DNA from: a virus
Strand: one strand, 5' to 3'
Length of the DNA: 40,880 nucleotides
Virus record (IMG/VR): IMGVR_UViG_3300030061_001881
Location: 1 to 40,880 of that record
Part shown: positions 1 to 40,880 of the stretch, piece by piece
Numbering within the stretch: position 1 is the stretch's first letter
How the letters are laid out: each line of letters begins with the position of its first letter
Notes under the pieces: model-generated
Database searches by the model: none
Seen by the model: only the letters and a program-made list of their open reading frames with translations
What the model was told of the DNA's origin: nothing
Translations under genes and position numbers: made by a program

Positions 1-117
1 AGTCTCTCTTCATAACACCCGAAGGGCGACCCACTACGTCAGCATACACTGTGTCGCTACGTGGTAGGTAGCATCGAATAATGTGGGTAGGTTGTATCAG
101 AATGCGGATAAAATAGA
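1..117. other. Non-coding left end of window
   Basis: No convincing reading frame is seen here on either strand. It holds one copy of the octamer CGCTACGT (55-62), which recurs, with its reverse complement, in the non-coding region after the first gene. The first promoter follows directly. It may be a contig or genome end, but nothing in the sequence proves that. Confidence 0.4.
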
Positions 118-142
118 GTTAGTATATAAAGGTCTAGTAGTA
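118..142 (+). promoter_or_regulatory. Class A promoter P1
   Basis: TATATAAA at 123-130 is preceded by GTTAG and followed directly by GGTCTAGTA, the same arrangement as before genes at 1690, 3787 and 9427. An archaeal start site about 27 nt from the TATA box would fall near 150, just before the hairpin at 151-176. Confidence 0.85.
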
Positions 143-150
143 TAGTTGAT

Positions 151-176
151 TGTCTCAAAAGGTGAAAACCGAGACA
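151..176 (+). promoter_or_regulatory. Hairpin at predicted mRNA 5' end
   Basis: TGTCTC (151-156) pairs with GAGACA (171-176). Inside, GGT (161-163) pairs with ACC (168-170) around a GAAA loop, leaving an AAAA bulge at 157-160. GAAA is a stable GNRA-type loop. The predicted transcription start lies immediately upstream, and a Shine-Dalgarno-like GGTGG follows at once, so the mRNA would begin with this stem. A role in stability or translation control is inferred. Confidence 0.5.
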
Positions 177-188
177 GGTGGTAATAAG

Positions 189-1022
189 ATGAATAAATAC
201 ATAACCGATAAAAGAAATGCTGAAGAAAGCCGTAGCCTTGTGTTTGTTGGTACGCTATTAGTGTACTTAGCAAACATAATTAGCGGTCTGAAAGTGACTC
301 ATAATGTCGCTTGCTGGACTAATTTTAGTCGTGCTGATGGTACATCCATGATGATACCAATGATGCCGACTGAAAAATATCCTGCAAATGATACTGTGAA
401 AACTGCTAAACAAGCACGTAAAGCAATAAAAGATTTGTTTACATGGATGAAAGAAGCCCAAACAAACCCAATCGCTTTAGATGGTGTGGCAACACCCATC
501 AAGATATCAAAGAACGGTGACTTAACAGGTCACAAGACTATGGCATCTGCTGAAAAAGTAGACTTTCACAGACCTGCTGGCAAAGCCGGTAACAATGAAT
601 ATGCTGCATGGTATGGTAACTTAGCACACTACAAACTTTCACAGTTTGTTGGTGCGTTTACTATCCCTCGAAGAATACTCAATCCATCTGCTAGAGTTCA
701 AGGAGAAATCAAAACTGCTTACTCACTTGATGGTGTTGATATGCCTTTGAAGACTGTACGCAGTAAAATGCTACAAGCATATTCTGGTAATCTACCAACC
801 ATCACCGTTGATGGTGTGGCTGTGGATATATCCGGTACAAGAAATGATGCAATAGCAAAAGCAGCCTGTTTAATCGCAGGTTATGCTAATGGATTATTCT
901 TTGATTGTGCAACAAGTGAAGTTACACCTTCTTCGGTATCAGTTCAGAACTTGACTCCTGCTCAAATCAGTGAGGCTCTAGGTGTTGATATATCAGCACT
1001 CAAAGCCCTACTAAATCAATAA
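189..1022 (+). CDS. Unknown protein, first gene with its own promoter
   Basis: Encodes 277 residues that I do not recognise. The start chosen is ATG 189, seven bases after AGGTGG (176-181). An in-frame TTG at 150 sits at the expected leaderless position and would add 13 residues, so the start is not certain. Near the N-terminus, SLVFVGTLLVYLANIISGL is hydrophobic and could be a membrane or buried helix. The rest is mixed and has no cysteine cluster or nucleotide-binding motif; the C-terminal part (LTPAQISEALGVDISALKALL) looks helical. The gene stands alone between its own promoter and strong downstream hairpins, so it is probably expressed as a single-gene mRNA, perhaps at a high level. It could be structural or a host-takeover protein; neither is shown. 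Confidence 0.8.
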   Translation: MNKYITDKRNAEESRSLVFVGTLLVYLANIISGLKVTHNVACWTNFSRADGTSMMIPMMPTEKYPANDTVKTAKQARKAIKDLFTWMKEAQTNPIALDGVATPIKISKNGDLTGHKTMASAEKVDFHRPAGKAGNNEYAAWYGNLAHYKLSQFVGAFTIPRRILNPSARVQGEIKTAYSLDGVDMPLKTVRSKMLQAYSGNLPTITVDGVAVDISGTRNDAIAKAACLIAGYANGLFFDCATSEVTPSSVSVQNLTPAQISEALGVDISALKALLNQ

Positions 1023-1059
1023 GTAGGCAGGAAAATAACAGTTCAGTAATACACAAACC

Positions 1060-1083
1060 CTCCTCGGCCTTCGGGTCGGGGAG
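1060..1083 (+). terminator. Strong UUCG hairpin after first gene
   Basis: A continuous 10-bp stem (including G-T pairs) closes on a TTCG tetraloop at 1070-1073. It is followed by a pyrimidine-rich stretch with TTTTCTTCC rather than a clean T run. It is probably a 3'-end stabiliser or terminator of the first mRNA. Confidence 0.6.
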
Positions 1084-1102
1084 TGGTCTTCATTTTCTTC
1101 CG

Positions 1103-1158
1103 AAACGACCATGTGAGTTGCTTCCTCGCTTTGTTTATACATGCTCACATGGTTGTTT
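1103..1158. repeat. Long inverted repeat (15-bp stem)
   Basis: Bases 1103-1117 pair with 1144-1158 over 15 positions, including the perfect decamer ACCATGTGAG / CTCACATGGT, around a 26-base loop. It lies between two UUCG hairpins. It could be part of a small RNA or of the structured 3' end of the first transcript. Confidence 0.6.
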
Positions 1159-1174
1159 CACATCACATACAATT

Positions 1175-1207
1175 AGCCCTGCCCCTTCGGGGGTGGGGCT
1201 TTTTTTT
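1175..1207 (+). terminator. Intrinsic terminator
   Basis: An 11-bp GC-rich stem (1175-1185 with 1190-1200) closes on a TTCG loop (1186-1189) and is followed directly by a run of seven T. The downstream bases TTTTATTTTCAAATT are the same as those after the terminator at 9238. Confidence 0.85.
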
Positions 1208-1228
1208 ATTTTCAAATTCGGCTTGGTA

Positions 1229-1292
1229 CGTGCGTCAAGTATCTTCATGGACATGAAGAACGTACTTTCATGCACGACCCAACCATATGGGT
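1229..1292. repeat. Consecutive hairpins in non-coding DNA
   Basis: CGTGC (1229-1233) pairs with GCACG (1272-1276), AAGTA (1237-1241) with TACTT (1263-1267), and TCTTCAT (1242-1248) with ATGAAGA (1253-1259), giving one long imperfect stem-loop. ACCCA (1277-1281) and TGGGT (1288-1292) form a second small hairpin next to it. No reading frame explains this. An RNA structure or a protein-binding/origin site are both possible. Confidence 0.5.
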
Positions 1293-1375
1293 GGACAAAT
1301 GCACATAATTCGTGAAAAAAATTGAACAATTGTATAGCCGCACGTAGAATCAAGTGAGTTTGATATAAACAAACC

Positions 1376-1485
1376 CGTTGTTGTTGGGGTGACACACACG
1401 CCCCCGTAAACAACGTAGCGACAAAGATTCCCTATATACATATACGCACGTAAGCAAATACTCGATAGTCATATACACGCTACGT
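1376..1485. repeat. Nested inverted repeats in 453-bp non-coding region
   Basis: The stretch 1208-1655 has no supportable gene. Within it CGTTGTT (1376-1382) pairs with AACAACG (1409-1415) around an inner GGGG/CCCC stem. ACGTAGCG (1413-1420) is the inverse of CGCTACGT (1478-1485). GATAGTCAT (1464-1472) is the inverse of ATGACTATC (1564-1572). The density of inverted repeats beside an AT-rich block is what an origin or a regulatory hub would look like, but no function is proven. Confidence 0.45.
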
Positions 1486-1491
1486 AATGTT

Positions 1492-1534
1492 TCTAATTAT
1501 TCTATTATTCATCTATACATAATAATAATAGTAG
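1492..1534. repeat. AT-rich element, copy 1
   Basis: This block shares TCTAATTATTC, then ATTATTC, then TATACATAATAAT and a closing GTAGT with bases 36240-36285, with only a few changes and small insertions. Each copy contains an inverted repeat ATTATT / AATAAT around a spacer. This copy lies in non-coding DNA about 120 bases before promoter P2. Confidence 0.6.
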
Positions 1535-1655
1535 TATATATTGAGTGTAGGGGGGTATGAATAATGACTATCATCAAATTATTCATGTGTACAAACGAAT
1601 TATTGGAAACACTGAATTAATGGATTTTTATAATCAAAAAGGCCGAAAATCAAAA

Positions 1656-1680
1656 GTTAGTATATAAAGGTCTAGTAATA
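1656..1680 (+). promoter_or_regulatory. Class A promoter P2
   Basis: GTTAG, TATATAAA (1661-1668) and GGTCTAGTA follow one another without gaps. The ATG of the next gene lies 29 nt from the first T of the box, so the mRNA should be leaderless or nearly so. Confidence 0.85.
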
Positions 1681-1689
1681 CAGATTTTT

Positions 1690-2019
1690 ATGGAAAAGTC
1701 TAATGACGAATTTATAGATAAACAAGAAGGAACAACACAACCGCACAGATTTGAGAATGGCACGACACTGCCATCATGGGTTGACATATTCAACGTAGCG
1801 GGCTACGCTGAACCTTACAGACCTGCACTTAAGATGATGCAACAGATAGAACGTGCGGGGCATGGCGATAGTGTTGAGCGAGAGTTGCTTAACCTAGTGG
1901 TGAACTACAAGAGATGCAGAGAGGAATTGAAGGCAAGGTGTGTGGATATGCTATACGGTAATCGTATCAAGATGTACTCCTATCAAGGATGGGACACACT
2001 AACTACGGGGGGATATTGA
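1690..2019 (+). CDS. Unknown small protein (109 aa)
   Basis: First gene of the second transcription unit. No Shine-Dalgarno site precedes ATG 1690; its place 29 nt from the TATA box fits leaderless translation. The N-terminal 25 residues are polar and acidic, and the middle looks helical (GHGDSVERELLNLVVNYKR). I recognise no family. The inverted repeat CGTAGC-GG-GCTACG at 1794-1807 lies inside the coding sequence and may be only a codon effect (Val-Ala-Gly-Tyr-Ala). The next gene starts on the base after the stop codon. Confidence 0.75.
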   Translation: MEKSNDEFIDKQEGTTQPHRFENGTTLPSWVDIFNVAGYAEPYRPALKMMQQIERAGHGDSVERELLNLVVNYKRCREELKARCVDMLYGNRIKMYSYQGWDTLTTGGY

Positions 2020-2316
2020 ATGAATACCAAAGACACTACACCTTATAGGATAGAAGACATACAGGAAATAGAACTAAGTTACAGTTCGCATATGAGTTTC
2101 AAAGTGGTGGAAGCCCTGTCTGCAAAGAATGTAGGGTTGTGGTTTTCAGGCAGGGTCAAGAAATTTTGGGTCAAGCACTGCACACTATACATGAGGTTGG
2201 AAGATGGCACTATCGTGGATGAGGACTTATCCAGCCTTGAGACAATCGTGGACAACAAGTGGCCGACAAAGATTTGGGTTCAAGGTGGTAATAAATATTG
2301 GAGTGAGTGGGAATGA
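2020..2316 (+). CDS. Unknown small protein (98 aa)
   Basis: ATG 2020 directly follows the TGA of the upstream gene. The protein appears to be mainly beta: alternating hydrophobic stretches such as LWFSGRVKKFWVKHCTLYM, followed by an acidic turn and a tryptophan-rich end. This could suit a small barrel-like fold, but no family is recognised. Its stop overlaps the start of the next gene (ATGA). Confidence 0.75.
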   Translation: MNTKDTTPYRIEDIQEIELSYSSHMSFKVVEALSAKNVGLWFSGRVKKFWVKHCTLYMRLEDGTIVDEDLSSLETIVDNKWPTKIWVQGGNKYWSEWE

Positions 2317-2612
2317 GACCGAAGATAGAATACATAGCAGTGTCAAGGCATTGGTGGGATAGAGTGAACGGTAACTCTTACTTCTCAGCACAGATATTTG
2401 ATTTACGTATGACATTGAAAGCCGTCTTACCATTTCAATACGGTAACAATTCTCATGCGGAAGATGTTATTGTTGCTTGGGTTCAATCAATGAATGAAGT
2501 ACATGAACACAAGCATGATGTAAGACGCAAGATATACTTTGACAGGAATGATACAACTAATCGTGATTGTGTTGCACTTGGTAAAGCAATAGTGGAAGGT
2601 GAAGATGAATGA
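2313..2612 (+). CDS. Unknown small protein (99 aa)
   Basis: The start chosen is ATG 2313, which overlaps the preceding stop as ATGA; a GTG two codons upstream is less likely. The protein has an aromatic N-terminal half and a helical C-terminal half rich in His and Asp, and ends in EGEDE. The acidic tail matches the ribosome site of the next gene (GGAAGGTGAAGATGAATGA). No family recognised. Confidence 0.7.
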   Translation: MRPKIEYIAVSRHWWDRVNGNSYFSAQIFDLRMTLKAVLPFQYGNNSHAEDVIVAWVQSMNEVHEHKHDVRRKIYFDRNDTTNRDCVALGKAIVEGEDE

Positions 2613-2776
2613 AATATAGTTTAGTTTGTGAGTGTGGGTACGAAACACCCTCGACTGAAGATGAAGATGAACTTATGGATGGCGGTAGAATTGCTGATGA
2701 TTTACTGATACATCAAGAGTGGTGTGAGATAGCCCGTCGAAATGGTGGGAATATGAGTAGAGGTGAAGATGAATGA
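2609..2776 (+). CDS. Small acidic protein (55 aa)
   Basis: Starts at ATG 2609 inside the preceding stop and ends in TGA 2774-2776, which overlaps the next ATG. The sequence begins MKYSLVCECGYETPSTEDED, with CxC near the N-terminus and a further Cys later, suggesting a minimal zinc-ribbon-like start. It ends RGEDE, again the imprint of the next Shine-Dalgarno site. The overlaps on both sides and the ribosome site support a real gene. Confidence 0.65.
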   Translation: MKYSLVCECGYETPSTEDEDELMDGGRIADDLLIHQEWCEIARRNGGNMSRGEDE

Positions 2777-3156
2777 GTAATATGTATGAAGAATATAATA
2801 GAGAAAATGCAGCGTATCAAAGAAGTTATGCGAGTGATTGTGCGGATAAATTACCATCATTGGCAAAGTATTGTGAAAGACTTTACAAAACATACGATGA
2901 ATTTCGTTTTGTTGCTTTATCAAATCCTCTACTAGAGAATGAAGATTATTATGATGCGTGTGCTAAATTTTCTAGCCTAAAAGAATACGCATTGTTAGAA
3001 TGGGAAAAGGATGTTGCAGTATGTGTCATGCAAATAAAACGCTATGGTAATGATAGAGATAAAGCCAAATTGAAAGAGAATATGTTTTGGATAAGAGGAA
3101 CTCGTAGCGTAGATGAACTATTCAACAACCGAACTAAGGAAGGTGATGAAGAATGA
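2773..3156 (+). CDS. Unknown protein (127 aa), mainly helical
   Basis: Linked to its neighbours by ATGA overlaps at both ends. The composition is charged and helical, with several Tyr and Cys but no paired Cys motif. The C-terminus reads TKEGDEE, which again encodes the next gene's ribosome-binding site. No family recognised. Confidence 0.75.
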   Translation: MSNMYEEYNRENAAYQRSYASDCADKLPSLAKYCERLYKTYDEFRFVALSNPLLENEDYYDACAKFSSLKEYALLEWEKDVAVCVMQIKRYGNDRDKAKLKENMFWIRGTRSVDELFNNRTKEGDEE

Positions 3157-3659
3157 GTGTAGATGCGTATGTTCAACACCCTAAATATTGGAAAATGGAA
3201 AGTAGACATGGTGATGAAGTAATAAGAGTACAGTATCTAGTGATGCGTAGAAGATGGGAAGAAGATTTGTTCTCAGTGGATGCTGAGTACGGTAAAGGAA
3301 GTATGTTTCCAAATGCCACAGTAAGTAAAGCCGAAGCAATTAGAAGGGTAGAAGAATGTGAAGTGGACGCACACCATACGAGTTATTTGAAAGATACAAA
3401 ACCAAAAGTCGCAGGTATAATATACACATACAAATGTCGTCACTCAGGTAATGTTTACACTGACCTGCCAATAAATACTGAACATAATGTAGGTGATTTT
3501 GGTTGGCATTATACCCACAAGTGTGAAGGTAGATATCAAGATGATAGGTCGAACAAGGTTTGTCATTCATGTAAACAAGCAGAAGAAAAAGGACATAGAC
3601 CACTGACAGATAAAGAGTTACACGATTTGAACGAGACAGGGTGGTTATCATATGAGTGA
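3153..3659 (+). CDS. Unknown protein with possible zinc site (168 aa)
   Basis: The C-terminal half carries CRH, a later HKCE, and then CHSC (within SNKVCHSCKQAEEKGH), spaced so that four Cys/His ligands could bind one zinc ion. The first 80 residues are charged and helical. The last eight bases overlap the next small gene. Function unknown; nucleic-acid binding would be a guess based only on the Cys pattern. Confidence 0.7.
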   Translation: MSVDAYVQHPKYWKMESRHGDEVIRVQYLVMRRRWEEDLFSVDAEYGKGSMFPNATVSKAEAIRRVEECEVDAHHTSYLKDTKPKVAGIIYTYKCRHSGNVYTDLPINTEHNVGDFGWHYTHKCEGRYQDDRSNKVCHSCKQAEEKGHRPLTDKELHDLNETGWLSYE

Positions 3660-3753
3660 AGTAGATATGTTTCCAATAGTTTTTGTTGGTGTTGTGTTTG
3701 TGTGGTCACTTGGCTACCTAGTATATGAATGTGTAAGGAGTAGATTAGTTTGA
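3652..3753 (+). CDS. Single-pass membrane microprotein (33 aa)
   Basis: Starts at ATG 3652, eight bases inside the preceding gene, and ends just before promoter P3. Residues 7-25 (FPIVFVGVVFVWSLGYLVY) form one clear hydrophobic segment, followed by a short basic tail, CVRSRLV, which would favour the cytoplasmic side. The overlap and the composition support a gene, but at this length chance is possible. Confidence 0.5.
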   Translation: MSEVDMFPIVFVGVVFVWSLGYLVYECVRSRLV

Positions 3754-3754
3754 A

Positions 3755-3779
3755 GTTAGTATATAAAGGTCTAGTAAAT
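3755..3779 (+). promoter_or_regulatory. Class A promoter P3
   Basis: GTTAG, TATATAAA (3760-3767) and GGTCTAGTA, as in P1 and P2. The first T lies 27 nt before ATG 3787. No terminator is seen between the upstream unit and this promoter, so it is probably internal and boosts the genes that follow. Confidence 0.85.
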
Positions 3780-3786
3780 GAAGGAG

Positions 3787-4104
3787 ATGAATAAAATGAG
3801 AAGAAGAAAATATAATAGTAAAAATGATGACAGGTATTTACCTGCTAATGAAGAAGAAAGAATAAGAAACAAGAGTAAGTGGAGTAAAATCGACAGGGCT
3901 AAGATAGAAAAGTGGGGTAGAAATTCACAATTGAAGTATGAATATCTAATGAACCAACAGGCAGCCAAAGCACAGATTGATTACTTGATTAGACAATTGA
4001 AGATACATGGTAAGAATGGTAACATGTACAATACTTACGATGAGTTACTACAACAGTTAGCACAAGCACGAAAGATTGCTTGGCCTATAAAGGAGATGAA
4101 ATAA
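3787..4104 (+). CDS. Unknown basic protein (105 aa)
   Basis: In-frame ATGs lie at 3778, 3787 and 3796. Codon 3787 fits the leaderless distance from the promoter (27 nt), whereas 3796 has AAGGAG nine bases upstream; the choice is not settled. The first 30 residues are strongly basic (MRRRKYNSKNDD...), and helix-forming residues follow with many Gln and Lys, suggesting nucleic-acid binding without proof. The protein ends KEMK, and the last codons form the ribosome site (AAGGAG) of the next gene. Confidence 0.65.
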   Translation: MNKMRRRKYNSKNDDRYLPANEEERIRNKSKWSKIDRAKIEKWGRNSQLKYEYLMNQQAAKAQIDYLIRQLKIHGKNGNMYNTYDELLQQLAQARKIAWPIKEMK

Positions 4105-4105
4105 T

Positions 4106-4324
4106 ATGAATAGAAGAATGACGATAGAGGAAATAAAGAAGAAAGATTGGTTACATTGTGATGTAACAGAAGAATGTAATGAGAAATCTGTGGACTATGA
4201 TGAAGATGCAAATGATTTCTTTTGTGAACAATGTGGTTCTCAATGGATAAACATGGGCTATACAGATGAAGAAAAGAAAGCGATGAGAGAATCAATAGCA
4301 AGACAGATAAGGGAGATGAAATAA
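4106..4324 (+). CDS. Zinc-ribbon-like small protein (72 aa)
   Basis: Two Cys groups are seen: HCDVTEEC near residue 15 and CEQC around residue 40, separated by an acidic loop. This is the spacing of a small zinc ribbon. AAGGAGATGAAATAATATG at the junction gives a good ribosome site, and the same junction sequence recurs before the next gene. Target unknown. Confidence 0.7.
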   Translation: MNRRMTIEEIKKKDWLHCDVTEECNEKSVDYDEDANDFFCEQCGSQWINMGYTDEEKKAMRESIARQIREMK

Positions 4325-4325
4325 T

Positions 4326-5270
4326 ATGGCGATGAGTATGCAACAGAAGAAACAATATGCAAAGATGAAGAAAGAAACTGCTAACGATGAGTGGTTCAAG
4401 AAACTAGAGAGTGCGATACAGGGTGAGAACTTGGCTTGGCGTAAGCCGTGGAAGGGTGGTAAGAGTAGTATGCCATCCAATCTAGTATCTAAGAAATCAT
4501 ATCGTGGTGGTAATCTAGTTATGCTTTGGATTGAAGCGATGACTAATGGTTGGACTGACCTACGGTTTGCTACACGTAAGCAGTTGATGGCTAAGAAAAT
4601 GTCAATCAAAGGCTTGAAGAATGGTACAGGTGTAAGCATCAAGTTCTTCAAACCTACTAAGTACACTAAGAAGAATGACGAGGGTGAGGAAGAAGAACAC
4701 TATGGTCGTACACTTAGATTCTATGAAGTGTTTTGTGTTGAACAATGTGAGGACTATGTTGCACCCGTTGTTGAGAATGCTGAAGAGATAATACCTACAT
4801 CAGAAATGATGGAACACATGGATGAATACGTAGCATCACAAGTCAATCTTGATTACTCAAGAGGTGGCGATAGAGCATACTATTCACCAGAACATGATAA
4901 GATTGTACTACCACCACATGATTCATTCGCTGACAGCATGGGTGAAGTGATGACCGCTATACATGAGGCAGTTCACTCCACTGGATATGCAACAAGACTA
5001 AATAGAAATCTCAAGTCTCGCTTTGGTTCGGCGGAGTATGCCTACGAGGAATTGATTGCTGAACTTGGTTCATTGATTGTTACACTTACTCTTGGTGGTG
5101 AGTTCAAGCCTGACTTGGTGGCCGAAGAGAATGCTAACAACGTAGCATACTTACAGTCATGGCTTAAGGCTTGCAAAGATAAAGACAAAGCATTGAACAA
5201 AGCGTTTGGTGATGCACAGAAAGCGGCTGACTACATACTGTCAGCGATACTAGGAGGTGAGGAAGAATGA
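4326..5270 (+). CDS. ardC: ArdC-type antirestriction protein
   Basis: 314 residues with the two-part layout of ArdC: an N-terminal ssDNA-binding region (about 20-145, with NLAWRKPW, YRGGNLVML and a Lys/Glu-rich loop before RTLRFYEVFCVEQ) and a C-terminal zincin-like metallopeptidase. The metal motif HEAVH is at 213-217, and a downstream YEELIAEL (Glu 241-242) could supply the third ligand. ArdC proteins on plasmids and phages protect incoming DNA from restriction, so a counter-defence role early in infection is inferred. The gene sits in a tightly coupled operon (ATGA overlap at the end) and has the usual length for the family. Confidence 0.88.
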   Translation: MAMSMQQKKQYAKMKKETANDEWFKKLESAIQGENLAWRKPWKGGKSSMPSNLVSKKSYRGGNLVMLWIEAMTNGWTDLRFATRKQLMAKKMSIKGLKNGTGVSIKFFKPTKYTKKNDEGEEEEHYGRTLRFYEVFCVEQCEDYVAPVVENAEEIIPTSEMMEHMDEYVASQVNLDYSRGGDRAYYSPEHDKIVLPPHDSFADSMGEVMTAIHEAVHSTGYATRLNRNLKSRFGSAEYAYEELIAELGSLIVTLTLGGEFKPDLVAEENANNVAYLQSWLKACKDKDKALNKAFGDAQKAADYILSAILGGEEE

Positions 5271-5575
5271 GAGGATTAACACAAAGTGAAATACAAAGAA
5301 GAATGTTAGCAAACGTAACGAAAGACATGTGGAATGATTACCGTAGTGTACAGGAGTCAGGTATAATGAACATGTTTGAACATTGGTATGCACCTGAAAT
5401 CATATCGAGGTTCGATGCCTTGCTTGATTGGTTTGAGACCGAGGGTAACACTGATGACTATGACCCTGTTGCTATGGAAGCGATAGTTGAATTACGTAAG
5501 AAGAAAGCAAGAAGAGTAGCATTACGTGAAGAGTTGGCTAGGTTAGATGCTGAATTAGGAGGCGAGGAAGAATGA
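5267..5575 (+). CDS. Unknown helical protein (102 aa)
   Basis: Overlaps ArdC by four bases. It is mainly helical; the last third (ELRKKKARRVALREELARLDAEL) has a coiled-coil pattern, so it may be oligomeric. It ends GGEEE, encoded by the next gene's ribosome site. No family recognised. Position suggests co-expression with ArdC and perhaps a partner role, which is only inference. Confidence 0.7.
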   Translation: MRGLTQSEIQRRMLANVTKDMWNDYRSVQESGIMNMFEHWYAPEIISRFDALLDWFETEGNTDDYDPVAMEAIVELRKKKARRVALREELARLDAELGGEEE

Positions 5576-5814
5576 CTGAATTAGTAGAGGAAGATGAGAT
5601 TTACGAGAGGATAATGGAATTGGAACACCTAGCAAAAGCATTCTATGTTTTTAGTAAAACTCCTCATCAAACTTATTATAGTCTAAAAGATGATGTTAAG
5701 GTTTGGGATGATGTTATTGGTATGCTTTCTGATGATAATAGAGAAGAATATGAAGAATTGATGGTTATGTGGGATGAAATACAAGATGATTATGTAGGAG
5801 ATGAAGAAGAATGA
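5572..5814 (+). CDS. Very acidic small protein (80 aa)
   Basis: Asp and Glu dominate, with few Lys or Arg, and helices look likely throughout. Start and stop both overlap neighbours as ATGA. Acidic viral proteins of this size can act as DNA mimics; nothing specific is visible here. It ends GDEEE. Confidence 0.7.
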   Translation: MTELVEEDEIYERIMELEHLAKAFYVFSKTPHQTYYSLKDDVKVWDDVIGMLSDDNREEYEELMVMWDEIQDDYVGDEEE

Positions 5815-6140
5815 AAAAATGGTCTACAAAATACAAGTTGGTTAATGGAACAAGTTATGACGAGAGAACTGATGATGAAGTCATTAGAGTCTTGGAACGT
5901 TGTCGAACAAACAACACTAGGGTAGTTTTAGACTACGGTGATACCAAAACAGGTAAGTCTTGGAACGATAGGTATGGTATTACAGGTAGGGTTGGTAGGT
6001 CAGGCGGTCAAGTAAAAATCCCTATCCTTCTTTACAACAAAAGAAGTAAAGGTGGCGGGGCTATACTTACTGATTGTATAATCGGCATCAAAAGAAGTAA
6101 GGGTAAAGATACACTTTACAGATGGAAGGTGATTGAATGA
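5811..6140 (+). CDS. Conserved phage-type orphan (109 aa)
   Basis: The core VVLDYGDTKTGKSW, then GRVGRSGG, then IPILLYNKRSKGGGAIL resembles a small family of unknown function that I recall from many bacteriophages (YGDTxTGxxW ... GRS ... SxGGGAIL). The pattern suggests a beta-rich fold with a conserved glycine loop. No role is established. Its last codons, together with the start of the next gene, form a 31-bp stretch that occurs again at 21825. Confidence 0.75.
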   Translation: MKKWSTKYKLVNGTSYDERTDDEVIRVLERCRTNNTRVVLDYGDTKTGKSWNDRYGITGRVGRSGGQVKIPILLYNKRSKGGGAILTDCIIGIKRSKGKDTLYRWKVIE

Positions 6141-6418
6141 TTGACACAGACAAATACAAAGGACATACAAGTGGAAGCAAAATTGGGTACTATCCTAGTG
6201 GATGGAGTGTTGAATGGGTTGAACCTTGTACTTGGTACATACGTGACCCCGAAGTTCATCTTGTTGGTAGTGAGGCTAACAGACTTCTGATACAAGACGC
6301 ACCACTTCTCCTTGAAGAATTCAAGCGGTTGCAGGACTACAATGCTGCTCTATTGCACTGGGTGATGTATCACTTGGACAAGGATGAGGATGAAGTCAAG
6401 GAGATGATTTACGAATGA
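6137..6418 (+). CDS. MIDTDKY-family protein, copy 1 (93 aa)
   Basis: A paralogue of the protein at 21835-22269. Both begin MIDTDKY, contain a Trp/Val-rich middle, and then a DAPLLL-E-KR segment (IQDAPLLLEEFKRL here, IADAPLLLAELKRM in the other). The second block resembles a short motif common in phage Ea22-like proteins. This copy is shorter at the C-terminus. The start overlaps the preceding stop. Function unknown. Confidence 0.72.
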   Translation: MIDTDKYKGHTSGSKIGYYPSGWSVEWVEPCTWYIRDPEVHLVGSEANRLLIQDAPLLLEEFKRLQDYNAALLHWVMYHLDKDEDEVKEMIYE

Positions 6419-9096
6419 GCGAAGTATTTGTACCAAACACAAAAGATATGTTCAGGATGATTAATGCATTTATGGGTGTGCATGTTGAGAATGAACTAGA
6501 CGATATCGGGCCGAACAAACCTGATGCACCATTCTTCCAAAAGATAGTAGATGCAGGTGAAGTAGAGGAACATCAATACGTACAGTTAGCACAAAGGTTG
6601 GAGAAATATATCAACACACAGATACCAAGCATACAACATCTTGCAGGTTATCCAACTAATGTTAATTGGTCTAAGTCATTGAAAGCAATCAGTGATGCTG
6701 GTAAGAAAGCAATAGCAATCAAAGAAGAACAAGAGCGTATCGAAAGAGAAGCGAGGCAAGAACAAAAGCGTATCGAAAGAGAAGCGAAGCGAGAACAATG
6801 GACATTGGCACGTCAAGTTATGAAGAAACAAGATGTGAAAGACCCTGAATACGCACACCCATCAAAGATAATAAACTTCGATGCTGAACAGGCAAGGAGA
6901 GATGCAAAGGAACTAGGTATGCTTGACAAGTATATTGATTCTATGATTAAATCAATTGAATATGAAAAGAAGATGCGTACAATTTCAGTTACACCACACA
7001 ATGATGTAGGTGTAAGTAAAAACGGTTTCAAGTATAATAACAATGTATTGATACTACGCTTAGAACATCATGGGTTTGATGAGAACAATAGGATTCATAG
7101 AGAACTAAAAATGCGTATTGGTTGGCAGTATGAGGGTCTTAGGAATGCTTACAAATTTGATTTTGCTACTAAAAATATGTACTTGTTGAGAGATAAAACT
7201 GTGATTGAAGAAGCGATACGGGTGTTGAATGGAAGATGGATTACCACTGAACTACATGCATACTTACATGATTGTGATGATGCACTGAATGTTGTTGATG
7301 AGATATCACCGGATGAATATAAAGCAACACTAATCAAAGGTGGACTTGTGTTATCATTCCCTTACGATGCTAAGACTGTGAATGTTATATCTGTGAAGTT
7401 AGGAAAAGAAAACAGACGTTGGGATGCAGACAACAAAGCATGGAATGTACCCTTGCACAAGTCTTTGGATTTGTTGAAGTTGTTGGGAGATGAACACCCA
7501 TTGTCAGCAGCCATACGAGCCATACCTGAAGTAGAGTCATACCTTACAGACAAGGTACAAAGGATAGCAATCAGTAATGCAGTGAGCCTTGATGACCATA
7601 CAGAAATGGAAGAAAAGTTATCTAAAGTATTCCATGAAGGTAAAAAGTTATATCCATTTCAGTACGTAGGTGTAAAGTTTGGCATACTATCGGGCGGGGC
7701 ATTCATCATTGGAGATGACATGGGTGTTGGTAAAACAATACAAGCCATAGCATACGCAGCACTTCATCCTGAACAATGGCCTGTGCTTATTGTTGCACCT
7801 GCCAATGTACAATACAATTGGAGAAAAGAAATACTTAGTTGGGTTAAGAATGTTACAGTGCAAGTAGTTGAGAAAGGTAATGATGTATTAGAAGATGTAG
7901 ACTTTACAGTCATCACTTACAACAAGATGAACAAACAGGAGAGTAACTTACTAGAGCGTGGGTATAACATCGTTGTGTTTGACGAGTCACATTACATAAA
8001 GAATCACAAGGCTGCTAGAACTAAGAGTAGTGTAAAGGTTGCAGAACAATCTGATTCAATTGTGTTGATGTCTGGTACTCCTATACCTAACAGACCTGTT
8101 GAGTTTTACAATTCACTATGTCTAGTAAGACCTGCTGATTGGAAAGGTAAGTGGATGAATTATGTGTACAGATATTGTGATGCACACAAGAATGATTGGG
8201 GTCATCTTGTTGTCAATGGTGCTAGTAATCTTGAAGAGTTACACGCATTGACTAGAGACTTTATGATACGCAGACTAAAGAAAGAAGTTCTTCCTGAACT
8301 ACCTGACCAAGTAAGAACAATGCTACCTGTCCAACCTGATAAAAAACAATTGAAAGAATACAAAGATGTTCAATCATCATGGTTTGAACAGTATGCAAAT
8401 TATAAGAGTCATGGTGGTATGCCAGCAGGTTTCGTTCTTAACATGCTTACTGACTTGAGAAAGAAATGTGCTCATTTAAAGGTTGATAACACAGTTGAAT
8501 ACATAGAAGAATATAGACTTCAGAACAACAACAAACCAATCATTGTATTTGCACATCATAAAGATGTGTTGAAAGAATGTGGTGATGCTTTCAGATTAAA
8601 AAATCGTGGAACTAAAATCTATATGATTACAGGTGAAACGCCGGCTAAGAGGAGACAACAGATTGTAGAAGGCTTTCAAGCAGGTAAGGTTGATGTATTG
8701 TTTTGCTCTACCATAGCAGCGAAGGAAGGACTTACTCTTACTGCTGCTGATACCACAGTGTTCATTGAGCGTGAGTGGGTATCAGGTTGGGAAGAACAAG
8801 CGGAGAATAGAGTGAATAGAATAGGTGCTACTGGTGATACTTGTTGGGCTATCTACTTGTCTGTTGATGGTACTGTTGACCAACACTTTGACCGTGTGAT
8901 TGAGGCTAAGAGAGAAGTGCTTAGAGCAATCACCGATGGGGGAGAAGCATCCGATAGAGTCAATGTGATTGAGGAGATACTGACAGGCATGGCTGAGTCA
9001 GCCACAGGTAAGGAGAAGGCACAGTTAGAATCTATACTAAATGACTACAAGAATAAAGACAAAGATGATGATAAAGGGGCGAAGAAATATGAATGA
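6415..9096 (+). CDS. SNF2-family helicase/translocase with HARP-like region
   Basis: 893 residues. The order is: a charged coiled coil (about 95-135, with an 11-residue tandem repeat EQxRIEREA), a HARP-like stretch (about 313-378: LVLSFPYD ... RRWDADNKAWNVPL) as in SMARCAL1-type annealing helicases, then the SNF2 motor. Motor motifs: GDDMGVGKT (433-441, Walker A), DESH (523-526, motif II), SGTP (553-556, motif III), and C-terminal TGETPAKRR, AAKEGLTLTAAD and NRVNRIG (motifs IV-VI). It probably remodels replication or recombination structures using ATP. It is the last large gene before the terminator at 9238. The SNF2 call is firm; the HARP call is moderate. Confidence 0.9.
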   Translation: MSEVFVPNTKDMFRMINAFMGVHVENELDDIGPNKPDAPFFQKIVDAGEVEEHQYVQLAQRLEKYINTQIPSIQHLAGYPTNVNWSKSLKAISDAGKKAIAIKEEQERIEREARQEQKRIEREAKREQWTLARQVMKKQDVKDPEYAHPSKIINFDAEQARRDAKELGMLDKYIDSMIKSIEYEKKMRTISVTPHNDVGVSKNGFKYNNNVLILRLEHHGFDENNRIHRELKMRIGWQYEGLRNAYKFDFATKNMYLLRDKTVIEEAIRVLNGRWITTELHAYLHDCDDALNVVDEISPDEYKATLIKGGLVLSFPYDAKTVNVISVKLGKENRRWDADNKAWNVPLHKSLDLLKLLGDEHPLSAAIRAIPEVESYLTDKVQRIAISNAVSLDDHTEMEEKLSKVFHEGKKLYPFQYVGVKFGILSGGAFIIGDDMGVGKTIQAIAYAALHPEQWPVLIVAPANVQYNWRKEILSWVKNVTVQVVEKGNDVLEDVDFTVITYNKMNKQESNLLERGYNIVVFDESHYIKNHKAARTKSSVKVAEQSDSIVLMSGTPIPNRPVEFYNSLCLVRPADWKGKWMNYVYRYCDAHKNDWGHLVVNGASNLEELHALTRDFMIRRLKKEVLPELPDQVRTMLPVQPDKKQLKEYKDVQSSWFEQYANYKSHGGMPAGFVLNMLTDLRKKCAHLKVDNTVEYIEEYRLQNNNKPIIVFAHHKDVLKECGDAFRLKNRGTKIYMITGETPAKRRQQIVEGFQAGKVDVLFCSTIAAKEGLTLTAADTTVFIEREWVSGWEEQAENRVNRIGATGDTCWAIYLSVDGTVDQHFDRVIEAKREVLRAITDGGEASDRVNVIEEILTGMAESATGKEKAQLESILNDYKNKDKDDDKGAKKYE
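6726..6791 (+). repeat. 33-bp tandem duplication inside helicase gene
   Basis: Two copies of a 33-base unit (6726-6758 and 6759-6791) differ at only a few bases and encode two 11-residue units of the coiled coil (EQERIEREARQ and EQKRIEREAKR). Replication slippage is the likely origin. Confidence 0.8.
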
Positions 9097-9211
9097 GAGT
9101 ATAAGAAATACAATAAAAAAAGCAATACAAGAAGCAACAGATTTAGAAACAATAAATTATTGGCTGCGTGAATTAGAATGTTTAGATGAAATTGCAGAAT
9201 TTTTTGATTGA
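9089..9211 (+). CDS. Helical microprotein (40 aa)
   Basis: ATG 9089 lies inside the end of the helicase gene, and the frame closes at TGA 9209-9211 just before the terminator. The sequence (MNESIRNTIKKAIQEA..., then WLRELECLDEIAEFFD) forms an amphipathic helix pair. Its terminal place in the operon and the overlap support it; no function can be named. Confidence 0.5.
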   Translation: MNESIRNTIKKAIQEATDLETINYWLRELECLDEIAEFFD

Positions 9212-9237
9212 CACACGCACGTAACACACAACAAACT

Positions 9238-9269
9238 GGCGGGGGCTTAACAGCCCTCGCCTTTTTTTT
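9238..9269 (+). terminator. Intrinsic terminator of the helicase operon
   Basis: GGCGGGGGCT (9238-9247) pairs with AGCCCTCGCC (9252-9261), with one G-T pair and a TAAC loop, and is followed by eight T. It shares its downstream sequence TTTTATTTTCAAATT with the terminator at 1175. Confidence 0.88.
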
Positions 9270-9337
9270 ATTTTCAAATTTTACCCTCACACGGATGATG
9301 ATAGTTCCCTTGATGACGTAGCCCACATCATAGCGTA

Positions 9338-9360
9338 GTTAGTATATAAAAGGACATTGT
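9338..9360 (+). promoter_or_regulatory. Class B promoter P4
   Basis: GTTAG and TATATAAA (9343-9350) are followed by three bases and ACATTGT (9354-9360). The same TATATAAA-N3-ACAT arrangement is seen at 19580 and 36219. No gene starts at a leaderless distance, so this transcript would have a leader of roughly 55 nt running into the class A promoter P5. The two form a tandem pair. Confidence 0.7.
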
Positions 9361-9392
9361 AACCAAAACTCTATTTCCAATCAAAAAATAAA

Positions 9393-9417
9393 GTTAGTAT
9401 ATAAAGGTCTAGTAATA
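9393..9417 (+). promoter_or_regulatory. Class A promoter P5
   Basis: GTTAG, TATATAAA (9398-9405) and GGTCTAGTA. The ATG at 9427 is 29 nt from the first T, exactly as at P2. It drives the five-gene cassette up to 15510. Confidence 0.88.
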
Positions 9418-9426
9418 GAAGAAATC

Positions 9427-9666
9427 ATGTCGAAGACTAAGAAAGAAAAATGGATAAAAGTGACAACATACAGAAATCAAAGTACATATCACACCAAAAT
9501 TAGACGTAGTGATATAACAGCAGTACAATTTGATGTGTCGGCTTTGAGTAGTGATAATGGTGGTGTGGTGGATATACATGTATCAGATACAATATTTGCT
9601 GTTAATGTAAGAGATAATGATGAACTACATAAGTTGTTAACAAGAATAACAGGAGAGGGAATGTAA
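9427..9666 (+). CDS. Unknown small protein (79 aa), leaderless
   Basis: First gene of the cassette. ATG 9427 has no ribosome site and lies at the leaderless distance from P5. The start is basic (MSKTKKEKWIKV) and the rest beta-like (TAVQFDVSALSS ... VDIHVSDTIFAVNV), so a small beta fold is likely. No family recognised. Its stop overlaps the next ATG (TAATG). Confidence 0.72.
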   Translation: MSKTKKEKWIKVTTYRNQSTYHTKIRRSDITAVQFDVSALSSDNGGVVDIHVSDTIFAVNVRDNDELHKLLTRITGEGM

Positions 9667-10280
9667 TGAATGAAGATATAAGTGATAAGATAGATAATGA
9701 TGAATGGGAAGAAGGTTCGCTCAAGTCCTTTGAGTGTCCTGATGGCGTAAAACGTCAGTTCAAGTGTACTAGCCAAAATGGGTATGCTCAATGGACTGGT
9801 GGTTGGGAACACACTGAGACAGGGCAAATATATGGAATAGCAAGTTGGGGAAAACGCAAATGGATACAGAACCAACAACAAGAGACAGTTACGAAAGATA
9901 ACATACTCGGTGCAGAATCCACTGATGGAGTTATAGCCTTAGAAGTAGATGTAAACACATCACCACTTAGACATGAAATGCAAAGTCAAATGGATTGGTG
10001 GTTTGAGCAAAAAGATATAGACATAACTAAGTTAGTTCCTGTAAAGTTCCGTTGGAATAATCCATATGCATACAACGGAAGTTATACTTTACTGAACGGA
10101 CCACTACATGGTGAAACGGTGTACGAACCAATTCCAGCGTGTATACCAAGAGGTTATTATGTAGGTATAGAAGATAAAGAATATCTTACAGGGAGTTTAA
10201 CTGAAGTTATTACAGGCAAAAAGTATGTGGATATAGAAGACGTTACTGATATTGTTATGATACCATCTGGAGGTAACTGA
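9666..10280 (+). CDS. Unknown protein (204 aa)
   Basis: Acidic start, then an aromatic, Gly-rich middle with two Cys (SFECPDGVKRQFKCTS) that could pair or bind metal, and a region with RWNNPYAYNGSYTLLNGPLHGE. Many Trp and Tyr suggest a beta-rich, perhaps ligand- or carbohydrate-binding fold, but this is a guess. It is coupled to its neighbours in the cassette with no gap. Not recognised. Confidence 0.7.
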   Translation: MNEDISDKIDNDEWEEGSLKSFECPDGVKRQFKCTSQNGYAQWTGGWEHTETGQIYGIASWGKRKWIQNQQQETVTKDNILGAESTDGVIALEVDVNTSPLRHEMQSQMDWWFEQKDIDITKLVPVKFRWNNPYAYNGSYTLLNGPLHGETVYEPIPACIPRGYYVGIEDKEYLTGSLTEVITGKKYVDIEDVTDIVMIPSGGN

Positions 10281-10281
10281 T

Positions 10282-11970
10282 ATGGGTAAAGCGGAAAGAC
10301 AAGGGCAAAATAGTTGGCAAAGATATATTGATGCTGGTGTAGTTGAAAAGACTTTACTGTGGACTGATAATCCAATAAAAGTGGATAATACACTTGGTCG
10401 TACTAGAGATACTTTAGGTCTTTGTTGGCCTATCGATGCAGCAGTGGCATATACACTTGCTAATCATGGACCAAATGCGAAATTGACGTGGAGTGATATG
10501 GTAAATCAGAACACACGTATTGCTTCAGTGATGATGACGGGTGCAGTCGGTTACGGTAAATTACTTAACCCACTAAGTGTATCATGTGGTCATGATGAAG
10601 TAGATACTTACGATTATCATTTACCTGATATCGAACATCATTATGATGCAAACGGAAGAAAGATACTATGTTTTGCTACATCGGGTCGTTATGACCGTGT
10701 CTATGAGCCTGACATGCCATCAGAAATAAGGTCAATGCTTAGTGTAAGACTTACGGAAGACAAACCATCATGGTCAACCAACAACTACACTGTGCTTTGT
10801 CATCTTCGTGCATTACCTGAACTGTTTGATTGGTTGTGTGAAAGACATGGTGCAGACTTATTTTCTCTTGATGGTTTACAAACTCAGATGATAAAACAAC
10901 AGACAAAAGGTGTTTGTGGCTTTGCTGAAGATGACCCAAATCATGGTTTTTGTAGTCATCATGACGCTCCTATGAAAGAAGATTGGTACATGGTAAAGGA
11001 GTCAGATTCAAGTAGTGACTGGAAAACAATATGGTATAGAGGTAAAGGTGCAGTTGTACATAGTGGTTGGAACAAAGACCAATTCAGGTCAAGATATCTT
11101 ACACAACAACTCAAGAAATCACAGATTGTTGTATTTGATAGAGTGAAACGTGTAGCAGCACAAATGATACCTGAAGAGACTGTAATAAAACATGTCAAAG
11201 AATCATTGAATCGTATGAAAAATTGGGATGGTCGTTCTCTTGTCGAGAAGCATGGTCGTGGTAAAACGGCAACACATTGTTGGAACAGTTGGGAATGGCT
11301 TAACGAGATATCTGTTTGGGTTAGTGATACTCATAGTAAAAATAGACACGAAAACGATACTGCATGTAGGATTTGTTATGCGGCAGGTGAATCAGAAGAT
11401 GACACAGGTAAACCAATATGTAGATGTGGTGATGGATGGAAATATGTCAAGTACAGTAGTAAAAAATCATATGGTCATGAAATGGCTAAGTTTGAATGGC
11501 GACCTATTAAGCAACGTTCTGTATATGCTTTAGGTATTGGTCCTACAATACTGGGTAATTATATTTGTAATACTGCAAAAGAAGCAGCATACTATCGAGA
11601 CATGATTGTAAAGATGGCAACAAAAATGCCAGTTGCTAAGTTGAATAATAGAGTATGGGATTTGTCTAGTGGTCAAGAAGACATTGAGATACCAGCAGAT
11701 AGCAGTGGTATCACTGTTAGAGAGATAAAAGTTGATGTGAGGATGAAGTGGGATAAAAATCCTGAAGACTTACCTAATGCAGAGGAAATGAAAACGATGG
11801 TTATGTTTGGTAATCCTACTGAACAGAATGAAGCCTTTGATTTATGTAAACAAATAACCACCACAGGTAGAATAGATTCTAGTTGGAGTGAGAAAACTCA
11901 GAACATCGTACCGATGGTACTCAAAAATACAGCAGATAATGTAATGAATGAACAAACAGGAGAGAACTAA
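10282..11970 (+). CDS. Large orphan protein with Cys cluster (562 aa)
   Basis: Not recognised. The N-terminal 300 residues are rich in His and Asp (CGHDEVDTYDYH, then LPDIEHHYD) and aromatic residues. At 362-382 a cluster C-x2-C, fourteen residues, C-x-C (CRIC ... CRCGDGW) looks like a zinc knuckle inserted in a larger fold. The C-terminal 180 residues alternate strands and helices. It has no Walker or nuclease motif that I can see. It lies one base after the upstream stop and directly before the PPDK-like gene, so the two may act together. Confidence 0.72.
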   Translation: MGKAERQGQNSWQRYIDAGVVEKTLLWTDNPIKVDNTLGRTRDTLGLCWPIDAAVAYTLANHGPNAKLTWSDMVNQNTRIASVMMTGAVGYGKLLNPLSVSCGHDEVDTYDYHLPDIEHHYDANGRKILCFATSGRYDRVYEPDMPSEIRSMLSVRLTEDKPSWSTNNYTVLCHLRALPELFDWLCERHGADLFSLDGLQTQMIKQQTKGVCGFAEDDPNHGFCSHHDAPMKEDWYMVKESDSSSDWKTIWYRGKGAVVHSGWNKDQFRSRYLTQQLKKSQIVVFDRVKRVAAQMIPEETVIKHVKESLNRMKNWDGRSLVEKHGRGKTATHCWNSWEWLNEISVWVSDTHSKNRHENDTACRICYAAGESEDDTGKPICRCGDGWKYVKYSSKKSYGHEMAKFEWRPIKQRSVYALGIGPTILGNYICNTAKEAAYYRDMIVKMATKMPVAKLNNRVWDLSSGQEDIEIPADSSGITVREIKVDVRMKWDKNPEDLPNAEEMKTMVMFGNPTEQNEAFDLCKQITTTGRIDSSWSEKTQNIVPMVLKNTADNVMNEQTGEN

Positions 11971-11971
11971 G

Positions 11972-14353
11972 ATGGAAAAAGAATATGATGAAATGGATTT
12001 TAATGATTTATTTGACGTGCTAAAAGATGATGTTAAGGTAGACAGTGAGGTTAAAGAGGCAATCAATAAAGTCTCAAGCATTAAAGGAACAGTAAATCCT
12101 TCACGTACATCTCAAGTTGGGTCACAAAAGGCTAAGAGTTTCCTAAATTATGTAGATTTATGTAAGTCAGGACTAGGTAAATACAAGATACCTAATACTG
12201 AACTGATACTATTACAAGATGATTATGATATTGTATTGAGTGCTTTTGAAAGACTAGATGAGGAAAAAGGTTTTCTTAGAGCCTGTCCAGAAAATCCTAG
12301 ACATGGTGTCTTGGAAAGCATAGAAGTTTCAATGGGCAACTTGGAAGAAAGATGGAACTACCTGCGTGGTGTAATGTTAGAAGAAGACCCAAACGGTTGC
12401 ATGTTACTACAACCATTCATCCCTGCTACATCTAGCATGGTGGCTGTACCAAATGTGTATGCTTGGATTGGTCGTGACCATGATGGTATCACTGCTGGTA
12501 AGGATGGTGTAAAGATGTGTTACTTATTCAATCCAAATGAGAAGTCATGCACTAAACACTTTGAGACCATACATCATGCACCTAATACATATGAATTAGA
12601 ATATGTGTATCAGAAAGATGATAACTATCTGACAGAAATGTATGGTCATGGCACATCTCATCTAACACAGATAAGAGGTAGTGAACCACATACAGTTCGT
12701 GGTCCACCTTTTGTATACAACAGACTGATAGATGGTGAAACTGTTGAAACACTTTCTAAAGAGATGGGTGCAGTACCCAACGGTGTTGGTAAGATAGATG
12801 TCAAAGATGTATGGAGAACAGAAGGTTTGGAAGAACTAGCGTGGTTAGAGGCTAACATCACTAAGGATAAGATGCCTGAAGGTTTCGTTATATCTCATCC
12901 TAATGGTTCGTTAGGTAGCCATGTTTATGCACATTGTAGGTCACATGGTATACCTTATATTGTGGCTGAAGTATCTGTTGGTGATGTGTGGGTAGAAGGT
13001 AGCCCTACACATGTTGCTAAAGAAGAAGGACTTCCAATTGACCCTGACCCATACAATCCATATCTACCTGATGATATTACTGCTTTTGCTGATGGTTTAG
13101 AACGAAACAGAACACAGTGGCGTAGGCAACAAGGTTGGTTTGCACATTATTTCCACCAATGGTTATCAGGTTTCAATATGAATCCCAAACATAATGCACA
13201 TTTGAGTGGTGCATTTTGTGGTTGGTTGGTCAAGTCAGCAGTTGGTTTATGTTTTGGTGAGTTAAGACATGCTTTTGGTATGAAGACTGATATGTCGATA
13301 GAGTTTACTCCAGCGATTGTAGCAGCAATAGGTAGTAGTAAGTTCGTTGAACTTCATGATAAAGTATCACCTAGTAAAGACCGTAAGCACTATTATCTTG
13401 CATTGGAAGGTTACGAATTGACTTATGAGGAAATGGAAAAAGCATTACGATGGTGTGGTAAACAATTCCAAACTGGTTGGCCGCAAAAGAATTTTGGTGG
13501 TAAAAAATGGGCTGAATGTGCTTTTGGTGTTGCTGATTTAGCATCAGCGATTATAAAGTTCAATAAAGATAAAAATGAATCTAACATACAAAAAGTTACT
13601 ACACTTGCAAACATAGTAGAAAGTTATGCACATAACACTGGTAATTTGTATAATAAATTCTTGGAGAAGACAGCATTCGATTACGGAACACTAAATGAAT
13701 CAGACAGTGTTATAGGTTGGTTTGCTCATGAGCAAAAAGATTTGAATAGAATGTTCAAGACTTACGAAGTGACTCGTACATTCTTGGAAGAGACATTTAC
13801 TACGACTAGACCGGAGAATGATTGGTACGAATTGTTTGATTACTTGTTGAAGAAATCAACAATGAGTTACAAACATACACCTATCTGTAGTAATCAAGTA
13901 CACAAACCCTTGCAAGTTACTGCTAATCTTTTAGGCCCAAAATGGTTACATCACGATACGAAGTACACTTTGAATGATGATTACTTCATACCATGCGGCC
14001 ATGACGATTGTACGATTTGCGATGAAAAAGATATAATTACAGTGTCACTAGGAATGGATAATCAACTTACTTCTATGTTGCTTGCTGATGAAGCACCTTC
14101 GATTTTCTTTGCACTAGAACACAACAAATCGAAACTTATTACATACAGAGTGGCTCAAATGATAAAACAAAAAGAATACGATGATGTAGATACTAAGATG
14201 TTTGTTGAGGCTTGGAATGGATTAGACAGGGAAGACCCGATGTACAAAGTGTTGGCTCGTATGTTGAAAAAGCAACTCAAGAAAAAGATTGCCACAGATG
14301 AGGATTGGACTAATGAAGTAACTACTACAATAGCAGGGAGTGATTTAGAATGA
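11972..14353 (+). CDS. PPDK/PEP-synthase-like protein with phosphohistidine swivel domain (793 aa)
   Basis: ATG 11972 follows AGGAG; an in-frame ATG at 11948 lies inside the preceding gene. Residues about 100-240 resemble the second half of a PPDK-type ATP-grasp domain: R103ACPENPRHGVLES, MLLQPFIPA from 144, and ELEYVY ... LTQIRG (Gln 233) like the family's EWA ... VQxRP end. Residues about 290-345 (PEGFVISHPNGSLGSHVYAH, then CRSHGIPYIV) match the swivel-domain pattern T/G-SH-x-A-x-x-x-R-x-x-G-IP-x-V, which places His317 where the family carries its phosphohistidine. Known relatives (PPDK, PEP synthase, rifampin phosphotransferase) move phosphate from ATP through this His. The last 440 residues are unrecognised and contain CGHDDCTIC. 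Substrate unknown. The call rests on motif reading and has no alignment behind it. Confidence 0.55.
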   Translation: MEKEYDEMDFNDLFDVLKDDVKVDSEVKEAINKVSSIKGTVNPSRTSQVGSQKAKSFLNYVDLCKSGLGKYKIPNTELILLQDDYDIVLSAFERLDEEKGFLRACPENPRHGVLESIEVSMGNLEERWNYLRGVMLEEDPNGCMLLQPFIPATSSMVAVPNVYAWIGRDHDGITAGKDGVKMCYLFNPNEKSCTKHFETIHHAPNTYELEYVYQKDDNYLTEMYGHGTSHLTQIRGSEPHTVRGPPFVYNRLIDGETVETLSKEMGAVPNGVGKIDVKDVWRTEGLEELAWLEANITKDKMPEGFVISHPNGSLGSHVYAHCRSHGIPYIVAEVSVGDVWVEGSPTHVAKEEGLPIDPDPYNPYLPDDITAFADGLERNRTQWRRQQGWFAHYFHQWLSGFNMNPKHNAHLSGAFCGWLVKSAVGLCFGELRHAFGMKTDMSIEFTPAIVAAIGSSKFVELHDKVSPSKDRKHYYLALEGYELTYEEMEKALRWCGKQFQTGWPQKNFGGKKWAECAFGVADLASAIIKFNKDKNESNIQKVTTLANIVESYAHNTGNLYNKFLEKTAFDYGTLNESDSVIGWFAHEQKDLNRMFKTYEVTRTFLEETFTTTRPENDWYELFDYLLKKSTMSYKHTPICSNQVHKPLQVTANLLGPKWLHHDTKYTLNDDYFIPCGHDDCTICDEKDIITVSLGMDNQLTSMLLADEAPSIFFALEHNKSKLITYRVAQMIKQKEYDDVDTKMFVEAWNGLDREDPMYKVLARMLKKQLKKKIATDEDWTNEVTTTIAGSDLE

Positions 14354-15510
14354 ATAAAATGAATTGTCATACAGGTAATCCTCTAGTGTTTGAAACGACT
14401 GATGGTGTAAGAGTATACGCTGGCGGTAATACACGTAACGGTGGTTGGATGAAGATGAAACCACTGCCCGACTTAGCAATTGGTCCACAAGGTGTCATCC
14501 GTGTTGCACGTAGTTTTGACAACATACCTGATGGTTTCACTTGTGTCAACCATGTACAATCACCAAATGCTCCACACATTATTGAATTAGAGTGGCCTGA
14601 TTTCGATATACCTAGCAACGTAGGTAGAGAGTTTTGGGTATCGCTTGTTGCTGATGTAAAGGCTAAAGGTATCAAATCTATCTCTTGTCAATGTATGGGT
14701 GGTCATGGTCGTACTGGTGTACAGTTGGCTATCTTTGCACACCTTATGATTGAGAAGAAGAATCAAACATGGAAAGATGCAGGTGAGTTGATACAATGGG
14801 TAAGGAACAGTTATTGTACACATGCAGTAGAAGCCAAATCACAACAAGAGTACATATCAACAGTATGTCAAATACCATTTGGAGAAAATAAGGTAGAAAC
14901 GTTATCGAGTGGTACATCATTTGATTGGGATAGCATAAAAGTAAATTCTTTCGATGCTGATGAAATTGAGATAGAGAGTGTTGGTAGTAAAAGTAAGAAG
15001 AAAAAACAAGTAGGTAAGAATTATTTTACTAGCGACAAAGGTAAACCTAAGACAATACCTAACACTCACATCAAGGGTTATGCCTTATACTGGTGTGATG
15101 TTTGTGCTCACTACGAATTCAGAACTAATAAGGTATCAGATGCCAAGTTACCTTGTAGTGTATGTGGTAACATAGATGCGATGCATGAGGTAGGTGAAAT
15201 GACTTTGGATGATGATAACTATGATGAGTTCACAGAGAAATGTGAAGCAACAGGTAATATGTTTCATCCAATTGAAATGCACAATGGTGTCAGTAAAATG
15301 TACATCATAGAGAAAGAAAAACCTAAACAGTTACGAATAGAAAAAGGTGGTATGAGATGGCAAGACAGACGATTCAAATGTGAGATAACTAATAGGATTA
15401 GACCACTTGCATTTGTGAGTATAGAAGATGATGGTATATACTCAACTGAAGTTGTGATTGAACGTAGAAAGGAAACGAAAAAAATAGAGAGGAAGTTAAA
15501 TGATTGGTAA
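14350..15510 (+). CDS. PTP/dual-specificity-type phosphatase with zinc ribbon (386 aa)
   Basis: Residues 113-123 contain CQCMGGHGRTG. Cys115 and Arg121 form the C-x5-R loop of Cys-based phosphatases, with the usual Thr-Gly after Arg; a helix (VQLAIFAHLMI) follows as in the family. An Asp about 25 residues earlier (WPDFDIP) could be the general acid. After a Lys-rich linker, CDVC ... CSVC (about 248-280) forms a zinc ribbon. The N-terminal 90 residues and the last 90 are unassigned. Its start overlaps the stop of the PPDK-like gene, so the two are co-translated; a combined phosphotransfer role is inferred. The phosphatase fold is well supported; the substrate is unknown. Confidence 0.78.
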   Translation: MNKMNCHTGNPLVFETTDGVRVYAGGNTRNGGWMKMKPLPDLAIGPQGVIRVARSFDNIPDGFTCVNHVQSPNAPHIIELEWPDFDIPSNVGREFWVSLVADVKAKGIKSISCQCMGGHGRTGVQLAIFAHLMIEKKNQTWKDAGELIQWVRNSYCTHAVEAKSQQEYISTVCQIPFGENKVETLSSGTSFDWDSIKVNSFDADEIEIESVGSKSKKKKQVGKNYFTSDKGKPKTIPNTHIKGYALYWCDVCAHYEFRTNKVSDAKLPCSVCGNIDAMHEVGEMTLDDDNYDEFTEKCEATGNMFHPIEMHNGVSKMYIIEKEKPKQLRIEKGGMRWQDRRFKCEITNRIRPLAFVSIEDDGIYSTEVVIERRKETKKIERKLNDW

Positions 15511-15535
15511 TTTAGTATATAAAGGTCTAATAATA
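15511..15535 (+). promoter_or_regulatory. Class A promoter P6 (variant)
   Basis: TTTAG, TATATAAA (15516-15523) and GGTCTAATA. The next start (15561) is 45 nt from the box and has GAGGT seven bases upstream, so this mRNA has a short leader. Confidence 0.8.
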
Positions 15536-15560
15536 AAAGAAAATAAAAGAGGTAATAAAA

Positions 15561-15974
15561 ATGATGAATGAACAAGAAGAAGAAAGAATGCAGATAAAAT
15601 GTAACTACGACATAGGTAGGCTACACATACAAGGTGTGAGTAGTACTGTGAAACGTGGTCGGAAGTATGGTATTGCTTTGAAGATGCGTACTGCTGATGA
15701 TGTTTCTTTGTGGTTAAGAGAACAGCCAGCGATACTTAAGTCGGCTGCTTCAGGTGAATTGATGTACATACCGTTTGATGTACTTAGGTATGCTGATGGT
15801 TCATATCAGATATTCATTAAAGGTAGTGAAGCAAATCACCCTGAAGGTGCTATGCTTGACTTACAACCACTAGACCAACCAGTACAACAGTTGTTGGAGT
15901 TTGCAACAGAAGCAGATATGGTAATTGATGTAGTTGGCCCACGATATGTACCAATGAATGGAGAGGAAGAATAA
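15561..15974 (+). CDS. Unknown protein (137 aa)
   Basis: GAGGTAATAAAA before ATG 15561 is almost identical to the site before 19627. The protein is mixed alpha/beta with a basic, Gly-containing loop (VKRGRKYGIALKMR) and ends NGEEE. No recognisable motif. Its stop overlaps the next start (TAATG). Confidence 0.72.
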   Translation: MMNEQEEERMQIKCNYDIGRLHIQGVSSTVKRGRKYGIALKMRTADDVSLWLREQPAILKSAASGELMYIPFDVLRYADGSYQIFIKGSEANHPEGAMLDLQPLDQPVQQLLEFATEADMVIDVVGPRYVPMNGEEE

Positions 15975-16306
15975 TGGGTACGAGATGTAACATACGAGTA
16001 GTTGATGAAGACGGAGATGAGTTGTGGTTCTATCGTCATTACGATGGCTACCCATCTTCGGTATTACCTAGTCTTGAACCACTTATGGAAAGACTAAAAA
16101 ATGGCGAAGTAAGAGATAACGTAGGTCAATTTAGTGGTTGGATTGTCGTGCTTGGTCACGATTCTTATAGAAGAGGGCCATACGGGAAATCTAATAATTG
16201 GAAAGTAGGTCATTACGAACCTACTACGGGTCAACATGGAGACATTGTTTATCTATACACAATTGATTTAGGTACAAAAACACTCACATATAAGGAGATG
16301 ATTTAA
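15974..16306 (+). CDS. Conserved phage-type orphan (110 aa)
   Basis: MGTRCNIRVVDEDGDELWFY, then RHYDGYP, and later GHYEPTTGQHGDIVYLYTID match a small protein I recall from many phages and some bacteria, with conserved RHxDGYP and EPTxxxHGDxxY blocks. Its function is not known. The pattern of conserved His, Asp and Tyr could form an active or metal site. Overlaps both neighbours. Confidence 0.8.
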   Translation: MGTRCNIRVVDEDGDELWFYRHYDGYPSSVLPSLEPLMERLKNGEVRDNVGQFSGWIVVLGHDSYRRGPYGKSNNWKVGHYEPTTGQHGDIVYLYTIDLGTKTLTYKEMI

Positions 16307-16410
16307 TGAAAACAGGAGTAAGAGCAAGATATTTTGGTAAGTTTAAAGCAAGACATAAACATTACCTAGCAGGTAAATATAGAGTAAAGAAAGGAGATGA
16401 AGAAGAATGA
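16306..16410 (+). CDS. Basic microprotein (34 aa)
   Basis: ATG 16306 overlaps the preceding TAA, and the stop overlaps the next ATG. The sequence is strongly basic (VRARYFGKFKARHKHYLAGK) before an acidic GDEEE tail dictated by the next ribosome site. Nucleic-acid binding is possible from charge alone. Confidence 0.55.
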   Translation: MKTGVRARYFGKFKARHKHYLAGKYRVKKGDEEE

Positions 16411-16877
16411 TAATGAAGTGGATAAATAAAAAGATAGATGAAAGAATGATGGAGAAGATGAGTGAACTGATTAATAAATTTGAAGATACGTTTTACGAAG
16501 TAGCACATGATTTAGATATTGATTATGAAAAATTAGCAGAAGAAATGTGTATTGACCCTGCTGATATTGCTGGTGAAATGAATGAGAGTGAGATTGCTGA
16601 CCACTTAGAAATTGATTACTACACTGTGGCGGACCGGATAGAATATGAGACCCTTGGTCAATGTATTGACTATAATGCGGTAGCAGAAAATGTAGACATA
16701 GACATAGATGTATCACAACTTGAAGAGTTCATTGACCATGAAGAATTAACAAAACACATAGATATGTCGGAGTTAGCAAGTGATGTGTATGGTCATTTCG
16801 TATCTATTGAAGATGTTTCATCAATAATAAGCGACATCAAAAGTATTGTATTAGCAGTACGCAAGGAGGAAGAGTGA
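16407..16877 (+). CDS. Highly acidic repeat protein (156 aa)
   Basis: By my count 43 acidic against 12 basic residues. A degenerate unit built around IDY and Ala-Glu recurs (LDIDYEKLAEEM, LEIDYYTVADRI, CIDYNAVAENV), which suggests a short solenoid or repeated helical hairpins. Charge and repeats are compatible with a DNA-mimic inhibitor, but no known family is recognised. Overlaps at both ends. Confidence 0.7.
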   Translation: MIMKWINKKIDERMMEKMSELINKFEDTFYEVAHDLDIDYEKLAEEMCIDPADIAGEMNESEIADHLEIDYYTVADRIEYETLGQCIDYNAVAENVDIDIDVSQLEEFIDHEELTKHIDMSELASDVYGHFVSIEDVSSIISDIKSIVLAVRKEEE

Positions 16878-17047
16878 TGAATAATGAGAAAATGAAATTA
16901 GGAAGTATATGGAGAAAAGATACAGGCTGGACTTTGTTGGAATGGAATTGGGCTGATGAAGATATGTGCTTAGTACACATGGAGTACAATGATATTGACA
17001 AAGGTAAACAGTTGTTTGTAGGATATTTGAAGGAGGTAGTAGAATGA
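16877..17047 (+). CDS. Unknown small protein (56 aa)
   Basis: ATG 16877 shares its A with the preceding TGA, and the stop overlaps the next ATG. The sequence is Trp-rich (IWRKDTGWTLLEWNWADED) with later beta-like residues. No family recognised. AAGGAGG near its end is the ribosome site of the next gene. Confidence 0.6.
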   Translation: MNNEKMKLGSIWRKDTGWTLLEWNWADEDMCLVHMEYNDIDKGKQLFVGYLKEVVE

Positions 17048-17553
17048 ATATATTTGTACTAGACGAAAACCCAGTGAAGGCAGCACAGGCGATGGACTGT
17101 GTGAGAGTGCCGAAGATGATTGTTGAGTCAGCACAGATGATGGCATCAGCCTTGCGTAGACATGGTGCTACTGATGAGCAGATGCCACTGACTAAGAGTG
17201 GCACGCCCTACAAAGGTGGCTACAAGCATCACCCATGCACAGTTTGGGCAGGAGATAGTCAAGAGAATTGGATGTGGCTTGCTCATCATGCTATGCAGTT
17301 ATGTGAGGAATACTACAAACGCTTCAACAAGATGCATGGATGCACTGACGCTATCTATCACATGATAGGTATACAGAAGGTAATCCCTGACGCTACTCTC
17401 ACACCATTCGCACAGGCTATGCCTGATGAATACAAAGATGATGATGCAGTCAAAGCCTATCGTGCCTATTATCACAGCAAAATACACAGTAAAGGTGGTG
17501 TGCATTACAGACACACAAGCCCACCTGACTGGTGGATAGGGGTGACAGCATGA
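17044..17553 (+). CDS. Conserved phage-type protein of the MNIFVLD family (169 aa)
   Basis: The start MNIFVLDENPVKAAQAM, then KMIVESAQMM, then HHPCTVWAGDS and a Trp/His-rich helix (WLAHHAMQLCEEY) follow a family I recall from T4-like and other phages, with conserved Lys-Met near the start and HPCxxW in the middle. Some members carry annotations as DNA-repair glycosylase-like, which I cannot confirm. The gene looks GC-richer than its neighbours (30 of 60 bases at 17101-17160 against 17 of 60 at 18601-18660), which hints at more recent acquisition. Confidence 0.78.
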   Translation: MNIFVLDENPVKAAQAMDCVRVPKMIVESAQMMASALRRHGATDEQMPLTKSGTPYKGGYKHHPCTVWAGDSQENWMWLAHHAMQLCEEYYKRFNKMHGCTDAIYHMIGIQKVIPDATLTPFAQAMPDEYKDDDAVKAYRAYYHSKIHSKGGVHYRHTSPPDWWIGVTA

Positions 17554-17819
17554 ACGAGATAAGATTGTCAAAAGAAATGAAGTTTATGTTATTACAACTA
17601 ATGGCCTACGGTGATACACCTAAGAGAATGGCAGGTCAAATATACAATGAGTTTATGCATGCATTATCTACACCCGGCTCTGACCCAATGGACTATAAAC
17701 TTGTGACAGATACCATACAACTTTTGAAACATTGTGATAACTACTGGGGCGGAGGTTATGTTGAAGAGTTCACTGCGGAAATGAAAGAGTTATTACCACA
17801 TTTGGAGGTGAGAGTATGA
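17550..17819 (+). CDS. Unknown small protein (89 aa)
   Basis: The start chosen is ATG 17550, overlapping the preceding stop; a GTG upstream in frame lies within that gene. It is helical, with an acidic C-terminal third. No motif. GGAGGTGAG near the end serves the next gene. Confidence 0.68.
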   Translation: MNEIRLSKEMKFMLLQLMAYGDTPKRMAGQIYNEFMHALSTPGSDPMDYKLVTDTIQLLKHCDNYWGGGYVEEFTAEMKELLPHLEVRV

Positions 17820-18337
17820 TATTATTTAATCAAATACAAGGAACTTTGCGTGAACTTGATGAGAGATTAGGTAAACAGTTTTTGATACCACCTGTGGTAG
17901 CAGACCATATTGAGGCTAGACGTAGATTGTATACTAAGGTTGTATCTAAAGTAGAAGATACTGGCACTACACACACTGGATGGCTAGAAGTTCATTCAGC
18001 CTTATCTATTGAAGATGGCATGATTCGGTTGTTGTTGTGTGAAGAACTAGCAGAAGCATGGAATGTACCATTGTCTTTCATGACTGCTTTTGATTTCACA
18101 ATGTATTCTGAACCTGCTAGAATGTATATCATCAATAGAGGTGTGATGCCTCTACTTCAAAATGGTAAATCAATGCCACATCTATTACGTGTAGCATATG
18201 ATGGTGCTTTAGCAGAAATGTGGGATATGGAAGATGTGTTAACACTACCACCTGCGTATGAGAGTTTGCCTCCGAGCGTCATGGAAAATTTAGACTTCGG
18301 TGAAAACAATATAGGATATGGAGCGTGGTTTGCATGA
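17816..18337 (+). CDS. Unknown protein (173 aa)
   Basis: Helical, with a hydrophobic core and a tail rich in Pro, Tyr and Asn (LPPAYESLPPSVMENL). No cysteine motif or nucleotide loop is visible. Linked to both neighbours by four-base overlaps. Not recognised. Confidence 0.7.
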   Translation: MILFNQIQGTLRELDERLGKQFLIPPVVADHIEARRRLYTKVVSKVEDTGTTHTGWLEVHSALSIEDGMIRLLLCEELAEAWNVPLSFMTAFDFTMYSEPARMYIINRGVMPLLQNGKSMPHLLRVAYDGALAEMWDMEDVLTLPPAYESLPPSVMENLDFGENNIGYGAWFA

Positions 18338-18474
18338 GGCGAAAACAAACACATCAATGGAAACATAAAATAACAGGTGAAAAGAAAATATGGATTCCCC
18401 TAGAAAGTATAGATGAGTACGAGACAATAGAGATGCCGCACGAAGATGATAGTCGTTTGAGGGATAGAACATGA
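18334..18474 (+). CDS. Basic-to-acidic small protein (46 aa)
   Basis: ATG 18334 and TGA 18472-18474 overlap the neighbouring genes. The N-terminal third is basic (MRRKQTHQWKHK) and the rest acidic (ESIDEYETIEMPHEDD). The KIWIPLE stretch could be a beta strand. Function unknown. Confidence 0.55.
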   Translation: MRRKQTHQWKHKITGEKKIWIPLESIDEYETIEMPHEDDSRLRDRT

Positions 18475-19031
18475 CGAAATCAATAAAGTATTGTATACAT
18501 CCCGTAGAAGATGGTAGATGTGGAAAACCGTTTACAACAAGTAGTATTAGAAGTTGGAGACAATATTGTGACGAACATGAAACAATGTCAGGCAATAAAC
18601 CAAGGTCAGTTAATACCTATTCTAAAGTTCAAATTCAAGAAGAAATGAGAGAATATGTTTTGTCTGAAATGAATAGTAGAGCATTAACTAGAAAAGAACT
18701 TAATGATAAAATTACAAATTCTCAAATAGAGACTAACAAAAGAATCAATATGCTTCATGATATAGTTGCTGATATAACTAATGCAGATATGGAAGGATAC
18801 ACTATGAAAAAACATCAAGCAATGAAAGAAATAATCGAAAAACGAATAGATGCTTTGTTTGAAAAAGAAAAACTAAATCCAATAAACAAAGAAGATAGAA
18901 TAATGGATTATATCGTAAAGTTAAATGATAGAATTTCTGTTTTAGAAAAAGACTTAGATAGAGCATATATCGCACTCAGTAAAAAACAAAAACCACTAAA
19001 AAGAACAAATAAAAAGGGGAAAGAAAAATGA
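18471..19031 (+). CDS. Zinc-finger plus coiled-coil protein (186 aa)
   Basis: The N-terminal part has four possible metal ligands (C8, C17, C33 and H36 in CIHPVEDGRCGKPF and YCDEH). From about residue 60 a long charged helix with heptad-like Ile/Leu spacing runs to the basic tail KKQKPLKRTNKKGKEK. A DNA- or RNA-binding scaffold is plausible, but no family is recognised. Confidence 0.7.
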   Translation: MTKSIKYCIHPVEDGRCGKPFTTSSIRSWRQYCDEHETMSGNKPRSVNTYSKVQIQEEMREYVLSEMNSRALTRKELNDKITNSQIETNKRINMLHDIVADITNADMEGYTMKKHQAMKEIIEKRIDALFEKEKLNPINKEDRIMDYIVKLNDRISVLEKDLDRAYIALSKKQKPLKRTNKKGKEK

Positions 19032-19297
19032 AGAAAACTTGTGTTAGGGCTGAAGAAGCAATCATAAAGTATGCTGAAAAACATACACCGTGTACAGTGT
19101 TAGAAATTTTTGAAGGTGCAACATTGAAGAGTGGGAAGTTGTTAAGACTTAGCAATCATTCAATTAATAAATTTAAAATTAGCCACATATTAAAAAGACA
19201 TAGCGGTTTTAGAGTAGACGATACAATAAAATTACATAGTTCAAGATATGGTATTAATAGAAAGGCTAATGTTGATGTTTGGGTAAAGGTGAAATGA
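19028..19297 (+). CDS. Possible winged-helix DNA-binding protein (89 aa)
   Basis: Helices (AEEAIIKYAEKH, VLEIFEGA, INKFKISHILKRHSGF) are followed by a beta-type C-terminus (IKLHSSRYG ... NVDVWVKVK), the order of a winged helix. The ISHILKRHSGF segment could be the recognition helix. It could be an early regulator acting on the repeated promoters, which is inference. Overlaps its neighbours. Confidence 0.5.
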   Translation: MKKTCVRAEEAIIKYAEKHTPCTVLEIFEGATLKSGKLLRLSNHSINKFKISHILKRHSGFRVDDTIKLHSSRYGINRKANVDVWVKVK

Positions 19298-19578
19298 TGG
19301 CTGGTAAAGGTGAAATGACAGTAGATGACATAACTGCTTCTGACGGTTTAGCAGATTATGACGATGAAATGAAAATAGATATTCCCAATAGTACATTTAA
19401 AGGTAAATTTAGAGGAAAAGAAAGAATATTTGGTGTGTTAGCAATGGCAGAATCAGATATAGAATGCCCAACTTGTAACGAGTTGGTGAAAGGAAGTGCA
19501 ATCATGTTAACCGATATCGGCATGATTACAGCATGTAAAGGTTGCAAAGTATACACTTTACATGAGGAGAAAGAATAG
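19294..19578 (+). CDS. Zinc-ribbon protein (94 aa)
   Basis: CPTC and CKGC near the C-terminus, 31 residues apart, form a zinc-ribbon pair; the N-terminal part is acidic and probably flexible. Start choice: ATG 19294 overlaps the preceding stop, ATG 19297 follows at once, and ATG 19315 has its own copy of the ribosome site, because GGTAAAGGTGAAATGA occurs twice (19282-19297 and 19303-19318). The earliest is given. Promoter P7 follows the stop directly. Confidence 0.7.
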   Translation: MMAGKGEMTVDDITASDGLADYDDEMKIDIPNSTFKGKFRGKERIFGVLAMAESDIECPTCNELVKGSAIMLTDIGMITACKGCKVYTLHEEKE

Positions 19579-19597
19579 GTATATAAAGCGACATGAT
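19578..19597 (+). promoter_or_regulatory. Class B promoter P7
   Basis: TATATAAA (19580-19587), three bases, then ACATGAT (19591-19597), the class B arrangement. The next start (19627) is 47 nt from the box and carries GAGGTAATAAA, so the mRNA has a short leader. Confidence 0.65.
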
Positions 19598-19626
19598 TTC
19601 GGAAGAAGAACAAAAGAGGTAATAAA

Positions 19627-19821
19627 ATGAATAAAACAAAAGAAAAAGAAATAGAAATAAAATATATAGAAAGCGAACAAATAGATGGAGAAGTACACAT
19701 ATCAATTACTTTAATTAGTGGTGATATGTACACTTATTCTATTAAAAAGGAAAAATTGAATGAATCTGTTGATTGGCATTTGTGGAAAAATGAATATCCA
19801 CCATTTGAGGAGGTTTGTTAA
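19627..19821 (+). CDS. Unknown small protein (64 aa), possible KTSC-like fold
   Basis: Beta-type protein: IEIKYIESEQ, then VHISITLISGDMYTYSI, then a helix with WHLWKNEYPPFEEV. The middle strand pair followed by Tyr resembles small KTSC-like domains, but this is only a resemblance. Good ribosome site GAGGT (19616-19620). Directly followed by the next ATG. Confidence 0.6.
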   Translation: MNKTKEKEIEIKYIESEQIDGEVHISITLISGDMYTYSIKKEKLNESVDWHLWKNEYPPFEEVC

Positions 19822-20091
19822 ATGAACGAAAAAGTAAAAAAATTGATAGATGAAAAAACATTAATTATGAAAAATATGAGAGAAGAAAAGGAACGTTTGG
19901 AGTGGCAAATAGAAGAATTAGAAAACGACATACGTGAAATATACAAAGACGCAATATCTGAAATTTATCAGATAGATTATGAGCAAATGGAAGAATGGGA
20001 AAGAGGCAATTCAGGTGTAATTGATATGTATATTACTGAAATGAATGAAAGGGCTGAATATATGACGATGAAAATGAAGGAGGGGAACTAG
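19822..20091 (+). CDS. Coiled-coil protein (89 aa)
   Basis: Almost wholly helical and charged (LIMKNMREEKERLEWQIEEL ...), with a heptad-like pattern over the first 45 residues. GGAGG before the start and again near the stop. It may be an oligomerisation or adaptor protein. No family recognised. Confidence 0.68.
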   Translation: MNEKVKKLIDEKTLIMKNMREEKERLEWQIEELENDIREIYKDAISEIYQIDYEQMEEWERGNSGVIDMYITEMNERAEYMTMKMKEGN

Positions 20092-20796
20092 ATGAGTAAT
20101 TGGACAGACCCTAGAGTTGTTGATTGGGCGAAAGAACATTTTGCACATTCCCCTTTAGGTGGTGTGTGGAGTCCTGATGGAACAGGATTAATTTTCTTGA
20201 AAACAGATACTAAAGAGTGGACTTTACAGAAAGCAATACAACATCCTGCTTGCATTGAAACATTACATGGGATACGAACTGTTATGTTTGATTTAGGATA
20301 TTCTCTTGATGAAAAGAATACAGAATGGAAAGAGCCGCCAGCGACTTTAGAAGAAGCACAACGTATGGAAGTTGAAGAAAAGAAACAGATTGCTAAAAAT
20401 TGGGCTGATAAAGATGGTACAAAACTAATTGACATGAATCCCTACAATACATTCCCTGAATTTATAAAAATGGAAGATGTTTTACTAGAAGGTGGAGATA
20501 CACAAGAGATAGAGATATGGGCTTACAGGTTATTGAATCCAAACACTGGTGAACATGTAGAGATTGACCCCGATGATTATCATTTACTAACTGATGATAG
20601 AGCGTTTATGAGGTACATGAACAGAGAAGGAGACATCATTCAAGCACTTACACGTAGAGAAATGATGGAAATGGCTGATGCAGGTGAACAAGGTTTACTG
20701 ATAGGTAGTGTTGACCCTGTTACTAAAGAGAAGATTCCTCTTTGGTTGTACGGTACTTATTGTAAAGTTATAGACCCAAACGAGGAGGAAGAATAA
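20092..20796 (+). CDS. Unknown protein (234 aa)
   Basis: Starts immediately after the preceding TAG, with GGAGGGGAACTAG as ribosome site. Mixed fold: an N-terminal part with WSPDGTGLIFLKTDTKEW, a charged helical middle and an acidic C-terminus ending NEEEE. No motif that I can assign. Its size and even composition support a real gene. Confidence 0.72.
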   Translation: MSNWTDPRVVDWAKEHFAHSPLGGVWSPDGTGLIFLKTDTKEWTLQKAIQHPACIETLHGIRTVMFDLGYSLDEKNTEWKEPPATLEEAQRMEVEEKKQIAKNWADKDGTKLIDMNPYNTFPEFIKMEDVLLEGGDTQEIEIWAYRLLNPNTGEHVEIDPDDYHLLTDDRAFMRYMNREGDIIQALTRREMMEMADAGEQGLLIGSVDPVTKEKIPLWLYGTYCKVIDPNEEEE

Positions 20797-20797
20797 T

Positions 20798-21022
20798 ATG
20801 CGTAAAGGGGTTGAAAAAATGAATAAACTACAACCATGTTTAATATGTGGGATAGAAATGATTAATGGAGATGAACCTAGTTTTTGTCTCTTTCATCCAA
20901 AAGATAGATATGAAGAACATTTAGAAATAGTTGCAATGTATAAAAATATGACAGAATGGGAACAAAGTGTTCTGATAAGAATGTTAGAAAAAGTAGAACA
21001 AAGTTTGGAGATAGAAGAATGA
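20798..21022 (+). CDS. Small Cys-containing protein (74 aa)
   Basis: CLIC near the N-terminus and CLFH further on give a possible C-x2-C ... C-x2-H zinc site, followed by an acidic helix. ATG 20798 follows GGAGGAAGAATAAT; ATG 20819 is an alternative. Overlaps the next gene by four bases. Confidence 0.65.
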   Translation: MRKGVEKMNKLQPCLICGIEMINGDEPSFCLFHPKDRYEEHLEIVAMYKNMTEWEQSVLIRMLEKVEQSLEIEE

Positions 21023-21300
21023 CTGAAATTTGGAGAGATGTGTCATTTGAAGGTAAATGGAAAAACGGTAAAGGTCATGTTGTTCTAAGCCAAATCGAAT
21101 ATTACAATAGGCAATGGATAGACTTGAGAATCATGAATGTCCAAAGACCCGTTGGTGAATCCCAACATACAAGACATGGTGTAAGGCTTACACTAGAACA
21201 AGCGGAGATGCTTCTTCCGCAACTACAAGAAGCGATTATAAAAGGAAAAGAAGAGAGTGAAAAAAATGAAAGAAGAAATAATGAAACAAGAATGGAATGA
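21019..21300 (+). CDS. PC4-like (p15) ssDNA-binding/transcription cofactor (93 aa)
   Basis: VVLSQIEYYNRQWIDLRIMN, then GVRLTLEQAEMLLPQL and a helix fit the PC4/p15 domain: a strand with W-I-D-L-R, a loop, then G-(V/I)-x-L-T-L-E-Q and a C-terminal helix. Family members bind single-stranded or melted DNA as dimers and affect transcription or replication. The start is ATG 21019, within the stop of the gene before. In an archaeal virus this could help switch early promoters or cover ssDNA. Fold call moderate to good; role inferred. Confidence 0.65.
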   Translation: MTEIWRDVSFEGKWKNGKGHVVLSQIEYYNRQWIDLRIMNVQRPVGESQHTRHGVRLTLEQAEMLLPQLQEAIIKGKEESEKNERRNNETRME

Positions 21301-21838
21301 TGGTATAGCAAAGGTATTGAAAGCCATTGCTGGACCGATTGCGAAGCAAGAGAAAGAGCGACATAATGCAGATGAGGATTACTATGCTGACCCTCAATTG
21401 TATGTACAGGATTTGGTGACGGGTGCATCTTTAATGATACAGCCTGATGTACTTAAAACGACAGGAAAAACAAATGGTCGTGGTTATAGAAGTTGTAGTG
21501 CGGTTACACAACGTATGACTTCTAAGTTACCTACTAAGAAAATAGTAGGTAGATTGGTTAGTATGATGGTACGAAACTTTGTGCCTAAAGATGCTAGTCC
21601 TGAAGTGTACAGTACAATGGTTGCTAAGTTTATTGAAGATACTGCTGCGGAAATTGCTAACGAAAGTAAATGGTCGACTGATGATACAAAGTATGCAGAT
21701 GCAGTTAACAAAGCAATTAGCGATTTGTTAGAACATACTGTATCTACTAGGGCTGGTGATACACTGTTGAATGTTAAAGCAGTGCCGATGAATGCTATGG
21801 TTGAATTAACATCACCAATGAAAGAGGTGATTGAATGA
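21266..21838 (+). CDS. Unknown helical protein (190 aa)
   Basis: Overlaps the PC4-like gene by 35 bases if ATG 21266 is the start; ATG 21281 and GTG 21257 are alternatives. It is largely helical and Ala-rich with a central basic part (TSKLPTKKIVGRLVSMMVRN). It ends EVIE, and these codons together with the next gene's start form the 31-bp sequence also found at 6127. Not recognised. Confidence 0.68.
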   Translation: MKEEIMKQEWNDGIAKVLKAIAGPIAKQEKERHNADEDYYADPQLYVQDLVTGASLMIQPDVLKTTGKTNGRGYRSCSAVTQRMTSKLPTKKIVGRLVSMMVRNFVPKDASPEVYSTMVAKFIEDTAAEIANESKWSTDDTKYADAVNKAISDLLEHTVSTRAGDTLLNVKAVPMNAMVELTSPMKEVIE

Positions 21839-22269
21839 TTGACACAGACAAATACGAAGGATATACAGAAGGGGCGTGGACGGCAAACCAACCCGCATTC
21901 GCAACTGAAGATGTAGGCTGGCGAGTCTATGTCGGTGAACATGAGAAGCGAGCCAAGGTTAGAAATTGTGCCTTCGACCATGACGAATTGAGTGAAGCAG
22001 ACGCACGACTCATAGCAGACGCACCACTTCTTTTAGCCGAACTCAAACGGATGTATGAGTTCCGTGATAGGGTGCTTGCTGCCTTTGTTCAGATGTCTGA
22101 GAACAGTAGAAGCCTTACCGAACTACTCAATTGGTTGGGCTACTGCAATTACTACTCGCATGATGGTTATCTGATGGGTTTGCACCCTCATGCACTTGGC
22201 CTCTATGAGTTGAAGGATGAGTGGATGGAGAAGGCACAACAATACTTGGAGAGTGAGAGGAATGAATGA
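21835..22269 (+). CDS. MIDTDKY-family protein, copy 2 (144 aa)
   Basis: A paralogue of the 93-residue protein at 6137, longer at the C-terminus. Shared blocks: MIDTDKY, a Trp/Val segment, and LIADAPLLLAELKRM. The C-terminal 60 residues (helical, with NYYSHDGYLMG) have no counterpart in copy 1. The 31 bases spanning the upstream stop and the first codons are identical between the copies. Codon use here looks GC-richer than around it. Confidence 0.72.
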   Translation: MIDTDKYEGYTEGAWTANQPAFATEDVGWRVYVGEHEKRAKVRNCAFDHDELSEADARLIADAPLLLAELKRMYEFRDRVLAAFVQMSENSRSLTELLNWLGYCNYYSHDGYLMGLHPHALGLYELKDEWMEKAQQYLESERNE

Positions 22270-22567
22270 TACAGACGAACCTTCTATGCCTCTTTTTGCA
22301 ATAATAGAAAGTTACCAAGAGGAAAATGATGACTTGTTTGCAGAAGTCAAGCAAGCGAGGGAAATTGTGCCTAAGTTATCTCGCTTCATTGGTGAAATGA
22401 TTCCGTGGATTGCCGATGAGCCTGAAGGTAATGGTATATTCGTAGGTGAGGCTGTCGAATGGGATTATGATGGTTCAGGTGAATGGGTACTAGTGAATTA
22501 TAATGAAACTAGATGGGTAACAATGAGTTATATCGAGTCCGTATGGAATGGGGAGAGTGAAGAATAA
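22262..22567 (+). CDS. Unknown acidic protein (101 aa)
   Basis: The start is ATG 22262 after GAGAGG; the frame is open further upstream, but within the preceding gene. Helical first half (ESYQEENDDLFAEVKQAREI), then beta-like with Trp. Overlaps the next gene (TAATG). No family recognised. Confidence 0.65.
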   Translation: MNDTDEPSMPLFAIIESYQEENDDLFAEVKQAREIVPKLSRFIGEMIPWIADEPEGNGIFVGEAVEWDYDGSGEWVLVNYNETRWVTMSYIESVWNGESEE

Positions 22568-22734
22568 TGTTTGGTAATCTTAACACTTGTGCGATGTGTG
22601 ATAAAAAAGCAAAATATATAGTAGAAAATTTAGCAGTAGGAACAAGAGTATTTTGTTCTGAAAAATGTTATGCTATATATGTGGGCTTACCAATTAGAGG
22701 TAATGGATATTATGGACTGGAGTTGATTAAATGA
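22567..22734 (+). CDS. TRASH/MYM-like zinc microprotein (55 aa)
   Basis: CAMC (8-11) and FCSEKCYAIY (from 29) follow the C-x2-C ... FC-S-x-x-C layout of TRASH/MYM-type treble-clef zinc domains, which bind metals, nucleic acid or proteins. Overlaps at both ends. The pattern is clear even though the protein is very short. Confidence 0.65.
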   Translation: MFGNLNTCAMCDKKAKYIVENLAVGTRVFCSEKCYAIYVGLPIRGNGYYGLELIK

Positions 22735-22850
22735 TAAATTATGTAGAACCTAATGGGGAGATAATTTGCTCCTTCAAAGACTTAAATGATTTGATAGAAA
22801 ACTTCCTTGATAATGAAGGTGGTCATTTTGTGCTGGAGGTGGAAGAATGA
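22731..22850 (+). CDS. Acidic microprotein (39 aa)
   Basis: ATG 22731 overlaps the preceding stop, and TGA 22848-22850 overlaps the next ATG. Sequence MINYVEPNGEIICSFKDLND, then a short helix and an acidic tail. GGAGGTGGAAGAATG at the end is the next ribosome site. Function unknown. Confidence 0.5.
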   Translation: MINYVEPNGEIICSFKDLNDLIENFLDNEGGHFVLEVEE

Positions 22851-23290
22851 GTGAAGGATATAATGTTGGGAATACCACTTCATGCTACTGCCCAAACTGC
22901 CCGCCGGAATCAGAACCATACAAAATTTATTACATGGATAAAATAGAGATGAGGGATGCCGAAGGAAAGTGGCACACATTCCCTGTTTGGTGTGGTGGTA
23001 TGACTATTGACCCATTTCCCCTACCTACAACCATTGCGAATACAGCACAATACTTGGTATTGAATGGAAACATCACCGTTGATGATGTGGGCTACTGTTT
23101 GTCTTGCGACCCATCAAGACCACTTGACCCATATTTTATTTATCCTAGTAATGACGGTGTGGCTCATGGTTCGACCATGCCGGAATGGAAGCAGAAGCAG
23201 ATACGGGCTAATCATCGTGAGAAGCAGATGAGAAAATATCAAGATGTGAGTAGTCATTGTCTTTGTTGTAATGGAGTGGATGAAGAATGA
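22847..23290 (+). CDS. Cys-rich protein, three Cys pairs (147 aa)
   Basis: CYCPNC near residue 13, CLSC near 84 and CLCC near 139 could build one or two zinc sites. The middle is Pro-rich and beta-like (WHTFPVWCGGMTIDPFPLP). No family recognised. Part of a run of Cys-pair genes from 22567 to 23385. Confidence 0.68.
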   Translation: MSEGYNVGNTTSCYCPNCPPESEPYKIYYMDKIEMRDAEGKWHTFPVWCGGMTIDPFPLPTTIANTAQYLVLNGNITVDDVGYCLSCDPSRPLDPYFIYPSNDGVAHGSTMPEWKQKQIRANHREKQMRKYQDVSSHCLCCNGVDEE

Positions 23291-23385
23291 GGAATAATCT
23301 ACTATGCAGATGGTGTAAGGCTGACGTTCATTGGGGTCATGATAGAACACGTAAATGCCCTAAATGTAAGGAGGTTAACCGATGA
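23287..23385 (+). CDS. Zinc-ribbon microprotein (32 aa)
   Basis: Two C-x2-C pairs (CRWC and CPKC) 13 residues apart make a complete minimal zinc ribbon in 32 residues, with a basic surface. Start and stop overlap the neighbouring genes; AAGGAGG near its end serves the next gene. Confidence 0.62.
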   Translation: MRNNLLCRWCKADVHWGHDRTRKCPKCKEVNR

Positions 23386-23795
23386 ATGAAGAAATTGCAA
23401 TTGGTATGTTTCTGAGAGAAGTTAGATTTCATACTTGGATGGAGAAGAGAGTTGATAGTAAACTCGGTTTCAGAATAAGACAAAGAATAACAGTACCACA
23501 AGACATACTAATTTTGTTAAACGAATCAGACTTCATGGGTATAGAATGGAAAAAGAGTTTTAACAAGAAGATAGATTTGAAAAAGATATGTTATTACTTA
23601 CAAAATTACATAGGTAAAAGAATTTTAGAAGAAGGTTTGAAAGATTATCAAAACTTTGTTCAATTCACTAGGGTACTTGCTAATCCATTTGACATCAAGA
23701 AAGCAAAAACAAAAGACCCAAACGTTGCTTTAAGTGCTTGGGAAGATGCAACATATGGTTTTTTACCACAGGTGATTGAAAGTGATGTCATTTGA
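23382..23795 (+). CDS. Unknown protein (137 aa)
   Basis: Basic, helical first two thirds (RIRQRITVPQDILILLNES, KSFNKKIDLKKICYYL), with a more acidic end. Strong ribosome site AAGGAGG. It overlaps the next gene by 11 bases. Not recognised. Confidence 0.7.
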   Translation: MNEEIAIGMFLREVRFHTWMEKRVDSKLGFRIRQRITVPQDILILLNESDFMGIEWKKSFNKKIDLKKICYYLQNYIGKRILEEGLKDYQNFVQFTRVLANPFDIKKAKTKDPNVALSAWEDATYGFLPQVIESDVI

Positions 23796-24063
23796 AAAGA
23801 AAGCATATCAATTAGGTATGATGATTGACTTAACACCTAAACAGATACATGAGGCGTTAGATATATATCACAAAGTTTCAAGAGACAACAGTTGGAATTC
23901 TGTAAGAAATAATTATAGTTTGATGATAGATTGTATTTATATTATTGGAAAGAAATACAAGGTGGGTATAACGATAGATTCAATGATTGATTTGACTAGA
24001 GAATTATATGGAAAGTCTACGCAACCTAAGCCTCACTTGTGGAGGACAAGGTATGGAGTATGA
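23785..24063 (+). CDS. Unknown helical protein (92 aa), transcription-factor-IIB-like region possible
   Basis: The start chosen is ATG 23785 rather than an upstream TTG. LTPKQIHEALDIYHKVSRDN, SLMIDCIYIIGKKYKVGITI and MIDLTRELYGK follow the helical rhythm of a cyclin-like repeat in TFB/TFIIB proteins, but key residues cannot be confirmed by eye. If right, it would be a very reduced factor of interest for the virus promoters. Alternatively a plain helical orphan. Confidence 0.5.
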   Translation: MSFEKKAYQLGMMIDLTPKQIHEALDIYHKVSRDNSWNSVRNNYSLMIDCIYIIGKKYKVGITIDSMIDLTRELYGKSTQPKPHLWRTRYGV

Positions 24064-25402
24064 GAAAAGTAATTTACTTGACTTAGCGACAAGAATGAAA
24101 CAATATCAAGGTACTTTTGATGCATCTTTTATTACGACTTATACACATGCTAAATGGATTTTTGATTTACTATTTCCAGCAGTGCCATATAAAGCACAAT
24201 ACATGCTTTCAGATATAGCAGATGAATTGAATGTTTTTGAGCCAGTGTTTGAAGATGTGTTAAAATCATTTGGTGACAGTAAAACACCTCTATGGAAAAA
24301 ATTAACATTAGCGTTAGTATCTGAAAGTGGTTTGAATTCAGTATCTTGGAATCAATTTAATTGGAATAATATTAGAGAAAGAAAGCAACAAGGTATCAAA
24401 CCAAATTTTGTAAGTATTGCAAGAGGGTTAACTAAATTAGAAAATGAATTATTGTGGCCTTGTCTTTTAGGTCATCCACCAATTACAAAAAATAAATTTC
24501 TATGTTTCGTGATAAAACATCAGTTAGAACTTGACAATTACAAAGAAGCATCTAACATTCTTAATGGTTTACTAAATGATAATGTCACCCATGTTAAAAT
24601 TTTAAAAATGTCAATGACTGACAAAAACTTCTACACATATACAAAACAAAAATGGTATGAAAAACATAGAGATTTAACTCGAAGAACATACAGAAGATGG
24701 ACAAGTTATGATGATTGGAATGACGAAGTTTTATACTATCAAATATTACCTAAAAACGGCATAACTAAAATGAAATGTCTAAGTTACGAAGATAGAATTT
24801 GGGTTGAATTAGACAGTGAAAATAAGATTGTGGATGTAATTTATTTCAATCATCCTGATTTAACTTTAGAAGATAGATTAAACAAATTAAGTATGGAACA
24901 AGACCACTTAGTAATTAATAACCTAAGAAAAATGGTTGATGAAGAACAGTTTCAAGGTTTGTTGAAGTATGACCCTGAACATCAACAAGGGGTAATTAGA
25001 ATACCAAATAGAAAAAAGTATAATCCTAGAGAATACGGTGGAGAAATTTTAGTAAAAAGTTCCCATCTCTACGATGTCAGATTAAATAGAGTAAGAAAAG
25101 ATGACGAGTTTATTGTTTTAGAAGTTGAAGCATTGGATGGATTAGATTTCTTTACAGTTGGTGAAATAAAAACAGATAAACTTACAGACAAAACTGTAAT
25201 TTGGGATGCAATCAAAAGACAAATGGTGATTGAAAATCAAGATGACTGTATAATACCTGATGAAATTTGCATAGTTATTACTGTGTCAGTTCTAACTTTC
25301 ACTAAAGATACTTTACCGCAAATGATAGATGGTTATTTCATGACAGTTCAGTACAACAAAGGTATTCAAGATGTTGTACAAATTGTAGATATTTTATCAT
25401 AA
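24053..25402 (+). CDS. Orphan protein before the replication core (449 aa)
   Basis: ATG 24053 follows GGAGG by eight bases; the frame extends upstream only inside the previous gene. The N-terminal 200 residues are helical and the C-terminal 200 beta-rich (GVIRIPNRKK, GGEILVKSSHLYDVRLNRV, EFIVLEVEAL). The layout of helical part, middle and possible OB-like end brings ATP-dependent DNA ligases to mind, but the KxDGxR motif is absent, so I do not call it one. It is co-directional with and just upstream of RFC, which suggests a replication role. Lower GC than its neighbours. Confidence 0.72.
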   Translation: MEYEKSNLLDLATRMKQYQGTFDASFITTYTHAKWIFDLLFPAVPYKAQYMLSDIADELNVFEPVFEDVLKSFGDSKTPLWKKLTLALVSESGLNSVSWNQFNWNNIRERKQQGIKPNFVSIARGLTKLENELLWPCLLGHPPITKNKFLCFVIKHQLELDNYKEASNILNGLLNDNVTHVKILKMSMTDKNFYTYTKQKWYEKHRDLTRRTYRRWTSYDDWNDEVLYYQILPKNGITKMKCLSYEDRIWVELDSENKIVDVIYFNHPDLTLEDRLNKLSMEQDHLVINNLRKMVDEEQFQGLLKYDPEHQQGVIRIPNRKKYNPREYGGEILVKSSHLYDVRLNRVRKDDEFIVLEVEALDGLDFFTVGEIKTDKLTDKTVIWDAIKRQMVIENQDDCIIPDEICIVITVSVLTFTKDTLPQMIDGYFMTVQYNKGIQDVVQIVDILS

Positions 25403-25409
25403 CTAGGAG

Positions 25410-25434
25410 GTTAGTATATAAATGTCTAGTTATA
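25410..25434 (+). promoter_or_regulatory. Class A promoter P8 (variant)
   Basis: GTTAG, TATATAAA (25415-25422) and TGTCTAGTT. ATG 25443 is 28 nt from the first T, so it is at the leaderless position. A Shine-Dalgarno site (AGGAGG, 25405-25410) and an ATG at 25422 overlap the same bases, giving a second possible start for read-through mRNA. Confidence 0.78.
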
Positions 25435-25442
25435 ATAATACC

Positions 25443-26369
25443 ATGAGTTGGGTAGAAGCCGCAAGGCCATTACTTGTAAACGAGTTAGTAGGTCAAACAG
25501 ATTTGACTAATGATATAAGTACTTGGATAGAAAACGACATGTGGCCGACAGCCTTGCTCTTTGTTGGACCTTCAGGTACAGGGAAGACGAGTGCTTCAAG
25601 AATCATTGCACGTAGTATGCTCGGCAGTTTTTATGATTCTATGAACTACATCGAAACTAATGGTAGTGACGATAGGGGAATAGATTTTGTGCGAAATGAT
25701 TTGAAAGATACTCTCCGAACTAAACCTGTTGGTCCTCACAGAAAAGTAATACTGGTAGACGAAGCAGATGGTCTAACTACTGCTGCACAAAATGCTGCAA
25801 GACAATTGATAGAAACTTATAGTAAGAACGCACTGGTTATTTTTACTGCTAATGATGAATCTAAAATTACACCAGCAATAAAATCAAGGTGTACTGTATA
25901 CAGATTCAAACCGATATCCAATGAGGAGGGTGCTGCAAGGCTATGGGATATTTTAGCATCAATGAAATTATCTACAATATCTACTTGGGGTAAAGATTTA
26001 CCTTTGTTGGTAGAATTAATGCAAGGCGATTTGAGAGCATGTATAAATTTGTTAGAAGTACTACCACGAAAATCAGATGCATTAGAAAAAAGATTATTAA
26101 AATTACAAAAATTACAAGATGAAAACATAATGGAATATGTAGAGAACAATGAATGGGATAAAATTCGTAACAACCTTCATGAAGGATTGAATGACGGAGT
26201 TCCCCTACGAAACCTGCTACAAGGTCTCTACAACCAAATAAGAAAGAAATTCAGATATGACATAATGAAAGCGTATGGCGATGTGATGTTACACATTTAC
26301 GCATGGCCGGCTGGAGATTATGCATTCTGTGACTATTTGGTAGCGAAAATGAAGGAAGGAAAAAGATGA
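25443..26369 (+). CDS. rfcS: Replication factor C small subunit (clamp loader)
   Basis: 308 residues. Motifs: SWVEAARPLLVNELVGQ (RFC box near the N-terminus), GPSGTGKT (42-49, Walker A), DEAD at 106-109 (Walker B), FTANDES (sensor 1) and SRC at 148-150 (arginine finger). The C-terminal helical collar is present. It loads the PCNA clamp encoded at 31374. No large subunit is seen in the window, so it may form a homo-oligomer or use the host's. ATG 25443 is chosen as the leaderless start of P8; ATG 25422 would add seven residues. Confidence 0.92.
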   Translation: MSWVEAARPLLVNELVGQTDLTNDISTWIENDMWPTALLFVGPSGTGKTSASRIIARSMLGSFYDSMNYIETNGSDDRGIDFVRNDLKDTLRTKPVGPHRKVILVDEADGLTTAAQNAARQLIETYSKNALVIFTANDESKITPAIKSRCTVYRFKPISNEEGAARLWDILASMKLSTISTWGKDLPLLVELMQGDLRACINLLEVLPRKSDALEKRLLKLQKLQDENIMEYVENNEWDKIRNNLHEGLNDGVPLRNLLQGLYNQIRKKFRYDIMKAYGDVMLHIYAWPAGDYAFCDYLVAKMKEGKR

Positions 26370-26503
26370 GTAATATAAGAGCAATAGACATTGAAGAATT
26401 AGGAATAACATTGCGTAGTGCAATAATGGAGAATAGATTAGAAATCATGAATTTACATGATACTGTTAAAAAAATCTTGAAGGAGATGAAAAAAAATGAA
26501 TGA
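26366..26503 (+). CDS. Helical microprotein (45 aa)
   Basis: ATG 26366 overlaps the RFC stop. The whole protein is one or two amphipathic helices (RAIDIEELGITLRSAIMENR ...). AAGGAG near the end is the ribosome site of the next gene, whose start it overlaps by eight bases. Function unknown. Confidence 0.58.
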   Translation: MSNIRAIDIEELGITLRSAIMENRLEIMNLHDTVKKILKEMKKNE

Positions 26504-27824
26504 TGAAAACCCGTTTAAAAAAATGAAAGAAGAAAATATGACGAAAGAGTTGCCTCAAGGGGTAATGGAGAGATTGGAGAAACACTCCGAAAGAACAGGG
26601 GAAACATTACCTGTTGTAAAAGAAGGTTTCTTTGATTATATCAAGACCAATTATAGTTGTGATAACTGGCAGGAAGAAGATGAAGATTTAGTTCTCGATT
26701 GGGCTGAACAATTTGCTACCATGCTAAGAAGCAGTACAGTGAGTGGTGGTGTTGGAACACAAACTTACGTTGGTCATTTCTTAGGTGTTGCTAATAAAGC
26801 AGGAGACCGTAGAAAGGGGCTGGCTAATTGGATGGTCAGACAATATAAAGAAGACCCAAATGCATTTGTATCAGATGGAAGAGGTGGAGTTTATGAAAAA
26901 CAAGATGGTCATTGGGTCATCAATACCTCTGAAGGGATTATTGAAACATCTGAAATGATAACAGAAACACCGAGCATGGGTATTCCTGCTGGAAATAATC
27001 AATACATTTGTTTCATATCAAAGAAAGGTTATCCATACCCTCACATCCAAATGGGTAGGTATGCATATTTCCTTGGTAACGAACAAAAAGAATTTGTTGA
27101 CAATGGCGACATAAAAATGTGGCGAGTAGACATTACAGGAGATGATATGGAACGCTCTCTAAACGTAGGACAACCATGTGTTATCAAAGCAAAGCCACCT
27201 TCTGATAATGCGAGAGCAGGTTTTGAAGATGTATTGGAAACAAATAGTGGTTTTGTTGATAGCATAAATTACACGAATGAATTCGTTCCAGTTGAAATGA
27301 GACCTTTACTTGAGCCATTCAAATTTTGGACTACTGATGACTTTACAGACATGTTTACTAGAATAGAAGAATTAGGTGATGCTTACGAAAGTGGATTAAG
27401 AACATTCCAAACAGCAGATGGACAAGGTAAAGTTGGTCCACTAGTAATTACAAAAGGAACAGTCAACAGACTTTCCACAGAAGGAAGAGAAACCGAATAC
27501 GATGAATCCGGTATATCATACAGTTTGAGTCTTACATCATCAGAACTACAAAGTACGTATGGTGGCGGAGATGGTGCTGAAGTCTTGTGTAATGTTTCAA
27601 GTGCATGTTACGATTTAACTCATCCATTCTCCTTTGTAGACAGTGAAGGTGAAAGATTTGAGTATGCTGAGAAATCTACCGTGTTAATATTCGGTAGAAT
27701 AGGTATGCAACAAAGAGATAATAGTAAAATTCCAAAGTTAACCGTTATGGGTATTTACACCAACCAAAGAAGGGCTAGACCTAGAGTTAGTGGTGGAGAT
27801 ACAGACTTAGGACAATTTGATTGA
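26496..27824 (+). CDS. Possible single-stranded DNA-binding protein (442 aa)
   Basis: No motif is decisive. Three points suggest an SSB/RPA-like role: its place between RFC and the RecA-like ATPase, beta-rich stretches that could form OB folds (KMWRVDITGDD ... QPCVIKAKPP and STVLIFGRIGMQ ... KLTVMGIYTNQRR), and a short acidic C-terminal tip (GGDTDLGQFD), as in many SSBs that recruit partners. The first 110 residues are helical and different. Other roles remain possible. Confidence 0.45.
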   Translation: MNDENPFKKMKEENMTKELPQGVMERLEKHSERTGETLPVVKEGFFDYIKTNYSCDNWQEEDEDLVLDWAEQFATMLRSSTVSGGVGTQTYVGHFLGVANKAGDRRKGLANWMVRQYKEDPNAFVSDGRGGVYEKQDGHWVINTSEGIIETSEMITETPSMGIPAGNNQYICFISKKGYPYPHIQMGRYAYFLGNEQKEFVDNGDIKMWRVDITGDDMERSLNVGQPCVIKAKPPSDNARAGFEDVLETNSGFVDSINYTNEFVPVEMRPLLEPFKFWTTDDFTDMFTRIEELGDAYESGLRTFQTADGQGKVGPLVITKGTVNRLSTEGRETEYDESGISYSLSLTSSELQSTYGGGDGAEVLCNVSSACYDLTHPFSFVDSEGERFEYAEKSTVLIFGRIGMQQRDNSKIPKLTVMGIYTNQRRARPRVSGGDTDLGQFD

Positions 27825-27834
27825 GGTGATATGA

Positions 27835-28056
27835 ATGACTGAAGATAATGATAAACAAGAAATAAATTTAGAACAAGAGAATATAATGTTGAAAGCGGAA
27901 CTTGATAGGGTGCGTAACCTTGCTGGTAATAGACTTCTAATCATGAGAAGATTAGAGCAATTTGCCAACGATGTAAATACACTCATGAATGCTCTTAGAG
28001 CAGACTTTGCAGAGGTTCAAGCACCCGTTGATGAATCCGAGCAAGGTGAACAGTAA
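27835..28056 (+). CDS. Coiled-coil protein (73 aa)
   Basis: Mostly one long helix with Glu/Lys/Leu heptads (EINLEQENIMLKAELDRV ...), ending in a flexible acidic tail. GAGGTGAT precedes the start. The stop shares a base with the ATG of the RecA-like gene, so the two are co-translated and may interact. Confidence 0.68.
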   Translation: MTEDNDKQEINLEQENIMLKAELDRVRNLAGNRLLIMRRLEQFANDVNTLMNALRADFAEVQAPVDESEQGEQ

Positions 28057-29015
28057 TGGCTGGCTTTGGACAGACTAAGAAGGCACAAGAAGCCTTAGCA
28101 GAAACCTTAGCAGACGCAGAACTACCTGCCCATGAAAGAGCAGACCCTTTTGCTGCTTTACAGGCTGAACTAGATGCAGAACAACCTACGTTGAACACAC
28201 ATACCTTTGCTGGTATAATCGGTCATGAAAACACTTGTAAAACTGCTATCGTGACTGCTGCTTACAACAAGTATTGGGAAGATAATGAAGAACCTAAACA
28301 ACTATGGTTACTAGATTTTGACGGTGGTGGGTTCGCTAACAAAAGTGCATTCTATCCTGAAAATACTGGTATCAAATCTTTCGAGCCTTATGTCTATATG
28401 ACAGGAAATAGGACTGCTATTGACTATGATGCAACTCATAATCGAGTGATGCAAATAATGCAATTCGCTATAAAAAATAGTGGTAATATATGGGGTTTAC
28501 TTATCACTGGTGTAGACCAATTTGATGCAGTATGTGTAAATAACATGAGGATAAACGATTTAGGTTTAGCGAGCGATGCGATTAGTGCGGCAGATGTACG
28601 TGGTGCTGGAGATGGACAAAGAGTACAGAATCAGTGGGATTGGGCAATAAGAAAAACTAGATTCCAACAGTTAGTATCTCTATGTAGAGCATTAGTAAAG
28701 AGAGGAACTAAAGTGTTTATGGAAACACATTTGTCTCTAACTAACTATGCACATGGTGCAAATGAAAGTAATGCTTCATGGAAGCCCGCTTGGGAAAAAA
28801 GTACCAACAATTTCTTATTCCAAATTATTAGAATGGAAAGAGAAGATACGCTTGATGAGGAAGGCAATGTTCTGATACAAAGGTTCACGGCTTCATTTGA
28901 AAAGAGTAAAACGGATGCAGGTTTACAAGGACAAAAGAGAACTGTTCTAGTGACAGAAGTGGGTAAAGCACCTATCTTCTACGGACTACCTGAATTAAAC
29001 GATGGCACATTGTAG
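28056..29015 (+). CDS. RecA-like (RadA/Sak4-type) ATPase with unusual P-loop
   Basis: 319 residues. GHENTCKT at 56-63 is a Walker A loop in which the usual Gly before Lys is Cys61. LLDFDGGG (D87, D89) and LLITGVDQFD (D154) match a RecA-type core, the latter as Walker B; THLSLTNY could be a later sensor region. Phage Sak4 and archaeal RadA-like proteins of this size pair or anneal ssDNA in recombination. It lies between the coiled-coil gene and PolB in the replication block. Family good, ATPase activity uncertain because of the P-loop change. Confidence 0.7.
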   Translation: MAGFGQTKKAQEALAETLADAELPAHERADPFAALQAELDAEQPTLNTHTFAGIIGHENTCKTAIVTAAYNKYWEDNEEPKQLWLLDFDGGGFANKSAFYPENTGIKSFEPYVYMTGNRTAIDYDATHNRVMQIMQFAIKNSGNIWGLLITGVDQFDAVCVNNMRINDLGLASDAISAADVRGAGDGQRVQNQWDWAIRKTRFQQLVSLCRALVKRGTKVFMETHLSLTNYAHGANESNASWKPAWEKSTNNFLFQIIRMEREDTLDEEGNVLIQRFTASFEKSKTDAGLQGQKRTVLVTEVGKAPIFYGLPELNDGTL

Positions 29016-29023
29016 GTGTTAGT

Positions 29024-31372
29024 TTGATTATAGACTACTACTATCCAAATGGGTTTGATGAAATATCATTCCCTCACTTGTATGAGCGTACAAGGGATGC
29101 TAATGGTAACTTGTACGTGAACATGATAAGTCCTGACGATGAGAAGTATGTGAAACCACATTGTTGGATTCCTGTTGATACTAATCCTCGAAGACTAGGT
29201 AGAGTAATGTCAAGATATCAAGGTGTATATGTAGATGCAGAACAAAGAGCCGAAGGGTTAGATGGTAAACAATTGAAGAAAATGATTGTACCTAACCCTC
29301 GTGCTTTTTGGGATATCAAGAAAGAGATTGATACATATGAAGCAGATATGCCATATGAAGACCAATATTTATTGAAGACTTATCCTGAAAAGATACCTGA
29401 GTTCGCACCACGAATTTGGTATTTTGATTTAGAATGGGATGTAAATGATGGCTTCCTAACAGTCATGGCAATTGATGATAGTCATGCTGAACATCCTGTA
29501 GTTTTTGCATGGAGAGAAAATCAGGTACATACTGTTGATTGGATTGATAGAGAAGGCGGGTACATGTTATATCTTTATGATAATGAAATTGACATGTGTA
29601 ATGCATTCTTAGACCATTTAGAAGAATGTGACCCTGATATTTTATGTGCTCATGCAATTATGTGGGCAGATTTACCAAAATTAATGGAAAGACTACCTGA
29701 CCCTCAAAGATTGTCACCAATAGGTGAAATTGTAAAGCCTCACGCTAAGTATGGCTACAAGGAAACGCAACAACCAATCAAAGGTAGATTATGCTTTGAC
29801 AGTGCCGCTAAAGGTATGACTGGTTCAGGATTTGAAACTCTATGGATTAAGTCAGGTAGAGGACAATTACCGAGTAGAAAATTAGATACTATAGCCAAAG
29901 CATTAGATTTAGGTGGAAAGATTGATGAAGATGAGGATGGCAACAAGTTAGATGTTCGCACATGGTGGTACACTCACTTTGATTTATTTGTAGATTATTG
30001 TTTGAGAGATACTACATTGTTACGTCAATGTGATGAGAAACTAAATGCTATACCTTTCTTAGTTGCAATGCAACAATTCTGTGGAGTAAGGTTTCAATCT
30101 GTTCATAGAGTTACTAATTATGTTCGAGGATTGTTTGGCAGGTATTCTGATTTGAAAGCACCATCTATGTACAATAGACAAAGAGATTCTTTAACTGCTG
30201 CACATGTTCTGGAAACTAAACCGGGACGACATCAGAATGTTGCACTTGTTGATTTCGCATCTCTATATCCAATACTGATTGTATGTCTAAATTTATGTCC
30301 TACAACTAAGAGAAGTAAGTTTGATACTGAAGGTAACATCAGACAGTTACCTGACGGTAGTAGATGGGAACAAGATGAAAAAGGCATATTACCCAGTATA
30401 GTAGAGGATATGTTGTTATTACGTAAAGAATACAAAAAGTTAGCCAAAGAAGCCACTAATGAAGATGATAAATTCAAAAATGATATGATGCAATTAGCAG
30501 TCAAAGTTTGTACTAATGCAATCTATGGCTATGTTTCACAAGCAGCGATAGGCGGTATGTGGACTGACCCTGACGTTGGGGCGGCTATTACAAGCATGGG
30601 TAGAGAGAGTATTACATTACTAATGACAGAAGCAGAAAGACAAGGCTACACTGTACTAGCAGGTCATACAGATTCATGCTATATACAAGCACCATTTGAA
30701 GAAGTTCCACCATTGGTAGAACATCTCAATAAAACGATTAGAACTGAATTAGAACTACCGCTAATGGACGTAGAGTTTGAAGCATTTTTTGACTATTGGA
30801 CTACTGCTAATAGCAAGAATAGAAACTTTGGTATCATAACTTGGCCGGAGTCTAAAAGAGGAGATTTGAAAGTTACAGGCTATGGTCTGAAAGCGGCCAA
30901 CTCATCTCCTTTAACAAGAGACATTCAACGTACTATGTTCCGAATGATAAGCGAAGGTGCAGAAGAAAATGATGTAAGTAAAGAAATTAGACCGATATCT
31001 ATAGCCTTAAGGAAAGGTGAAAAAAGCATTGAGGATTTAGCACCCTATGGTAGATTAGGTAAAGCATCTTATGATAGAGTACCACCGAATGGTGCTAAAG
31101 GTGCTTTGTATTACAATGAACACATGGCTACTAATGACCCATTTAGGGTAGGCGATTCAGGTCAATGGGTCTACGTGAATGGTGTTCCTGATGGGATGCC
31201 AACCACTAACATAGTGTCATTCCGTGACGCAGAAGAAATCAAAGACTTTTCATTAGATTATGATTTGATGGTAGAGAAATTTATTCGTAAAAAACTAGAG
31301 CCTATCTACGAAGTATTAGATTGGGATTTAGGTTTTGCTTGTGGTGACAAAAAACCAAAGGAGTATTGGTAA
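29024..31372 (+). CDS. polB: B-family DNA polymerase
   Basis: 782 residues. Exonuclease: D135-L-E137 (Exo I), LCAHAIMWADLPKL (Exo II; the usual Asn is Ala, the Asp is kept), Y325-x3-D329 (Exo III). Polymerase: D410FASLYP (motif A), K494-x3-N-A-I-Y-G (motif B), HTDS with D550 (motif C; usually DTDS), and KNRNFG where KKRY is usual. Start is TTG 29024 after TAGGTG; the first in-frame ATG would remove the N-terminal domain. It is the replicative enzyme, working with the PCNA gene two bases downstream. Confidence 0.95.
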   Translation: MIIDYYYPNGFDEISFPHLYERTRDANGNLYVNMISPDDEKYVKPHCWIPVDTNPRRLGRVMSRYQGVYVDAEQRAEGLDGKQLKKMIVPNPRAFWDIKKEIDTYEADMPYEDQYLLKTYPEKIPEFAPRIWYFDLEWDVNDGFLTVMAIDDSHAEHPVVFAWRENQVHTVDWIDREGGYMLYLYDNEIDMCNAFLDHLEECDPDILCAHAIMWADLPKLMERLPDPQRLSPIGEIVKPHAKYGYKETQQPIKGRLCFDSAAKGMTGSGFETLWIKSGRGQLPSRKLDTIAKALDLGGKIDEDEDGNKLDVRTWWYTHFDLFVDYCLRDTTLLRQCDEKLNAIPFLVAMQQFCGVRFQSVHRVTNYVRGLFGRYSDLKAPSMYNRQRDSLTAAHVLETKPGRHQNVALVDFASLYPILIVCLNLCPTTKRSKFDTEGNIRQLPDGSRWEQDEKGILPSIVEDMLLLRKEYKKLAKEATNEDDKFKNDMMQLAVKVCTNAIYGYVSQAAIGGMWTDPDVGAAITSMGRESITLLMTEAERQGYTVLAGHTDSCYIQAPFEEVPPLVEHLNKTIRTELELPLMDVEFEAFFDYWTTANSKNRNFGIITWPESKRGDLKVTGYGLKAANSSPLTRDIQRTMFRMISEGAEENDVSKEIRPISIALRKGEKSIEDLAPYGRLGKASYDRVPPNGAKGALYYNEHMATNDPFRVGDSGQWVYVNGVPDGMPTTNIVSFRDAEEIKDFSLDYDLMVEKFIRKKLEPIYEVLDWDLGFACGDKKPKEYW

Positions 31373-31373
31373 T

Positions 31374-32132
31374 ATGGTTGAATTAACACTACCACCAAAA
31401 CAGTGGCTTAGATACTTGACGATGTTAGGTGAAAATGTAACAGATGTAATCTTACATGTTAATGAAAATGATATATCGTTTAAGATTGCTTACATGACAC
31501 ATTATCTTTCTTTCAAAGAAACATTGTCTACACCACCAGCATCAACAGGAACATTGAATGTATCAGATTTATCGAAGACAAGTGCTTTCTTGAAGAAATG
31601 TAAAAACGATGTTACAATAAAACAAGGAAGAGGTAATAGGTTGTCATTACAATGTGGTAGCATGAAAATGACATTACCATGTTTCGATAACATTAGTTCT
31701 CAAAGAGTGCCGACTTTTGATAGATTAGTAAAAGCGTCAAAAGAAAATCAATGGCAGAACTTTGGTCGTGGGGCATTAGATGTACATGGTACAGTAAATT
31801 TTGATGAGATAGTAAAAATATCATCATTGGGTAAATTAATATCCAGTGATTCAAATTTTCAAATTAAAGCAAATGCAGATGAGAATGAGTTTGTTCTGAA
31901 TGCTTTCAAAAGAAACGGTGCATCTATATTTGCATCGGCAACTCTTGAAAATGCAGAAGGTCCAAACCACACAGCAGTGTCTAATTTCGGTGCTTGGTTA
32001 TTACCTTGCATCTGTATGATAGATACGAATACACCAGCACAGATACACTTTGGTGATTCTACTGTATTGATAATAGAACAAACAACAGAAACAACAGAAA
32101 AGACAGTTGTTATAATAGACCATGAGGAATAA
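31374..32132 (+). CDS. pcn: PCNA sliding clamp
   Basis: 252 residues, the normal length of a PCNA monomer. The N-terminal domain pattern (LPPKQWLRYLTMLGENVTDV, then NENDISFKI, then FLKKCKNDVTIKQG) and the second beta domain (FDEIVKISSLGKLIS ... IKANADENEFVLNAF) fit the family. ATG 31374 follows AAGGAG; the frame is open upstream only inside PolB. Forms a ring that tethers PolB and other enzymes; loaded by RFC at 25443. Confidence 0.85.
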   Translation: MVELTLPPKQWLRYLTMLGENVTDVILHVNENDISFKIAYMTHYLSFKETLSTPPASTGTLNVSDLSKTSAFLKKCKNDVTIKQGRGNRLSLQCGSMKMTLPCFDNISSQRVPTFDRLVKASKENQWQNFGRGALDVHGTVNFDEIVKISSLGKLISSDSNFQIKANADENEFVLNAFKRNGASIFASATLENAEGPNHTAVSNFGAWLLPCICMIDTNTPAQIHFGDSTVLIIEQTTETTEKTVVIIDHEE

Positions 32133-32134
32133 AT

Positions 32135-32320
32135 ATGAGTGAGATTGAAGATATAGTAATAAAGAAAATAGAAGCAAGAGCAAAGTTGGGTGAAAATAAA
32201 TATAATACCACAATGGAAAGAACTGATTTATCTCGTAAAGAATGGTTAATCCATGCACAGGAAGAGGCTTTAGACCTAGCAATTTATTTGCAAAAATGTA
32301 TAATGTTGGAGGAAGAGTGA
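32135..32320 (+). CDS. MazG-like small protein (61 aa)
   Basis: ARAKLGENKYNTTMERTDLS, then EWLIHAQEEALDLAIYLQKC follow a pattern common in small phage proteins of the MazG/dATP-dGTP diphosphohydrolase-like group (kYG ... WL-H-x-E-E-x-x-D-x-x-x-Y). The Glu-Glu and Asp could bind a metal ion. Nucleotide clean-up beside the polymerase and clamp would make sense. Moderate confidence because the protein is short. Confidence 0.6.
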   Translation: MSEIEDIVIKKIEARAKLGENKYNTTMERTDLSRKEWLIHAQEEALDLAIYLQKCIMLEEE

Positions 32321-32547
32321 TGTTGTTGTATAGTCTATCAGTACTAGGTGGATTTGCCTTAGCAAAATGGGCAGTACCTAGAGTGCCTTCACTAAAAACA
32401 GAAAAGTATCATCTACATCATTGGATGTGGGCTTCAGCAGCACTTATCAGTTTCATGTTTATTACTGTAACAGATATTACTATTGGTTTATTTACAGGTA
32501 TTGCACTACAAGGTTTAACTTACAAAAATTGGGGGTTTTTACAATGA
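32320..32547 (+). CDS. Small membrane protein (75 aa)
   Basis: Two to three hydrophobic segments: LLYSLSVLGGFALAKWAV, WMWASAALISFMFITVT and ITIGLFTGIALQGL, with a basic loop (RVPSLKTEKYHLHH) between the first two. Start ATG 32320 overlaps the preceding stop. It could be a small host-membrane protein; a holin role cannot be claimed. Confidence 0.65.
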   Translation: MLLYSLSVLGGFALAKWAVPRVPSLKTEKYHLHHWMWASAALISFMFITVTDITIGLFTGIALQGLTYKNWGFLQ

Positions 32548-32660
32548 TTTTAATGTATTGTAAATGTGGCTGGCACACTGACAAATTCATTGATAATTGT
32601 GAAAAATGTGGTAGAGTTCTTTACTACCATGTTCCTTCTCTTACGGGGGATTCACGATGA
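32544..32660 (+). CDS. Zinc-ribbon microprotein (38 aa)
   Basis: CKCGW and CEKCGR, 10 residues apart, form a minimal zinc ribbon (C-x-C-G ... C-x2-C-G). ATG 32544 and TGA 32658-32660 overlap the adjoining genes. The open frame runs further upstream, but that part lies in another gene. Confidence 0.6.
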   Translation: MILMYCKCGWHTDKFIDNCEKCGRVLYYHVPSLTGDSR

Positions 32661-32812
32661 GTTTGGAAAATCATATGGTTGTTGGTTTTGATTCATTTGA
32701 TGTAGATGTCAGTGACTTAGAAGAATGTGAATCGTGTCAGGGTTACATAGGTGATGAATTGAAAATAGAAGAATGGGAATTAAATAAATGTACGTGTGAG
32801 GAGGAAGAATAG
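32657..32812 (+). CDS. Acidic Cys-pair microprotein (51 aa)
   Basis: CESC in the middle and CTC near the acidic end (EEEE) could hold a metal. Strongly acidic. ATG 32657 overlaps the stop before, and the next ATG follows the TAG with no gap. Function unknown. Confidence 0.55.
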   Translation: MSLENHMVVGFDSFDVDVSDLEECESCQGYIGDELKIEEWELNKCTCEEEE

Positions 32813-32983
32813 ATGCAGTGTAGTTGTTGTTCAAGTTTGTATAATACTACTATTGCAATGCAAACTGTGGGTAGTGAAGGTATGATTTGCCATAGTTGTA
32901 TAGAAAAGGCAGTAGAAATGTATATGAAAATTAAAAATGGAGATATTAGAATAACTCCGAGTAAAATGGATATGGGGTACTGA
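32813..32983 (+). CDS. Cys-rich microprotein (56 aa)
   Basis: CSCC near the N-terminus and CHSC at 26-29 form a zinc-binding pattern, followed by a helix (IEKAVEMYMKIKNGD). GGAGGAAGAATAG precedes the start. It is the third consecutive Cys-pair microprotein, directly before the nuclease gene. Confidence 0.58.
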   Translation: MQCSCCSSLYNTTIAMQTVGSEGMICHSCIEKAVEMYMKIKNGDIRITPSKMDMGY

Positions 32984-32984
32984 T

Positions 32985-33950
32985 ATGAAATTTAATCCAA
33001 ATGGTGAATCTTTTACGAAAAGTTCTGATTATGCTAATGCTGAAATGATGAAGTCATATGAAGAAAGTAGTTATGCTTGGAAACCTAATGATGATGGTAT
33101 CCTTAGAATAACTAAGTCAAGTCTTGGTGATTTTAACTGGTGTCCATATCAATACTATCTTACTAAAATACTAGGTCATAGAGGGCAAGAAACTGAACAT
33201 ATGATAAAAGGAACAAATGTACATGATGTTTGTGAATACTTTTGGAAAAATGTAGATAGTGTCTTACCTGAAGTGTTGAATTTAATAGAAGAAGAAAAAC
33301 ATCTTCTTGGTTATGAGAAACTAAAAACAGTGATACCGAAACCACCATCACCTTACATGTATGGTGAAGATGCAATTATTGATACTTGGTTGAGATGGCA
33401 ATGGGATAGACTACTTATCACTAAAGGTAAAGATTGGAAGCCTGTTGGTAATGAAGTAGAGGGTCATGCTAGAATTGAAGTTGAAGTCAATGGTAAAAAA
33501 TACCCAGTACATCTGAAAGGTTTCATTGATAGAATCTTTTCAGATAGTGAGGGCGGCTTCGTACTTATGGAATTAAAAACTGGCAAATGGAATCCAAAGA
33601 AAGCAACAAGTATGCGTACAGAAATGCAATTTTATAAAATGTTATTAGAAGAAGGTCACATGGAAGAGTTTCTACCCGTCACGCATTGGGCGTGGGAATT
33701 TCCTGATGGTGATGTAAGAAACGGTACAAAGAAAGAATGGGAAATAGAAGAAATAGGTACAAGTAAGACAAAGTATGCACCTAGAACAGTTAACAATAGA
33801 ATAAAAAAACTTGTTGAAGCACATGTTAAAAATGAATTTCCACCAATACACAAGGACACCTGTAAATCGTATTGTAGGCATGAGAACTTATGTTCTTGGT
33901 GCGATTTTATGGATTTGTGTCCGTCTTGGAACGGGGGTATAAAAGTATGA
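32985..33950 (+). CDS. Cas4/RecB-like PD-(D/E)XK nuclease with Cys cluster
   Basis: 321 residues. SSLGDFNWCPYQYYL (Cys53) is the typical opening of Cas4/RecB-type nucleases; GTNVHDVCEYFW is the His-containing helix; D182 (GFIDRI) and E196-L-K198 (MELKTGK) are the metal and catalytic residues; QFYKMLL follows as motif QxxxY-like. The C-terminal cluster (Cys293, 297, 303, 306, 312) with Cys53 can carry a 4Fe-4S group as in Cas4/AddB. No Cas1 or CRISPR array is present, so a role in replication or recombination end processing is likely. Confidence 0.85.
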   Translation: MKFNPNGESFTKSSDYANAEMMKSYEESSYAWKPNDDGILRITKSSLGDFNWCPYQYYLTKILGHRGQETEHMIKGTNVHDVCEYFWKNVDSVLPEVLNLIEEEKHLLGYEKLKTVIPKPPSPYMYGEDAIIDTWLRWQWDRLLITKGKDWKPVGNEVEGHARIEVEVNGKKYPVHLKGFIDRIFSDSEGGFVLMELKTGKWNPKKATSMRTEMQFYKMLLEEGHMEEFLPVTHWAWEFPDGDVRNGTKKEWEIEEIGTSKTKYAPRTVNNRIKKLVEAHVKNEFPPIHKDTCKSYCRHENLCSWCDFMDLCPSWNGGIKV

Positions 33951-34270
33951 AAAATGAAACAAAATTACAAAATGAATTGAAGATGATAATAATAGGAGAT
34001 ATTGAAAAAGACGAGTATTTTTCTGAGAATGAAAAACCTGTAGTGAATGTAACATTCATGGAAAAAGGTAGTAAAGATAGACCGTTAGTAAGAGTGTTTA
34101 ATGGTAAACAATTAACATTAGATGCTTTTACTGAAGATGATGTCAATGGCGGCTTTCAGGCACTAGATATTGTAGTGAATAGTGCTGTGTTCGATTTATA
34201 TGGTCACAGCGAAGGTATGGATTATTGTTCAAGAAATGCTTTACTCAAATATAAAAAAATGCAAAAGTGA
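33947..34270 (+). CDS. Unknown small protein (107 aa)
   Basis: The start is ATG 33947, overlapping the nuclease stop. Alpha/beta with beta stretches KPVVNVTFMEKG and RPLVRVFNGKQL, then a short helix with DIVVNSAVFDL. No motif. It lies between nuclease and primase, so a replication-linked accessory role is likely but unproven. Confidence 0.65.
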   Translation: MKNETKLQNELKMIIIGDIEKDEYFSENEKPVVNVTFMEKGSKDRPLVRVFNGKQLTLDAFTEDDVNGGFQALDIVVNSAVFDLYGHSEGMDYCSRNALLKYKKMQK

Positions 34271-34274
34271 TTAG

Positions 34275-35369
34275 ATGGGTTTCATAGAGTTTGATTATCC
34301 TAGAGAAGTGTTAGACATTGGTTCTAATGGTGATAAAGGATTTAGAAGATTAGTAAATAATTCTAAACAGTTGTCAAACTATTGGAAAGGTAAAAATGGA
34401 AGTGGTAATGTCTATATGACGGCCTATGGATATAGGGCGACACAAGCACCACGACATCATAGAGTTGATTATAACACACCTATCATAAGACATTTCGTTT
34501 TAGACTTTGATTGTAAAGACTTTAGGAATAAAGGCCGTGAAGTTGAATTTGCATTTGTACAAGAACAAGTAAAAAGATTACATCAGCATTTTTTATTAAA
34601 TGATTATGAACACTATATTTGGATGTCAGGGGGTGGATTTCATATTTGGATTCCATTGAATAAAACTTTGACACCAAGCACTGGATTAGAAGTCAGTAGA
34701 ATAAAAAATGCAGGTAAAAAATATTTAATTAAATTACATAAAGAATTAGATTTACCTTCTAACGACCCTACGGTTGCATTTGATACTGCGGGTATGATTA
34801 GAATACCTAATTCATATAACATGAAAAGAGGTTGTTGGAGTATACCATTGAAACATGATGAAGTAATGAAATTGTCGCACGATGATTTGATAGAACTGGC
34901 ACAAGAACCTAGAAGTGGTGCAATCAAACACGGTAATATTAAATTTGAATTAACAATACCTGAGAAACAAAAAGTAACTTTCACAAAGACAAAAAGAAAC
35001 ATAGATTTACCCGATGTATCTCTTGATAAAATTTTAGTGTTACCTTGTATTGCTCAAGCAGCATTAGGTGAAGGTAATCCAACTCATAGAGCACGTTTCC
35101 ATTTAGCGAATTACTTAGCGGCTAGGTTAAGGTATTGGTTTCCTCCAGAATACGCAACTGAACAAGATAAACATGAACATTCTAACAAAATTGTGGATAT
35201 ATGCGAAGCACAAGGTTGGGTTGACTTTGATAGAAACATTACAACTACTCAAGTTAAAAGCATAGTTTTTGGTAATTATAATTATTCTAATTGTAAAACT
35301 TTAATCATGGAAGGTTTATGCACAGGTATTTGTAATTATTATGATGGTACAGCGGAGGACGTAGTATGA
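34275..35369 (+). CDS. Archaeo-eukaryotic primase with PriS-like and PriL-like parts
   Basis: 364 residues. The catalytic part shows LD77-F-D79 (motif I), S118GGGFH123 (motif II) and D170TAGMIR176 (motif III), which define an AEP/PriS active site. From about 255 a second region (LPC258IAQAALGEGNPTH, RARFHLANYLAARLR, ... QVKSIV ... C340 ... C349-x3-C353) matches the helical PriL C-terminal domain with its four iron-sulfur cysteines. The two halves of the host heterodimer thus appear joined in one short chain. It makes primers for PolB. Five bases separate it from the upstream gene. Confidence 0.85.
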   Translation: MGFIEFDYPREVLDIGSNGDKGFRRLVNNSKQLSNYWKGKNGSGNVYMTAYGYRATQAPRHHRVDYNTPIIRHFVLDFDCKDFRNKGREVEFAFVQEQVKRLHQHFLLNDYEHYIWMSGGGFHIWIPLNKTLTPSTGLEVSRIKNAGKKYLIKLHKELDLPSNDPTVAFDTAGMIRIPNSYNMKRGCWSIPLKHDEVMKLSHDDLIELAQEPRSGAIKHGNIKFELTIPEKQKVTFTKTKRNIDLPDVSLDKILVLPCIAQAALGEGNPTHRARFHLANYLAARLRYWFPPEYATEQDKHEHSNKIVDICEAQGWVDFDRNITTTQVKSIVFGNYNYSNCKTLIMEGLCTGICNYYDGTAEDVV

Positions 35370-35527
35370 ATGAACAAAAAATATTTTATTGTGAAGATTG
35401 TAAAGTTGAATTAAATGGATACAATACTAAGGGTCAATGGAGATATAATAAACCTAAAACAATTAGATGTGGTGCATGTTATCTAGTGTGGAAAAGAAAT
35501 ACAAGGAGGTTAAAGGGTGCGAAATAA
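35366..35527 (+). CDS. Zinc-ribbon microprotein (53 aa)
   Basis: CEDC and CGAC, 22 residues apart, with a basic tail (WKRNTRRLKGAK). ATG 35366 overlaps the primase stop. AAGGAGG inside its last codons is the ribosome site of the ERCC4 nuclease, which starts 11 bases before this gene ends. The layout resembles small HNH-adjacent zinc proteins, but no HNH residues are visible. Confidence 0.6.
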   Translation: MNEQKIFYCEDCKVELNGYNTKGQWRYNKPKTIRCGACYLVWKRNTRRLKGAK

Positions 35528-36218
35528 ACCGGATTTATTTATTGATAGTAATGAAAGGGGTACTCTCTGCGAATCAATTATCAGGAGAGCAGAAAAAGAA
35601 GGATTAACAGTAGTACGTAAAACTTTGATAGTAGGAGATTATCTTCTAGGCGAAGCATGTATAGAGGCTAAATCAATTAGTGATTTATTCATGTCAAGTC
35701 ATAGTGGCCATCTTTGGAGACAATTAGAAAATTTAGATGCTAACTACAGTAGATTCTTTCTTTTGATTCACGGTTCAATTGCAAAGCATGTTGCGATGTC
35801 TAAAAGAAATGGTTACAAAGTAACATATAGTAAAGTACAAAACGAATTGTTAGGTACTATTGCTAGAATAATGAGTGATTTTGAATGTCAGGTTTTCTTT
35901 ACAGAAAATCAATCAGAAGCGGCTATGTTTGTTGTAAAGTTACACGACAAATTACACAAACCTGCATCTAGTCATGGTGCAAGGGCAATAAGAAGGGTTA
36001 GTACAAACGATGTAAGATTAGACATGTTGATGGCTATACCCGGTATTGGAAGAGAAACAGGAGAGAAAATGTTAACGGAGTGTGGTAGTATTGAAGAGAT
36101 GTGTTTTGAAGAATCATTGAAACATGTAAAAGGCTTAGGACCAGCACTAAGACAGAAAATAATGAATGTTCTAACAAGTGAAGAACCAGTTCATATTGAA
36201 AGAACAAAAAGGCGTTAG
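35517..36218 (+). CDS. XPF/ERCC4-family nuclease with helix-hairpin-helix
   Basis: 233 residues starting at GTG 35517, seven bases after AGGAGGT. The nuclease part has FIDSNERG, VGDYLL and E50AKSISD56 (the family's ERKxxxD, with Ala instead of Arg). The C-terminal tandem HhH (MAIPGIGRETGEKMLTECGS and KGLGPALRQKI) binds DNA branches. Archaeal Hef/XPF proteins cut forked or flap DNA. Promoter P9 begins within the last five bases of this gene. Confidence 0.9.
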   Translation: MRNKPDLFIDSNERGTLCESIIRRAEKEGLTVVRKTLIVGDYLLGEACIEAKSISDLFMSSHSGHLWRQLENLDANYSRFFLLIHGSIAKHVAMSKRNGYKVTYSKVQNELLGTIARIMSDFECQVFFTENQSEAAMFVVKLHDKLHKPASSHGARAIRRVSTNDVRLDMLMAIPGIGRETGEKMLTECGSIEEMCFEESLKHVKGLGPALRQKIMNVLTSEEPVHIERTKRR

Positions 36219-36236
36219 TATATAAAACAACATTAT
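36214..36236 (+). promoter_or_regulatory. Class B promoter P9
   Basis: GTTAG and TATATAAA (36219-36226), three bases, then ACATTAT (36230-36236). The next ATG is 86 nt from the box, so the predicted leader, of about 57 nt, contains the AT-rich element at 36240. Confidence 0.75.
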
Positions 36237-36239
36237 GTA

Positions 36240-36285
36240 TCTAATTATTCCATTATTCTTTCTATACATAATAATTATAAGGTAG
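36240..36285. repeat. AT-rich element, copy 2
   Basis: Nearly the same as 1492-1534: TCTAATTATTC, ATTATTC, TATACATAATAAT and a closing GTAGT. It occupies the predicted 5' leader of the AAA+ gene. Its inverted repeat ATTATT / AATAAT could form an RNA hairpin or a protein-binding site. Confidence 0.6.
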
Positions 36286-36304
36286 TCACATATGAGGTCA
36301 AAAT

Positions 36305-37705
36305 ATGAGAGAAGTAAAGAGTTACCAAGCAGTCAAAAAGTTCCCAATCTTTGCAGGATACATTGACCATTTTAATCAAACATCGATTGACAATGACATA
36401 CCCGGTATGTTATCATTCTTCTTTATTCAAGGTCAAGTGTCAGTTCCTTATGTTAGAATACCTTGGGGTTCAAGTCATTTAGACCCTAGAGTACATACTT
36501 TCTGGATTCAGTCTAGTAGAACTGGAAAATCTATTGCATGGGAATTTATTGGTGACGTGTTGGCTGACGTTGGTGTACCTTCAGACTTGTATACAACTGG
36601 TACTGATGCTGGTTTAATTGGTGGTTTTGAGGTAGTACAACATGAAGACGGTACTAAAGAAGACATACTGAAAGAAGGTATGCTGACAGGTAGAAAAGCA
36701 CTGAACTTCGATGAAGGTTCTATCATACTAAATCCTAACAAACATAGTCAAGAAACTGTTTTGTATCTCCAATCTGCTTGTAATCCAGTAGGTAGTAATA
36801 ATAACAAATTAGTAAAACATACTAAAGTAGGTCGTATAGAAACTGAATCATTAGTATCATTATGGATTACTACATATCCACCTAGTGGAGTTAAAGAATA
36901 TGTATTAACAAAAGGTATATTTCAAAGAGTATTGTTATATTGGTCTCACTGGAATTTAGATAGAAGAAAGGCAGTGAGTCACACTAGAAGCGAGTCGGCA
37001 TTTAGAATAATGCCAAAAATGAAAATTAGTTATGATGATATTACTGAATATTTTAAAGCACTAGAATTAAGATTGAGAAATAAAGTGTTAGAAGAAACAC
37101 AAACATCTTTTGTAGAATGGGATGGTATGGACAGAGATACCCAAGAAGACTTACTACAATCATGTATGAATAGAATATTTTCAGCAGAAGAATCTACATT
37201 CTATCCCGCATTGTATGATGCTATTGAAGATTATTATGATTTATTAGTAGGGTTAAATCCAGCAATCACAGAAGTTGTTGCATCTTTCGTACCTGCTATG
37301 GAAAATAACACGGTGATATTTGCTACACATATGGCAATGATGGATAATTCATGGGTTGTGACAGGAGACCATGTTGATATGGCTAAAGATATATTATATG
37401 ATTTATTTAAAGCATTGATATTGTGGTTAGAAGACGAAGTTGAAATAGGACCAAAGGTAGCACAAAAAGCACAACAAAGAGGAAAATGGGTCATTGCATC
37501 TCAACAAGTAGAGAAAATAGAGTTAGGTAACAAGGGTGAAGGTTGGCAAATGAAGAGTAAAGTAATCAAAGTTTATGAAACACAAAACGATTGTTCACGA
37601 GGGAGTGCGTATAACAATTTTGATAAATGGGGTGAATCTTTGTTCGATGTAGCGAAGGATGGGCGTACAGTGTTCATTAGGCTCAAAGAAGGGATTGACA
37701 AATGA
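36305..37705 (+). CDS. AAA+ ATPase, possible replicative helicase (466 aa)
   Basis: GAGGT precedes ATG 36305 by six bases. QSSRTGKS at 69-76 is a P-loop lacking its first Gly; LNFD136E137 is the Walker B; LWITTYPPSG looks like sensor 1; FQRVLLYWSHW holds a possible arginine finger. The N-terminal 60 residues and the long helical C-terminus fit an MCM- or D5-like ring ATPase, and the genome segment lacks any other hexameric helicase candidate. The family is not certain: it could also be a DUF3987-type ATPase. Confidence 0.62.
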   Translation: MREVKSYQAVKKFPIFAGYIDHFNQTSIDNDIPGMLSFFFIQGQVSVPYVRIPWGSSHLDPRVHTFWIQSSRTGKSIAWEFIGDVLADVGVPSDLYTTGTDAGLIGGFEVVQHEDGTKEDILKEGMLTGRKALNFDEGSIILNPNKHSQETVLYLQSACNPVGSNNNKLVKHTKVGRIETESLVSLWITTYPPSGVKEYVLTKGIFQRVLLYWSHWNLDRRKAVSHTRSESAFRIMPKMKISYDDITEYFKALELRLRNKVLEETQTSFVEWDGMDRDTQEDLLQSCMNRIFSAEESTFYPALYDAIEDYYDLLVGLNPAITEVVASFVPAMENNTVIFATHMAMMDNSWVVTGDHVDMAKDILYDLFKALILWLEDEVEIGPKVAQKAQQRGKWVIASQQVEKIELGNKGEGWQMKSKVIKVYETQNDCSRGSAYNNFDKWGESLFDVAKDGRTVFIRLKEGIDK

Positions 37706-38307
37706 ATAAAGTGATGGCATTAGATATAGAAACAACAAATTTTTCTTGGGAAATTGGTGGGTGGAATAATAAAAATATGTTCGATACATCAGTAGTTGCA
37801 ACATGGGATGGGAATGATGCCCATATATTTTGTAAAGAAGATATTACTGTAGGAGGAGCAATTGTACACCCCTTACACCCGCAAATTTTAGGAGACCATA
37901 TTACAAAACACATACAAGAGGGAGGACAGATTTTAGGACATAACATTATGGGTTTTGATTTTCCCGTACTAAAAGAGTCATTAGATTGTTGGGCTATAGG
38001 TGATGTTATGAGTAAATCAGAAAACATTATTGATACTAAAAATTTAGTTGCTAAAGCAGCAATTGGTAATAAAGTAGAAACTAGTTTACAGTCGCTTTCA
38101 AGATGTACTTTAGAAATGCAAAAAAGTATGTCTAGTATTGATGCACCCACTGCTTGGAGAAATGGTAAGTATAATGAAGTAGCAGAATACTGCCTCAAAG
38201 ATAGTAAATTAACATTCGATTTGTACATGTATGGTAAAGACAATGGTATTATAAAATCTAGGTCTTTAGAAACAGGTGCGATAATTGAAATACCCGTAGA
38301 ATGGTGA
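37702..38307 (+). CDS. DEDDy 3'-5' exonuclease (RNase H-like fold)
   Basis: 201 residues. LD8-I-E10 (Exo I), N81IMGFD86 (Exo II) and Y163CLKD167 (Exo III) give all four acidic residues and the Tyr of a DEDDy exonuclease. It may proofread or process ends; the PolB in this window has an altered Exo II motif, so a helper role is conceivable. Overlaps the AAA+ gene by four bases. Confidence 0.88.
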   Translation: MNKVMALDIETTNFSWEIGGWNNKNMFDTSVVATWDGNDAHIFCKEDITVGGAIVHPLHPQILGDHITKHIQEGGQILGHNIMGFDFPVLKESLDCWAIGDVMSKSENIIDTKNLVAKAAIGNKVETSLQSLSRCTLEMQKSMSSIDAPTAWRNGKYNEVAEYCLKDSKLTFDLYMYGKDNGIIKSRSLETGAIIEIPVEW

Positions 38308-38311
38308 TATA

Positions 38312-39805
38312 ATGAAAGATGAAAGAATGAACCCCTTACAAAATAATATAAGAGCAGCAAGAACGATTGTAGATACTGTCAAAAGTACACTTGGTCCAAT
38401 GGGTCGAGATAAGATGATGGTTGATGCTGGTGGTGATACAATAATCACCAATGATGGTGCAACAATACTAAGAGAATTAGATGTTAGTCACCCCGGTGCA
38501 AAAATGATGGTTGATATTGCTAAAACGCAAGAAGCATTGTGTTATGATGGTACAACATCTACTGTAATACTGGCAGGTCAATTATTAGCAGATTCAGAAA
38601 ATCTTTTCACAAAAGGATTACATCCCAACTTAGTATGTAAAGGATATAATCAAGCGGCTACTATGGCTATTGACTTCTTAGATAATCGACTATCTTATGA
38701 AGCAAATGAGCAAGAAATATTACAAATAGCAAAAACCTCTGTTACTGGAAAAACATTAGAAGCAGCAATAGACCAAGTGTCTAAACTATGTGTTGAAGCA
38801 GTTAATGTCGCAGGGAGTGCAGATAAAGTGAAAGTTGTTGGATTGGCTGGTGGTGCATTATCTGATTCTTATTTCTTCAACGGTGTTGTAGTCAACAAAG
38901 ATTTTGTTTATGAAGTACAGGAAGAAAATCTTTCTAATGTTATATTACTTAACACTGGTTTAGAACCTGTAAAGAGAGAAGAAAATGTTACAGTGCAAGT
39001 AGATATGAAAGGTTACAATGCATTTAAGAAAAGTGACACAGATGATTTACTCACACAAGCAAAAAGAATTGGTAATATGTTACCAAATGGTGGTGTGGTG
39101 TTCATTAGAGATGGAGTTACCGATGATGTTGCTGCTTACTTAGCAAAACAAAATATAGCAATTGTTAGAAGAGTACCTGAATCATCAATGAAAGCATTAG
39201 GATTAGCATTAGGTTCTCGTATAGCACAGACTCCTGATGATATAGAGAATGTGATTTCAGGTCTAATAAAAAGAAAGACGTTTAATGAAATAAATTATTT
39301 ATTCGTTAGTGGAAAAGTTGAATCTAATCAGTCAACATTAATTTTGAGAGGAGCAACAAGTTCAACTCTTGATGAAGTCGCTCGTGGTTTTGATGATGCA
39401 TTAGGCGTAGTGTCTTTGGTATTAAATGGAGGGAAAATTGTTACAGGTGGTGGGTCTACATATGCGGCTTTGGCTAATCATTTGAGAATGAAGGCTAATA
39501 CTGTCGAGGGTAGAGCACAGATGGCTATTAACGCATTTGCAGATTCTTTAGAAATACTACCAGCAACTATAGCGGAGAACGCAGGACACGACCCATTGGA
39601 TGTAATTCTCGATATGAGACACGCTATATCAGATGGCGACTATCATATGGGTGTTAATGTAGAAGAGGGTGGTATTACAAATATGTTGGAAGGTGGTGTT
39701 GTTGAACCCTGCGATTTGGTAAGACAAGCAATTCTTAGTGCAACTGAAGTTACAACTGCAATATTAAAAATTGACGATATTATTGCAAAAAGAGGCATAG
39801 AGTGA
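38312..39805 (+). CDS. Thermosome subunit (group II chaperonin)
   Basis: 497 residues, somewhat shorter than host thermosome subunits (about 540). Diagnostic motifs are TLGPMGRDKMMVD, TNDGATIL, and D79GTTS in the ATPase domain, and VTGGGSTYAAL in the C-terminal equatorial part. The apical and intermediate domains are present but have diverged. Group II chaperonins fold proteins in an ATP-driven double ring. A virus copy could fold abundant virion proteins or mix with host subunits. Group II chaperonin is, to my knowledge, a reported magrovirus feature. Confidence 0.93.
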   Translation: MKDERMNPLQNNIRAARTIVDTVKSTLGPMGRDKMMVDAGGDTIITNDGATILRELDVSHPGAKMMVDIAKTQEALCYDGTTSTVILAGQLLADSENLFTKGLHPNLVCKGYNQAATMAIDFLDNRLSYEANEQEILQIAKTSVTGKTLEAAIDQVSKLCVEAVNVAGSADKVKVVGLAGGALSDSYFFNGVVVNKDFVYEVQEENLSNVILLNTGLEPVKREENVTVQVDMKGYNAFKKSDTDDLLTQAKRIGNMLPNGGVVFIRDGVTDDVAAYLAKQNIAIVRRVPESSMKALGLALGSRIAQTPDDIENVISGLIKRKTFNEINYLFVSGKVESNQSTLILRGATSSTLDEVARGFDDALGVVSLVLNGGKIVTGGGSTYAALANHLRMKANTVEGRAQMAINAFADSLEILPATIAENAGHDPLDVILDMRHAISDGDYHMGVNVEEGGITNMLEGGVVEPCDLVRQAILSATEVTTAILKIDDIIAKRGIE

Positions 39806-39981
39806 TGAAGAAACTTTCTGAGCGATTAAAAGTATCTTGTAGAAAATGTAACCACAAACACATACCTATCAGGATTTCTGGAAGATTTCACGATGAAAAA
39901 AGAACAAGAGTATACATTTGGAAATGTAGAGAATGTGGTCATCTTTGGGAAGATTCTGTGTTCAAAAAAATTATAAAATAA
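39805..39981 (+). CDS. Zinc-ribbon protein (58 aa)
   Basis: CRKC (12-15) and CREC (41-44) with a basic, strand-forming middle (HIPIRISGRFHDEKRTRVYI) and GHLWEDS after the second pair: a full zinc ribbon like those in archaeal transcription or replication factors. ATG 39805 overlaps the chaperonin stop. Last gene of this run before a hairpin. Confidence 0.7.
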   Translation: MKKLSERLKVSCRKCNHKHIPIRISGRFHDEKRTRVYIWKCRECGHLWEDSVFKKIIK

Positions 39982-40007
39982 AACCTCTTAGCGTTTGTCG
40001 GGGGTTT
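39981..40007 (+). terminator. Weak hairpin after the zinc-ribbon gene
   Basis: AAACCTC (39981-39987) pairs with GGGGTTT (40001-40007), with one G-T pair and a 13-base loop. Only a short T-rich stretch follows, so termination may be partial. Confidence 0.45.
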
Positions 40008-40052
40008 CTACATTTTAAAAACAGTTTGCAACATATTTTCTTTTATAACATC

Positions 40053-40125
40053 GTTCTATACATCTTATCGTGTATTACCCGCCGTAGAACAGGGGTACTT
40101 CTTTCTCCTCTGATACTGTTCCCCC
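40053..40125. other. Non-coding stretch with possible RNA structure
   Basis: GTTCTA (40053-40058) pairs with TAGAAC (40085-40090), and inside it ATACA with TGTAT. A second stem joins GGGG and AC (40092-40098) to GT and CCCC (40118-40124) with one mismatch. No reading frame is credible here. A tRNA fold was considered and does not fit. Confidence 0.35.
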
Positions 40126-40168
40126 TCTCTTTCTTATGATGCAGGAAAGGGAAATATAGAAGAACCGT

Positions 40169-40187
40169 TGGTGTAATTTTTACACCA
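40169..40187. repeat. Perfect inverted repeat at a start codon
   Basis: TGGTGTAA (40169-40176) and TTACACCA (40180-40187) are exact inverses around TTT. The last A is the first base of the ATG at 40187. It could be an operator or a hairpin that blocks the start. Confidence 0.6.
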
Positions 40188-40270
40188 TGCCAAAAGGTTG
40201 GATAACTAATAAACCCATGAGGGAAGCCTTTCTAAATTGGTTTGGCAAAACAGAAGAGGATTTTAAATGA
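40187..40270 (+). CDS. Microprotein (27 aa)
   Basis: MPKGWITNKPMREAFLNWFG and a short acidic end. First of a chain of tiny overlapping genes. No ribosome site, because the inverted repeat occupies that place. The chain of overlaps and the aromatic composition support it weakly. Confidence 0.45.
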   Translation: MPKGWITNKPMREAFLNWFGKTEEDFK

Positions 40271-40350
40271 AAGATAGAAAACATCACAACGGGTCATGTA
40301 AGTGGATAAAAGAATTTATGGAAGAAACATTTAGAGGTTGGGATGAATGA
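40267..40350 (+). CDS. Microprotein (27 aa)
   Basis: Overlaps the previous stop as ATGA. Sequence MKDRKHHNGSCKWIKEFMEE then TFRGWDE. Basic start, helical end. GAGGTTGGG in its last codons could serve the next gene. Function unknown. Confidence 0.45.
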   Translation: MKDRKHHNGSCKWIKEFMEETFRGWDE

Positions 40351-40499
40351 ACTTTAACATAGACAATACTATGAAATTTTTAGAAAGTGATATTCCAGTA
40401 AGTTTAGATTCTCCGGTTTTTTCATTAATATTCTTCATAGCCACAATGACCATGATTGTTGGTAATATAATCTATAGGTGGAATATTAATCGTGAATGA
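40347..40499 (+). CDS. Single-pass membrane microprotein (50 aa)
   Basis: Residues 24-43 (VFSLIFFIATMTMIVGNIIY) form one membrane segment, after a polar N-terminus of 23 residues and before a short basic tail (RWNINRE). The overlaps and the clear hydrophobic segment make it the best supported gene in this chain. Confidence 0.58.
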   Translation: MNFNIDNTMKFLESDIPVSLDSPVFSLIFFIATMTMIVGNIIYRWNINRE

Positions 40500-40560
40500 T
40501 ATTAATTGGGATTATTGGGAAATAATATTGGAAGGTATGATTAATGAACAAAATAGATAA
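40492..40560 (+). CDS. Possible microprotein, GTG start (22 aa)
   Basis: GTG 40492 opens a 22-residue frame (MNDINWDYWEIILEGMINEQ, then Asn-Arg) overlapping both neighbours. GGAAGG inside it can serve the next gene. It may be real or only a spacer. Confidence 0.3.
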   Translation: MNDINWDYWEIILEGMINEQNR

Positions 40561-40621
40561 AGCATTTTGGACTTTATCAAATAAGTTCTTTGTATGGTTG
40601 GCTCTTAGAAAAAAGAATTAA
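40544..40621 (+). CDS. Microprotein (25 aa), last + strand gene
   Basis: MNKIDKAFWTLSNKFFVWLA then LRKKN: an amphipathic or membrane-associated helix with a basic tail. Its stop TAA (40619-40621) overlaps the stop of the minus-strand gene (40618-40620), the two sharing the palindrome TTAA. Confidence 0.45.
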   Translation: MNKIDKAFWTLSNKFFVWLALRKKN

Positions 40622-40836
40622 ACCCAAGAAGGTTTTGTTGGAAAATTAGCATAACAATCTTCGGGATTATTATATGCCGCAGGTAAATCTAACAAAGCAG
40701 TTCTATATGTTGCTAGTTCTGCTTTCTGTGTATCTGTTAATCCTGCATATACTAATGTCAATTGATATTTATCAATTACTCTTAATGCACTATTTCTATC
40801 TTGCCTCAAATAATCCCATTCTGCTTCAGTAACCAT
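40618..40836 (-). CDS. Tail-assembly-chaperone-like protein (72 aa)
   Basis: On the minus strand from ATG 40836 (a TTG two codons earlier is in frame). WDYLRQDRNSALRVIDKYQL, then TDTQKAELATYRTALLDLP and FPTKPSW match the small family of phage tail-assembly chaperone or fibre-assembly proteins (RN-x-L-L ... LT-xx-Q-xx-x-xx-YR-xx-L-xx-LP ... W-P-xx-P). This is the first sign of the structural module, read towards the replication genes. GGAG lies 12 bases upstream. Confidence 0.7.
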   Translation of the reverse strand: MVTEAEWDYLRQDRNSALRVIDKYQLTLVYAGLTDTQKAELATYRTALLDLPAAYNNPEDCYANFPTKPSWV

Positions 40837-40838
40837 AA

Positions 40839-40880
40839 TCAATCAAACTCCACGTATAAAACACCCGTAGTATCTCCCAT
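40839..40880 (-). CDS. C-terminal end of a minus-strand gene, cut by window edge
   Basis: The minus strand is open from the window edge and reads MGDTTGVLYVEFD before TGA (40841-40839), two bases before the ATG of the tail-chaperone-like gene. It is probably the end of a virion or tail-fibre gene. Only 13 codons are visible, so nothing more can be said. Confidence 0.45.
   Translation of the reverse strand: MGDTTGVLYVEFD

Follow-up and report, generated by a model that had tools for sequence, protein, structure and literature searches.

A dikinase-like viral protein with a conserved helical domain, HNNG, and a linked cysteine phosphatase

The dikinase-like gene and its partner phosphatase

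The window analysed here, the 40,880 nucleotides of IMG/VR virus record IMGVR_UViG_3300030061_001881, carries a dikinase-like gene directly followed by a gene for a cysteine phosphatase (Table 1). The longest frame of the dikinase-like gene spans 11948-14353 and encodes 801 residues; the start at 11972 chosen in the first-pass annotation is preferred to the one at 11948, because the AGGAGAG motif precedes that ATG. Residues are numbered here from 11948, so that subtracting 8 gives the earlier numbering and H325 corresponds to the earlier His317. The upstream gene (10282-11970) stops one base before the ATG, and the phosphatase gene begins at 14350. The open reading frame proposed in the first pass is real, with homologues that retain its key residues, and its residue pattern is confirmed as being above chance. 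The 562-residue product of the upstream gene (P0002) gives a weak Zn-ribbon match; since it has a relative in 16 of 37 loci, yet does not adjoin all phosphatase pairs, it seems to belong to the lineage backbone and to lie outside the module.

Table 1. Features of the dikinase-like gene, its product P0001 and the partner phosphatase P0003 in the window.
Feature	Position	Strand	Evidence and remarks
Shine-Dalgarno-like AGGAGAG	11958..11964	+	7 nt upstream of ATG 11972; read directly
Dikinase-like gene, protein P0001	11972..14353	+	793 aa from ATG 11972; 26 homologues
ATP-grasp domain, aa 58-252	12119..12703	+	AF2 model, PDB structure matches, conservation; invariant K61, R111, E218, Q241, R243
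Phosphohistidine swivel domain, aa 285-360	12800..13027	+	Structural alignment, profile alignment, PF00391 matches in family
H325 (earlier His317), candidate phosphohistidine	12920..12922	+	Invariant 26/26; aligned to TSHAA His of PPDK
HNNG domain, aa 374-580, all-helical, motifs GExRH, GGxxW, HN[NT]GxxxxK	13067..13687	+	hhalign to standalone phage family, alignment, model
Lineage-specific C-terminal tail, aa 581-801	13688..14350	+	No counterpart in shorter homologues P0012 (551 aa), P0013 and L046 protein
Cys cluster C683/C688/C691, in tail	13994..14020	+	Read directly; kept in at least 60% of relatives
Partner cysteine phosphatase, DSP/PTP type, P0003, 386 aa	14350..15510	+	phrog_17568 E 1.1e-14, Y_phosphatase E 0.0015; start overlaps dikinase stop by 4 bp
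D84 of phosphatase, likely WPD-loop general acid	14599..14601	+	Invariant 30/30
Phosphatase P-loop CMGGHGRTG (C115, R121)	14692..14718	+	C115 and G118-G123 (GHGRTG) invariant 30/30

The Y_phosphatase match of P0003 lies just under the Pfam gathering score; the protein has both the Cx5R P-loop and the general-acid aspartate of the DSP/PTP cysteine phosphatases, and D84, C115 and R121 are invariant in all 30 phosphatases compared. The gene after the dikinase carries C-x-x-G-H-G-R-T-G in the window and in every fused-form viral locus examined, a set that includes near-duplicates. The PHROG name of the phosphatase family phrog_17568, 'thymidylate synthase', was rejected: the family is a Cx5R phosphatase, and PF00303 is absent from 24 of 25 records. 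DLP3_141 (locus L012, 7493-8269) is a member of this family, and deposited phage annotations use the PHROG name as well.

Predicted ATP-grasp and swivel domains

Taken alone, the dikinase protein has no significant sequence match in Pfam, NCBIfam, PHROGs or the PDB (the single PHROG match is at chance level, E 0.19), and a single-sequence query against IMG/VR and plasmids returned no relatives. Homologues with 18-67% identity were recovered through a weak match in Manatee Spring phages, followed by alignment-based IMG/VR searches. Across the 26 homologues, down to about 21% identity, Q60, K61, R111, P114, G120, S124, G180, T182, E218, Q241, R243 and H325 are kept, and the candidate catalytic set K61, R111, E218, Q241, R243 and H325 is invariant in all 26 aligned sequences. 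By analogy, these residues read like the PPDK motifs GGK, VRS, E..Q.R and SH, which suggests a putative catalytic role for each of them.

An AlphaFold2 model built from the 26-member alignment (m09c396a950eb; mean pLDDT 84.9, pTM 0.78) displays an ATP-grasp fold at about residues 60-252, followed by a swivel fold bearing H325. The top PDB match of this model in Foldseek is the rifampin phosphotransferase (RPH) 5hv1 (E 5.8e-4), with many ATP-grasp enzymes next and probabilities for ATP-grasp matches of up to 1.00. With VIA-align, both domains are spanned by RPH 5hv3 (Z 8.7, 276 residues, 4.2 A, model residues 33-360) and by PPDK 1dik (Z 7.7, 270 residues, 6.1 A, model residues 42-372), whereas biotin carboxylase, ranked over RPH, covers the ATP-grasp domain only (Z 9.7); by the guidance given with the tool, Z values in the range 7.7-9.7 count as modest. 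Because of these modest values and of the rank of biotin carboxylase, 'ATP-grasp' is a firmer label than 'PPDK-type', and the fold assignment draws on the agreement of structure, motifs and gene linkage. The protein combines the ATP-grasp nucleotide-binding domain (predicted fold, Foldseek and VIA matches) and the swivel domain with a candidate catalytic histidine that characterize the PPDK/PEP synthase/RPH superfamily. Structure prediction had been proposed as a check in the first-pass annotation, and it returned both folds rather than neither; the PPDK/PEP-synthase-like phosphotransferase core claimed there is supported, as RPH and PPDK align with the model over both domains. The annotation had seen only the end of an ATP-grasp domain; such a domain is indeed present, but as a compact and complete unit.

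At the sequence level, the PF01326 profile fails to reach the ATP-grasp region in the Pfam search. PF00391 is matched within the family, with a best E value of 0.0097 among its members and, in homologue P0014, an E value of 0.057 over residues 311-332. By hhalign, H325 falls weakly on the TSHAA histidine of a phage PPDK (E 0.016, probability 2.9%); the link is confined to the swivel, none being found for the ATP-grasp region, and a global hhalign against the phage PPDK failed. A low-stringency alignment also pairs ELEYV...TQIR of the window protein with VEYTI...LQVR of the phage PPDK. The histidine singled out in the first pass as a candidate phosphohistidine is both invariant and placed, by a weak profile alignment, on its PPDK counterpart.

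RPH (5hv1/5hv3) is the best structural match over both domains, sharing the ATP-grasp and swivel His domains and having no pyruvate barrel. In RPH, a drug-binding domain is placed between the ATP-grasp and His domains. In the window protein, by contrast, the His domain comes after a short beta linker, about 30 residues past the ATP-grasp domain, and HNNG is last; the inserted drug-binding domain of RPH proper (NF041857) is not seen in the model, and NCBIfam gives no match. PPDK (PF01326 + PF00391; 1dik) also has an ATP-grasp domain and then a swivel, with its TSHAA histidine aligned to H325. It differs in that the window ATP-grasp domain is too diverged for Pfam and in that HNNG stands in place of the pyruvate-binding C-terminal half; the C-terminal PF02896 of PPDK proper (TIGR01828) gives no Pfam match, and in the model the C-terminal half of the window protein consists of the helical HNNG domain and the tail.

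The HNNG domain in fused, split and bacterial forms

We use the name HNNG for the conserved all-helical domain that follows the swivel. It aligns with the standalone phage family phrog_20946 (hhalign 96.9%, E 1.3e-10) and has the motif set of that family, RExRH / GGxxW / HN[NT]GxxFNK; homologue P0011 matches phrog_20946 directly in a PHROG search (E 0.0069). E438, R440, H441, G517, G518, W521, H562, N563, G565 and K570 do not vary among seven proteins that represent the fused, standalone and bacterial forms. HNNG is a conserved domain unit that also exists as a separate phage protein. Modelled alone it reaches a pLDDT of 81.4, and a structure search gave no clear PDB match, an absence that is not proof of a new fold; matches to GPCRs and talin (Z up to 6.2) were discounted as similarity of a generic helical-bundle kind. 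What had been described as 440 unknown residues therefore includes about 200 that form a widespread domain, the rest being the lineage-specific tail. The Cys cluster noted with them does exist, but it is located in the tail, outside the conserved C-terminal domain, and only some members of the family have the tail with this cluster.

A PPDK-like protein is encoded in each of the 39 complete phage records that have a standalone HNNG protein, usually with tyrosine/dual-specificity phosphatases alongside, and 33 of the 39 are also matched by the phosphatase query P0010. Among 80 further IMG/VR loci, which include some near-duplicates, the phosphatase motif was found in 79 and the PPDK motif in 69; the remaining loci, L108 excepted, are truncated at a contig end. 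The split form in these loci is usually arranged PPDK - X - DSP1 - HNNG - DSP2. Only two gene families recur throughout a set of 37 loci: HNNG, in all 37, and the phosphatase, in 36 by BLAST. In Vibrio SIO-2-like phages, DLP3 and RHph_TM16, the three functions are clustered as in the window, as separate genes (phrog_18609, phrog_20946 and phrog_17568). The dikinase of these phages has a canonical PPDK N-half and is a protein on its own; that of the window virus is compact and joined to HNNG in one chain. Seven fused-form viruses, that of the window among them, gave no separate PF01326 (PPDK_N) gene; some of their records may be incomplete. The fused or split set is widespread in phages and mostly unrecognised; it went unmentioned in the literature searched on magroviruses, jumbo phages and viral NAD systems.

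HNNG is also found in bacteria. A 786-residue fusion from a Candidatus Obscuribacter MAG (L057) joins a canonical PPDK_N (6.3e-36), a PEP-utilizers domain (1e-21) and HNNG (1.4e-14), and of 117 genomes from the class of this organism, 9 have HNNG in large open frames. No phosphatase was seen next to the bacterial HNNG fusions in the short loci available. A small conserved protein with a MAGTEGTG motif adjoins bacterial PPDK-HNNG fusions (L144 2142-2714, also L140, L143, L146 and L149) and has no NCBIfam match. The 595 kb phage LR756511 encodes two tandem HNNG proteins of 949 and 694 residues (L055 4335-9280) and no PPDK_N match by Pfam, which shows that a recognisable dikinase need not accompany HNNG.

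A candidate phosphorylation module and its possible targets

The analysis established predicted ATP-grasp and swivel folds, candidate catalytic residues that do not vary, HNNG as a conserved unit, a phosphatase whose motifs are intact, and consistent gene linkage; on this basis we consider that the window protein is probably a histidine phosphotransferase of the PPDK/rifampin-phosphotransferase kind, with HNNG as its acceptor site and paired with the phosphatase. In PPDK and RPH, ATP phosphorylates the swivel histidine, which then phosphorylates the acceptor. By analogy, the compact ATP-grasp domain would move a phosphate from ATP to H325, and the swivel domain would then turn and deliver it to whatever acceptor the C-terminal HNNG domain binds. 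HNNG would thereby take the role filled by the pyruvate-binding barrel in PPDK and by the rifampin-binding domain in RPH. The phosphatase encoded by the neighbouring gene may take off the phosphate or trim the product, giving a phosphorylation/dephosphorylation module. As an acceptor site HNNG is the leading candidate, because it holds the position of the PPDK acceptor domain when fused and accompanies a truncated PPDK when split; as HNNG is without a clear structural match, it is architecture and linkage that point to this role. Catalysis, acceptor binding by HNNG and the action of the phosphatase on the same product are what we infer from these data. HNNG would then offer this well-studied class of enzymes a candidate for a new acceptor domain.

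Plants pair glucan water dikinase (GWD), a His-dikinase, with the DSP-type phosphatases SEX4/LSF2 in reversible phosphorylation. The likeness to the viral pair is in logic only, with no homology to GWD or to starch-binding modules shown. The chances seem about even that a previously unrecognised viral phosphorylation system is at hand, made of a phosphohistidine dikinase, HNNG as a new acceptor domain and cysteine phosphatases of its own, which unrelated viruses carry either fused or as four genes in a cassette and which acts on a macromolecule or signal not known as a dikinase substrate.

The nucleotide and the drug-like compound named as possible substrates in the first-pass annotation are conjectural. 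Two substrate-specific versions of the phosphotransferase explanation were weighed. A reversible switch acting on a host protein, a nucleotide signal or a defence molecule, and hence possibly serving counter-defence, would be in keeping with the pairing of a kinase and a phosphatase, the split form often having a second phosphatase, and with the broad distribution over unrelated viruses. However, HNNG-PPDK fusions are present in bacterial genomes too, and the window pair and the split PPDK are unmatched in PADLOC, the one weak match being to a CARF model (E 0.0011) on P0009, outside the HNNG motifs; we regard this target as doubtful. Membership in a known anti-phage defence system was set aside, PADLOC having given no match of note. 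In the second version, the dikinase would (pyro)phosphorylate a modified base, with HNNG recognising DNA and the phosphatase trimming the product, and the genome would thus be shielded from restriction. DLP3, a carrier of the split system, has DNA that withstands all 15 restriction enzymes tried on it (PMC7326821). In each of 10 loci the split cassette has DNA polymerase I nearby, and dcd or dUTPase is found upstream in two Vibrio phages. Yet a glycosyltransferase of DLP3 could account for its resistance, restriction data for other phages were not found in the literature searched, and the usual hydroxymethyl-dU route is not visible, since 24 of 25 records have no thymidylate-synthase homologue. 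DNA modification is thus a possible but weakly supported substrate route, and one that we consider unlikely.

A generic ATP-grasp ligase of the peptide or amino-acid type, with an unrelated beta domain and a structural H325, would explain why biotin carboxylase and D-Ala ligases stand high in the structure search; it is quite improbable given that a swivel domain with an invariant histidine comes next, that RPH and PPDK align across both domains and that HNNG is elsewhere fused or linked to bona fide PPDK N-halves. Least probable is an auxiliary metabolic enzyme making or consuming phosphoenolpyruvate, as assumed for the split phage genes, which match PPDK_N at 1e-42 to 4e-50 and are described as PPDK metabolic genes (PMC12038007, PMC10141217, PMC9229204): the pyruvate-binding half (PF02896) is undetected in the window protein, three phage PPDKs and L057, a split phage PPDK matches TIGR01828 only at profile positions 3-503 of 865 (450 bits vs a cut-off of 843), L057 is homologous to solved PPDK no further than the swivel (residue 488 of 874), and a metabolic gene would have no need of HNNG and phosphatases alongside. 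One of these studies (PMC12038007) reports a barrel in the phage PPDK from its own model.

The PPDK-like, HNNG and phosphatase genes, then, form one system, and an ordinary pyruvate dikinase is unlikely. The published 'PPDK metabolic gene' naming is doubtful because the pyruvate-binding half is missing; in the phage papers the split version is presented as a metabolic gene for pyruvate dikinase and the HNNG gene next to it is left 'hypothetical', while PHROGs calls the phosphatase a 'thymidylate synthase'. Workers on culturable Vibrio and Stenotrophomonas phages gain a cassette that is amenable to deletion and assay.

The host is probably archaeal, as assumed in the first-pass annotation; this fits other genes of the window virus, which encodes a group II (thermosome-type) chaperonin (38312-39805; best PDB matches archaeal-type), a PolB, an AAA clamp loader and an ERCC4 nuclease. 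The window also contains an ArdC N-terminal domain joined to an MPTase-PolyVal metallopeptidase (4326-5270), a known anti-restriction architecture, and a pyrimidine-dimer DNA glycosylase (17044-17553; Pyr_excise, E 2.8e-7).
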